From: Eretmocerus hayati
Lineage: Eukaryota; Arthropoda; Insecta; Hymenoptera; Aphelinidae
Assembly: GCA_029851415.1 (NCBI GenBank)
Contig: CM056743.1
Location: 32,504,714 to 32,568,713 of the forward strand
Reading direction: 5' to 3'
Length of the DNA stretch: 64,000 nt
The notes beneath the pieces are model-generated. The model was not told where the DNA came from, did not search any database, and saw only the letters and a program-made list of their open reading frames with translations. Position 1 is the stretch's first letter; each line of letters begins with the position of its first letter. Of this stretch, positions 1-64,000 are shown one piece after another. A program made the translations under genes and the position numbers.

Positions 1-2560
1 ATTGTTGAATCATAGGAAGAGTTTATACTGTTTTCTACCTGTTTCAATAAAAATATCAGTCATGTTTACATTTCTCATCATATCAATTTCCCAGAGCTGA
101 GTTCAGAAGGATCTTTCCATTGTATGTACAGATTGTATGTGCATACCTCAATCATCCCATATTTTAAGAATTATCTTTTTACATCCAAGTTATTCTATAC
201 TCAAGATTGAGTTGCTCTTTTCTCCATCTTGCACATGGTTTTGATTCCAATCTTAAGAATTTAGAAAATTTTCCGTTTTATATCAATTTTTTAACACGCG
301 ATTCATTTACTGCGCCATTTCAAGCAAAGTTCTTCGTTACATGAATAAAAAGACGTGAATAGTCTCAACATGAAATCTTCTCTGGTATATTTTTCCTTGG
401 TTCTCCCTACCGAATCAAGCATGCTGCAGTTGAGAAAAAACTCCATTCAAAAACGATCAATCTGCTCCAATATGCTGGTAATCCAAACAGAGCAAGGAAG
501 AAGAATTCATTCAATGCATTCTTATTGCATTTCTCGATTCGAATCATTAGAAGTACTTTTATCAGGTGCATGAATACAAGTAAATTTTTTTATGAGCGAA
601 TCATTTTTTGGGTATTTCAAAACTTGAGATTTTATTGGAAATTCTATTCACTTCTCAGAATCAGCATTTTGAAATTCCGAAGCTCAAATGCGGGGTGATG
701 TAGAGAAATTTGATCGAACTCAGAGTAGAGCTTTGAAACGACTATCTTGACATTAATGCATTCCACTAAAAATCAGGTAGGAGAAATTTGATGAGCTGGA
801 AGTGATTCATCGGATTGAATCAATATCTGAACAGATCAATGAAAAATGTTCAAAATCTAAGGCGACTAATTTCGCTTCTAGAGATGAAAAAACGTACCAT
901 AAATTCGATGATACGTAAATGCTCCACGATTAGCTTTCAACGTAATAGTTCAGGTCATGGAGCGAGTAAGAATAATGAAAAAAAAAATCACTCAACAATA
1001 ACGATTCATGAATTCTTGATGACACGTACTAATATTTTGAAAAATGTTTTCATCAACAACCTATGACCAAATTAGAGAGCCACGGCGTGGATGATAATAG
1101 TCCATTATGTGGCTCACGATAAGTGAGATAGTGGATTACCATACTAATTTCTATATGCTTTTGCAATTACTGGAAAATGCATCCTTTATATAATGAAAAT
1201 ATCATATCTCGAGCGATCATACGCGCGAGATACACTCTGCACGCGCGCCGACTCAGAGGTCAGGGGTGAGCTTCCCGTGAAATCTACGCACGGCGCTGAC
1301 TTTTTCCCAACCGGCGTTTTTTTTCCTCCCGTCAGACAAAAAAACAACTCCACAGGAAAAATCGGAGGTTAGCTTAGAGAAATTCGGCGTGGTGACTTAT
1401 TTCAAAACAGAGGAGCGAAGTTTCTAACCTTCGCTCACCATGGCGCATAAAATGTGCCCGCGAATTTCTCTCCGTGAGCAACGGAAGTTCCGCAGAACCA
1501 TATTTACGTATCTGGTGGCTGAGTGGATCATGAAAGGTACCCCTCCATGTGTAGATATGACATTGCCATCGGTAAACTGCACGATGCTTTAGAAATAAGT
1601 TTAACCCAAAGAGACTTACTCTTTAGAATTTCTGTTTTACGCTCAAAATACATGAAAAATGTGACATTTTCCCGCAAGAGCGAAGATCGCTACCGCTCCT
1701 GTTTCCGAGAAAAGTCCATTTTGAGGTTCTCCTATCGGGAAATGAGTTTTTACGAGACGCAAATTTGTCTCAGGAAAACATCGATCGTAAAATTTCATCC
1801 GCCCTCGACCTTTTCACATAAGATACCTCAAAGATTGATCAAATACTACCTCTAAAAATTGAATTCGTCGTGAAATTCGTCATGAGGTGATTTTGAAGGG
1901 AAAATAAGTGAATCCCCTGTGATGACGGGAATGTACCACACTCTATGTCCCGGAATTTGACAGAAAGACAAAAACACTATAAGTAAAGGGAATATAAGAT
2001 GACAATAAACTCATAAAAAAACAGCTTATCCTGGAGGGAGGATTGGGGAAACGGAGTATTTATTTCAAGGTATCATTTTCTTGACCATTTCTGGACTGTT
2101 AGAAGTCGATTAAAGTGGTCAACTAACTATGCAAGTAGATAGATTGTGAGAATAGATTATGAGTCAACTAGAAGAATCATATGTATTATGAAAAGTGAGA
2201 AGTTCGAATTCTGAGTCCGGATTCATTTGATGGAACCTGCACGGTTTCTCGTCAATGCGGGAGGATCTTAATTTTGATCTTGAATAATGAATCTTGATTT
2301 TGAGTATCAGTGCCATCTCGTACTGCTCAGAAAAGTGAGAGAAGAATCAGGTTTATGATTGCGGGTGGGACTGATGCAAGTTCCTCTTGAGAAACACGCT
2401 GAAGCCAATCGTCACGGCGCTGCGTTATGAAGCAGTTGAACAAGTCGTGTTTGAACTGTTCATGATTAGATGTTCGGAAGTGGAAGCAGGGTAGTTCATT
2501 TATGAGTTTCGGAGATACAAAAGCGAAAGATTAATTCAATGCTTCAGTCCGAGGGGTGCG
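1..2560. other. Anonymous AT-rich sequence, no gene recognised
   Basis: No open frame here has recognisable domains, and I saw no exon with convincing splice borders. A GC-richer patch at about 1,200-1,520 contains CGCGCG-type runs and a short homopolymer stretch, but no promoter could be argued from it. Confidence 0.5.
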
Positions 2561-2599
2561 ATGAGTAAGTGTGTCATTGTCCTTCCTGTTAGATTGTCT

Positions 2600-2950
2600 T
2601 CCCGATCGGAAAGCTAGTCAAGCCCCTTGGCTCAAAAATCAAGCCTTGATCAACTGCCTTGTGCAGTCCTCGATCAAGATTGTAACGCCACCTCGATCAG
2701 GTGCGGATCAACCCTTGATCAAGATCGTGAGATTCCCTTTGAGGTTGGGTTATCATCCTCTTTTAGTTTGAACATGCATATATCGATGTCTTCTACAAAT
2801 TTGAACACAACCCGTGATCTTTATCAAGATTCGATTTGCGCTTAATAAAGGTGGCATTACAAATCTTGATTCAAGGGAGCAGGCCCCTCGATCAAGGCTG
2901 GATTGTAGCTTGACCAACTTTTCTGATCGTGTTAGCGCTATGTTGGTTGT
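2600..2950. repeat. Island rich in TTGATCAAG-like motifs
   Basis: Within about 350 bp the core GATCAA/TTGATC recurs at least seven times in both orientations, for example near 2,646, 2,673, 2,708, 2,718 and 2,890, often as CTCGATCAAG or CTTGATCAAG. The core is a short palindrome. Diverged forms such as TTATCAAG and CTTGATTCAAG also occur. This resembles subterminal motif clusters of DNA transposons, but I could not find flanking terminal repeats. Confidence 0.45.
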
Positions 2951-5940
2951 TAGGAAGAATCTAGGACAAAGATATTCAGGTGAACTTGTATCAATCACGG
3001 AGTATTGAAAGACGAGCAAATACTTTCTGCAGCGTTGAGCGGTTTGGATAGTAGTAGCAGGGAGGAGTGCAAACTCATCTACGAGATTGCGAACTTACCA
3101 AAAATTGGAGTATATTGATAGATTTGCTGACATCTCTAACTTAGCCGTTTCACAGGTTGTAGAAAGGGGGGTATGTGGTAATTATGGGATTTTCTCTGTT
3201 TTCCTTAGGTAAGTCGCGAAAGGGAAATCTTCATAGACACCCACAAGAGCGAGGGTAGTGTCAGATTTGACCGATAAAACTGGTACATCTACCAACATAT
3301 CCCCTTCCCGGAAAGTACCAACCTGAGGGTTAAAGTCCCGGGAGGGAGGCAGAAGTATTCATGGTATTTTTCTTTTAATCTAGGTAAGCCGAGAAGGGGA
3401 GTTCTTCATGGATAACCCACGAGAGCGTGGGGAACGTCGGAATCACCCGAAAAGACTCAAAATACTACCGACTAAAACCCTGTTACCTATTTGAGGGTTG
3501 GGGCTTTCCGCCACCAGATACAATTCTACCACGGTGGGTATTTATGAGGGGACTCAGACAAAGAGAAATTACTTCGAGATAAAAATTAGAATTAATAAAT
3601 ACTTTTATCCCGATAGAATCTCAATAGAAAAAATTATACAAATGATTTTACAACTAGAACTTTTATCAGACAGAGCCTTCCGGGGCCGCGAATATTGTCC
3701 ATGCGATTATACTGCGACCGTAAGAACTCCCTTGAAATCAAGACCGTGAGAGTGGGAACGCGAATGTCCGAATAATAATTCCCTCAAGACTGAGACCACT
3801 AGCGCTGCTCACGCACCCGCTTGAATATTGGTGATTGTGCCCGATCCCATACCAATGCAATTGGCGGTGGGGTATATGAATTTATATTGTGACATCCCCG
3901 ACCCGAGCTGACGCCACTCTCGCTTCAGGCTTTCTTCATTGTTCGTGATCTCAATTGATCACTCATCCCAAATCCTGAAACTCATGTATATACGTAGCAA
4001 CCCGTCCCCGGAGGGTTCTAAGCCTAAGGTTACAATCCCAGAAGGGGGAACGAAGAAATAGGGAGAAGACGGAAGATGAAAGTTACAGGGGGGCTTGCGA
4101 AGAAGTAGGAAACCTAAAGCGATTAAAGATGCCACTCAAGACTCATATACATAGTGGCGAACGGGATGATAAAATCACATAATACGGGTGTTGGGGCTGA
4201 GGACTGGGGCGGGGGATTTTTTGTGTGCTCCCGGAATACTACGATCCCCCTTGCCAGAGGACCGGAGCTGGGGAGCTCATCTGTCTCTCAGGATCAGCAA
4301 AAGATCCCATTCGTGGTCAACTCAGGTTGGCGGGTCGTTGCTCTTCCAAGATCCAGAGATCTCCTTTGGGTGACTCGGTGCGCCAAGCTTTGATTCTATG
4401 TTATTTCGTGTGCAGTATGTATCGAAATAATCAATAATTCTTCTACTTGATTCATCATACCTAATTACCTATGTACGGGCAAAGTACTCTGAGCCCCTGC
4501 TGAGCACCATCAATCTTCTTAGCTGAATTACCGAATGGCATCCTAGTCAAAATAATTATTATTGAAGACAGTAAATAATCATTCATGATATAATTTGTGT
4601 CGATATGACAATAAATATTCCATATCTACACGTGGAATTGTACCATTGATGATCCACTCAGCCGCTACACATGGAGCCGATACGGTTCTGCGGAGCTCAG
4701 ATCGTCCAGAAAGCACGCATAACTTCAGATTACCTATTCTTGTAATTTCGATAAAAATCAATTTCTGCAGGTGAAACGGATCAGCTCTGTTTGATCAGAA
4801 TGAGACTTACCTGGGCTTATATTTTAGGATTTGGGACAACCTTTAGAATGAGCTAAAGTACATTGAAAGTATTCAGGTAATCAGGAATACGAGAAAAGTT
4901 AGCAACGAACAAAAGGCGGTTTTGACGTTTTCCCATCTAATCCTGTGTTGATTTCGATGAAGACTTGAAGACTCTTGTACAAAAGTCTCATATCTCAGCA
5001 CCCAGTAGAAGTTTCCTCACAACTACATGTAGTAACCTAACTGTTGCGCATTAGCCCGTATCAATCTTCAAAAAAAGTGATTTTTCGGTCCACTCTGACT
5101 CGTATACTCCCAGACTATCTGAACTGTGCTGACAGTGACGGTCAATAATCGTTCGAGATCTCTTGTCTCACCTACACTCGTTCCATGAACTGAAATTGCG
5201 AATGAGACGAAAGATATAGAACGATCTCAAGCATTCACGTTCAATATGGTTCAGATTGGGGAGTGGTTTTCATTGATGGGAAGCGAACCCTGCAAAATTC
5301 CATTCGCATGTTGCATTATCGTATTAATATGAAGCCAAGGTTTAATAGATTTGCCAACTCTCGTTTTCAATATAGAAAAACCAGAGTAGGCGAATTTGAG
5401 ATAATTATTTTTTATTCCTCCTATGATACCATAGATGAATCTTTCGATGAATAGTGGACATGACGCGGGGAGATTATTCAATGAATTCAATCTATCTTCT
5501 AATGTAGATGATTATACTGTTTCAAGGTCAATGTGAACTGAACTGTTCCACGATGAAGATGGAATCGTCAACGACACAACTCAACCGGACTATAACCACA
5601 AAAAACTACATTATGGGGAATTTTTTGCAAGCCACCCGTGATATCTCGAGATTTCTGAAAGTTTCAAGATCATCTGCTCAAGGATTTATTATTGGCGAGG
5701 ATCTTAGATTTGGAAGAGATTGGTCATCTTATCCTTTCGCTTTGTCTTGAAGAAATCTCAAATCTCGAAAAGTCATATTATAGACCGGTCTCGCCATGTG
5801 AATAATTCAATTTGCATTACTAGGAGTTGCGCGTAACCCATAACGCTGAATAATGAAATGGCGTAACTCAATTCTGAGTTTCACGTGTGCATTATTTCCG
5901 CAGATCAAGATTCCTCTGATATTTTTCTCTACCAAAATAA
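2951..5940. other. Anonymous sequence without a supportable gene
   Basis: Only short, composition-driven open frames are present. Two imperfect copies of a segment with the word gggaggg and the phrase taagtc/taagcc lie near 3,200 and 3,380, which suggests a local duplication. If the receptor exons at 6.1-6.5 kb belong to a complete gene, its later exons should lie here on the minus strand. I could not recognise the conserved C-terminal receptor motif. Confidence 0.4.
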
Positions 5941-6107
5941 GGATCAATTTATTTCACAAATTCTATCCCGATCGCTGCAACGACGAGAGAATAGAATATT
6001 CGAGAATGCTCGTGATGAATTGGTAGACTGGCGGGAGGCCTCTTCCCGATCTTTTGTATCCTAGTAATTCGAACAATACCTACCTGAGATATTCTGAAAT
6101 CCCTTAC

Positions 6108-6482
6108 CATGTCAATGAGAAAAATCCACAAATCAGCTTCATTTGCGTTAGGAAAGTGCCGAGGAGTCCTATAACAAGTCCAATGAGCGTGAGAAATACT
6201 GCGTTGAGGTGCAGCAACGGTATGAATAGGTGAGGCCCACAGAAGTCATATAAATGCGGTATATTCAACATATCAACTCTTGTTCCATTTGTCATTGGGT
6301 AGAACTGATCCATGAGCAGGATTGCAATAGATGTTCCCAACATCACAAACATTGCACCAATGCAGAAACCTGGATATCAGATTCATTGAAGTATAAAAAT
6401 TGTAAGTAGAAGTATCTATCACTCGTATCTTAACCTATTGTGGGTCCGAAGTTGGTGAGATTTTCTATCTCCTCTCTAATTC
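6108..6482 (-). CDS. Odorant receptor, two internal exons (partial)
   Basis: Two minus-strand exons are joined by canonical splice sites. The first (6,482-6,435) follows a pyrimidine-rich acceptor ending TTCCAG and ends at a GTTAAG donor. The second (6,369-6,108) follows ATATCCAG and ends at a GTAAGG donor. Splitting a Gly codon g|gt across the intron keeps the frame, giving REEIENLTNFGPTIG followed by CIGAMFVMLGTSIAILL. The second exon encodes two hydrophobic segments around a short loop with PMTNGTR, then LLHLN and KLICGFFSL. This order resembles the middle of hymenopteran 7tm_6 odorant receptors, where an LPLNES-like loop is followed by LLH and CGMF motifs before SYRIE. Such receptors sit in antennal neuron membranes and pair with the co-receptor Orco. 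A possible third exon from 5,974 (acceptor GTCGTTGCAG) reads DRDRICEIN and then meets TGA at 5,944-5,946, so the locus may be a pseudogene. First and last exons were not found. Confidence 0.6.
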
Positions 6483-6489
6483 CTGGAAC

Positions 6490-7230
6490 GTAATGGAAAA
6501 ATCAAGTGATATTAGGGAAAAATCAGCTCACCTACTATGTTCCAGGATGTTCTACATGATGACATTAGTTGAAAGTTGCTCAGATATTATTTCACAATAT
6601 AAATTGTTGAATTATGATAAACAATTTGAATTTATTTTGTCATCCTCTTTCCTTCAAAGTGATGAAGAGACATCTTAAACGGTTTCAGAAAATCTCGAAA
6701 ACATGATCAGAGGTGATCACGGTTAGAGTCATGTGTTTACTATACTTTGGAACAAGATGGCATCTGAAAGAGTACAACCACTGTGGAGACTACGTGATTC
6801 TATCAATATCTTTGTAGGTTTCCTAAAACCTCATTCACAATCCGTACGACTTCCCAAATGTGAGTGTAAGTTGAATATGCACTAATGCCGAGGCAAAATG
6901 GAATGGAGTTTTGAATTCTCAGTCATTTGTGAGCCACCTAAGAGTGAGTTGGAGTTTCATCCAAACTGATATGATATCGTATGAGAGATTAGTATCGTAT
7001 ATGAGAAATTAGTATTCGATGCTTTCCTAGAATGTGACAGTCGCAGTCATGTATCACACACCATTGCAAAAGACCATGGGTTAACAAAAAAGATTCATCC
7101 ATTCAACTCAACTAATTCTCAAAAGATCGAAACAATCGGCTCGTCCCGAATCTCAAAACCGATTGAGAGGTTTACAATTCCATGAAGAATACCTGGAACT
7201 GGAACAACTCTCAAATAGTAGATTATGCAG
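6490..7230. other. Intergenic or intronic sequence
   Basis: This lies upstream of the receptor exons on the minus strand and should hold the missing N-terminal exon if the gene is whole. I saw no open frame long enough or hydrophobic enough to call. Confidence 0.4.
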
Positions 7231-7330
7231 CGTGTGCTGGAAACTGCGTGTTTTCCGCGGCGAGTGCTTGGACGTCGGCGAAGCCGACGTCCAGCACGAG
7301 TTCCGCGGAAAAAAACGCAGTGCCCAGCAC
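7231..7330. repeat. GC-rich hairpin with GTCGGCGAAGCCGAC core
   Basis: An imperfect palindrome of about 100 bp. The inner stem GGACGTCGGC pairs with GCCGACGTCC around a GAA loop. The outer stem TTTTCCGCGG (7,251-7,260) pairs with CCGCGGAAAA (7,303-7,312). Pairing extends outward through CAGCACG/CGTGTGCTG-like sequence. It is much richer in GC than its surroundings. A related hairpin lies near 27.42-27.51 kb. Confidence 0.7.
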
Positions 7331-7733
7331 GAGTTGCATTTATTACTTTATACCACGAGTGCCCCCCACTGTCTACACATAAGTTTTTGCCCCCAAATCG
7401 TTCATTATTGCAATTTAGTATTGTTGTTTGTCGCTGTTACGTGTTTCTTGACATCACATTTTTTACGCGTCTCCTTACGCGTCGAATCGACGTGTAGAGG
7501 CTTGCAAACTTTCCCTAGATTTCTCCAGCGGTGTCATTGTATTAGTGTGTGTTGATGCAAGTCGAGTTGTGTTGCTTTATAGAGGAATCTTTTGTGTTTC
7601 TGTGGCGATTTGCGAGTGCATGCCGTCATTTACCTTGAATTCTTTTTTGTCATACATGAGCTAATTATGTGCCTTTAATTCATCATCGTTGTCATTAGTT
7701 CATAATTCATTATCGTCGTCATCAGTATTGGTT

Positions 7734-7955
7734 ATGGCTCGGCAACGTACTCGTCTTGCTGTTCCTACAGTGAATCATGCAGTCCCAGCTGATATCGCTG
7801 CTGAGGCCAAGGAGGCGAAATTAGCAACCATTCCTCCAGTTTCTGAGCTAACATGGAGCTATCAGATCAAGACAAAATGTGTTCGTTGTGGTGTTGTTGC
7901 GCGTGAGGGATATATATGTCGCATCTCAGCGTGTTCCCCCTATCCCAGGACATGA
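7734..7955 (+). CDS. Small hypothetical ORF with C-x2-C motif
   Basis: A 73-codon open frame starting ATG at 7,734. It begins with a basic stretch MARQRTRL, continues through an Ala-rich region, and ends with TKCVRCGVVAREGYICRISAC, a C-x2-C pair followed by two more cysteines that could hold a zinc ion. I do not recognise the family. It lies about 400 bp downstream of the GC hairpin and might be a remnant of the same mobile element. The length is within what chance allows, so the call is weak. Confidence 0.2.
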   Translation: MARQRTRLAVPTVNHAVPADIAAEAKEAKLATIPPVSELTWSYQIKTKCVRCGVVAREGYICRISACSPYPRT

Positions 7956-8931
7956 ATTTCCTTGTGTCAGCTCATAGTTTCACCACAGAATATTCAATAT
8001 CAGACAGAATAGTGTGTTTTTTATATCCAGAATGAATTAAGAAATTTGGTCTACTTATGGAAAGTGGAATGAAGTGGAAGTGCTATGTAAAAGTCATTTT
8101 AGTTGAGTTGTTGGATCTCGTTATTCAGATTTCTCAGGTACGATCAACCTCGTACATAGTCCTTGACCTTAACGTTGGTCTCTTGATGTTTAATGATGTA
8201 TTCGGAGCCATTTTTAACTCCTAGAGAACTCCATTTATCAGTATCATGACTCCATCAGACTCCACGCATAGATTCATGATGGGTATACACCCATGGCGAG
8301 GAATCGCAGAATGAGACTTTAAATTGTTAGCAGATTCTGAGGCTCTCAGGGATACAGTGAAGAGCTATCCGTATTGAGATGACAACAGATTGAAAACAAT
8401 CAATCAATGCACTCCTGTGATCATACAGTTGCAGCAGCTTATTGTTAGTCATTGTAAAAGACCATAATTCAAACAAGAATTTGCCAACTCACAATAAGTC
8501 TCCCAAATTTCTGACGACTCTCAACTATACTTAGTATCAATTTCAAACTTCTGAATCAGGTGAGATATTTCAAGTTCGTGGAAAACCCTTGGAACTACAA
8601 ACAGTCTAAAATCTCAAAAAATTGGTGCACAGAGAAAGTTTTAGGATGATGTTTAAGGAACAAGTTCTAGCAGAACTCCACGCTGATATTCATGTATTAT
8701 AAGAAAGGGGTTCGAATGAATGTATATGTTTTGTTACTACTCTCAAAAGTTACTTGGCAATGGAGATGTCCAAGAATCGAATCCATTTGTTCATCCGAAA
8801 GGGACATTATCGAGTCTTCTAATCAGTTGGTATTCCCAACAGTAACTTGTTATCCAAGATGTGAAATAAGAGGATCGACAAAACTAATGATGAAATCCAT
8901 GGGTGCTATCGGATTGCCTTCAACTAAAAAG
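7956..8931. other. Anonymous sequence
   Basis: No gene, long repeat or notable hairpin was seen. Composition is ordinary AT-rich sequence. Confidence 0.4.
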
Positions 8932-9184
8932 AATAAAATAAAATAAATAGAAAAAATTTTTTTAAGGCAAACGCTTTTATGAAGGCTCCATTCAACTCCC
9001 TAAAAAGTGAAAAATAAGTGAAAGTATAATGACCAAAGTAAAGTATAACAGATAATTGTACCATTACTTTATGAAAGAACACTATTGAGGAGTTTGAAAT
9101 GATTCTGCCAGTCTCTGAACAAGTATTGCTTTCTCTAAAGAGAAAGCTTTGTTTTCGACACAGCGAATTTTTGATCAATTTTTT

Positions 9185-10913
9185 CATTCAACCCAATATT
9201 TTCTTCAACATAATTCATCTTATCAAAAAAGTGCTTTAACCATTTTATTCCTCTCGCCAAAATCTAACGATTGTAAGTAACACTTTTCCCCTTATAATCC
9301 TCAAAAACCCCCCAGTGACTCATCTCTCCGGCCCTTTGTCTGTGTCTGTGTGTGTGTGTATGTGTGTTGTTTTTTTTTGCGCCACGCTTTCTCTTCTACA
9401 CTCCACTCTATCGATTTTTGCTTTTCTACAAGTTCTAGAGAATGTCTCAGAGATGAGACCAGTGATTTGCCTGGTCTCCTCTCCAAATCGAATTTAATTT
9501 AAACGATTTTTTAGGCAAAATCGCTGAAATTGTGTACTTTCATACTAAAATATCTCTTTCTAACTTTACCTTACCCCAATTTTGATTACCTAGACTACGG
9601 TTTTTTTGGCTCAATCTATCTTTTGGTTAATACTGAAATTCCATTCAAACTCCATCAACGTGAATTTTTATAAAAAAACCAAAATTTCCAACAAAAACAG
9701 CAATTTGAGCATGTTTAGACCTATTCTATCGAAATTCTGTTTTAACCAAATCACTCGTTTTGCTAAAAAAACCTCACTTTAGGTAGCCCAAATCCCCATA
9801 ACTATTTTCCTCAAAAAAATAACTCAAAATATACAAAAATATTTTTTTCAATATTCATACTTTCCTCATATCTCTCCTCTAAATGACTTTATTCAAATTT
9901 TACTCACCTAAGTTGATACTTTTTCATCGTTCTAAATCGATTGGTTGATACCGAATTTTCTCAAAATCCGTTTTAATACATTCAAAATCCGATTCATTCC
10001 TGAAAAATCCAAATTTTTTCAAAATACTCCCATTCAACCCAATATTTTCTTCAACATAATTCATCTTATCAAAAAAGTGCTTTAACCATCTTATTCCTCT
10101 CGCCAAAATCTAACGATTGTAAGTAACACTTCCCCTTATAATCCTTAAAAACCCCCCAGTGACTCATCTCTCCGGCCCTTTGTCTGTGTCTGTGTGTGTG
10201 TGTGTGTGTGTATGTGTGTGTGTATGTGTGTTGTTTTTTTTTTTGCGCCACGCTTTCTCTTCTACACTCCACTTTATCGATTTTTGCTTTTCTACAAGTT
10301 GTAGAGAATCACTCAGAGATGAGACCAGTGATTTGTCTGGTCTCCTCTCCAAATCGAATCTGATTTAAAAGTTTTTTGAGGTAAAATCGCTGAAATTGTG
10401 TACTTTCATACTAAAATATCTCTTTCTAACTTCACCTTACCCCAATTTTGATTACCTAGGCTATGATTTTTTTGGATCAATCTATCTTTTGGTTAATACC
10501 GAAATTCCATTCAAACTCCATCAACGTAAATTTTTATAAAAAAACCAAAATTTCCAACAAAAACAGCAATTTGAGCATGTTTAGACCTATTCTATCGAAA
10601 TTCTGTTTTAACCAAATTACACGTTTTGTTAAAAAAACCTCACTTTAGGTAGCCCAAATCCCGATAACTCTATTAACCCGATAACTATTTTCCTCAAAAA
10701 AATAACTCAAAATATACAAAAATATTTTTTTCAATATTCATACGATCCTCATATCTCTCCTCTAAATTACTTTATTCAAGTTTTACTCAACTAAGTTGAT
10801 ACTTTTTTCATCGTTCTAAATCGATTGGTTGATACCGAATTTTCTCAAAATCCGTTTTAATACATTCAAAATCCGATTTATTCCTGAAAAATCCAAATTT
10901 TTCCAAAATACTC
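9185..10913. repeat. Two-copy tandem duplication, unit 846 bp
   Basis: Copy one (9,185-10,030) and copy two (10,031 to about 10,913) both begin CATTCAACCCAATATTTTC and run in parallel with only scattered substitutions. The second is longer because its TG tract is expanded (about 10,190-10,230 versus 9,338-9,366) and because a short CCGATAACT segment is repeated near 10,660-10,685. The high similarity argues for a recent unequal exchange. Confidence 0.85.
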
Positions 10914-12410
10914 CATTTTTATAATCCTTACACCAACTATATTGAAATTTGCCCTCAACCATACTACATATTCGATTCGTCTGCTGTGAGTATATTGAAC
11001 ACGCGTTATCTTTACTCTCTCTGTTTGAAAGCTCCTTTCTGCTGCTCTGTGCCTTCGGGCGTGTTCTTTTTACAGTCCATTGCAAGCGTCTCATTGCAAA
11101 ATACAAGTGCTATTGTTATCGAAGTGGTCGATGAGTGGAATTTGCAAACATTGATTCCGGAAAAACAACGACCAAACAACAAGGTTAGGACGCCATGCAG
11201 CGACCAACGGACTCCGGTGTAGCAACAAAGTTGCTGATCGGGTGTAGCAGAGCACAGCGCCGCAAACTCCTCAAAGAGCCGCCGCATCACATCACTGTGC
11301 CAAAGTTTTCTGCTAGTTCTGCACTCGAGTGTGATTTTATTAAACAGTGAGACTCGTCAACCTATATTGCTGTACAATTACGACGATTGCGTGATGGTTC
11401 ATTTTTGTTTATTTCCAAGTAACAGTTTGAACAGAGACTCAAATTTTCGTTTAATCTTACAACGATTCGTTGAACCGACTGCATCACTTGACCTATGTGA
11501 ACGTCGACCGTGCGATGGTTCATTTTTTGTTCATAAAAAAAGAAAGAAAAAAAAACAGTTTGATTGTATAGAGACACATTCTTTTTTCGTTCAATCTCAA
11601 GATAAACCTATGTAAAATTGAGATACTTAAAGTCCTTCGAATGAATCTCAAGCAGACGACATTCTACAAAAGTCTTCAGCTTTACCTTGCAGGTTGCATT
11701 TCATCTAGTTCCTTGGATGGTCCGACATTATTCTAAAATTATTTATCCTCAAGTCCTCGAATCGATGTGATTTTCAAATTTTCGACTGTGCTTTTCATTT
11801 CATCATCTTTTTGCTCGGCGTTTCGATATAGATGTTCTGTTCTGTTGCATAAAACGATTTTACATGTTTCGAATTTCATCTCTCAACCCCCTTATTTGAG
11901 CACTTCGACTGAACTTCGACCGAGAGATGAAACTCAGAATGTTCAAAAATCATAAACACGAAACTTTTAAATTTTCATTCGGAATTGCGGTAACTCCAAA
12001 ACGCCTTTATCGATTTCAGAATTCATTATAACTGATCCCACATGCTCTGAGATTGATTTCCCAAACCCCTTTTGAGCACTTCGACTGATACTTCGACCGG
12101 GAGATCAAGCTCAGAATGTTATGGGATCACGAACTCAAAATAAGTATGCCAGATTTACAGCCTAAGATTAAAAAACTATTTTTCTTTTCCTCTGACGATA
12201 ACACATTGCATAAGACCATCTACATGAAATGTAATCTGTAAGAAATTAGCACGTCGATTGCTTTCACTTATTTTTCACTTGTTCCATAGTATATGCTATT
12301 AGCTTTAGTATTTTTTTCATATTCATTTGTAGTAATTCGTTAACACCAGACGGGGTTCTACCCCAAGGTGAAATAAAGTACCATACATACATACATACAT
12401 ACATGGAAAA
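10914..12410 (+). mobile_element. Possible retroposon fragment with CATA tail
   Basis: This block separates the 846-bp repeat from a second copy of the family's inner sequence at about 12.41-12.93 kb. It ends with AATAAAG followed by five CATA units at 12,383-12,404, like the 3' tails of some non-LTR retroposons. It contains two near-identical phrases, CACTTCGACTGAACTTCGACC and CACTTCGACTGATACTTCGACC, near 11,899 and 12,077, so part of it is internally repeated. No reverse transcriptase frame was seen. Confidence 0.3.
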
Positions 12411-13110
12411 CCCTAGTTTAGGTCATCTGAATTCCCCTAAAAGGCAATCTCCTTATAATAACTCAAAATATTAGAAGGAAATCGCATCTAAAATTCATTT
12501 TCCGCTTTTACCCAGCCCCTAAACTGATATATACAAATTATACTCAACTAAGTTTATACTTTTTCATCGTTCTAAATCGATGAGTTGATACCGAATCGTT
12601 CAAAATCCTTTTAAATACATTCAAAATCCAATTTATTCCCGAAAAATCCAATTTTTTTTTTAAAAACTCAATTTTTATGATCTTCTCACCAACTATATCA
12701 AAATTTTCCCTCAACCAGACTACATACCTTCCATGAAAAACCCCAGTTTAGGTCATCTTAATTCCCCTAAAAGTGAATCTCGTAATAATAACCCAAAATA
12801 TTAGAAGAAAATTGCAGCTAAAATTCATTTTATCCTCATATCTCCCTCTACAACTAATCTATCCACCTTTTAATGGACTAGAGAGATACTTTTCCCTCAT
12901 TCTACATCGATTGGTTGGATCCAATCATTGGATTGTGAGTGTGATATGAAATGCAATTAAATCAGATTAAAAAATATAACTATTTTGTAGGAATCTCAAT
13001 CATCATTTTGGAATTTGATCAGTTTCGCAAATTTCTCATTAGTTTCAGTGAACCTCTTAAACTATTTCGCTAAGAGAAAGCATTCTGCTAATCTCATTTA
13101 GCAGCGTATT

Positions 13111-13338
13111 TTTTCCAGGTTCACTTTTGGAATCTTCAAACAAATAATCAAAAATGCTGAAAACATTACCACTTTAAAATCCGTATGTCATGAAAGCGTG
13201 GGGTGCCATGACAAGGAAAAGTACACCACATTATCTTCTTGGTCACCCCACGCTTTCATGACATATGGATTTTAAAGTGGTAGTGTTTTCAGCATTTTTG
13301 ATTATTTGTTTGAAGATTCCAAAAGTGAATCTGGAAAA
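13111..13338. repeat. Long hairpin, 95-bp arms
   Basis: Arm one (13,111-13,205) and arm two (13,244-13,338) are reverse complements with about three differences over 95 bp, separated by a 38-bp loop. It sits directly inside the right terminal repeat of the surrounding element. A transcript would form a long, almost perfect duplex. A palindromic MITE insertion is the simplest explanation. Confidence 0.85.
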
Positions 13339-13539
13339 TACTTATTCAGAGACTGGCAGAATCATTTCAAACTCCTCAATAGTGTTCTTTCATAAAGTAA
13401 TGGTACAATTATCTGTTATACTTTACTTTGGTCATTATACTTTCACTTATTTTTCACTTTTTAGGGAGTTGAATGGAGCCTTCATAAAAGCGTTTGCCTT
13501 AAAAATTTTTTTTTATTTATTTTATTTTAAGGTGTGATT

Positions 13540-14240
13540 TCCATGCAGATATGGGGTAATCAATCATTCACGCATTCATTTGGAAGTCGTTTTATATCAG
13601 TCATTCATTGCTCGTTCTGCGTCGTAGCAGCCTGGAAAAATCTAGGGATATTCGGTGTATTTAAAGTGATGTGGAAACTCTTTGTTTCCGCGACACTCTA
13701 CAGTTTTAGACGCTGCATAATAGGCTTGTTTCCATGTACCCCCACCCTCGTCTCCTGCCTTGGAAACAGTGGCGTTTCCAGCACGAGTGGTATAAAGTGT
13801 TTTATAGAATAGGTGAATTTATCTCAAGGGTGTCTGATGTGAGTACTTAGTCTGCAAGTTTGGTTATCTTCTTCTCATGTACATAAGGATGCTTTCATCG
13901 CATATTATCCAGTGAGTTGATTCAGTTCATGTTGATGAGCATGACCGCTGATGACTATCTATTCTGGAGAGTCAACATGCTATTTAAGGGAACTCCAGAT
14001 AAATTTCTGTTTCTGAACATGAATTTTGAGTTTGCTGGATGGCAAATCTCTAGAAGTTGTGATTTCCTGATTCCTATCAGCAATCCTGGGACACTGTATT
14101 TGACTCGGTGATTGATAGTCTCACTTTTGTTGAGGAATGAGTGAACCCTTGTGGTTAAGATGAATTTTCGAATTCATCTCATTTCAGAGAGAATGAATGT
14201 TTTTGAAGAGTATTCCCAATCTATCGCGTTAGTGACCCAT
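13540..14240. other. Anonymous sequence
   Basis: No gene seen. Around 13,690-13,800 the phrases TTTCCGCGAC and CAGCACGAGTGGTATAAAG recall sequence flanking the GC hairpin at 7.2-7.4 kb, so a degraded relative of that element may be present. Confidence 0.35.
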
Positions 14241-14247
14241 GTAGCAC

Positions 14248-14545
14248 CGTCCGTTTCAGGAACGTTTCTCCGAAGTTTCATTTGAAACCTTGAAACGTTT
14301 CATGAGGACGTTTCAGGGTGGTTTCAGAAACGTCTGAGAAACGTTTGAATGTCATGTTTTTTGAAACGTTCACAGCGGTTTCAGGAACGTTTCGCCCATA
14401 CCGAATTAGCCGGGATGCCCGCCGCAGGGTTGCATGCGGCGTGATGGATCCCAAACGTTCCCGCGACGTTACGAATGAAACCCTTGTGGGCGAGAGCGTG
14501 CCCAGCGTTTCAGAAACGTTTCGCGGATCCGTGGTTGGGTTTCAA
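14248..14545. repeat. Island saturated with GAAACGTTTC
   Basis: About 300 bp hold a dozen copies or half-copies of the palindrome GAAACGTTTC, for example near 14,292, 14,338, 14,363, 14,387 and 14,514, several preceded by TTTCAG as in TTTCAGAAACGTTTC. A GC-rich stretch (about 14,410-14,455) interrupts them. I could not define terminal repeats. The density is far above the surroundings. Confidence 0.6.
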
Positions 14546-15299
14546 TGATTGGTACAAGATTTGTGTCTAGCAGTGATGATTTTATTCAAATACTTTTATC
14601 ACATAGATACATAATTCCACTTAGAACCGAGTGCCTAAAATATGATCAAGCCAGCTTGCAGTGGAAGACTCTTTGCTTTCCGAATCATCTCATACAAGCC
14701 GTATAATCAATCAGCCAGCTTCATTTTCATCAGCTTGGTCGAGGTCGGCACGCATTTTTGTAGTCGAATTGATCCCACTCGTCGCCTACGACTACTTTAT
14801 TCTCACTTCAGGAATCTTGTTTACCTTTTTCATCAACAAAATACAGCAAAAATCACAAATTCTCCTCCTGTGTATAACTTGACGAGATATGGGTCAATGG
14901 GTCACGACGAGTCGATTGCAAGCAAATGCGTGCCAACTGCCATTTCGTGATGAAACGCAACACTGGCTGATGATCATATCGATCAACAGAGTTCAACCTT
15001 TCACCGACTGCGATGATTCGATATATAAATTCCGAGATAGCCACGGTTCTGAATTCCAATCCTTGCAAAATATTTCCGTAACACTATGTGCCATTTTTCC
15101 GTAATAACTGATTCAATCTCTTACGGATACCTCGCAATTATTTTCCACACAAATCCAGTTCCTTCGGGAACTTAGCGATATCTCTGAGGGTACATTGAAA
15201 ATAGATATGGGCGATTGGTTCGCTTACAATAATTATTGGACCCCATTCGTATAAGACATTGTTCAATTTATACCGAGATTCAATTTCATCGTGACGTCA
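14546..15299. other. Anonymous sequence
   Basis: Short open frames occur on both strands but none has recognisable features. Nothing else noted. Confidence 0.35.
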
Positions 15300-16150
15300 A
15301 TTCATGTGTCATAATTTTCAATAGTTCATCAGCCCGCTATATATTCTGTAGCAAAATCCGACAGAATTGAAGTAGGCGAAAAATTCTTTTTGCCTCCGGT
15401 CCTTTGATCGCTGGTGATCATTTAGTGCTCATACTGATTGGATTCGTGCAGTTGACAGTCCAAAAAGAGTGGATACATTTTTGATATAGGCAGCCAGGTG
15501 AAACAAAGTGAAATGCTAGAAATCAGTGTAACTCACACATCTATTCCTCTCTATATTGCAAATGTATACACTCATTTTTGACTGAGAATTGTACGAATCC
15601 AATCAATATGAGCACTTGGACTTGAAGGATATAATAGTTCCCATCGATCATCGTTGATTGAGGTCCACAGGACAACTATGAACTATGACGCATGGCCCAC
15701 CTCACGACCCGTACGATGGCTGCCATTTTTCCTTTAAAATTAAATTTCACATACGTAATAGTTTCGAGTTTGCTTGATTTAGCATTTCTGCAGTCGTTAT
15801 ACAAATTTGTTATAAACAAACGCCATTTTTGCACTAACTATCATGATGATGGATTAACTAATCGCTCGAATGTATCAATGACCTTGAACCGCGCAATTTT
15901 TATACGAAATGTTTTGTTGCAACTGTAACCAATCTATAATTATAAGCGAGAAACGTTGATTTTTCCACCAATTCGTTAATAACAAAAATGTATCCATTAT
16001 TTCGGGACAAACAATTACATAGAATTGATTTCCGGGGATCAAGGAACCGGATGCGAGAAGAATTTTTCGCCTACTTCGATTATGCCGGATTCTGCTAGAG
16101 AATATATAGCTGGCCGATGGACTACAAGGTTCATCTATGAATATTGAATA
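15300..16150. repeat. Nested imperfect inverted repeats (fold-back)
   Basis: The segment at about 15,320-15,420 (TATATATTCTGTAGCAAAATC, then GAAGTAGGCGAAAAATTC) recurs inverted at about 16,030-16,120. Inside, 15,428-15,500 pairs with about 15,545-15,620 through GTGCTCATA and TGATTGGATTCGT. The structure suggests a decayed fold-back transposon. No coding capacity was seen. Confidence 0.6.
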
Positions 16151-17100
16151 GTTTTTGAAGGAAGTGAATTTGAGTGAAGAACAATTGTAACCATTCATGG
16201 CAGTCGAAATCACTTATTATGAAACAATTGTGCGTGCTACGGAAATTCGGCGAACGAATTCGGTATCGGATTGGCCATTACCTCAAGAATCACATAACAC
16301 ACTCCTTGTAACACATTACAAACTTCATGTCAACCTGTGTTATCTCACTAATACATCTATCCAACCATCACAGCATGCGTACCAACTATAAAAGAATCCC
16401 GAAAATATTGACCAATAGGTTGAAATTATGGGTATATCAGCAGCGGCTAATCCAGGGTACATCTCGTGTCAAAAGCTCATCCGTCTTCGTAGTAACCTTT
16501 TTGATATCTTTCCACGTCCCTGGCCAGTTTCGCCCATTTTGCTCGCAATTTCTACCCATCTATTTCGAACCTGCTCGTTCTCAACCGCTTCCTTTGGCAC
16601 GCCCGTCAGCCATCTCATGCCAACACAGGAGGGATCTGAAAATATGATTGAATCGATTGTTAGTCAGTCCATTCCAATCATATGGCGTGCTGTGCGCTAC
16701 CTTTTGAAAAGCTATGGTGGCGCCTGTAGCGGTCAAATTGGTATATTGTCAATAACAATTCTTAAAAACAAAGAGGGAGGAGACCAACAGTACCACTCCC
16801 TGCATACTGTTTTTCTTCAAATTTTAAAAAAAATTCAAATGCCTGCCCAACAACCACGGTGGGATCTCATTTGCACGCACGGTCAGGATGCTCTCTGTTT
16901 CGATTTCTCACTCGGCCCCGAGTGCATCGATAATTTTTACACAAATTATATCGACTCCACTCCTTTCATTATCCTCAAAAAGCCGGCGGTCCACCAATAT
17001 CATATTCAACAATCAAAACGCTCGACGAAGCTGAAAAACGTCTCGTTATCTAAATAGCTAACGAGCAAATAAAATTGTTGCATATGAAATCTCCACGTTC
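16151..17100. other. Anonymous sequence, doubtful ORFs
   Basis: A 209-codon plus-strand frame (16,428-17,057) has no recognisable domain. On the minus strand, 16,618-16,469 encodes 49 residues with NRWVEIASKMGETG after a reasonable acceptor (ATATTTTCAG), vaguely like a Myb/SANT helix. Neither is strong enough to call a gene. Confidence 0.3.
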
Positions 17101-18440
17101 CCTTGGGAAAAGACGTAGTCTTGGGTATTCGCACTGATATTCTACCAAACATCTTGACTTTCATCCACTTTGTAGAGTTAGATATCAAAGATACAACATC
17201 AATCAGTTACATTAGTCGTCGGTGGAGCAAAGCGTCCCCTCGCGACAAATTCGATTCGAAGGAACGCATGCAAGTGCCATTTGTGGCAGTTGGTCGTGCA
17301 TTTGCAATCGATTCAACGTGTTTAAGACCACACTAATTCGAACCATGCTCAACTCATCAAACAAATCTATCGACAGAATCTACACGACGAAATGCTCAAA
17401 GTGAGGAGAAAAAGCGCGGTGAATGAGCATATGCAAATTTTGCACAAGAGCTTTTTCTCGTTTTCTTGATACACATCATCGGATACTTGGACTCACATTC
17501 CAACAAACACCCTTTTATCTATCCACCATGTGGAGTCAGGGAAAATCGATACTGTATCAATCAACAACATAACTCAAAGTTGCTGAAAAGCGTCCCCTCG
17601 ACAGATATGCGATTTTATACGCCGCGTACACGTGCCACGCGTGAAAGTGGGACGCGTTATCCCAAGAAATCCATCAATTGTGGGACCATACTATTTTTGA
17701 AGATTGTCAGCTTGTCACAGAAGTCACTCGAGGAAATCTTTGAGATAAAATACTCGCAGCTAGAGCAAGAAAAAGGGCTGGCGTGATGAACGAGACGATG
17801 CATATTCTTATGATGAGGCTTTCTCGATTCCTTGGTACATCGTCTTACGTATTCGTGCTCGTATTCTATCAATAAAACTTCTATTTATTTCGCAGAATCA
17901 GAACACATCGATACCCATTTGATCCATGAGATCACTCAACGTTGATGAAAAACGTCCCATCGCAAGATGCTCGATTCAAAACACCGCGCGAAGGTGCCTC
18001 TGAGTGAATTTGAGTCGTCCTTTTGCGAATGATCAATCACGTTCAAGACCATATAATTTCGAGAAACAGTCAGCCGATCAACAATATCCATCTCGCAAAC
18101 CTCTGGGATGGGATACTCGAATTAGAAGAAATCGGCTCGCTCTACGAATGACCAGACGCTCATTTTACATATGAGGTTTTGCATTCATTCCGTTGGGTCA
18201 GGACACATTGATACCGATTTAATTAAAAACATTAAACAACGTTGTTGAAAAGCGTCCCCTTGCAAGATATTTGATTTCAAACGCTACGCGAAGGTGCTTT
18301 GTGGTGGATTTGAGTCGTGCTTCCGCGATTGATCCATTACGTGGAGGACCCTATCATCTCAAAAAATAGTCAGCCGCTCAACAAAATCCATCTGGCACAC
18401 CTCTAAGGTGAAATACTCGCATTAGAAAAAAATTGGCACA
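17100..18440. repeat. Degenerate 300-360-bp satellite, left block
   Basis: The phrase AAGCGTCCCCTCGC or a close variant recurs at about 17,230, 17,591, 17,951 and 18,252. Each is followed by GATTC-rich sequence, a GTAGGACC/CAAGACCA word and ATACTCG. Units differ greatly, so the array is old. It continues at 22.35 kb after an insertion. Confidence 0.75.
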
Positions 18441-19079
18441 CTGAAAGAAAACATTTCTAGGATCTAATAAATACATTTATTCATCGGAGATTTCATTGAT
18501 TTGAAAACTTGATTCTCTGAAATGAATAAAGTTTCAAATTATTCAATGAATATCTATCCAAATCATCAATTAAACGTACAAAATTCCCAATTACACAAGA
18601 TCAGAAAAATTTCATTTTATCCGGAAAAACATTTATCCAAACGGAGCATACTTCTCCATAATGTGCAATCCTTTCTAATATTCCAGGTTTATCAAATCGA
18701 ATAAATCAAGTTCAATAAACATCAATTCAGATTTGATTATTCATGTCATGAAATTCGATCAATGCGTATCCAATCAGAGACTGTATCACAACCCAAGTTT
18801 ATTAGCCTATAGATTAGAATGAATATTCATTCAATACCATCATTGATCTATCTGTAGAATCAAATTTTCTCCCTGATTGAATAGGTTTTTCTAAATTCAA
18901 TGTGTAGCCGTGTTATGTTTGTACCAGCTATTTCACGGTGAATGCATATTATTGGATTCAAGTGTCATATTTATTAATCATCAATAAACTGTTCTTCCTT
19001 GAAAGCTGTGCGATAAGACGACCAAAGTTTTATTCATTTGAAATAAACATTTGGGAGTTCATGTACAAGATGAAGGATT
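18441..19079. other. AT-rich left part of the insertion that splits the satellite
   Basis: Very AT-rich sequence without a gene. Satellite similarity stops just before it. It may be part of one larger insertion together with 19,080-22,199, or a separate element. Confidence 0.4.
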
Positions 19080-19637
19080 AAGGCGAGGCCGTAGTCCGCG
19101 GCCATCTTGAGAAAGCTAGGGAGATTGACCCGAATCCGTTCTGTGAATGTCTCGAATTTTACTTGAACAAATCCCTTCATATTTCGTATGCGTCAACAAA
19201 ATGCATGTAAGAATTGCGCTATGGAGCGAAATCCTACAAAACTACACGAAAAAACTTTCATGATAAGCGCTGTACAGACATGTACAGATGTCGTCTGCTC
19301 CTGTGGTAAGGCATGATGTTGTACTTCATTCTATAATTTTGTGATGAGCTCGTTTTTTCTCACTTTCACTCCATAGCGCAATTTTCTCAAGTTCGTAGAT
19401 AATAGCAAGACCCTTATTTGTTGATAATTCCCTATAAAACTTGAGTTAAATCCAGAACGGCGATCAGTTATATGATGACAACCATAATTTTCCGTTTCTT
19501 CAAAGTGGTCAGACTGATCAGGGAGCGCGAGAAAACCGTCTGCTTCGATCATGCATGTTCCCGGTCGTTGTCATCGCGGATAATATGTTGTAAGACTCGT
19601 AAAGCGCGACTTCCCGGTGGAAAGCGGCAGCCCAGCT

Positions 19638-19756
19638 GATGACATTATATCGTCACCCCCGACGAAGAAAAACACCTCCCATTGTGGGCCCATATAACTT
19701 TACATTGGCCCACAATGGGAGGTGTTTTTCTTCGTCGGGGGCGACGATATGTCATC
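19638..19756. repeat. Near-perfect hairpin, ~53-bp stem
   Basis: Arm 19,638-19,690 is the reverse complement of 19,707-19,756 except for a 3-nt gap and one substitution. The stem carries CCTCCCATTGTGGGCC and ACGAAGAAAAACA. The loop is 16 nt. It could be a palindromic MITE or, if transcribed, a long precursor-like hairpin. It sits in a GC-richer patch near the left end of the surrounding element. Confidence 0.85.
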
Positions 19757-19904
19757 ATCGACCGGACCCGGGTCCTTTGTCGCGCGAGATTTCTGCGATC
19801 AGGCATGGTGGTGAATCTGATAGCCGTCCGCTGCGACATGCATCTTCTTGCATCTATTGGCAGAGAGCTCAGTGCAACATCAAATTTGCAAATTTGCATG
19901 CACG

Positions 19905-21720
19905 AGCCTTTGAACAAATACAGGATGTAAGTGTTTTGTTTGGACCTCTAATCCAGTTCTGATCATTTTGATAATTCTAATCAAAGTTTCAGTTTCAATA
20001 CCCTAGAATACTTGGTGAAAATAACGTATCCGGGTCACTTTGAGAGATGAAGTCAGTTTTGGAAATTTGGAATATTGAATTGGAGTTCAAATCATGTCTG
20101 CTAAGATCCCTGCATTTCAGAGGGATAATTTTATGTTTAGTTATCTGAATCCGTTGGAATTGGCTCGAGTTCCAAAGGTTTTGTGAAAAAAAAGAAAGTT
20201 AATTTGTGGATTCCATTGCACTCAAGATGGATTGAACAAAAACAGAATGTCAGTGTTTTGTTTGGGCCTCTAATCCAGTTCTGATCATTCTAATGATTCT
20301 AATTAAGGTTCAAGTGTCAATATCCTAGAATACTTGGTAAAAATAATGTCTCCGGTTTATTGTAAGAGATAAAGTCAGTCTTAGAATATTGAGTTGAATT
20401 TGAATTCATGTCTGACAAGATCCCTGTATTCTAGAGGGATGATTTCATGTTTAGTTATCTGAATCCGTTGAAACTTGGTTGAGTTATAAAGATTTTGTGA
20501 TCAACATTTAGAAAGTTATATTGCAAATTTTATTGTCCTCAAGATGTATTGATGAAATACAGAGTGAAATTGTTCTGTATGGGCCTCCAAACCATTTCTG
20601 ATCATTCAGGTTCTTCTATTCAAAGTTCCAGTTCCAATATCTTAGGATACTTGGTCAAAACGGCGTATCCGGGTCATTTTCAGAGATAAAGTCAATCTTG
20701 GAATATTGAATTGGAGTTTAAATCATGTCTGCTGAGATCCCTGTATTTCAGAAGGATGATTTCATGTTCGGTTATCTGAATCCGTTGAAACTTGGTTGAG
20801 TTATGAAGATCTCGTGATCAACATTTAGAAAGTTATATTGCAAATTTTATTGTCCTCAAGATGTATTGATGAAATACAGAGTGAAATTGTTCTGTATGGG
20901 CCTCCAAACCATTCCTGGTCATTCAGGTTCTTCAATCCAAAGTTCCAGTTCCAATATCTCAGAATACTTGGTTAAAATGGCGTATCCGGGTCATTTCCAG
21001 AAATAAAGTCTATCTTGGAATATTGAATTGGAGTTTAAATCATGTCTGCTGAGATCCCTGTATTTCAGAGGGATGATTTCATGTTCACTTATCTGAATCC
21101 TTTGAAACTTGGTTCAGTTATAAAGATTTTGTGATCAACATTTAGAAAGTTATGTTGCAAATTTTATTGTCCTCAAGATGTATTGATGGAATACAGAGTG
21201 AAGTTGTTCTGTATGGGCCTCCAAACCATTTCTGATCATTCAGGTTCTTCTATTCAAAGTTCCAGTTCCAATATCTTAGAATACTTGGTTAAAATGGCGT
21301 ATCCGGGTCATTTTCAGGAATAAAGTCAATCTTGGAATATTGAATTGGAGTTTAAATCATGTTTGCTAAGATCCCTGTATTTTAGAGGGATAATTTCATG
21401 TTCAGTTATCTGAATCCGTTGGAAATTACTTAAGTTCTAAAGGTTTCGTGAACAAAATTCAGAAGGTTACTTTATGAATTTTGTTGTACTCAAGATGAAT
21501 TCAACAAATACTGGATGTAACTGTTCTGTTTGGGTCCCTGAATCAGTTCTGGTTATTCTAATGATTTTAGTCAGTGTTCCAGTTTCAATATCCTAGAATA
21601 CTTGGTCAAAATGACGCATACGGGTCATTTTCAGAGATAAAGTCAGTCTTGGAATATTGAATTGGAGTTCAAAGCATGCCCGCTAAGATTCCTGTATTCC
21701 AGAGGGATGATCCCATGTCC
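19905..21720. repeat. 317-bp tandem array, ~5.7 units
   Basis: The marker TGGGCCTC(T/C)A or a variant starts at 19,941, 20,263, 20,580, 20,897, 21,214 and 21,531, spacings of 322 and then 317 four times. Other phrases repeat in phase, including GAATACTTGG, AAATCATGTCTGCT and GATCCCTGTAT. The inner units are most alike and the outer ones more diverged, the pattern expected of unequal exchange. Confidence 0.9.
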
Positions 21721-22349
21721 AAATTTTGGGATCAGTTGAGAATTGATAAATTTGTATTTTCTGAAGTTTTCCTAAAATTGAAATTTGAGGTCTCTGATAG
21801 TACTAATTTTCCAAAAGTTCATGTATTCATTCAATTTTAATCATCAAGTCAACTGAATTACATCTGTGGTTTCCAAGTATAGAAACACATTATTTCCAAA
21901 GGCCCCTAATGTATGTGAGAGGGGCACAATGTCAAGACCCCTGATAATATCAGTGTGCGAGAGGGGTACAATATATCTATATACCTAAGGTATATATATA
22001 TCCACTTTTGTAAACAGTGTTGTTGTGTGTGTGTGTGCTCACACATATACATCAACAATCAGTGTATGTTTACAAAAGTTAGAGTGTGCGGGTGGTGACA
22101 CGCTTGCTGATTGCTGATCATCACTTTGGTGATCGCAGGGGTACCACCATAAGTTACTAGGGCTGATCCGATATAGCGGCAGACTACGGCCTCGCCTTGA
22201 GCTTTCAATTTGGTGGGTAGATTCTCAAAACCTAGTCATCTAACCCGAACATACATTGATATTGATGGAACGATTGATATCCAAATGAGACAGTGCATCC
22301 CTCTAGGTTCAGCAAATACACGTTGGTGTAATTTCGTAGATTTGTGAAT

Positions 22350-23690
22350 TATTCATAAATATATCACCCGGGATAATCTTTGAGATGAGATACTCGCTAA
22401 AATATTAATTCACTCGCGGTGAATGAGCGGATGCAAATTCTGCCGATGAGGTTATCTCGATTTCTTGGAACAATGCCTTGGGTATTCGTACACGTGTTTT
22501 ATCAATCATCCTCTTTTCCATTCATTTCGTAGACACAATACACATACCGATTCGATCGAGGAGATCACTTTTCGTTGATGAAAAGCGTCCCCCCGGAGGA
22601 TATTCGATTCAAAACGCCGCGCGAAGAGGCCTCTTACTGGATTTGATTTGTGCTTTCGCCATTGATCCATTACGTATAGGACTACACTATTCTGAATGAT
22701 AGTCAACTCAACAAGAATATCATCCGAGACAATCTTTGAGATAGAATACTCGAATTGGAAAAAACTGCCGCGAGCGGTGAGTGAGCAGATGCAAATTTTG
22801 GCGATGAAGTTTTCCCGATTTCTCGGTAAACTGTCTTGGGTAATCGTACTCGTGTTCTATCAATATGCTACTCTTCCATTTATTTCCTAGAGTCAGGACA
22901 CATCGCTGCCAATTCAATCAACAAGATCACTCAACGTCGCTGAAAAGCGTCCCCTCGTGAAATATTTTATTTTAGACACCGCGCAAAGGTGTAATTTGTC
23001 GGATTCGAGCCGTGTTTTGCAACATATCCATCAATGTAGGACCACACTATCTCGAACGATAGTCAACTCATCAAAAACATCAGTATAGAAAATCTTCGGT
23101 ATGAAATACTCGAAGTCCGCAAGAATGCCTCGCCCGGCGATTGACCAGAAGCAGATCTTGCGGTGGAGCTTTTCTTTTCTACCTGGTACACAGTCTTGGG
23201 TATTCGTACTTATATTATATCAATCATCTCCTCGTCCACCCGCTCCATGGAGTCAGACAACAACGATACCGGATCGATTAGTTACATTACTCGGCCATGC
23301 AGGAAAGTGTCCCCTCGCAAGAAATTTGATTTGCAACGCGTGTACAAGTGCTATCCGTCGCATGAACTAATGGAACGGCGATTAATTCATAAAGTTTAGG
23401 ACCATACTGTTCCGAATAATAGACAACCCTTGACACGAATCACTCGAGGAAATCGTTGCGACAAAATACGCATAGATAGCGAAAAACGCGGCTCGCAATG
23501 TCCTTGAATCCGATTGTCTCTTTACTCGTATTCGATCAGCTCGTTCATCGTGGCACATGGCCTTTGTTTCAATGCGATTGTGTGACCATTATTGATGAAT
23601 TACCTCCCCGAATATCATAATCATCAACTCGCGCTCCTCAAAGGAGACACACTCTATCGAATCAAGTAGCGTCTCCTCAGCGTGCGGATG
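22350..23690. repeat. Degenerate 300-360-bp satellite, right block
   Basis: This continues the satellite of 17.1-18.4 kb. AAGCGTCCCC-type words recur at about 22,583, 22,946 and 23,307, and a weaker GCGTCTCC at 23,668, spacings near 361. Each unit again carries GGACCACACTAT and ATACTCG words. The overlap of unit phase on either side suggests the insertion hit inside one unit. Confidence 0.75.
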
Positions 23691-24198
23691 ACAAAAAAAC
23701 GCTGAATCAATGCTTCCCCCTAACTCTACGTTTGAAATGAAAATTTTCACAGACATCCATCAATCGTTCCCCCTCTTTGCCATATTCGGAAAGTCAAACA
23801 CTAAAAATTGCCCATCCAACAGTTGACAAGAGTGATGAAGCCAAAGACTGTCTCCCCGTCAGCTGTGCGATACGACTTGCTCACCGTTCGATTGTGATGA
23901 AAAGTCGAGTGCAAGGTGTGACTTGAATATTTCCCACGCGAGCAATGGGATAGACCAGTAGAAAGCTGGCTGAGCCAGCCGTGGCTCTTATCTACCGTAA
24001 TTCTCAGTTTGCGCTTCTCCACATCCATCGCTGATGATGTAGTACCAATGTCGCGTCCGATAGCTTTGACGATGTATGCGAGAGGTTGGAGGAACCCCAT
24101 ACTCAGCGGAACCGTATTGCTTTCCTCATCGATCACTATACCCCGCACTTATCAACGCACAGCACAAGTAACTCACTCGGATTATCTCACCTCCTGAC

Positions 24199-24930
24199 TC
24201 AATGATCTCCTTCACTTCGACTCTCCCCCAATCTCCACCAGGCAGCTGTCGACAACGTGACATCCTCACTATCACCCCAATCGGCGCCGAAAACGGCATC
24301 GATATGGATAGCGTTGCCTCGTTGTTGAACCATTCCTCCGGCACAATCTCGACGAGGCGGCCTCGGATGCGAACAAGGGAAAGTCATTCTGTGGCTGAGT
24401 CCGTGATCAGAGGAATCTGCAGCAGTCGTATCAGTGCCGATGACCTGTCGTAGTGTCACCAATTCACGAGAATTCCCTGGGCAGATATGTATTCTGCGGT
24501 ACGGGCTTGCAAGCCTCACTTTCCAATCCAGCAGTCGCACTACGTGATCGTGTGTCCACATCGGATGCCTTAAGCACAACTGAAGAGCGTATATCCTGAT
24601 GGCCGGGTGGCCAGCCAAAAAATTAGGGTATTCAAAAGAATATATGTATCCCGTAGGACCGCCCCCATGCTCCCCAAAAATCACAGAGCATCTTTTCAGC
24701 AGCAAGTTTCCACCACCACCATCACCACATGTTTTAGCGGATACCTCTGCTTCCCACTTTTTTCTAACCTCTTCAAGGTCCCATCCTTCGGCGCCAGACG
24801 GGTTGAGTAAACAACCCAATCTCGAAGTGTATCCGGCCGGCGATCTGGGTGCAGACAAAGGCCATTGACTGACGATGCCATCTCTGGAGAAAGCGACCGT
24901 CGCAAAAAATTTTATATCACTCGTACTCAT
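24199..24930 (-). CDS. Hypothetical 243-codon ORF, doubtful
   Basis: An uninterrupted minus-strand frame whose middle (about residues 51-75) contains DLEEVRKKWEAEVSAKT, which recalls the VKKKW helix of Myb/SANT-like domains found in Harbinger-type accessory proteins and NAIF1-like proteins. The rest is rich in Gly, Arg and Pro and has no recognisable order of domains. Opposite-strand frames of similar style exist, so part of the openness reflects GC-rich composition. If real it would more likely be a decayed transposon gene than a host gene. I am not confident that it is translated. Confidence 0.2.
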   Translation of the reverse strand: MSTSDIKFFATVAFSRDGIVSQWPLSAPRSPAGYTSRLGCLLNPSGAEGWDLEEVRKKWEAEVSAKTCGDGGGGNLLLKRCSVIFGEHGGGPTGYIYSFEYPNFLAGHPAIRIYALQLCLRHPMWTHDHVVRLLDWKVRLASPYRRIHICPGNSRELVTLRQVIGTDTTAADSSDHGLSHRMTFPCSHPRPPRRDCAGGMVQQRGNAIHIDAVFGADWGDSEDVTLSTAAWWRLGESRSEGDH

Positions 24931-25455
24931 AACATGCGTTTTGCCCGCATCCTAGCAGAAGCACTGGACGCTCGTAATGAAGCATATTGCGGCATTGTAG
25001 AAATTTCATTACGGACGTTCTCTAGTATCATTGATGTGATATATATCCACTAATATGGCAATTGATCTTTTGCCTGACAAGTCACGTGATAAAGTCATGA
25101 TGTTTACATGCACGACACCGCGCAAACCCAAAAACGATAGGAGAATAAGAATACGTACGCTCTGATAGGAAATTGCATCGTCCAAATGTTCTTGGACGTG
25201 AACATGATTGTTTGAGCCATGATATCGAATACTGATGGTATGAATGGGTGTGCTATCGAGAGAAAGATGATATATTCTTAGGTTATGTAATCGATGAAAG
25301 CTACGCTGGCTGCAGATACACCAGCTTTGGCCATGATGCTCTCAGGATGTGGAATGGTCTTGTTGGGTGAGCAAGAATAAATAAAAATGGCCATAAGTTT
25401 ATTAAGTGAGCAGGTATAATTTAGCTTGGCACATTAGAGAAATTCGTCAAGAATA
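24931..25455. other. Anonymous sequence
   Basis: No gene or repeat seen. ORFs are short and composition-driven. Confidence 0.4.
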
Positions 25456-26745
25456 CTGTTGAAATATCAAATTGGCTGCTCGGAGAGTTTATATGGTCAA
25501 ATAATTCTCCACATGCTCAAATTCCAGAATTGTAATAATTCGCAGATGTATTTTATTTGAATGAATTGGCTTTCCAGAGGGTTAATACAGTCAAGTAATT
25601 CTTCATATACTGAAGCTCCAGAATTTGAATAATCAGCAGATGTACTTGATTGGAATGGGGAAAATTTGTCCTTCCAAATGACGCTTGGAAACTTGCATGA
25701 ATTTGATACATTTTCAGAACAACGGATGAGTAAAGTTTTGAAAAAAGATGGGTTGTATTCGCACAAATCAGACGATTCCCCATATGCTTCAATTCCAGAA
25801 TTGGCAGATGGATCTTTGCTTGAAATGCCTCGCTCAAATTTGAAACAATATCAAGCTACTGGTGTAAATTCTGATGACTTACAAGCCTGTTTAGATTCAT
25901 CAGAAGTTGGTCTAAATTGCTTAAATGGATTAAGCAGCAAGTGTCTTGGTTCTTGAAAAGCAGAAAAGCTCATATATTATAATATCAAGTGATTCACTAC
26001 TCCAAAAATGAAATTATTGGCAAAGGTACTTAGAGAAGAAATCCCAATTCCATTGAATTGCTCGAATTCCAAAATTTATAGAGCAGAAAATGTAAATTAA
26101 TCAATGGAACTCACTCTCAATAGAGAAATTACCTAAACAGATTCCTGATGAAATCCAAACTTGCTCATGTAATACCCAAAATATGTGGGACGTCAAATGG
26201 ATGAAGTTGAATGAGGATCATTTGTAGTTCATCAAGAGAATTCTAAGCGTTGTCATTCATGCACCGTGGATCACCTTACTGAATCTCTCCAAATGACTGG
26301 ACTATAAAATAATTATACCGGAAGTTCCATTTAAGACAACAAGTACACTCATAACTCATACTGAAGCTAAATTCTTATAATATTGTGTAGATCTTTAGGA
26401 CTGCAATATGGAAATTATCCTTCAAATGGTACATTAATGCACTCAAATTCTAGAATAGTGTTGAGTGGTTGAAGTAATGAGTCATGAATAACTGATAGAT
26501 GGAGTACGTGGGTATCCTTCATGCTTATAGAAGTAAACATTACTTGATTGTAGAAGAGACACTAATCGTTGTCATCCATGCACTGTGGATCACCTTCGTG
26601 GATCTTCCAAAATGACTAAACTATATGCTGAAAGATGTTGAGCAATGCTGAATGATTTGTCTATTCACTGGGATAGCTCTCTAACATTTCCAAATTAATG
26701 TGTCATGAGCAACTGATATATGAAGTTAATAAATTAGGTTGATTT
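25456..26745. repeat. Degenerate direct repeats
   Basis: Two ~120-bp units (about 25,475-25,560 and 25,570-25,645) share TCAA(A/G)TAATTCT, CCAGAATT and GCAGATGTA. Further right, CGTTGTCAT(T/C)CATGCAC(C/T)GTGGATCACCTT occurs near 26,248 and 26,574, about 326 bp apart, with similar flanks. These look like remnants of an old tandem array. Confidence 0.55.
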
Positions 26746-26767
26746 CAAGCTGATGAATGATGTCCAC

Positions 26768-26887
26768 TCACCGGACATAAATTGTGTGAAAATCTGAAAT
26801 AGCTCTCTCGTCCCCGAGCTGCTCAAAATCGAAACAACCCAGAGGCAAAAAGTTTTTTCGGATTTGCACAAAATTTATGTCCGGTGA
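26768..26887. mobile_element. Short MITE, 120 bp
   Basis: TCACCGGACATAAATT at the left is inverted as AATTTATGTCCGGTGA at the right end, with further partial pairing inward. Size and structure fit a miniature inverted-repeat transposable element. I could not see a clear target duplication. Confidence 0.65.
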
Positions 26888-26974
26888 ATGTACATAGGAT
26901 ATGACTTGTCAGGCAAGAGATCAATAGCCATAGCCTCAGCATCCGCAATAACTTCAGAACGAAACATATTCAGC

Positions 26975-27005
26975 GGCATCATCATCATCATCATCATCAG
27001 AATAA
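26975..27005. repeat. CAT trinucleotide microsatellite
   Basis: About seven CAT units in a row near 26,979-26,999. Confidence 0.8.
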
Positions 27006-27419
27006 GGCAACACTTCATCTCGGACCATTGCGATAATGAAAAATCACATGAGACACATAGATACTCAACAAAAAAACGAAGCCGCTAAACATCGCCAAAA
27101 AGACAATTCGTCTGCTAACGACAACAGAATGGGCTGATGCCGCTCGGCACCCCCACTTCGCAACCTACGAGATGATGGATATATATAGCACCAATGTTAC
27201 TAGAAGACACACGTAATGGAAATATACATCTAGGGAACGGTCGTAATGGAAAACACTAGATAATGATGCGATATAAAACACTAGCAGACGAAATTAAAAG
27301 AATGAGAATGAAGTAAAACACCGTTTGGTACCGTAATCAACGCAAAAAACACCGTTTGGTACCGATGGTCGACGCATTTATGAGTATTCGTGATATAAAG
27401 TAATGTATGTACCTCGTGT

Positions 27420-27508
27420 TCCATGTGCGTTTTGCGGAGCGTTGCGCGAGGCGTCGGCTTCGCCGACGCCTTGCATAACGCTGCCGCAAAACAGCACATT
27501 ACGCACGT
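27420..27508. repeat. GC-rich hairpin with GTCGGCTTCGCCGAC core
   Basis: GGCGTCGGC pairs with GCCGACGCC around TTC. Outward, GTGCGTTTTGCGG pairs with CCGCAAAACAGCAC. The core is the reverse complement of the one at 7.23-7.33 kb. Flanks also match: GTAGATTATG on one side, CTTTATAYCACGA on the other. The outer stems differ between copies yet still pair. Confidence 0.7.
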
Positions 27509-27589
27509 CGGTACATAATCTACTGTGGGACCATGAATTGGTTCTCGGTCACAAATAACACATGTTATTTTCCAATAACACATGTTGAT

Positions 27590-28264
27590 ATGCTAATGTG
27601 TTTTGATACAGTTAGGATTGAATTTATTCTTAAAAAGTCCATAAAATTTCAAAAAGACTTCATTTTTATCAACTTTATACAAACTATATTGAATTTTCGC
27701 CTCAACCAGACGATATATCTTGCACAAAAAAACCCTAGTGTAGGTAATCTGGATTCCTCTAAAAGGGAATATCGTCAAAATAACTTTGAAGATAATGAAA
27801 AAGTTCCAACTGAAATTAATTTTCTCTCCATATCACCCTCTGCAAAAAATTCACCCAACTTTACATAAGCTACAGAGATGATTTTCAAGCATTCTACATC
27901 AATTGCTTGGAACCGAATTTGATTCGACTAAGTTTTAACTCGATTGAAATCTAATTTTTCTTTCAAAAATCGAAACTGCCTTGAAGAACTTCATTCTCAT
28001 CATCTATAAACCAACAGTATCAAAACTCCATCTCAACTAAACGTTTGTTTTTGTGTATGTTATATATGTGTATAATATGAGGTGAGAATGGAATGGATTG
28101 GACCACAGGGAAAATGAAACTATTTTTTGGTAGCTCCAATCATGATTCTGGAATTTGATCAGTTTTTCTCAAATGTATCATTAGTTTGAGTGATCATCTA
28201 AGACTATTTCGCCAAGAGGAAGCATTCTGCTAACCTCTTTTAGCAGCGTATTTTTTGCAGGGTA
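27590..28264. repeat. Dispersed copy of the 8.9-13.5 kb element family
   Basis: Matches the inner part of that element, including CAACCAGACGATATATCTTGCAC, ATCAGTTT and the stretch GCATTCTGCTAACCTC...TTAGCAGCGTATTTTTT (compare 13,080-13,115). It breaks off exactly where the 180-bp satellite begins. Confidence 0.6.
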
Positions 28265-29010
28265 CTGTATTTCATGCTCGTCTGTGCATCCTGGAGTATC
28301 CTGCGGTACACTCAAACTAGTTCCAATAATAATTCGTGATCATGTCATCAACATAAAACCGAAATAATCACAAGATTCGAGACATACATGATAATACTCG
28401 ATCAGACACAAATCCGTCCACTCGAAGCTCACCCGTTGCAACGCCCTAATTCGACGAACGCCTGTGTATCCTAGATTATTCCACGGTCCACTTAAACTAG
28501 TTACAATGATAATCGTGATCATGTGATCATTATCAAACCGAAATAATCACAAGATTCGAGACATACATGGGTCTACTCGATTCGATGCAAATCCGTCTCT
28601 TCGAAACTCACCCGTTGTGACCCTCTTATTTCATGATCGTCTGCGCATCCTGGAGGCTCCTGCGGTCTACTTATACTAGTGACAATGATAATTCGTAATC
28701 ATGCCATCAACATAGAACCGAAATAATCACAAGATTCGAGACATACATGGACCTACTCAATTCGATGCAAATCCGTCTCCTCGAAGCTCACCCGTTGCGA
28801 CCCTCTTATTTCATGCTCGTCTGTGCATCCTGGAGTCTCCTGCGGCCTACTCATACTAGTTACAATGATAATTCGTGATCATGTCATCAACATCAAACCG
28901 AAATAACCATACGATTCGACACATAGACCGTCCTACTCGATTCGATGCACATCCGTCTCTTCGAAGCTTGTGCGTTGCGACCCTCTTATTTCATGATCGT
29001 CTGTGCATTC
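28265..29010. repeat. 180-bp tandem array, about four units
   Basis: The word CGTCTGTGCATCCTGGA or a variant starts at about 28,279, 28,459, 28,638, 28,818 and 28,998, spacings of 179-180. Units also share ACCGAAATAATCACAAGATTC, ACATACATG and CTCACCCGTTG. The last unit is truncated after the marker. Confidence 0.9.
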
Positions 29011-30280
29011 GATGATATCGAAAAGTGATTAGCGCATGTTGCAACCAAGACACAGAAACTTATCAAAGTATACCTTGAAATATATTGTAAAAAGTCATTG
29101 GGCTCGCATATAGAAGCTTCCTGAGACATCGCGATTCAGGTTTCCGTCCAAAAAGATATTTCCAACAAACTTTGAAATCACAAGTGTCAATGATAAGTGT
29201 TATCAGAATTCTTCCAGGACCCCGTTTCGGTCAAAGAAATCGAATAGCAATTCTGAGGGAGTTTTCATATGCGCTGAACTTATCGTCGATGTCTCGTTCC
29301 GCCTCAAAGCTTTAGCCTTCTCGATGTGAATACGTCTGCACCTCGCAACAGCGCTCTTTTATCGAAATAATCACAAGTCAAATTATTATGTTCATCAGCT
29401 CACAGCTGGTCAAAAATATTTTCTCGGGTCCCGACGGGCGTATTTTGATCACTGTTTACGATATGAGATCGGTGAAAAAACATGCCCAGGTTATCTGGAC
29501 ATCATGTTTCACCGATCAGTCATTCCATATTCACGAGCTCAAGTTCACGAACCCACCGCCAAATATGGAAAAGCGCAAGTTTCAACATGAAAAGGCTGCA
29601 CTCGAGCCGCCGTTCGACCAAATGGCCGGGATACGGTAGCCGTATGACCAAAAGTCTTCATTTAGCACACCCAATTGTAGAATCAATCGTTCTCAAATAC
29701 AAAGGCGGCTAGCCTTTCCACCAAAAGGCTGATTATACCACAAGGCTGCGACAGATACACTCCAGTGCCTCCCCCTCTCTTTTCTGTGCCAGGGCTAGAA
29801 TTTTTTTCTCTTGGAATGTTCACAATTCATCGATTCCTTCTATACCTAATCCATATCATATCAAAGTAGACTCTTTCCTCTACAACATGTGCCTGGTTGC
29901 TCCGTCGAGATATGATAACTATCAAAATGGCACTGCATTCAACAACGCACTAGCGACGGCTCTATCTGAACGCACGTTAATTCGCGCCGAACGCTTTTCG
30001 CGCACTTTCTGACTGGCCTCTTTATTTCCCACGAAACTCATGAGAACCCTGTTTCTATAATATCTCACGATCTATAACTTTGATCCTACGAGGCTTTCCC
30101 GGGAAATGTTCATAAATCGCAAGTTCCGGCAGACAACCACAACCTTGCACACATAATTGTCATTAAAGATATACTAATTGATTCAACGCGTCCGAAAACG
30201 TACGTAAAAGTTAAGATTTTCCGGGGCAGATGGAGTGCATGCGGGAGCATCGTCGTGCGCCATAACAAGACCATAGACCA
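29011..30280. other. Anonymous sequence
   Basis: Open frames occur (for example plus strand 29,388-29,639) but none is recognisable. The phrase AATAATCACAAG near 29,363 is a leftover of the adjacent satellite. Confidence 0.4.
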
Positions 30281-30284
30281 AGGA

Positions 30285-30510
30285 GCGACAAGGAGGCAGA
30301 GAGGGAAAGAGAAACAGACCGATAGAAAGGCAGAGAGGGGCGCGTAGAAGATATAATAGAGCGAGAGAGAGTGAAGTAGAATGAGAGCGCAATAGGAGGT
30401 GACGCCACAGAAGAGAGACATATATAATATAATATAATATACACCGGTATACCGGTAATACACTGGTCACGACTATATAAAGGGCTCATTAGCAAGAAAA
30501 TCACGCCCGT
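30285..30510 (+). promoter_or_regulatory. Candidate core promoter with GAGA-rich upstream region
   Basis: TATATAAAG at 30,474-30,482 is a good TATA box. Upstream, about 30,290-30,380 is rich in GAGAG motifs, a common arthropod promoter-proximal signal, and TAATATAATATA lies at about 30,424-30,441. About 180 bp downstream a start codon opens a frame that ends at a consensus splice donor. No experimental support is visible in sequence. Confidence 0.4.
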
Positions 30511-30660
30511 CCGTTTCTCGCCACATTTGGCTGTCATTGTGCCAACAGATTACGTGGAAAAGCGAGTGCCGATATTGTGTATGGATAGTTGCGTGTGTAC
30601 ATCTCGAGGTACATCTCTCTTGGTGCTTAGTGCAGTGTTGCGGTGACAAGTGTTTTTGGG

Positions 30661-30754
30661 ATGAGAGCTGTTGTTGTACCTGTTTCGCAGTCGTTGACCC
30701 GCGATTTCTCTCATCGAGTCCACGGCTCTGCAAGTTTGCCCGCCAAATTTTCAG
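30661..30754 (+). CDS. Candidate first coding exon, function unknown
   Basis: ATG at 30,661 opens a 31-codon frame, MRAVVVPVSQSLTRDF and onward, which ends at a perfect donor, TCAG|GTAAGT, after 30,754. The short N-terminus is Arg/Ser-rich with almost no acidic residues, compatible with a mitochondrial targeting peptide, but this is weak. The TATA box 180 bp upstream supports an exon 1. Downstream exons were not found: about 50 bp into the intron the sequence is taken over by a palindromic repeat insertion. Confidence 0.35.
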
Positions 30755-30806
30755 GTAAGTCAGCCCGCGTATGTGAGCACGGTATTCATCGGCCAATTCT
30801 CGCGAT

Positions 30807-31995
30807 ATATGATGGGAGGAACGGCCGAATTGCGAGGCATTCCTTATCGAAGCGAGATTTCTTGACAGAGCTTCCGTCACTCTGATTTTCTGGGGAACAT
30901 ACATCCCCTATAGAGCCACAGAGCCATCGGGAAGATATCAAGAACCCAACTTCAATATCATGAAAAGTCTCAAATGCAGAGCTGGTGGTACTTTCCATCC
31001 TTGTCTCTACACCGTACTGAATTATTTAAACTGTGAAAAAGATGTGTGATATTAAGTGTGTGTTACGCCCTGGTCTCTCTCTTGGGCTCGTCAGTGAGAC
31101 GAAGAGAGACCTGTCTCAGACACTATTGTGAATCGGGTGGATTGACATCAGGTTGAAGAATGGTTAACATCGAAATTTTTGTGGAACAACCATAGATTAA
31201 GGGTGCCATCTAGTGATAAAGACACGAAGCAGATGTTAAGCTTCGAGTGGTAAGTAGCTTCGATGGAAAGTACCATCAGCTCTGCATTTGAGACTATTAA
31301 TGATATTGAAGTTGGGTTCTTGATATCTTCCCGATGGCTCTGTGGCTCTGTAGGGGATATGTTCCCCAGACAATCAGAGTGACGGAAGCTCTGTCAAGAA
31401 ATCTCGCTTCGATATGGAATGCCTCGCAATTCGGCCGTTCTTCCCATCATATATTGAAACATAGCGAGGGTATAATTTTCATCATTCCACCAAACGACAT
31501 GAGGCCGTATAAAGTCGTTTACCACTCGAAGCTTAACATCTGCTTCGTGTCTTCATCACTAGATGGCAACCTTAATTTATTGTTGTTTTACAAAAATTTC
31601 GATGTTAACCATTCTTCAACCTGATGTCAATCCACCCGATTCACAATAGTGTCTGAGACAGGTCTCTCTTCGTCTCACTGACGAGCCCAAGAGAGAGACC
31701 AGGGCGAAACACACGCTTAATATCACACATCTTTTTCACAGTTTAAATAATTCAGTACGGTGTAGAGACAAGGATGGAAAGTACCATCAGCTCTGCATTT
31801 GAGACTATTAATGATATTGAAGTTGGGTCCTTGATATCTTCCCGATGGCTCTGTGGCTCTATAGGGGATGTATGTTCCCCAGACAATCAGAGTGACGGAA
31901 GCTCTGTCAAGAAATCTTGCTTGGATAAGGAATGCCTCGCAATTCGGCCGTTCCTCCCATCATATATTGAAACATAGCGAGGGTATAATTTCCAT
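30807..31995. mobile_element. Palindromic insertion built from TRIM-like units
   Basis: A 218-220-bp sequence starting TGGAAAGTACC and ending TTT(T/C)CA occurs directly at 31,264-31,481 and 31,775-31,994, and inverted and truncated at 30,807-30,997. The 290-bp spacer between the two direct copies is itself mostly repeated, inverted, at 30,998-31,245. So a terminal-repeat unit (repeat-spacer-repeat, like a terminal-repeat retrotransposon in miniature) is joined head-to-head with a partial inverted copy. The 13-bp word CAATTCTCGCGAT flanks the whole block at 30,794-30,806 and 31,996-32,008 and may be its target duplication. No coding capacity was seen. Confidence 0.65.
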
Positions 31996-32008
31996 CAATT
32001 CTCGCGAT

Positions 32009-33053
32009 GTTTGTTAAGAGTTGTTGAGGGCAACCGGTAGAATAGCCGACATTCTCTTACACTGTATTCGTTATGGCCATTTCAATCAACAGACAACGCG
32101 AATTTCTGGTTTTATTATATCTGTATAATGTAACAACGAACAAAATAATGAATGCCGCCAATCATTCCGGTGGCTGGTGAACTTTTTGGTGCGATATATA
32201 GCAACCAATTCCCAAACGGTAAGCCGCGGAGCATCTTTCTTGAACTGCGAGTCAAACGAAGTACAATTGCATTTATTTTTGGTTTTCCCAGTCATCTCAC
32301 ATTAACGTATCCGGGCTCATCATCTTCGTCCACGCGATTCAGGGATCTCACATTTCTATCGATTTTCTTACAAACTCAGCAGTTACATGAAGATGCGTCA
32401 AATCATTTATTTACCGTGCTTGCATTCTGTGTATAAATCAGAAGATATATTTCCTCGACATTTTCCGTGAATCCTGATTCTACTCCATTCTGATTCCCGT
32501 CTGAATCTGGAAAAATAATTCAATATATTCCAGGCGTGTTTCACACGTCAAATTCAGAGACGTAGAAGGGAGTCCCCAGCTTTTCTTTATCAAACGCGGT
32601 AACTTCGAGCTCTGTGAAGTTGTCCCGCCACTTCGAGATGAATGGATCGGATAATCAAGCATAAAATCCGTTATCCAAAGATACAACACTCGCAATTCGA
32701 GTAATTAGAGTACTCGAGGGATTCATTTCAAAAGTCGGAAAAATCACCTCCCACCAAAACATGAAAATGATCATCACTCATCGAAAATACACACTAGGGG
32801 CAACTACGCAGGCTTCAATTCGAGTTATTAATTTGAGTATTTCGATCCTATCATCCAAGCATATCATTATTGGCGCAAAATTGTTTCAACATATACGGGC
32901 AGAAGTCCTCGTGTATGAGCTATTCGCTCCGCTCAAGTTGTCTAAGGGCGCCTCTCATGACCGAGCAGCGCATCAAACAACGGGGGCACGCGTGCACGGC
33001 TCCACATACATGCACACGAACAAGCACGTTGAGCCTTGAAACATCACAGCATA
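32009..33053. other. Anonymous sequence left of the RAG1-like transposon
   Basis: No gene recognised. Short frames on both strands lack features. Confidence 0.4.
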
Positions 33054-33057
33054 TACC

Positions 33058-33207
33058 CACGGTGTTCCGGAAGCTAAAAAAAGTTTGTCCCAAATGACCA
33101 CAAAAACTAGAAACGGGGATGTCTTCGGAACACCAAATAGTGATAAAATTTCATCGAATAAAAATCGGAGCTGATCCTTTTTGCAAGTAATTCGAGAAAT
33201 AAGATGC
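33058..33207 (+). repeat. Terminal inverted repeat, left, of the RAG1-like transposon
   Basis: Begins CACGGTGTTCCGG and matches the reverse complement of 36,402-36,551 with about four mismatches over 150 bp. It includes ACAAAAACT at 33,100-33,108, 35 bp inside the terminal CACGGTG, and an inverted copy of the tip (CGGAACACC at 33,126-33,134), a possible second transposase site. Confidence 0.9.
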
Positions 33208-33425
33208 AGGCTGAGTGGTTTTTCATTTGTCCATTCTGCGGTTATGTTGAGGGAAATTTGGCGACAGGGGCAAAACGAAGGGCCGTTTTCATCACATTTT
33301 CTACACTCCTATTTGAATTGAAGTGCATTTTCGAGTGAAATTATTATGGATTGGATATTTTTACGAGGAATCAAGGTAAGGATGGAGAAGACAGAAATAT
33401 GAGTGATTGAGAATCGAAGTTCGAA

Positions 33426-33431
33426 TTTATT
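33426..33431 (-). terminator. Polyadenylation signal AATAAA
   Basis: Minus-strand AATAAA about 120 bp after the TGA stop of the transposase gene and still inside the element. Confidence 0.5.
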
Positions 33432-33549
33432 ATAAATTCATACTCAGTTTCAACAAATCGAAAATCAAAATACGGTTTTTGGCACAGAGTTTGGGAGCTC
33501 CTCATAATCTCATTGTGAGGAAATTAGAGAAAATATCGAGAAAATGAGA

Positions 33550-35760
33550 TCAGATATGGAGTGAGGAGAATTCCACAACTGCTTCCCTCAATTTTTGTGG
33601 GTATGAATCAAGATTTGGGTTGACTTTTCTTCTCTCCCAGAATCTGAGAAATTCCCGATGAGCAGACTCACCCGCTTGCTCGGACCATAGCCCTAAGCCA
33701 TCGTTTCCGTCCAGTAGTTGCAAGGATTGCGTGAGATGACAGAGAAGCACATGAAGTTTCAAAGTCTTGGAGATTTTCAAAGTATCGAGATCCTTGTGCA
33801 GCTTGACCACTAGTTCATCAATGTATTTGATTGGTTTTTGTCTCTTGAGTGAAAAACACGATGCTACGATTGTATCCATCGTTTTGAATGCAGAAACATA
33901 GGATTTCATTGTTTCCAGACTGGTATCCCCGCGAACTTCTCTGTCGAGAAGTGGATCAGTCTTTTTTAACAAAGTCCGGCACGCATTCCCTTCAAACATC
34001 TCTCCATGATAATTTCGAGAAATCAGATTCAACTTTCTGGGCCATCGAAGAGCTTGCTCCCGTCCAAGAATATGCACTAAACTATTCCAGAATATATGAT
34101 TAACAAATCCTTGAAGAATGTGCAGTTCAGGGATGATACACTTCTCGATAATCAACATCTCATTTTTCTCGTTGAAAAGGGGCTTGTTGATAGTGCTCTT
34201 GCTATTCCTTGCAAATTTTTTATTCCCACCAAGAGCTACAAATTTATCGTGGTCATCTCTCAGATCACCAAACGACTTCAATTTGAATTTCTGCACTTTT
34301 TTGGTTGCTTCACTCGACTCACACCTGAGATCTTTGATACAAATATCGCAGTATGGGCAAGGATACATTGATGTGGCTGTTTGTTGTCCATTGATTATGA
34401 GAAATAACTTGAAATCAGAAACGAATTTGAAGTTGACTTCATTCAATCCTATAAGATCGAAAACCTGCCTCACATTCTCATAAGTCTCCTTTATATCAGG
34501 GACTACGCATAAGATTATCAATTTTTTCACACTAGTCTTGGAGTACTGAGCAAGCAGCTTGTTTGAATCTACGTTTTGCTCCTTGGAAGGGTTACTATAG
34601 TCCGTTCCCGCAGACTTCTTTGCTTCCACAGTCGAGAAACAAACCTTGAAAAATCCTTGTTCTCCGTCCACTACAACTTTGATCGAGTCTTCAAGACAAC
34701 CGCGTTTATTCTTCACGACATCGATGATTTCTCGAGTATTAGCCCATATCACGGGCCTTTTTCCTTTGGCATCAGGATTCTTCGTATCAAAATCTAAGAA
34801 ACTAATTTTATATAAGTGTTGAAGTTCCTTGGTCCTATCACTGACATGACGCGAATAGTGAGCTGGGATTGAATTTCTGCCAATAGATTGATGAACAAGT
34901 GAAGATAATTTCTTCATCTGACGAACTGAAGCACTCGTATTGGTGTGGTAAGCATCCAAATTTTCCATAGGGATTGAAACTTCGTTTTTTTTCTCTTTGA
35001 AAAATATGCGTTTAGGTCTCCCTTTCGATCTCAAGGTACATGAATCCGTACCCTCAGTTTTGGCTTTTTTGCGAATGATTGTCGATGCGACAATCTCTTT
35101 TTGTTCATCTGGTAATTCGTCTAATTCATCCACCATTTGCTTACGTTTATGCGTAGACGCTCGACTTTTACGCGTACTGCAGGGATGTGGCTTACCTTTA
35201 TGAATCTCACTGCCACATTTTGGACACTTTTTTATCCACTTCAACTCACTCTTTCCACTATCACCTCCATCAGGTCGCCGTAGTACTTTTATTTTCGAAT
35301 GACAAGAACCATATAACCCATTGTTAACTGTTATCTCATTGTCCAAGGCTCTTTTTGCACCCGGTGCTTTGTTGACAACGTTATGACTCTTAGATCTGGC
35401 CGTCAAGCATATGTAACAGTTACAAATACACGTATCACCAATAGACGTTTCTGACTTTCTTGTAACCTTTGGCAGTAAAATTTGACTGTATTCGGGAATC
35501 TTCTGCAAGGGTCTTTTTGTGATATTTTTCGAATGTTCTGACAAAGACAAACGACACGTTGTGCAGATACTTGTAGGATATCTGCTGTCACTCAAGTTAT
35601 AACTTGTATCAACGAATTTCTTGATTAGTTCTTCATAGCGCCCATTGATACGGCAAGCTTTCAAATTTTTCCGATCCACAATTATCTTTTTCCCGCACGG
35701 ACCACACACTTTGGCTCTGTTCTCTTCATGATTACACGATTTATTTGGATGCGTCGGCAT
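33550..35760 (-). CDS. RAG1-like DDE transposase (Chapaev type)
   Basis: 736 residues from ATG at 35,760 to TGA at 33,550, no introns. N-terminal zinc-binding clusters: C9, C19-x2-C22, C36, YPTSIC66-x2-C69, then C111/C113/C115/C118, and C179-x2-C182 with H192 and C194. A GRPKR segment (247-251) resembles the AT-hook-like GGRPR of the RAG1 nonamer-binding domain. Catalytic candidates: D365 in VDGEQG, D472 in C468-x2-C471-D, and E698 in WSEQAGES. RAG1 has D600 in CDGMGD, D708 in CTLCD and E962 in WASEGNES; spacing is 107 and 226 here against 108 and 254. A H-x4-H pair before the last motif also matches. The expected role is cutting at the element ends and joining them to target DNA. Alternative: a Transib relative; the 4-bp target duplication argues against that. 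Confidence 0.85.
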   Translation of the reverse strand: MPTHPNKSCNHEENRAKVCGPCGKKIIVDRKNLKACRINGRYEELIKKFVDTSYNLSDSRYPTSICTTCRLSLSEHSKNITKRPLQKIPEYSQILLPKVTRKSETSIGDTCICNCYICLTARSKSHNVVNKAPGAKRALDNEITVNNGLYGSCHSKIKVLRRPDGGDSGKSELKWIKKCPKCGSEIHKGKPHPCSTRKSRASTHKRKQMVDELDELPDEQKEIVASTIIRKKAKTEGTDSCTLRSKGRPKRIFFKEKKNEVSIPMENLDAYHTNTSASVRQMKKLSSLVHQSIGRNSIPAHYSRHVSDRTKELQHLYKISFLDFDTKNPDAKGKRPVIWANTREIIDVVKNKRGCLEDSIKVVVDGEQGFFKVCFSTVEAKKSAGTDYSNPSKEQNVDSNKLLAQYSKTSVKKLIILCVVPDIKETYENVRQVFDLIGLNEVNFKFVSDFKLFLIINGQQTATSMYPCPYCDICIKDLRCESSEATKKVQKFKLKSFGDLRDDHDKFVALGGNKKFARNSKSTINKPLFNEKNEMLIIEKCIIPELHILQGFVNHIFWNSLVHILGREQALRWPRKLNLISRNYHGEMFEGNACRTLLKKTDPLLDREVRGDTSLETMKSYVSAFKTMDTIVASCFSLKRQKPIKYIDELVVKLHKDLDTLKISKTLKLHVLLCHLTQSLQLLDGNDGLGLWSEQAGESAHREFLRFWERRKVNPNLDSYPQKLREAVVEFSSLHI

Positions 35761-36401
35761 ACTATCTTCAAGAATTCAACCTTTAAAAGATATCGGGAGA
35801 CCTCATGCGAAAGAGAAACGGCACATGATTACCATCCATATATTGTTTCTATATATAGAGAGAGAGACCGTTCTTTCCGAACTCGCGGATTTTGAGCGAC
35901 TGATAAGGAGGCCCACCTGACGATTGTTGAGAACGTGAAAAGCTCAACGCAAGTTCTGGTCAACACTAGAGTATTGGCATTGTAAACATGAATACAAGCA
36001 TAGCGCTTAGAGCGCTCGCGAAAGCTCGCGTCACAACATTGAGGATACCGCATCCGCGGCTGCGTGTCTTTCCATCTATTCAGCACGTTCACTAAGAACT
36101 ATGTTATTTGCGAGAATAGTAACGTCCAAATGTCTTGATTCCGCGCCCATTCAGTAGAGAGAGAAAATTTCATGATGATCATACTTTACGTTTTGCGAGG
36201 CATCACTGTACAATTCATCTTGATTAAGATTACAGTCAGTAAAATTTTTTTCATGCTCAAAGGTGCTTGATCAACTTGAGAGATATGAAATAATCGTTTT
36301 TGCGCCTGAAATCATGTGAGAATCATTTCACTTTTAATACTATAGCTAAATCCGGTCCAACGATCGACTGCAAGATACACATTATCAACATCCTAGGGTC
36401 G

Positions 36402-36551
36402 GCATCTTATTTCTCGAATTACTTGCGAAAAGGATGAGCTCCGATTTTGGTTCGATGAAATTTTATCACTATTTGGTGTTCCGAAGACATCCCCGTTTCT
36501 AGTTTTTGTGGTCATTTGGGACAAACTTTTTTTAGCTTCCGGAACACCGTG
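36402..36551 (-). repeat. Terminal inverted repeat, right, of the RAG1-like transposon
   Basis: Mirror of 33,058-33,207, ending CCGGAACACCGTG at 36,551. Differences from the left copy cluster in the inner third. The same ACAAAAACT word is present on the minus strand at the same distance from the end. Confidence 0.9.
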
Positions 36552-36555
36552 TACC

Positions 36556-37640
36556 ATTGCTCCAGCAAACATCTAATTCATTGACAAACTCAGCATACTA
36601 CCCCAAGCATTACACTCTGATCACACTTTTATCGCCGAAAGATACACTACAGGTCGAGTCGCCGACACTGTACATTCGGAACTCTAGTATGGTGATTGGC
36701 TCATCGACGGAGTCATGATGTTGATCGTATGAGAAATATTTAGATAGTGTCAGCAGACGCCAGTCGACTCGGGAGCTCTATACCTATATCTATACCTATA
36801 TATATGACTCGCCACGGCTGCCCCCGTCGCTGGCCCCCGTGTTTTCGTGTGACATTTGGCCACCATGTGCGCTACGGTCAGAATTTTTGCCGCCAAAAAA
36901 TGGTGAGCTGAGCGAATAGCGGCGGCGGCGGCGTTGACTGTGGCGGGAGGGGTAGCACAGTGGGGAGTGAGCATACAGCAGTGGAGAGGCAGCGAAGGGG
37001 GAGCATGCATGCCACGCATAGTCCCCACCAGTCGGCACCTGCCCATACCTTATACACGCAGACTTCTCCCAGTCTCTTTAAATGATTTTGCGTCAACAAT
37101 AGTGAGTTTTTATTATGAGGTATGGTCAAATTAAAAGCTTCAAGTTGACACCGCATGGGTTTTTCTACTGCATATATTAGCGAGGTTATGAGCGTTTATT
37201 GTATTTTGGTGGGGAGTAATATTTCAGAATTTTTGTCTCTTGAAACAATTACCGTCGCATTCAGAAGGCTAAAATACATAGGGGACGATAGTTCCTAAAA
37301 CCCCCGGTTGACTACAATGATTTGCTACCCCAGCAATCAATTAACAAATTTCGCAAACAAACCCCAAAAACGCTGTACTTTGATCAAAAATGTAGTTATC
37401 ACACCGATCGCTGAGTCTTTTTGATTCGCAGCCAATGCTACAATCCTATCTTCATAACAAAACTCACAACGGTATTAACATCACAACATGGAGGCACCTA
37501 TCAGAAAATTATGTTCACCTTTAGCACCATCTTTTTCGCTGTTATGGACGTACTAACCAGTGCTCGTATTGTCCCATCAAACCAATACTACGTCCTGACT
37601 ATTTTGAAACATTTGACTTGCGGATTACATTCTAGTACAT
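36556..37640. other. Non-coding sequence with GC-rich patch
   Basis: About 36,820-37,050 is GC-rich with a run of five GGC units near 36,921-36,935. It could be a promoter or 5'UTR, but no TATA box with a linked exon was seen. The rest is AT-rich without a gene. Confidence 0.35.
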
Positions 37641-38782
37641 GACGAGACATTCATTTATGATGGTTTTCACGCCAAAGCGACCTTCAAAAATGGGTCATCT
37701 CTCGGATTTCTTTCTAACCTATTTTATTCGAGTCTATGGACCAAAATAGGCACTTTGGACCATCTATGGGGCCCAAAGATAATTTTTCTCTCCGTTGCCC
37801 GCATACCCGTGAAAATAGTGATAATTCATCATGTAACAAACAATCCATGCCTTTATATTCACTGAAATGATTATATCTTGAGTCCTCCGACAGGTACGAA
37901 CTTGCGGTTTGCGGCTTCTAAAAGAGCGTTCAAAAAGCGATTTAAAAGATTGTTGCAATGTTCTTTCCAACGCTTTGGAGGCCTCCTGCAGCTAAAAAGG
38001 TGTTTCCACTTAATCGTTGATTTCTCAACAAGCCATTCTTTTCATTTTTCGAAAAATCATATATGAAACGTACAATCTTGCGTTTTTCTAGAAAAAAATG
38101 GTCCCAGAGAAGTTTGGGGTGATCCAAGTCACTTGATAGTCATTTCCTGAAATGGAACTTTTTTTAGTAACACGAAAACATAATTTTCTGCGCTCGCGCA
38201 TGAACTTAAGCTCTTGGGACTGATCTTCACGAAAAGCTGACAAAATTTCCTATGAAATGACTACCCACAGAGTTTAAATCCATGCACTCAAACACGATCT
38301 ACAATACAATAAATTACATCGACTCAAAAGCAGATGGAAATTCAACCCATCAGCCCATGCTGGGAGGATGTATTCACCAGATCTTTTTGAGGTTCATCTT
38401 TTAGTACAAAATAGCCGTCGGTAAAAATTCGGAATACACGAACTCAACGTAAAATTGGCTGAACTTTCAGGATATGCAATCGAAAATTCCATTCAAGACG
38501 ATCCTGTTCGTTGACATTAAATTTTTGCCAAAACAGATACGATTTTATACGCCCACAATCTTAATTAGTCGGTGATTTTATATGCGACAATGATCGATAA
38601 ACCTTTGAGAGGTGAGGAAAACGTGTGATTGGGTCATGAACCACAAAATTCATGGGTCGAGCAAATTTCAAAAGACGAACCTTGACGTGAGATATTGACC
38701 GAAACAAAATGTGATGGTGGAACGCCTTTTTCTCGTCATCAAAAGCTTCTCACCCCTTTAGGTTTCAATTGTAAACATCAAA

Positions 38783-40479
38783 CATGGTGTCCACCGAACC
38801 TGGAGTTCAGGGAAATCAGGGAAAACTCAGGAAATTCGTTATGCACCTGGAAATCAGGGAAAACTCAGGGAATTCTCACGTGGAACCTGGAAATTTTCAC
38901 AAATGTGTCATTTCACTTGCTATTTATTCCCTTTGCAGCGGCCGTCAATTTTTCGATTTGAATGAGAGCAATCCTTCAAATGAGTAATTTCACGTCGATT
39001 CCGCAAAGTTTCCTCCGACCATTTTAATATTCTTCCATGTTCTTTTTCCGTACCATAGTGTCAAAAAAAGATGAATCCTAAAGTGTTTAGGTCCAACAAG
39101 ATTTGTTTGCATTACCCAGGTCTATCTGAGTATATTCGATGTAAAATGACTCGATAAACACGGTGAACTCAAATTATAAGCTCTGCAAGCCTTCAAATGA
39201 GTAATTTCACGTCGATTCCGCAAAGTTTCCTCCGACCATTTTAATATTCTTCCATGTTCTTTTTCCGTACCATAGTGTCAAAAAAAGATGAATCCTAAAG
39301 TGTTTAGGTCCAACAAGATTTGTTTGCATTACCCAGGTCTATCTGAGTATATTCGATGTAAAATGACTCGATAAACACGGTGAACTCAAATTATAAGCTC
39401 TGCAAGCCTTCAAATGAGTAATTTCACGTCGATTCCGCAAAGTTTCCTCCGACCATTTTAATATTCTTCCATGTTCTTTTTCTGTACCATAGTGTCAAAA
39501 AAAGATGAATCCTAAAGTGTTTAGGTCCAACAAGATTTGTTTGCATTACCCAGGTCTATCTAAGTATATTCGATGTAAAATGACTCGATAAACACGGTGA
39601 ACTCAAATTATAAGCTCTGCAAGAAACTCCAGCTTCATAAAATATTATTTTCTACTGTTTTGATTTTTCAATGCACGAAAAATTGTTGGGAAGCCGTAAC
39701 TGAGAAATGATGCCCCAACATTTTTCACGGGTAGATTACAACAATAGCAACCGAAAACATGAGTGAAAAAAATCTTTTCTGAGCATGTTAAAAAAGCTAC
39801 ACCGACACCGTAATTTGAGATTATTTTGAGTCTGGCAATGACGGTTTTGAAAATGTCGGGCAGATGGTAAATTGATAGGTTTTTGAACCCTCTTTGGAAC
39901 TCCGTGAGCAGAATCGCAATGGGTGGAAGCAGTCCAAAGTTATGTGCGAATTTCTGAATAAATCTCTCAATTTTTGACTTTACAGTAGGATCACTCAGAT
40001 AGATCTGGGTAATGCAAAAAAAATTTTTTGGTACTCAAAATTATCAGAACCATTTTTTTTCAACATTATGAAACGGAAAACACACATCGATGGATAGAAA
40101 AAAGGTCAGAGAACCTTGCAGAATTGACGTGGAATTACTCTCGAACAAGTGTGCATCATGATCCGTTTCTGCACCCCTTGGTCGCTGGTATTAGCTATAC
40201 CGATGCTTCTATTGCTTGTGACCACAAAGTTGCTCAGCAACCTTTATCCCTAGCTCGGAGCATTTTCATTGACACGGCGTTGAAATCATCTTTTGGGGTA
40301 GAGAATGCCCAAAGAGAGTTTGTTCACTTCATCAGCTTGATGAGCACAGAAGAGACATTGAAAATGGCTGATTCGTGTCTGATTCATTCCAATTTTGAAC
40401 CTGGAAATTCTACCTCGAGAGCACTGGAAAACCTGGAATACTCAGGGAATTATTCGGAAGAGATTTGGTGGACACCATG
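38783..40479. mobile_element. Nested element with CATGGTGTCCACC ends
   Basis: CATGGTGTCCACC at 38,783-38,795 is exactly inverted at 40,467-40,479. The left end continues with repeated CAGGGAAA(A)(C/T)TCAGG words (about 38,814-38,880), and the right end with AACCTGGAA and CTCAGGGAATT, so the subterminal regions share a motif. Inside are a 217-bp triplication and a 150-codon frame at 40,028-40,480 that I do not recognise and that runs into the terminal repeat. The ends resemble the GGTGTCC-type ends of several DNA transposon families. Confidence 0.65.
38973..39623. repeat. Three near-identical 217-bp tandem repeats
   Basis: CCTTCAAATGAGTAATTTCAC starts each unit at 38,973, 39,190 and 39,407, and the array ends at 39,623, exactly 3 x 217. 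Only two or three substitutions were seen, all in the third unit (for example TCTGTACC for CCGTACC, TCTAAG for TCTGAG). This is a very young expansion. Confidence 0.95.
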
Positions 40480-42060
40480 ATCGAATAGCCTCTACACCAG
40501 TTTTAATACAATAAATCAAACATGAAAGGATATTCTGCTATGTTTCAGTCGATGTCTTGGGCCCAGATTGGTCTTTTAAGATTTGCATGACCCATCAATT
40601 TTGTAGTAACAGGACCCAATCACACGTTTTTTCGATCATTAAAGCTATATCTATAGATTCTGTATACGGAAGTGCCACCTAAGCACGATTTTGGGTGCAC
40701 ATCAGAAATCAGCACCTCGGAATCATAATCTCATAAAGCAGCAGCGACGTCTGGGATACCATCAAACCGGAGTATTTCTCGATCGGATTAGTATACGTAC
40801 AAAAAGCTTGTCATCAAGCCTTTGTTCTTTCTGGACCCATGTCCGTGAGAGCCCTTCTAGGGTGGTCATAAGACAGGCTTCCAACGTAGTTATATCCTTC
40901 CATATTTTATTCATTTTATTGTGATATTTTTCTAGAGGCTATTTGAGGTTCAGGATTGAGATCAAAAGGGGTGAGAAGGTTTTAATGACGATAAAAAGGC
41001 GTTTCACAAACACTTTACGTTTCTGTCGATATCGCGCGCCCAGGTTCGTCTAACAAAATTTCCTTGACCCATAAATTTTGAGGTTCAGGACCCAATTTGA
41101 TGTCAAAGAAACGTATCACTGTATACGTTGATCTATCACATTTGAATATAAAATTGCCGTCTAAACACGATTCTGGGTGTGAAAGATCGTATTTGTTCTG
41201 GCAAGAATTGAATGTCAATCTCCAAGCTCGTCCCGAATGGAATTTCTGATTGCATATGCTGAAAATTCAGACAATTTTACGTTGAGTTCGTGTATTGCAA
41301 ATTATTCTCGACGGCTATTCTATACCCACAAAAGAGACTCAAAGAGATCTCGTGAATACATCCTCTCAGCGGGCGCAAATAGGTTGAATGTCCACGTTCT
41401 TTTGATTCAATGTAATTCATCGTATTGTAGGTCCTATTTGAGTGCATGCATTTAAACTCTGCAGGTAATCATTTTATAGGAACTTTTGTCAGTTTTTCGT
41501 CAAGATTAGTCCCAAGAGCCCAAATTCATCCGCGAGCGCAGAAAATGGTGTTTTCCTCTTACTAGAAGAAGGTCCTTTTCAGAAAATGGCCAATGAATCA
41601 CTTGAATCACCCCAAACTCCTCTGAGATCACATTCTTCTCTGGAATAACGCGATATTCTACGTTGTATATGTGATTATCAGAAAAATATACAAATGGCTT
41701 TTTGAGAAATTAACGCTTTAGTGACAAGGACCCTTTTAGCTCCAGGAGACTTCCAAAACGTTGGAAAGAACTTTGCAACAATGTTTTCAATAGGTTTATG
41801 AACCTTCTTTCAGATACCGTACATTTCATGTTCGTACCTGTCGAAGAACTCACGATATCATCATTTTAGTGAATAAGAAAGCATTAATTTTACATGATGA
41901 ATTCCCACTTTTTTCACGGATATGCGTGCAACGGAGACAAAATTTTTATTATTGGGCCCCATTGGTCGCCCCAAGTTCATACTTTGGGCCATAGAATCGA
42001 ATAAATGAGGTTACAAAGAAATCCGAGAGATACCTTTTCGTGAGTCGCTTTGGCGTGGAA

Positions 42061-42595
42061 CCCATCTTATACCAATACAATTTGTTCAATATCGAATGTC
42101 CATCGTGGTCTTCCAATTATAATCAATTTATCTCACTTCATTTCGTACATTCGCAGTTGCAAGATTTGCAAATCATTATGCCTGTCGAGAAATGTTCCCT
42201 TTGAGTCAAGCAGCATTTTTATCCCCTTCCAATAAGTTCATGGAAATATGTCAGATCATGTATGTGAGAACTTTTACAAATTATGAGATGTTTGTTTACA
42301 TATCGATACACAATTTCCAAGTAACACATTTGGAAGTATCGTGTTATGAGGGATCGCTTCGAACCGTCATCAAATGCAACTCTGAGTAATATCAATAAAA
42401 TATAATAACCTCTCTTTACATGAGGGTTATACATACAGCCACAGCCGACGCATCTTTCCAACAGCACCGATAGGACATTCCATCAATTCTGACAGATACA
42501 ACCATTAATTTGTCTCCACTCAACAGCCTCAGCTTATACGAATAGAATCGTAATGTTCAATACAGAAGTGCGGTCGATCGCAAACGATTACATGT
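42061..42595. other. Anonymous sequence
   Basis: No gene or repeat recognised. Confidence 0.4.
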
Positions 42596-42599
42596 GAGC

Positions 42600-42785
42600 C
42601 AGTATTTTGATCGGCGGTATGGCCGTAATCCCGGCGGCGTAGGCTACGGAGAGTGTCGGCTAGGTCGGGATCACGGCCGTAATACGCTCACTACTTCAAC
42701 CATAGCTCACGATCGTAGTACGGCCGCCGCCACAGTTCTACGAGCGTATCACGGCCGTACACCCTACGAGTTCTCCAGCAAGGCC
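42600..42785. repeat. Island rich in CACGGCCGTA
   Basis: GC-rich patch in AT-rich surroundings. ACGGCCGT-like words occur near 42,619, 42,673, 42,720 and 42,751. CACGGCCGTAATACGCTC at about 42,673 is partly mirrored by GAGCGTATCACGGCCGTA at about 42,741, and GGCGGCGTAG by TACGGCCGCCGCC. It looks like a small palindromic element with a repeated core. No gene. Confidence 0.55.
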
Positions 42786-43292
42786 CTAGCTCATTTGAAA
42801 GTTGAGTGATTCCACGTGAAAGAGATGATAGATCATACACGGTGTTCTACATCTGTTCCCCATAATTTCCCATTGAATCTACACCTCTGAGTATGACGAA
42901 AATATGGTTGCTGGAAAACAAACAATTTTTTCGCTTAGCTGGTGAAACTTTTGATTATTTTTCTGGGTACGAATTGATCCATTCCTCCCACTGAAACGAC
43001 TATAGGTCTGAAACAAAATAAGATAATGACATGTTGACGTGCGCACACGTTTCTTTCATTCGAATCATCATCACTTCGTCGTTAGTTTAATTTCACGCGG
43101 ATGCAAATATTTCACGAGACCACGCGCCTGGGCTATCGCCGCGGCCGTGGCAAAATTTTGGAACAAGGGAGGCTGTTTATCATCCAGTCTGTCTGTTTGC
43201 AAAATTAGTCATGGGCCATAAATTAGTTGTAAGGAGACCCGACGTCCATACTTTCGTGGACGCCGCATAAAGTGACAGGTCATAAATTTATG
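42786..43292. other. Anonymous sequence
   Basis: No supportable feature. Near 43,240-43,262 GTCCATACTTTCGTGGACG forms a short hairpin. Confidence 0.35.
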
Positions 43293-43875
43293 TGTTAAGA
43301 TTATCACGTGAGTCCACAACAGCCTGGACTAGTTTCTAATGCGCTTTAATGATTTTACGATTATTGGCCTCTCGGCGACTAAGACTTCAAAGAATGGCGT
43401 CCCTTCCGGACCGTTGTTCCTCCCGCCTTTCGAGCCCGTCCAAGAAAGGCTGGAGCATTTTTATGGCCTTTCGCCTAAGCTCGTGCACTAAAGTGATAAA
43501 CTTCTGAGGACGAACGTCCCGGAATTCGTGTTATTAGGGTATATAAGCCGCCCGCAGAAGGCAAAACTACACACTCTCTTGTGCACAGTAATCCGCGATC
43601 AGTACTTTTGTGAGCCCCTCTGGCAACACCGCGCTGCGACGGCCCAGCCATGGCCGTCGTTGTCCTTCTCGGTTCTCATTCGAATCTTCACCTGACCGTG
43701 GCGAATAATCCTTAAGCATCTACAATGTTTGAAAAACTACTTAAGTATTATGTGTGAGCCCCTCTGCTTCCTGAATATACGCCCCTCGGCTTTTCAAACT
43801 TAACCGAACAGTGTACCAATACATTATTTGAAGATTATAACGAATAACCAGCAGAACCTTGGTGTTGAGCAACCT
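43293..43875 (+). mobile_element. Candidate solo LTR or LTR fragment
   Basis: The stretch contains a good TATA box (TATATAAG, 43,540-43,547), an initiator-like TCAGTAC near 43,597, and two copies of TGTGAGCCCCTCTG about 160 bp apart. It ends GTTGAGCA followed by ACC and TGGCGCTCGCATCAC, which has the form of a tRNA primer-binding site. The start near TGTTAAG at 43,293 is a guess. No second copy lies in the window, so this is a structural suggestion only. An ordinary host promoter is the alternative. Confidence 0.3.
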
Positions 43876-44079
43876 GGCGCTCGCATCACACACCATCGAA
43901 ACGACTACCGTGCCAATTTTATTCTCTTGATCTATCTACAAAATCTGGTTGAAGTTAAATTTTACAAGTTCAATTAATTTAACTTTCCTGACGGCGGGGA
44001 GACATGCACTTTCTCCCCGTGGATCTCGTTCCTCAAACGCTTTTCTTAACCGCATATGCCTTATCATAAAACCCCGGTC

Positions 44080-45062
44080 CCGTCAATGCGGATGAGCGCT
44101 TTTGAAGGCTGAGACAAAAATCTATCGAAATATGCTTTGCAATATTTTTTTGAAGGTAATTGGTCTTCTCCATGGGGGATTCCATGAAAATCACCACTTA
44201 TTTTTCTTCTCAAAAACCCATTATTGAAAAAGTTCTGAAAACACATATATCGATGGTAAATTTGACGTCCTTTACGAAAAAAAACATATTTCAGTCTGGG
44301 TTCTGCACTCCGCTGGGAATTTTGAACAATTTTTTGCGATTTGATTCTTCGACCAATGACAACTCCTGAGTTTTCTGCGGATGTGCGTGATTTTACGGAA
44401 TTGAAATCTCGCCTCGAACATCGCGCAATCGACAGACCGTTTAATTGACTTTAAACTGACTTCTGGCAAATTTTATTAAGGTGCTGTAGAACCGGAGTTC
44501 AGATACTTTTGAGAATAACATAAGAGAAAAAAAAGTTTACTCTCTCTAATTCTATAAATTTGGAAGCCATTGGTCGGAATCGCCGGTCTGACAATCTTTG
44601 GCGAACGACCGATGGGGATTTCGCCGACTACCCTACTCTGTGTGTTTCCCTCCAAATATTAGAGGTCAGCTCTAGAAACATAAAAATTAACTTTACCAGT
44701 GGTGATTTTTAAGGGGATTCCATGGGGTATCATTGCGCGAGGTCTCAATTATGTAACATCACGCGGATGCGCAGAAAATCCTCGAGTTCTCATTTGTCAC
44801 AAAATCAAATCGCAGAACGTCGCTCAAAACTCACTGGGGAGTGCAGAACCCACACTGAAACATATTTTTTCGTCAAGAATATAAAATTTCACATCATAAT
44901 ATGTGTTTCCTGATTTTTTTTAATAATGAGTTTTTGATATATATTATTAGATATTGGTTTTCATAGAATCACCCATAAACAAGAACAATTACAAACAACA
45001 AATATTCCAAGGCATATTTCGATAGACTTTTCTCTGAGCTTTCGAATGCGCTGATCCACATG
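44080..45062. mobile_element. Fold-back element, ~345-bp arms
   Basis: 44,080-44,430 matches the reverse complement of about 44,720-45,062. Shared landmarks: TCTATCGAAATATGC, AAACACATAT, GGGTTCTGCACTCC and GCGATTTGATT. The 290-bp centre is unrelated. No coding capacity beyond mirrored short frames. Confidence 0.75.
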
Positions 45063-45582
45063 TCATCATCTTACTTTGTTTCATACGTATAGCAGTTTTA
45101 GTGCGAATAAGCAGCAATTCTTACCCAAAAAAGATCCAAAAGTTTCACCAACTTGCTCACCAGCTACGCAAGAAAGTTTTTTCGCGACCCAGCGACCGGT
45201 TTTTCCCCAAGATTTGGGGTAGAGAATCGATGGAAAATCATGAGGAAGAAATTTGGAACACCATGTACAATCTACCATTATTTTCACGTCGAATCACTAA
45301 GCTTTCTTTGAATTTTTTGATATGAGTTAAAGTATGCTCGATTGGAGCGGAGACCTCTCAATTTTCTACTTAAAATGAATAATCTTCAATCGACGGTAGA
45401 GTTTTTGATACAATTCTAGCCGTTTTTTGCTTCGTGCGGCCATATCGAGAGCTTTATGTCGGTCCAGAACCCTCATTCCGATCTATTTTCACGGAAAAGG
45501 AACGCTCTGATCGTTAGAACTTTTCTAACATTATCATCAATAAATATTTCTATAAACTGTTGAATATCCATGACAGCCACAG
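45063..45582. other. Anonymous sequence before an exon-like segment
   Basis: No gene recognised. The phrase CAATCGACGGTAGA at about 45,389 recurs near 51,778, hinting at a dispersed repeat. Confidence 0.35.
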
Positions 45583-45959
45583 ATGAATCAAAACCCATCC
45601 GTCGTTTCAGACTTACATCAATTGGAGATGACGAGCCCGGCAGTCGTGCGGCTTGATGGTCACACTTGCGCCACGGCTATGCAATATCTCGCCGAAAAGT
45701 ACCATGTGTGGACCAAACAACCAATTACCATCTTTTCTGATGTCTGCCTCCCTGGAGTCACTGTACCGCAGACTATCGAACCCCTGTCCTTTATAGAAGA
45801 CAATACTGACATTCGCATTGAGACACGAGAAACGGAGTTCGATGGCATTCAACAAAGTTTCAGCCACAAGTTGACCGGGGTCGAGGCGAGAAAATACATT
45901 CAGAAAAAGATGCAAAAAGGAACTGCAAAAGAAGGTGACTTCCTCAAACCTGCGACAGG
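45583..45959 (+). CDS. Exon-like segment, function unknown
   Basis: A 377-nt open segment begins directly after an acceptor-like CCACAG and ends at a strong donor, GACAG|GTAAGT. Reading from ATG at 45,583 gives about 125 residues: MNQNPSVVSDLHQLEM, a middle with TIFSDVCLPGVTVPQ, and a Lys-rich end (EARKYIQKKMQKGTAKEG). Amino-acid usage looks like a real soluble protein: no low-complexity runs and a balanced charge pattern. I do not recognise the family. It may be an initial exon or an internal one, since an in-frame TGA lies just upstream of the ATG. The next exon was not found. A domesticated or captured gene fragment is possible, given the repeats on both sides. Confidence 0.45.
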
Positions 45960-47985
45960 TAAGTTGCATTCTCTGGCTTTAGTTCTGTGATATGCATGGA
46001 CCCCTCCCTTCACGCGGCAATCTCTCGTGTTACCACTATAGGGTAAATAGGTTCTAAATAATATATGTGCTAACTTCATCTTGAAGCATGTCTACACTTC
46101 CCAAAGGTGTATTCAGCTTATTTTAAAGGTTGATTTTGTTGAATATTTGTTACAATTTCTATTGAATCCTTAGTTTAATACAAAATCCATGGAATTTTCA
46201 ATGAATCTTGTCCAAAATCAAATCAATCAATTATTTTTACGTCAAGAAGTAAACGAGGAAATCAATGCCCTCATCCAATGCTATTTCTGTACCAACCCAA
46301 AATTTTGCTGCTCAGGGTCACATGCATTCGTCATAAAAGATAAAATCGCAGGACGATTGTGAACGGTTGCTTATCCTCGCATAGAATTCACGGAATTTCC
46401 GATTGAATCATAGAATTTAGTTGAAATTCCGTTTTTTTTCATATTTTATTCCGATTGAAGCGTATTTCCGATGTATTTCCGATTTTTCCGAGTTTTTCCG
46501 ATCTGGACACCCTGGACTCATCAGGGTTTCCTGACAAATCAAACTTCGGGAGTTTGTATAACCACAATTTCCAGTTAAACATTCAATAGCACAATCAATT
46601 CACAACGAGAACTTTCGTAAATTACAAATTGTTCATGTGAAAATTCACGCCAAGTTTATTTTTCATTTTTGATGATTGTGTCAGTCCTCATCTGGCTGAA
46701 ATTACCTGTGGAACTCGATAAGCCATTTCCAGTAGGTTTCCGGGTGGATATTTCAGCCACTCACAATTAAAATACACCCTGAGCAATTTAGAGTCCAAGT
46801 CGAGTGATGTTTTCAAGTAGACATCTTCATCCTACTATGTAACTCTAAGATTTTTTCTCGAAAAAAACATTGCTTTCCGTCACATGCTTGGACAAAAAAT
46901 TATCCCTCGAAATGTGGCAAAATGTCAGGAGACTTTTGCCACGAAAGCGTGTTTTGCAATTGTTTATAACAATTTATTCATAAAAATCCGTGGCAACTAT
47001 TCTATACTCCACACACACACACAGTCATTTTTTTGAGTTAAAATACTTACAAATCATCCAGTTTCATTCACAAGAAGCTAAAATGGCCCGCAAGCCTTGG
47101 TGTACATGCATGATGTAACGGAACGCTCCTGACACTGTTTCATGTATCCGTTTCAGTAGCGCAGTAGTCATGCCTCCACACTACAAACCCAATAGTCTGG
47201 ACGCCCACCGATGCTCTCGTATCCATTTCATTTGCCCCGGAAAATCTTCACGTTTTTCTACGTATTTCGATGCGCTGAGTCGATTTTTCGAGGTCGCTTT
47301 TCCGAATTTCGGTAACTTTTTATGTTATTAACAATTTTGTGTGCAAAATTGAGGTTTTTGGCAAATATCTCGAGTTATATGCTTTTCCCGGGAAAGCTTC
47401 ATCGGATCAAAGTTGTAGATCGTGGAATTTCCCACAAGAAAAGTCCTCACAAGTTTCCTGGGAAATGGAAACCCCAGTCGGAAAGAGCGCGGGAAGCGCT
47501 CGGCGCGATTAATATGCGTTCAAATGGAGCCATCGACAGAGCGCTGTTTGGTGCACTGCCTTTTTCACAATTTTCATTTTCTTGCGAAGCGACCTGGCTT
47601 ATGTTGTAGAGGAACAAGTCTACTTTGATATGGTACGAATTAGATTTAGGAGGAATCGAATGACTTTGGACCTTTGACGAGACAGAAAAAAGTCGAGCGG
47701 AGAAAGGAGTCGACTCAGAGAAGAAGAAGAAGGAGGAGGAGAGAAGTATGTCTCCATCCGAAGATGAGTAAAAATCTTTAAAGGTCTCAATTGAATTGGA
47801 AACCCACTTATTTCACGTGAAAATTGAAATTTACATGCACAAGCGTTGCATGAATTTAAATCATTCATTTTGGATTTGAGCTCAATTCTCCAGTTCTCAA
47901 AATGATCTTCGTTCCTTGATGGTCACCCTCAATGATATTCTATGAAATCGGATAGTCCTTTGACCCCACACCATACGGGTGGTTG
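45960..47985. other. Intron-like or intergenic sequence
   Basis: Follows the donor at 45,960. No further exon found. A CA microsatellite lies near 47,011-47,025. A motif-rich patch at about 46,385-46,515 is listed separately. Confidence 0.35.
46385..46515. repeat. Patch rich in TTTCCGA, ending GGACACCCTG
   Basis: TTCCGAT, TTTCCGA or ATTCCG occurs about eight times in 125 bp, directly next to TGGACACCCTG (46,504-46,514). The reverse complement, CAGGGTGTCCA, looks like the tip of a DNA transposon with subterminal repeats. The partner end was not found. Confidence 0.45.
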
Positions 47986-47989
47986 AACC

Positions 47990-48292
47990 ATGCGCGCGCA
48001 ACGCGCGCACTTCGTAGATCGAATAGTTTTTTGAGATTATTCGAAAAATCCCTCATACAGTCGTGAATCTTTGAATCAGCAATCCATACATCTGAATTTC
48101 GAGGCATGTTAGATAGATAAACATATAGATGAATGACATTTCCATTCCATATTTGTATACTATATCATATTTGCTCCTTTCTGATATCATATATACCTGC
48201 ATGAATTTTTTTTTCTTCAAACACAAAAGCTTCTGGCGTATGTTCCAGAATTTTAAGTCATCGTAACCATCCGCGCGCAACGCGCACGTTCT
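47990..48292. repeat. Direct repeat of AACCAT-CGCGCGCAACGCGC, 280 bp apart
   Basis: A self-complementary word around GCGCGCAACGCGCGC occurs at about 47,991-48,010 and again at about 48,270-48,288, each after AACCAT. The GC-rich words stand out in AT-rich sequence and could be small hairpins. Confidence 0.55.
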
Positions 48293-48479
48293 AGAGTCCT
48301 AGTGTCCATGGAGAGGTTATTTCTGCACAAAAGCCTGAACAGGACAAATACTGTACCTTCTGTAAGGAGTCGCTGGAAAATCTGGGCCAGCGTGCCCAAA
48401 GTGCCGCTCATAGAGGTTAGAGTCAGTTTTTTGTACATCATACTCTGATATCCAAATTTTCAATCGACTTTTCCATTAA

Positions 48480-49060
48480 AAAACTACTCTCTTCTGCTTT
48501 CTCTAGGGAGTAAGCTTCGTTTCCGCTTCAGCACATTTCTGATCAATTTTTCCATCCAATCCTATATTTTCTTCAACAAAATGTCTCTAATCACGAGAAT
48601 ACTTCAAACAGTTTGTTCCTCTCGCCCACGGTTCTCTCACCAGATCCAACGGTTGTAAGTAACACATTTCCTCCTGAAATCCCCTAAAACCTTCCAGGGA
48701 CTCATTTCTCCGTCCATTTTCCTGTGTATGTATGTATGTATGTATGTACGTGTGTATGTATGATGTCTTTTTCTGCGCCGCGCTTCTTCTTCCACACTCC
48801 ACGTCATTGATTATTGCTTTTCTGTAGATCTCCCCCACAAAGAAATCCATTCAAATCTCATTTAACCGAGCTGATACTTTTTCGTCATTCTAAATCGATT
48901 GAATTATACCGAATTTCTCGAAATTCGTTTTAATACAATCGACATCAAATTGATTCTCGAAGAATCCAAAATTTTTCAAAGACTCCATTTTTACTATCTT
49001 TATACCAACTATATTCATTTTTTGCCTCAACCAGACGATATATCTTGCACAAATCACTGG
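48480..49060. repeat. Diverged copy of the 8.9-13.5 kb element family
   Basis: Contains the family order: GATCAATTTTTCCATCCAA, ATTTTCTTCAACA, TTGTAAGTAACAC, GACTCATTTCTCCG, a TATG tract (48,727-48,765, TG in the other copies), GCGCC(G/A)CGCTTC and GCTTTTCT. Later sequence matches 10,790-10,960. The tandem duplication is absent here. Confidence 0.7.
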
Positions 49061-49469
49061 GTCACCTCAATTCCTCTCAAAAGATTCAAGATGAGATATC
49101 TTTGGCCTCTGTATGATCAGAAGAAATTGATTCATTCTAGCCCACTCAAAGAGAGAAAATGTGGGGAAGATCCTGTGGGAATACTCGGTACTCTTGTACA
49201 GTTTTACGGATATTCTGGCGATGCCGCGATAATTTTTGGATTGATTCAAGCTGCATTTGGTTAATATGTTGAAGAAAAATGGCCCAGAAGCGCGATGATG
49301 TGCTACCAATTCAGCCAAATCTGTATGACTTCAACGTTGGAACGTTCAACTGATTAACGTTGAAAATCTAGTAGAATTCTTCTTCAATGGATCACTTAAA
49401 ACGTTGACGGTAGTGATGTGATCACAAAAATTCTTGGAGGATCTTGTAGATAGTTTCAAAACCCGCAAT

Positions 49470-49670
49470 GGAGTGTTTTACAATTTCCTCCTACAACCTT
49501 TTAAGTCAGAGTAACGAGCTTGGGGAGGGAAGTTCTTGATACATAGGCTGTATATAGACATACAGAAGATGACATTGGTTTCGTTCCGTCTTGCTCCATT
49601 TTAGTGCAAACATTTATCCAAATATATTACGCCACAAGATTTTGACGTAAAATGATCTCATTCTTCAGAA
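49470..49670 (+). pseudogene. Decayed inverted copy of the 49.8-50.0 kb exon
   Basis: On the plus strand, ACAATTTCCTCCT, GAGTAACGAG, ATAGGCT, TTCCGTCTTGCTC and AATATATTACGCCACA follow the same order as the minus-strand exon at 49,786-50,021, with gaps and substitutions. A frame through the best part reads NILRHKILT and then meets a stop. This is a non-functional inverted duplicate separated from the exon by about 120 bp. The pair could fold as a hairpin. Confidence 0.7.
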
Positions 49671-49785
49671 TATCATATCATACATATCTTTCGTTATATC
49701 TCGTCTCAAATGTGAGGTAAGATAATGATTTCTTAGGTTTTATTGTACAAATTGATTCATTTCGTGTTTTGTGCGTATAGCTCAC

Positions 49786-51231
49786 ATTTGAAACAGAATC
49801 TGATAACACAGTCCGGGAGATGAGATCAATGCCCGTCGAAATTGTGTGGCGTAATATATTTTGATAGATTTTTGCACCAGGATAGAGCGAAACGGAATCA
49901 AACACGTGACAGCCCCGATGCCTCCATAAGGAGCCTATTTGATGACAAGTTCTTTCTCCCAGTTCGTTACTCGAGCAAGAGAGATTGTAGATGAAACTCT
50001 CAAAGGAGGAAATTGTAGCTTCTGAAACAATCAACAAGATTACGTAAGAACTTTTGTGATGAAATCACTCCCGTCAAAGTTGTAGGATCCATTAAAGTTC
50101 CTTCCATTGAAGAGATCCATTAAAGATCCGTTGGAGAATTTTTTTAGATCTCCAAAGTCGATCATGGTCATCCGAATAGCATTTGGAATATGTTCAAGAT
50201 TAATGAATCAATAGATTTTCTCGTGATCCTTGAGATCTTCCCTACAGAATCCCCCTTTAATGAAGTATGTCCAGATAATCATGGATGGAGTGAGACCATA
50301 CATCGACCATTATGTTTGGAAGGTTCTGCACTCATCGTGTACTTCTGTAGAGAGGATTTAAGCATTGAATGACTGGCAAACTCTTCCTCTCAGAACTCAA
50401 AAGATGCAGTTTTCTATTAAAAATACCAGAACATACGTGGACGTCAAAAAAATACACAAAACAGAAGTTTCCCCCCTGTAGATTCATGTTCAGGTTATCA
50501 TTCGATATTCGATGAATGTTTTGGTTTTTCTTGGGTTGAAATTCCAGTCTAATTTGATCGGGGATATGTAGTGAATCTTAGAGAGAAAATTTCAGCAGCT
50601 TGAGGTGAAACCATTCCAAGGAGTCAACGGTGTGGACTGTTGAGAGGAGGACTGTTTTCCAAAAAAATTTTTATCTCTGAACCATCCATTTCCTCTCCTT
50701 ATATAGATCATGATAGAGTGATTTTTGATACTACAGGACGGAATTGAGAAGTGTTCACTTGGATGTTTTGGCACCTAATAATAGGAGGTGAGATCAACTT
50801 TGAGTTCAATATTTCTTGTTCCTGAGAATGAACTTTTCCAACCCTGATCCTGAGTAACTCAATCGCTTGTCTTCAAAATGAGAGAGAAGGTGTATGTCAC
50901 GGAGGAAATTCGGACAGTTCAGTCAAAATATACTCGTAATAAGCGAATCTCTCTAATCTCGTCACCAACCACGTGTTTTCCAAATGCTTCACATTCTTAT
51001 TCCCCCAGACCGTTTAATATTTCACAACTAACAAATGAATGAAAAGATCATTCTTAGCTTGGAGATTCTCTCAGGAAAAGGAAATAGTACATGTTGATAT
51101 TTCTTGCACCTACCTACAACGGCTGCTCTTAGTATCAATCCACTGTTGTCGAAGCGAGAAATGTGCTCTTTGTCTTCTTTGATAGTGATGCTGTGTAACA
51201 TCCTAGTTGATTCCATCACTAATTCTTTAAT
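49786..51231 (-). CDS. Two phase-compatible exons of an unknown gene (partial)
   Basis: Exon A (51,231-51,114) follows GGCTTTTAG and ends at GTAG|GTAGGT. It encodes IKELVMESTRMLHSITI and onward to LILRAAVV. Exon B (50,021-49,786) follows a pyrimidine-rich GATTGTTTCAG and ends at AAAT|GTGAGC. Exon A ends with one base of a codon and exon B starts with two, making a GAA codon, so the frame is kept across a 1.1-kb intron. Exon B has 78 codons, with SSNELGERTCHQ, WRHRGCHVFDSV and KIYQNILRHT. No family was recognised. Other exon-like segments on the same strand (below) may belong to the same gene. Confidence 0.5.
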
Positions 51232-51648
51232 CTAAAAGCCGCGGAGCAATGGGTTAGTAACAATCCTTTGAATTTCGGAGTTACCGAAAGGCTGAATATT
51301 TTTGAGAGTTCATTTCCTAAGAGGCTTCGTGATTTGTGAATGATGCTCAAAGGATAAGTTTTTTCTCCACGAGTCATCCTATCATTCTATATCACCGTGA
51401 AATTTTTGAGTAAGCAAACTTTTTCTTCAGAAAAGCGAACAGCACTCAAAACGTTAGCTACCCGGCAAACAATTTTCGAAGAGTACTTCAACGAGCTGAA
51501 TGGTTGAGTTCTGAACCAAATTGGATTGTTTTTCAGCAAATGGATCGTTAGTTGGAATGTTTTGGTAACAATTCAACAAATTTTCACAGCGTATCGATGG
51601 AAGAGATTCTATAAGTGCATTTCTCACGCTCTCATGACAGATACTTAC

Positions 51649-51725
51649 AGCCACGATTCTTACTGATCTCTTCGACAACATTTCAACGTGGTCGCAACTA
51701 GCTGTGCTTCGATATTATCTGAAAT
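51649..51725 (-). CDS. Exon-like segment upstream of 51,231 (partial)
   Basis: A frame reading VEMLSKRSVRIVA ends at a consensus donor, GGCT|GTAAGTAT, at 51,649 in phase 0, which matches the phase-0 start of the exon at 51,231. The acceptor is uncertain; several AGs lie just upstream. The frame also continues open past the donor for about 60 codons (to 51,454), so an unspliced form cannot be excluded. Confidence 0.35.
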
Positions 51726-52817
51726 ATCTTTTTGAAGTCGAAATAGCAACAATATTCGAGGTGGCGATGATTTCTCAATCGACGGTAGAATCGATGAAGA
51801 AGATTTTGTTGAGATGAAAATCGCCCAAAAATGCCAAAAGTTTGATTCTAAATACTTTTGTAGACCTCGCGTAAAATGTTAACACCCGATCTCACGACTA
51901 CCTTCACTGTTCTGGAGATGTCGATCGGATCATCAAAAAGATACGACATTATACTCCCCCCCCCCCTCCCAAGAGTATTTGATACAGGCAGCCCTCCAAA
52001 GTCGCGGCCGATGCATACACCAGAGATGTCACAAATACCGAAATCGTAAATACGTGGACCTTGTGCTTACGGGAATTTGAGGGTTACGTACAGCAGTGCA
52101 CGAAGGGTGCCCAAAACCGTTGATTACCATGGAGAAAATGTGTAATTTATTTCAAAAAACTCGGAAGAGTATTCTTGCATAAGAATGAAGATAGTATGAG
52201 AAATAGTCGAAAATCCCTGTTGATTCCTTGTAAATATAATTGATAGAACCATTTCTGAGTTTGACGAGATTTTTCGGCACTATTGTCTGGTGAAGTCAAA
52301 GGGCGTGATCCCTGGCTAGTTCTTGGTACGAGGTTGTGGCAACTTCAACTTCGGTGCATCGATTCTCGAAAACGATAAAATTGCTTTCGGACTGGAATAT
52401 ACGCTCAATTCAGTGCTCGAAGTTGGTTCGGAATGCTCCATTAAAACGGCGATGCCATCGGAAAATATTGTTCCAAGGTCTCAGTTACCTCGGAAATCCT
52501 GGATCAAACCGGATGTCGGAACTTAGCAAATACTGAAGAATGACGCATTCGAGGGAACTGCATCTATCGATTTCCGCAGATACAGGGACCGCGAATACGG
52601 AGGCCTGCCTGTATACTATGACAACAAACCTTTGGATATTTGGAATAAATCATTGGATAGACAATCTGAAAGCCGACAAATACAACCAAGTAAAGTACAT
52701 GGTTCATTGATTTATAAGCATCATCATTCCGAGTCTGGTAAACATGGACAACCTGTTAAAATAAGGTTATTGAAGTAGGCTCAAGGGTGAATTCATTTAT
52801 TTATACTTTATACTCAC

Positions 52818-52990
52818 CATCGAGATGATGAATGAAGAAACCAGTAGGCAAATGATAGTACACGATATTCGTCTACTCAAGAGTGACTGGGATGGCGAAC
52901 AACCTGCTACACTTAAGGAGAATTCGACGATTCTATCAATCTTATCTCGAAAATTCTTTGATTGGAGCATTTCTTGTATCCGCAACATGG
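52818..52990 (-). CDS. Exon-like segment, possibly same gene
   Basis: 173 nt between a pyrimidine-rich acceptor (GGTTTCCGATTTCAG) and a strong donor (GATG|GTGAGT). It encodes MLRIQEMLQSKNFRDKID and a hydrophobic end CTIICLLVSSFIISM. It ends in phase 0. A second minus-strand frame (53,119-52,913 and open further upstream) overlaps it and also looks protein-like, so the reading frame is not settled. On the plus strand the same stretch reads MMNEETSRQMIVHDIRLLKSDW, faintly like an odorant-receptor N-terminal region. I prefer the minus strand because of the splice signals. Confidence 0.35.
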
Positions 52991-53607
52991 CTGAAATCGG
53001 AAACCCAATTGGAATGATGTCAAATTAGGAATTGCATCATATTCAACTTGATTATAATCGATATCTTTTATTTTGGTCCAACGCTCTCTCGGATGGATTT
53101 TCATGAGTTCAATAGACATATTTCCCGAGTGACTACAGGGCGAGTCCGCGAGAATGTCAACCGTATTACGACAGACTCAAATTCAATTTTTTGAGAGTAG
53201 ATGAGAAGATTCAGATTGAAGGCCAGTAATTCTAGGATTCAAACTGTGCATAACTGCTGAAGGGTGGTCTATTTCCTCCTTTGGGTGCAGAACACAGTAG
53301 AGAGCACCGTACCATGAAATGGAACACCTCTATTGGTGTGGAAAAAATTATAATAACAAAATAAGACAAGAATTGTCATTATTTCATTTTTTTACAACTT
53401 GCTTTGTTGCTCTAATATTGAGGTTGTTCCAACTGGTGCAACAATGTAGGCAATCGAATTCTCTGAATGTTGAAGAAAAGTCCGTGCTTTTATCTTTCAT
53501 TCAAGTCGAGAAAGGAAGCACCAAAGCCAAAAAAGGTCAAAATTTTTCACTAATTTTCATTGCGAGGAAATCGATGTGTAGTTACTGGGATTTGTAGTAG
53601 CCATGGA

Positions 53608-53815
53608 CTAACTATATGTAAAGATAAAATCGAGACAATCCGTCGATAAACATTCACACAAATCTAATTGCTCATTCCAAATCTTGTTTTCTGCAATGGC
53701 TATAAGAATTTTTTGTGCGATTCTCCGATGTTTGAATGCTCGTAAAATTGCATAAAATGGTATTTGCACCTCGTTTATGAGGCTTTCCGCTTCCAAGCGA
53801 TTATTGCGACCCTCT
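53608..53815 (-). CDS. Exon-like segment with helical repeat character
   Basis: Minus-strand frame reading RLEAESLINEVQIPFYAIL, then RAFKHRRIAQKILIAIAE and EQLDLCECLSTDCLDFI. The spacing of hydrophobic residues suggests two amphipathic helices, as in HEAT/ARM-type proteins. An acceptor (GAGCCGCAG) precedes it. The only nearby donor (TATA|GTTAGT) is weak, and the frame ends at a stop at 53,608. It lies upstream of the other minus-strand exons and may be part of the same gene, or a separate one. Confidence 0.35.
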
Positions 53816-53889
53816 CCTGCGGCTCGGGCCGAAAACTAATCACTCAGAAGCGAGCTACAACCTCACGAACTTGGTGCAAAACATACTAT

Positions 53890-55080
53890 TATGCTTTTTG
53901 TGCGCAAAGTTGTGCGTGAACGGCCATTTACACGCTTGTGTGCCGTGTGCAAATGGCGAATTCCGCGTGCAAATACCAAAACTGTACGCAAATTATTTTT
54001 TTGTTATTCTGTGCGCAAAAATGGCCATTTAGACGCAAGTGTGCGTGTGCAAATAGCGAATTTGCACATTATTCCGACACAACTGTGTGCGAATATTCTT
54101 TCACGCAGTGCGCAAATGAGGCATCAGTGCGCAAATACTCGTTTGCGCACTGCGTAAACGAAGAACAGTGTGCAAATGAGGCATTTGCGCACTGTGCAAA
54201 TTTCGTTTGCGCACTGGACTTGAGTTGTTTTCTGATCACTCTATACCATCATCTATCTATATATCATCATCATACATAGTTGTGAAGAATATCTAACTTC
54301 GATCTTTCGAGCACCAGCGACAGTTTTGAGCAACGTGGTAACATACTATATGGGCGATAGAGATTTTTCTGATACATTTCTCAAAATTTTTTTTCAGTCG
54401 GGGGGCTCCGCCCCCGAACCCCCCGGCGGGGGCTCCGCCCCTGGACCCCCTCCTCTGCCCTCTTGTGACCCCGTCATGCCATGTTCCTCTGAATGCTTGA
54501 GATGCATTGATCATTCGTTGTAGGTGATGTTTCGGTCACTCCTCGCTACTGTCAAAATTTTTCAGAAAGTCGTCATGGATCCCAAGTAGTTCAAATGAAA
54601 ATGGTTCATGATTTGTTTGAGGAGGAAAAAGGACTCGGATAGTTCGTACACACCAATGCGAAAAAGGAACAAAGTCCGTAAACTCTCGAGACGACGCCCA
54701 AGTCTCACAGCATCCCCTAATTTTTTGATGTGTTTTAGGAGGCGGGTTACATTTTTGCTCACAGAAATAACAAAAAATATCGTAAGCAACTCGGGCGCCG
54801 ACATTTGCGCACTCGTCCCCGCAACTCGTGTGCAAACGTTCCATTTGCGCACAGTTTCGTCGTTCACGCAGTGCGCAAATCAGCCATTTGCACACTGCGT
54901 AAACGATGAAACTGTGCGTAAATGAGGCGTTTGCACACTCGTTGCGGTGACGAGTGCGCAAATATCTGTTGGCGCTCTTGTTGCTTAATATACTATTTGC
55001 GCACGCGACAGATCACTCAACCGTGTGCAAATTGGTCATTTGCGGGCGGTGCGGACATAAGTCCGTGCGCAAATATCGTT
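53890..55080. repeat. Island saturated with GTGCGCAAAT / ATTTGCGCAC
   Basis: Two patches (about 53,890-54,215 and 54,800-55,080) carry at least a dozen exact GCGCAAA or TTTGCGC words plus many TGTGCAAA variants, in both orientations and at irregular spacing. Short frames through them read CAN over and over, which is an artefact of the motif. The two patches flank about 600 bp with a GC-rich block. The arrangement resembles two subterminal regions of one element. Confidence 0.7.
54395..54470. repeat. GC-rich GGGGCTCCGCCCC block
   Basis: GGGGGCTCCGCCCC occurs twice in about 60 bp with runs of C and G between, forming nested inverted repeats. The patch is strikingly GC-rich compared with either side. 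Confidence 0.7.
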
Positions 55081-55099
55081 TGTCCCGGAGGTCTTCGAC

Positions 55100-55905
55100 C
55101 CCGAACCTCAGGACGAGTCCGTGGAAGCATCACCAGTTCCGCCACCCCAAGTTCTACCGACCATCAGGCCAATCTCGCCACTGATGTGGCGAGGCGGGCC
55201 GGAGCCCCAGCCCTCGACCTTGAGGGCAACTATGGAGAACTCACCCCAGTTACGACACGACATGGGTAGTCGTCGTCGCCCCTATAAGCCTCGTCGTCAG
55301 CTCACCACTGAGGGTTATCAGGGAGGGCCAGCCCGTACCGGGAAGTCGAGGTCGAGGAACTGGGGCCCGATTATCTCGTTCGTCGCGTCCTGCTGGAGCG
55401 GCCCCGTGGCGTTGAACAGCCGAACTGGCCAGCAGTCGAACGGTGGAACCACGAGCCCGAGCGCCCCGGAAGAAGACCAACCAAAGGAATAGGCCGAGGT
55501 CGGATAAGGAGTTCACCAAGAGACTGCCCGAAAGCAGCCCGTCTCTGGAGCCCCCAACGGTCAGTGGACCGAGAGAGGGCTCGCAGCACCACGAGACCAA
55601 GAAGCGCGGCCACCAGACGCTCCAGGACCATCAAAACCCAGGGGTTGTCTCTCCGGAACCTAATTCCACTGCCCACCGACCCTCGCGTGGACCCACCTCC
55701 ATTTAGCTGCCTCAACTGTTGGCGGGTGGACATTGGGCATGTCTTTGGGCGTTGCCCGCTGCCAGAGCAGCGATATTGTCGGAATTGCGGCCGACGGGGG
55801 ATTCACGTAACTACGTGTCCCCGGTACCATGAGGCATATATGGCCCAGGAGACACGTGATGGTCGAGAACGGATGGCATTGCGCGACAAGCGTGCAGAGC
55901 GTTAG
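55100..55905 (+). pseudogene. Gag-like fragment with paired zinc knuckles
   Basis: GC-rich coding-like DNA, broken into several frames. The last (55,564-55,905) contains LPTDPRVDPPPF followed by CLNCWRVDIGHVFGRC and then YCRNCGRRGIHVTTC, a pair of cysteine-rich knuckles with slightly unusual spacing, then an Arg/Glu-rich tail. This Pro-linker plus two knuckles is typical of insect retrotransposon Gag proteins, which bind the element RNA in virus-like particles. Upstream frames (Pro/Arg/Ser-rich) are shifted relative to it, so the gene is broken. No protease or reverse transcriptase follows. Confidence 0.6.
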
Positions 55906-55919
55906 CGGGATCGCCAACA

Positions 55920-57700
55920 GGGGGCCGATTGAAGTGAATTCCCGAGATGCACGCGCACGCTCGCAGGGATGCGCGGGCACTCAGGTCACGCGCAAAAATT
56001 TTTGTTTTGCGTTCTGGGTATTATCGATTAATCACATTACCACAATATTTGTCGGGTTAACGACAGTAGCGTAAGGATAAATTGAAAGCAATGAATTGTG
56101 AGATTCACACACTACTCGTATGAATTAAAATGTGAGTCAAATGATCAAGATTTGATGATGATAACTATCAAATTTGAAACATGCAAATACATCATTGCTA
56201 TTACTAGCACCAGAGACTCATCCCTGTTACTCATCATCGCTGTTGATGTGCCAATAAATAGGATAATTCGTAGTACAAGAAGAGCATGAAAGGAAAGGAT
56301 GGTAAAGCAACAGAGATGGGAAGAAATGTGATCCAATCTCATTCTAATACAGCATCAAGGGGAAATTTTGGTGCATTGTGATCTTAATCAAATTTTAGTG
56401 GAGAGTTGATCCGAAATGATATTACAAAATCTCCTCACAGCTTCGGAGTTCTCTGATAATTTCTGTGCGATAGTTCTCTCAATGCTCCTCAAACGTTGAG
56501 ATGCATCTCTCGTAGATCTCTGGAGAGAATCTTTAGATGTAGCGATTTGATGTCACTCGCTTTTTCTGAATTTCAAAATCTGCTGAGGCCGATGAGCGTA
56601 TACCACCTGTGATGGATGCAGAGTATCAGCTTGGATTGCAAGAGAAATAGAGGATAATTCGAACTTACTTCGAGTTAAATAATGAAGCGAAGAAAAGGAA
56701 GAATGAGGAGGAAAGCATTCTATGATCAAACAAACTAACTACATACCAAAGTTACGTTTGGTTGCTTTCAGTTGGAGCTCAATCATCTCAGGACTTACAA
56801 ATTGGATTGAGAACTTCGTCTGCGTTGCAACTAAAGGAACAAGGGTCATGATAATATTGTTGTTTTTTAGCTATTGCTTCAAACGAGAATCGGGTACTCT
56901 ACATCTCATCGATACTCGTTCGAGATCTGAATGACAATCCAAATATGTTAATACTTCAATCATTTTCAAATTTACTATCTTTGTCGAATTTCGATCGGAT
57001 GAAAGGGAATCTGACTGGAAGTATGGATTTAGAGTGAGATTCATTTTGCCGAATCGATTGCTCTGTACACAATCGTATTGCACTCCCCAATTTGCAGGTA
57101 TAATTACAATGAGGGTCGACCATTACTTGTCGAGATGGTAATGGCTTTTTTTGAGTTAGTACAAAAGCATATGCTTCGGGTATGTCCCGGATGTACAGGA
57201 AATGAGATTCTTCTCGGTATAGTATACCTAGAAACTCAAGAGGACGAAATATAGGTTGATGAGGCGTTGACACACTGAGCACTCACATTTCTTTTCATCT
57301 CTCAGGAGTTTCTGGTGCTAGTAATAGCAATGATGCATTTGCATGCTTGAAATTTAATTGGTCGAGGAAATTGTCATCATCAGTTTTTGGCCGACTGACT
57401 CACATTGTAATTCATAGGAGTATTGCGTACATCTCATAATTCATTGCTTATTAATATCTTGATGGTGAGCCGATGAATAGCATATCGGATTTGCTACCAA
57501 TAATGGCCACCAGAATCACATGTTTTCGATGTTTTAATTCATGCATACACCATTGTCGTTAACCCGACAATTATTGTGGTTATATGAATAATCAATAATA
57601 TCCAGAACGTGAGAATAAAATTTTTGCGCGTGACCTAAGTGCCCGCGCAATTTCTGCGAGCGCGCGCGCATTTCGGGAATTCACTTCAATCGGCTCCCAG
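55920..57700. repeat. Inverted repeat, arms ~310-410 bp
   Basis: 55,920-56,230 matches the reverse complement of about 57,290-57,700. Landmarks: CCGATTGAAGTGAATTCCC, GTCACGCGCAAAAATTTT, TGTCGGGTTAACGACA, AAGCAATGAATT and CATCATTGCTATTACTAGCACC. Similarity is roughly 80 per cent with gaps. The left arm begins at the end of the gag-like fragment. The spacer (about 56,240-57,280) holds a 108-codon minus-strand frame I do not recognise. Confidence 0.8.
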
Positions 57701-57759
57701 GCACAGAACCGAGAGGCCGTACGTCGGGTAGACGGGGAGGCCTGACACCGAAAACAGGG

Positions 57760-58111
57760 GCCCGAAGCCGAAGCCCAACGCAGACCAAGGCCGAGATCAC
57801 CCGCCACCCTCCGCGAGGCGGAAGATCGAGCAAAGTGGACCGCGGAGCAGGCTTAGAGGACCCAGATTGCGCATGCTCGGTTACTGAAGGAGGGCGGGCG
57901 TGCCAGGGCAGAGGCCGAGCGGGCTAGACAAGAACACCACGAGGCAGCGCAAAGACGCGAGGAACGAGTCTGAGCACAACAGGCGGAGGAAGTTGCTCGG
58001 ATCAAACAGGCCGCAGCAGCTGCACGCGCACAGCTCGTTCCGCCTCTGCAACTACCCAGCGCTCTCTTGTACGCCGAGACCGTACAGCGGCACGGCGGGT
58101 CGGAACCGTGA
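57760..58111 (+). pseudogene. Gag-like coiled-coil tail, with in-frame stops
   Basis: A plus-strand frame rich in Ala, Arg, Glu and Gln (RAEAERARQEHHEAAQRREE, then EEVARIKQAAAAARAQL) ends with LYAETVQRHGG and TGA at 58,109-58,111. Stops interrupt it at 57,854 and 57,971. The heptad-like pattern suggests a coiled coil. It resembles the Arg/Glu-rich end of the gag-like fragment at 55.1-55.9 kb and may be the C-terminal part of the same type of protein. Confidence 0.4.
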
Positions 58112-59545
58112 AAAAGTGTTAGGTGCGTGATCATGAGAAATACCAATTGGATATGTTTTGGGCTAGTCTGTAGATCAATTTCGAGAAAGAATTAAAATCA
58201 TCGGTCGGGGATTTTTAAAATAACCGTAATTTTGGTGTTAATTGAATTCACGCGTTTTGATACTTCAACGATCCTTTTCCAATCACTCGAAGTATGATCT
58301 TCCAACTCAGAATACACCAATATGATCTATATTGGTTACATTACATTCAACAGTACATGCGTATGTGATGTCCATGCATGTTAGAGACTCACTGGTATGC
58401 AAAATATGTGGAATACTCACGATCACCCCGAATGCCTAAATCGCATACTAAAAGTTGCATGTGAGTTCAATGGATTACATTTGGAATTCATTATCTATTA
58501 CTTGTTGTTCTCCTGATCTCTCTGACATCGAAGTTCAGGAGATGTTGTTCGTGTACTCTTGATTTGAGATTTCATTCAGAAGAATATGTAATGATTGAAC
58601 AGGAAGAGTGCTTATTTCAATAAGGTTGTAATCTCAGCCCTATTTGCTCTCTTAACATTTCCGAGTGAGCCCCGCCCCTCCCGTTGTGACAGCTCGGAAA
58701 GAGTGAGATTCCCTCGAGCATGAGTGGAATTTCCACTCCGGAAGAGTTTCGGAGTTGCCACAAAGAAAGGGGGAGGGGGTAACTGGGGGAAGTCGAGAGA
58801 GCGCTCGCAACAAAAGGAGGTGACGCATGACAAGTGCTCATATCCCAATTGGCGATCGGAAGATGTCATTAATGTTCAAACATGACTGTCGGATACGATT
58901 AATACCTTAGTGAATTCAAGGATATAATGTATGATTTGTTCGAAGAGTATAGATCAGTTGTGGATTCACCACTTGGGTTCTCTTCCCGAACAAACGAATG
59001 TTCGCCTGTATCTGTAATATGCATTGCTCTACGGGGATTTTGACATCAGATACGTGTTTAAATGTACATACACGACTATTACATGTGATGTTACAAATAT
59101 GGATCATCTTGGAATGACACTGAATCCTGACTAAATTTTCGTAATGAACAACTTTTGATCAGAATTACGTAGGTATTCCTCTTCACTAAATCTCAATATA
59201 TATCACCACAGCTTCATCTCTGTCGGGTTTAGGTCAGACCAACAAATGATATAGATGAATATACGTGGGAATGTTGTTGTCTGTTCAGCTCTGAGAGTTA
59301 TTCCGAGTTGGAAGATCATAGCTCGAGTGATTGAAATAGGATCGTTGTAAGTATCAGAACGCGTGAATTTGGATGACACGAAAATGACGATTATTTTAAA
59401 AATCCCCGACCGATGATTTTAATTCTTTCTGGAATATGATCTGAAGACTAGCTTGAAACATGTCCAATAGGTATTTTTCATGATCACGCACCTAAGACTT
59501 TTTCACCGTTCCGACCCGCCGTGGCGGGTCTGTAGGGCTATGCCG
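58080..59545. repeat. Inverted repeat, arms ~240 bp
   Basis: 58,080-58,315 matches the reverse complement of about 59,300-59,545 with roughly 85 per cent identity. Shared words: CGGCGGGTCGGAAC, GGTGCGTGATCATGA, CATCGGTCGGGGATTTTTAAAATAA, TTCACGCGTT and ATGATCTTCCAACTC. The left arm starts inside the gag-like tail. The spacer of about 1 kb holds no recognised gene. Confidence 0.85.
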
Positions 59546-59550
59546 ACTAA

Positions 59551-60464
59551 ACTAAACTATACTAAACTTAGCTTAACTATACTTAACTATGCGCAAACTC
59601 CACACGTACATGGCGGACACGCACACCAGCGCATTAACAGCACCCAAACCGTAACCTCATTCCTGTCAATTCCTGTCGCTGAGCAGACGACAGCTCATCC
59701 GCATCCGCCAGGCCTATCGTTTATAATAATCACCGAACTTTGAGATGCCAGGTGGTCGTACAGACCACCTGGGTATGATTATGTGCAGAGATCAAATTTC
59801 AGCGACACCAGGTAGAAGGGCTTGGAAGGTTTGATGGAAAAATCTTTCTCTCTCACTGTGGTCTGCATCAACAACTCAAACATACAGCATTTCATGAATT
59901 TGCTGAACTAGTGTCTTCTTTTTGCTGTACAATGTTGAGTATTATTGCTCTATGAAGGATAACCTAATTGATGGATGTGTGCAGACAATTCCTAGAGCTA
60001 GTCGTTCCACGACTACCTTCCTAGAGCTAGTCGGACACATCCACGGTTAGATTATGCTTCATAGAGCAATAATACTCAACATTGTACAGCAAAAAGAAGA
60101 CACTAGTTCAACAAATCCATGAGACGCTGTACGGTTGATTTGTTGATGCAGACCACAGTGAGAGAGAAAGATTTTTTTCATCAAACCTTCCAAACCCTTT
60201 TACCTGGTGTCGCTGAAAAATTGATCTTTGCACATAATCATACCCAGGTGGTCTGTACGACTACCTGACATCTAAAAGTTGGGTAATTTTATGAACAATA
60301 GGCCTGGCGGATGCGGATGAGCTGTCGTCTGCTCAGCGACAGGAATTGACAGGAATGAGGTTACGGTTCGGCTGCTGTTACCACGCTGGTATGCGTGTCC
60401 GCCATGTAGGTGTGAAGTTTGCGCATAGTTAAGTATAGTTAAGCTAAGTTTAGTATAGTTTAGT
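59551..60464. mobile_element. Fold-back element, arms ~430 bp
   Basis: 59,551-59,983 is the reverse complement of about 60,041-60,464 at roughly 93 per cent. The centre is short and contains CCTAGAGCTAGTCG twice in direct orientation. Arms hold GGTGGTCTGTACGAC, CAGCGACAGGAATTGACAGG and, at the tips, a run of overlapping CTAAACTATACT-type words. The right tip abuts the Gypsy LTR exactly, so the retrotransposon inserted at or just inside the edge of this element. Confidence 0.85.
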
Positions 60465-60697
60465 GTTGTGTACTAAAAGATGATAGCACGCAGTTTCACT
60501 ATATAACTATTTATTTGTAACTACAACTTTGGAGTACAAGACTATAGGATAAGGGGTCTTACTTATACGGTGGTATAGTACGTTCTGCTCTCTCAAGCCG
60601 CGCTTACATATGGGCTGCGGTGGTGGCAGCACTATGCAGGGATGCACACTTACATACACATATGCACAGCTCAAGCAGCTGGTGTGAATACATTACA
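60464..60697 (-). mobile_element. 3' LTR of a Ty3/Gypsy element, 234 bp
   Basis: Read on the minus strand it starts TGTAATGTATTCACACC and ends GTACACAACA, so it has TG...CA ends with short inverted tips TGT/ACA. It contains AATAAA (minus strand, about 60,515-60,510) for polyadenylation and lies directly downstream of a polypurine tract. The matching 5' LTR would be beyond 64,000, so boundaries rest on structure alone. Confidence 0.6.
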
Positions 60698-60708
60698 TTC
60701 CCCCACCC
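60698..60708 (-). promoter_or_regulatory. Polypurine tract
   Basis: GGGTGGGGGAA on the minus strand immediately before the LTR, the expected primer site for plus-strand DNA synthesis (one T interrupts the purine run). Confidence 0.6.
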
Positions 60709-60740
60709 ATAGCTTTGACTTCTCTATTTTAATATTTCTA

Positions 60741-61532
60741 TTACACATTGTATAATTGACTTGGTTTGACTTGTCTAGTGGATCTTCTTAGGGGAACATG
60801 AATCTGTTCAATGGATTTATCCTTTGGAAGTGATTCTACGTTACTTTTACTGTTAAGATTTTTAGGTGAATTAGAAATGTTGGGATCCACTGGAGAAGTT
60901 ACATTGACTGTGCTTTGAGTTATATTTGTGTTATCAGAATCAGGCTCTATTACAGAAGTGTGGCTTTTTGGATGGCTTGATTTGGTATTCGAAGGCTCTC
61001 GATTAGCTTCAATTTCATTCAGTTCTAAGTTACAAGATCTAATTTGATCAGTATGTCTTTTCCATACTCTATTATCATCAGTACAAACAGTGTATGTTAC
61101 AGGACTGTATTTATCAATTATTTTTGCTTGTTTCCAATTTCCAGTGGAATAATCTTTTGCCATAACAACTTCATTTTGGTCAAAGCTTATGTTCCTATTG
61201 CCTTCGAAATATTTTTCTTGGTCACTTTGTTTTTTCTCAACTCTATCTTTAACTTGAGCCTTCAATAAATCAAATCTATTCCTAAACTTCCTACCTACTT
61301 GCAATTCTGATGGACTCACTCCAGTAGTACAGTGAGGCGTAGATCTGTAATGAAATAAATATTTGGCCAGCGCTTCTCTACGGTTCTTACATTCTTGTAA
61401 TAGAAGCTTGAATTTTGACTTGAATGTCTTGACTGCATTCTCAGCAAGACCATTTGAAGCTGGGTGATATGGAGCTGTTCTATGATGTGAAATGCCATTA
61501 TTGGACATGAATTTTTGAAAGCGGCTGAGCAA
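60741..61532 (-). pseudogene. Gypsy integrase, C-terminal part
   Basis: 263 codons open from 61,532. The start holds SNNGISHHRTAPYHPASNGLAEN, the end of the integrase catalytic core, with the catalytic Glu in NGLAEN. It is followed by the helical region with KYLFHYRSTPHCTTGVSPSEL and a basic C-terminal tail that ends in ST-rich sequence and LRRSTRQVKPSQLYNV, typical of Gypsy pol ends. It is in a different frame from the integrase segment just upstream, because of a one-base shift in or near the run of A/T at about 61,515-61,522. The element cannot make an intact integrase from this copy. Confidence 0.85.
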
Positions 61533-61759
61533 AAGCTTGGTCCATTATCAGTTATTAATACAAGAGGCAAGCCCCATGATGCAAAATATTCTCTGAATAC
61601 CTCTATTGTACTTTCTGTAGTTATGTCCTCCATTTCTCTAATCTCTATCCACTTAGAATAGGCATCTATTATTATGAGGTACATTTCACCATCAATGGGA
61701 CCACAAAAGTCAGCATGTAATCTGCTGTTAGGTCCCTCGGGCCAACTCCATACATTCAA
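61523..61759 (-). pseudogene. Gypsy integrase, first catalytic segment
   Basis: In frame with the main pol segment but separated from it by a TAA at 61,766-61,768. It carries two catalytic Asp residues: LHADFCGPI and, after AYSKWIE, LITDNGPSFCS. The frame then drifts out of coding soon after, where the next segment takes over in another frame. So integrase is interrupted twice. Confidence 0.85.
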
Positions 61760-61765
61760 TGAAGA

Positions 61766-64000
61766 TTATGGTGGATTGCTTGCATGTGTAAGACATAAGT
61801 TACATGATTTGCAATGATTTTCTATTTGATCATCCAATTTTGACCACCAAATGTATGAGCGAGCAAGTGCTTTCATTTTCACAACTCCCATATGAGCAAT
61901 ATGTAGTTCTTTCAAAAGATCATTTTGTAATGTTACTGGAATTACTAATCTGTGACCCCACATTATACAATCATTTTCAAGTGTCAATTCTCTTTCACGT
62001 CTCTTGAAAGGTAATAATATATCTGGAACTTGTTTGGGCCAACCATTTTTCATGAAATTTTTGACTGAACTTAGAATTGGATCTTTGTCTGTTTCTTGTT
62101 TAACAAGTTCTATTGACAAGGTATTTACATTTTCTGACACATAATTTAGATATGTGTATTTTTCAACAAAATTATTAACATTCTCCATGGGGAATCTAGA
62201 TAAAAAATCTGCACTTGTATTGGTTGAGCCTTTGATATAATTAATTTCATAATCATATCCACTTGAAAGTACACCCCAACGCTGAACTCTATTAGCTGCC
62301 ATTGAGGGGAGACCTTTCTTATCTCCGAAGATATAAATTAGAGGTTTGTGGTCTGTTTTTAAAATGAAATGTCTGCCATAAATGAATTGATGGAAAGTTT
62401 TCACTCCAAAAATTAAACTCAGGGCTTCTTCATCCAATTGAGAGTATGATCTCTCTGCTACTTTGAGTGTTCTTGAAGCAAACGCAATAGGTCGGACACT
62501 TTTATCTGGCATAATATGTGGAATGACTGCTCCAATCCCAAATGGTAAAGCATCACAAGTAATTTTTACTGGCAATTTTGTGTCATAATGTACTAAAACC
62601 TCATGTGAAACTGAAGCCTCTTTAGCATTTTTGAATGCCTTTCCACATTCATTAGTCCATTTCCATATTGAATCCTTCCTCAACAGTTTGTAAAGTGGAC
62701 TCATTATGGAGGCAAAGTTTTTAATAAATTTTGAATAATAATTGATCATTCCCAAAAACATTTGTAATTCTTTAACATTCTTTGGAGCCTCTACTCTTGT
62801 AATTGCATCAATTTTTTTATTGCATGCATGTAAACCTTCTGCATCTATTGTATAACCTGAAAAATCTCCTTTATTCTCTGCAAACTTACACTTCTTTTTC
62901 TTCAAAGTTAGCCCACATTCTTGGAATCTTTTTAAGACTTCCTCGAGAGCGATGTCATGTTTCTCAACTGTTTCACCAAAAACGAATATATCATCAAAAA
63001 ATATGAGGACACCTTCTATGCCTCTCAGAATTGACTCTATTTCACCCTGGAATTCTCCAGGAGCTGATGCTATTCCATCAAATAAGACTGCTACTTTAAA
63101 TAATCCTTTGTGAGTGGAAAGTGTTAGGCACTCCTGCGAATCCTCATCTATTGGAAATTGTTGATATGCGTGGAGCAAATCTAATTTTGTAAACACTTTT
63201 CCCCGTTGAATTGATGCCATCAAGTCTTGGACTCTAGGGATTGGATGTCTATTCATTATCAGCTGGGGGTTCACAGTGACTTTAAAATCCCCACATATTC
63301 TGACTTCTCCATCATCTTTCAAAATTGGCACAACGGGAGTACCCCACTCACTAAATTTTACTGGTATCAATGACTCTATTCCCACTAGTCTATCTATTTC
63401 TCTTTCGATTTTTGGTTTCAGTGCATAAGGCACTGGTCGAGGTTTGAAAAAAACTGGTTTGGCATCGCTTTTCAATTTTAATTTTATCTTTCTCCGGGTA
63501 TATTTCCCTGGCTTGTCACTAAAAACTTGTTCATACTTTTCCATAATTTTTGGATAATTACTACCTTTTTGCTGACTGTTAATTGCATTTATTCTTTCGT
63601 GGGTTGAATCAATTGTCCTTTGAAATTCGTCCAAAATTTTGAAACTCTCTAACCACTCTCTTCCAATAAGAGGTGAACCTTTTCCTGGCATGATGAAAAG
63701 TTCTAATTTTCTCATCTTACCAAGACATTTTGCAGTTACATTTACTTTCCCGACTGGAATCATTCGAGCATCTGTGTAACTCGTGAACTGTCTTCCCGTT
63801 TTTACTATTTTCAAACTACGTAACTCTCTTTTGCTTCGAAGATAGTCGAGAGAAATTGCTGTAATGGGTGATCCAGTATCAACCTCAAAATCTATCAACG
63901 AGTCTTGGACTCTGACTTTCAAATAAACCGGTTCAACCGCGTTCAATGAATTGACTTCTTTCACTCCTTCAACAAAATAAAGATTTTCAAATTCTTCGCT
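61766..64000 (-). pseudogene. Gypsy pol: protease, RT, RNase H, integrase N-terminus
   Basis: Open from the window edge to TAA at 61,766. In order: an aspartic protease (VDTGSPITAIS, later LIGREWL); reverse transcriptase (SEWGTPVVPILK, RICGDFK, FTKLDLLHAYQQ, then FFDDIFVF at the YxDD position); RNase H (ITCDALPFGIGA, LDEEALSLIFG, KTDHKPLIYIFG); and the H-x3-H/C-x2-C zinc domain of integrase (ELHIAHMGVV, HCKSCNLC). The set and order are those of Ty3/Gypsy pol. The motif before the active site reads LFDGIASAPGEF where PFG is usual, a possible damaging change. Upstream gag and the 5' LTR lie beyond the window. The stop at the end of this frame and the frameshift further on show that this copy is defective. 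Confidence 0.9.

What the first reader, a model, noticed from the sequence alone, without database searches (positions are those of the whole stretch)
33054..36555. Intact RAG1-like transposon with full zinc-cluster / GRPKR / DDE layout
Seen: perfect TACC duplication, 150-bp ends with about four mismatches, one intact 736-codon gene. D365, D472 (in C-x2-C-D) and E698 (six residues after a Trp, followed by Ser) match RAG1 D600, D708 and E962 in local context; spacing is 107 and 226 against 108 and 254. N-terminal Cys/His clusters and GRPKR add to the likeness. Known: the RAG1 core is related to Transib transposases, and N-RAG-TP/Chapaev-type elements carry RAG1-like N-terminal regions. A protein with both halves bears on how RAG1 was assembled. 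The intact state suggests recent activity.
Basis: partly seen in the sequence, partly recalled or inferred. Interest (0 to 1): 0.9.

Follow-up and report, generated by a model that had tools for sequence, protein, structure and literature searches.

The report
Intact Chapaev-type, RAG1-related wasp transposon
A parasitoid-wasp genome carries an intact, recently multiplied jumping gene whose enzyme is built like RAG1, the enzyme that assembles our antibody genes; it belongs to an already described kind of transposon (Chapaev), and the catalytic residue first proposed for it has to be corrected.

Summary
The element is real: 3,494 bp, 150-bp inverted ends (146 of 150 identical), TACC duplication, one 736-codon gene. 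The genome is Eretmocerus hayati. It holds at least 13 near-identical full-length copies, 12 with an open frame; those 12 differ by 0.23% on average. Seven paralogous empty sites confirm the 4-bp duplication.

D449 is invariant and aligns with RAG1 D708. GRPKR is poorly conserved. A RAG1-like N-terminus on a related core was published for Chapaev in 2015.

Less expected: the ends of five families with about 36-53% protein identity share a CACGGTG/CACGGGT tip and a block at fixed distance with an ACAAAAAC-like core, outwardly resembling a RAG signal.

The parts
33054..33057 (.). target-site duplication TACC, left copy
36552..36555 (.). target-site duplication TACC, right copy
33058..33207 (+). 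left terminal inverted repeat, 150 nt
   Evidence: 146 of 150 identical to the right end
36402..36551 (-). right terminal inverted repeat, 150 nt
33058..33064 (+). terminal heptamer CACGGTG (left)
   Evidence: CACGGTG or CACGGGT in the eight families or sisters printed
36545..36551 (-). terminal heptamer CACGGTG (right)
33085..33108 (+). conserved subterminal block, end positions 28-51, containing ACAAAAACT 35 bp after the heptamer (left); proposed transposase-binding site
   Evidence: in register in 5 of 7 families; binding is inference
36501..36524 (-). conserved subterminal block (right)
33550..35760 (-). transposase gene, 736 codons, one open frame
   Evidence: relatives align over the whole length
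35407..35706 (-). N-terminal zinc clusters C19/C22/C66/C69/C115/C118 (Chapa / RAG1 N-terminal-like; weakly ZAD-like)
   Evidence: conserved; profile match to Chapaev and RAG1 N-termini; weak ZAD fold match
35179..35226 (-). C179-C182-H192-C194 zinc knuckle, aligned with the C2H2-type finger of Chapaev proteins and RAG1; no RING before it
35008..35022 (-). GRPKR (residues 247-251)
   Evidence: only G247 well conserved (53 of 56)
34666..34668 (-). D365, first catalytic Asp (aligns with RAG1 D600)
   Evidence: 56 of 56
34414..34416 (-). D449, second catalytic Asp (aligns with RAG1 D708)
   Evidence: 56 of 56
34348..34359 (-). C468-x2-C471, C(2)C motif (aligns with RAG1 C727/C730)
34345..34347 (-).
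   Evidence: 1 of 56; Asp in the closest sisters, Asn or Phe in the more distant families
34120..34125 (-). L546-H547, LH motif
   Evidence: 56 of 56 each
33736..33753 (-). H670-x4-H675, H(4)H motif (aligns with RAG1 H937/H942)
   Evidence: 56 of 56 each
33667..33669 (-). E698, catalytic Glu (aligns with RAG1 E962)
   Evidence: 55 of 56, one gap

Best explanation
This is an intact autonomous Chapaev-superfamily cut-and-paste DNA transposon of Eretmocerus hayati, of the 4-bp-duplication type and not Chapaev3. Its single 736-residue protein has a RAG1-N-terminus-like zinc region, a zinc knuckle and a RAG1/Transib-like catalytic core. Most likely a protein dimer binds both 150-bp ends, contacting the CACGGTG tip and the block 28-51 bp in. 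Metal ions held by D365, D449 and E698 drive cleavage at the tip. C468/C471/H670/H675 hold a zinc that shapes the core as in RAG1. The freed element is joined into target DNA across a 4-bp stagger. Shown: ends, 4-bp duplications, empty sites, conserved residues, copy number. Inferred: zinc binding, DNA contacts, dimer, and cleavage through hairpins on the flanking DNA as in Transib and RAG.
Against: Pfam does not recognise the window protein, and DUF1280 is matched by only 4 of 56 aligned proteins, at best E 0.0031, below cut-off. A single RAG1 sequence aligned only with the N-terminal part (E 0.00071, 26% probability), not the core. In the alignment one DUF1280 protein (P0099) has Asn and not Glu under E698; the two others printed have Glu. 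No Transib sequence was in hand, so Chapaev against Transib was not tested by a tree. No transcript or activity data.
Confidence: 0.92

Rival explanations
1. It is a Transib-lineage (RAG1/ProtoRAG-like) transposon and not Chapaev.
For: RAG1, BbRAGL and HzTransib are the only close solved folds; the tip CACGGTG is one base from the RAG heptamer (recalled).
Against: 4-bp duplications in 17 of 18 copies, whereas Transib makes 5 bp (PMC8355894). The sequence profile matches DUF1280/Chapaev, while a single RAG1 sequence matches only in the N-terminus. No Chapaev structure was seen in the lists, so the fold search could not have preferred one.
Confidence: 0.05
2. One reading: a RAG1-like transposase with a D365/D472/E698 catalytic triad and a RAG1-like GRPKR DNA-binding motif.
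For: The letters are present; D472 follows C-x2-C as D731 does in RAG1; the closest sisters L014, L015 and L028 also have Asp there.
Against: Position 472 is Asp in 1 of 56 aligned proteins and Asn or Phe in the more distant families of the same genome (L016-L023, L027), while D449 is kept in every row and aligns with D708. In CMC, Transib and RAG1 proteins the C(2)C motif lies after the second D (PMC12730594). P249 of GRPKR is kept in 7 of 56.
Confidence: 0.02
3. A domesticated host gene that happens to sit between old transposon ends.
For: Intact frame under purifying selection.
Against: 13 near-identical copies at different sites with perfect duplications and intact ends; 15 further rows that look like internally deleted derivatives (L024 and L026 examined with their flanks).
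Confidence: 0.01

Closest known systems
Chapaev DNA transposons (CMC group; Kapitonov and Jurka 2007, as cited in PMC4411706 and PMC4079192, not read itself)
   Same: CAC..GTG ends, 4-bp duplication, C(2)C/LH/H(4)H, DDE core, RAG1-N-terminus-like zinc region
   Different: Pfam's DUF1280 model does not pick up the window protein; no RING domain, unlike two published Chapaev subgroups; two-part conserved ends
Chapaev3 (Merrow, Garfield, Conan; PMC4079192)
   Same: same superfamily and motifs
   Different: Chapaev3 duplicates 3-bp TWA; here 4 bp with varied sequence
RAG1 core and ProtoRAG (BbRAGL)
   Same: fold of the core, D/D/E and the C-C/H-H site in register
   Different: no RAG2-like frame in the element, 4-bp not 5-bp duplication, spacer between the two end motifs 35 bp and not 12/23 (12/23 recalled)
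HzTransib (6pqx and others)
   Different: 5-bp duplication in Transib; canonical Transib has no identifiable domain besides the core (PMC4411706)
N-RAG-TP of Aplysia (as described in PMC8355894, passage read)
   Same: RAG1-N-terminus-like sequence in a transposon
   Different: described there as composed entirely of the N-terminal-like sequence; here the catalytic core is present too

Membership tests
Chapaev superfamily | terminal inverted repeats with 5'-CAC..GTG-3' (PMC4079192) | tested here: met
   CACGGTG..CACCGTG
Chapaev superfamily | 3- to 4-bp target-site duplication | tested here: met
   4 bp in 17 of 18 copies (L026 excepted); 7 of 7 fetched empty sites
Chapaev superfamily | C(2)C, LH and H(4)H motifs with a DDE core | tested here: met
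Chapaev superfamily | homology to known Chapaev transposases (DUF1280, PF06918) | tested here: met
   profile-profile E 7.6e-30; but no direct Pfam match for the window protein and only below-cut-off matches in 4 of 56 aligned proteins
Chapaev superfamily | Chapa (RAG1-N-terminus-like) domain | tested here: met
   profile match to N-termini of 5 of the 9 DUF1280 proteins E 1.1e-4 (57% probability), with RAG1 added 1.5e-5 (80%), reversed control 0.2 (0.3%)
Chapaev superfamily | position within Chapaev on a tree with Transib and EnSpm | not tested
   no Transib or EnSpm sequences were in hand
Chapaev3 | 3-bp TWA duplication | tested here: not met
   4-bp, varied sequence
Transib / ProtoRAG | 5-bp target-site duplication | tested here: not met
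Transib / ProtoRAG | RAG1-type core fold with D/D/E and C-C/H-H site | tested here: met
   (predicted model and alignment)
ProtoRAG | RAG2-like partner gene | tested here: not met
   apart from the transposase no frame in the element exceeds 121 aa (unspliced frames only)
RAG1 | RING finger after the N-terminal region | tested here: not met
   no RING in the Pfam scan of the window protein
RAG1 | GGRPR nonamer-binding motif | tested here: inconclusive
   GRPKR present; only G247 well conserved; aligned with GRP of two DUF1280 proteins but not with RAG1's GGRPR

The most novel reading that the evidence does not exclude
The ends of this Chapaev clade form a two-part recognition signal, heptamer CACGGTG or CACGGGT plus an ACAAAAAC-like core exactly 35 bp further, read by two parts of one RAG1-like protein. 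If so, heptamer-spacer-nonamer logic is older than, or arose in parallel to, the Transib/RAG lineage. In addition the RAG1 N-terminus, the Chapaev N-terminus and the insect ZAD domain would be one zinc-module family.
Probability: 0.2. Interest if true: 0.75.

Novelty: new member of a known kind. Interest (0 to 1): 0.42.

Why it matters
Chapaev is one of the transposon groups in which a RAG1-type N-terminus sits on a RAG1-type core. PDB searches with the window protein and with the profile of its relatives found no related sequence, and the one literature search for Chapaev with a transposition assay returned two papers whose titles concern other transposons (listing seen). Twelve open, nearly identical copies, confirmed empty sites and a confident RAG1-core-like model make this a good candidate for asking whether Chapaev cuts through hairpins, what the N-terminal zinc region does in a transposon, and whether two-part end signals predate V(D)J recombination.

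Tried and rejected
D472 as catalytic: rejected. GRPKR as a conserved RAG1 mark: weak. RSS nonamer likeness of one end taken alone: an 8-of-9 match to ACAAAAACC occurs in 217 of 1000 shuffles of the first 60 bases and 108 of 1000 of the 150, so alone it is not significant; what stands out is conservation at fixed position across families. That result has limits: the families are related, so they are not independent; the closest sister L014 was left out of the count as too similar; L067 lacks the block (5-8 of 28 on the diagonal against the other six) and L070 keeps it only partly (8-13 of 28; against the five block-bearing families the zero shift is the best shift in 2 of 5 pairs). Degraded rows: L027 has Ser at 468 and Lys at 698, L024 has Asn at 365, L014 and L015 each lack one Cys of the zinc knuckle and L028 lacks C115.

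Divergent families: of 13 loci (L016-L023, L027, L067-L070) 9 show ends with a 4-bp duplication. No ends were found for L021 and L069, only one end for L017 in the stretch fetched, and L020 shows only a 3-bp match, TTC. The first pick of ends required an equal 4-bp flank; one search allowed 3-5 bp and only 4 came out. L022/L023 and L067/L068 also gave inner candidates, which were set aside because both copies share the same flank there.

Full report
What was checked. The window lies at C3:32504714-32568713 of a 692,130,109-base, 17-contig genome. Total, contig number and the four chromosome lengths equal those printed for the Eretmocerus hayati assembly (PMC10482854, passages read; lengths), and protein P0061, named 'hypothetical protein QAD02_019682 [Eretmocerus hayati]' (name cut by the tool), lies on a contig of the same length as C1. 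E. hayati is a chalcidoid wasp.

The element. Ends at 33058-33207 and 36402-36551 are 150 nt, 146 identical; TACC flanks both; the gene is 33550-35760 on the minus strand, 736 codons. In the same genome there are 13 full-length copies at 99-100% protein identity, one with a stop. Over the 12 open copies (L012, with the stop, left out) the mean pairwise DNA difference is 0.23%, the largest 0.49% (66 pairs). Eighteen copies had both ends examined: the 13, three sisters (L014, L015, L028) and two deletion derivatives (L024, L026). Seventeen have perfect 4-bp duplications, 16 different words; L026 does not. The window copy sits inside another repeat: 7 of 7 copies of that repeat fetched besides the window (L030-L036) read across the junction with a single TACC, 95-99% identical. 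Fifteen rows start at residue 297 (13 end at 621, 2 at 736) and look like internally deleted derivatives; L024 and L026 were examined with flanks and are about 2.27 kb with both ends, L025 was fetched without flanks. Counts in this genome are lower bounds by the tool's own statement.

The protein. It matches no Pfam family meaningfully (best E 2) and no solved chain by sequence. The first search gave 65 relatives, mostly unnamed; named hosts are beetles (Brassicogethes, Psylliodes, and a partial match in Carabus) and wasps (Leptopilina, Eretmocerus), and the profile search adds a fungus gnat (Pseudolycoriella) and, at E 5.7e-12, an Amphiura protein with the DUF1280 domain. DUF1280 corresponds to putative Chapaev transposases (PMC3985635, passages read). 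The profile A1 (window protein and 55 of those 65 relatives) against nine DUF1280 proteins (A2, all) gives 99.8% probability, E 7.6e-30, with the D, D, C-C, LH, YHG..GN, H-H and SEQ.GE segments aligned. A2 in turn matches RAG1 at E 6.8e-21 from RAG1 residue 101 to 816 of 1010 and finds RAG1 first among PDB sequences, at E 3e-26 over the N-terminal, RING and C2H2 region, with the solved RAG1 N-terminus 21wb at 8.6e-12; the rows shown (60 of 176) that are not RAG1 are RING-type or ubiquitin-ligase proteins, matched for the most part through the RING region. Two A2 members, P0104 and P0105, carry PF12560 (RAG1 N-terminal) together with DUF1280.

The ends. Tips of the families read CACGGTG or CACGGGT, then differ, then agree again at positions about 28-51 in five families, with ACAAAAACT at 43-51 in the window element and similar letters at the same place in the others. 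Protein identity among L001, L016, L019 and L022 is 40-53%; L027 is 36-45% to the window protein by segments. Across seven families 15 columns of positions 8-60 agree in at least 6 of 7, against a mean of 0.49 and a maximum of 6 in 2000 randomly shifted controls. Five families agree pairwise at 16-21 of 28 bases on the zero-shift diagonal; L070 at 10-13 against those five, L067 at 5-7. Synonymous divergence could not be estimated (saturated) for 20 of 21 pairs of coding regions, so conserved DNA here points to function, most simply transposase binding. The distance from heptamer to the A-rich core is 35 bp; the likeness to the RAG signal (CACAGTG, ACAAAAACC, spacers 12 and 23, recalled) is suggestive only, and the nonamer likeness of a single end is not significant.

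How it works. Supported by sequence: DDE cut-and-paste, 4-bp staggered insertion, ends and protein kept intact by recent transposition, purifying selection (dN/dS about 0.14 against the 69% sister). Inferred from RAG1 and Transib: dimer on paired ends, zinc-organised core, hairpins on the flanking DNA.

Against the literature. The 2015 paper PMC4411706 (Kapitonov and Koonin, authors recalled; passages read) places Chapaev and Chapaev3 in one Transib superfamily with Transib and TransibSU/RAG1, names the RAG1-like N-terminal Chapa domain and reports RING fingers in two Chapaev subgroups. PMC4079192 (2014; passages read) gives the hallmarks used for membership. The E. hayati genome-evolution paper PMC13116730 (passages read) has the word Chapaev 0 times in its main text. 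Verdict: a well preserved new family of a known kind; main corrections are the second catalytic residue and the family name; the two-part ends are the part worth following.

Noticed in passing
L016, L019, L022, L027 and window 33085-33108 / 36501-36524: Conserved subterminal block at fixed distance from a CACGGTG/CACGGGT tip across Chapaev families with about 36-53% protein identity, outwardly like a heptamer-spacer-nonamer signal with a 35-bp spacer.
   Followed up: partly
window 35407-35706: N-terminal zinc region weakly resembles the insect ZAD domain; the RAG1 N-terminal piece also touches Pfam zf-AD at E 0.0033.
   Followed up: partly
window 60741-64000, minus strand: Part of a Gypsy-type retroelement: reverse transcriptase, RNase H, integrase zinc-binding and integrase core matches.
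   Followed up: partly
window 19916-21718, 28268-29008, 38968-39623: Tandem arrays with units of 317, 180 and 217 bp; the last is 99% uniform.
   Followed up: no
window 54001-56000: GC 0.535 against 0.343-0.444 in the other 2-kb blocks of the window.
   Followed up: no
G000 C3:82690578-82691435 and four other places: Weak matches (E 3.2e-7 to 3.2e-4) to an echinoderm RING-Chapaev protein, so other Chapaev-like lineages may be present in the wasp.
   Followed up: no
L067, L068: A related family (686-aa open frame) with CACGGGT tips and 4-bp duplications but, in L067, without the conserved end block.
   Followed up: partly
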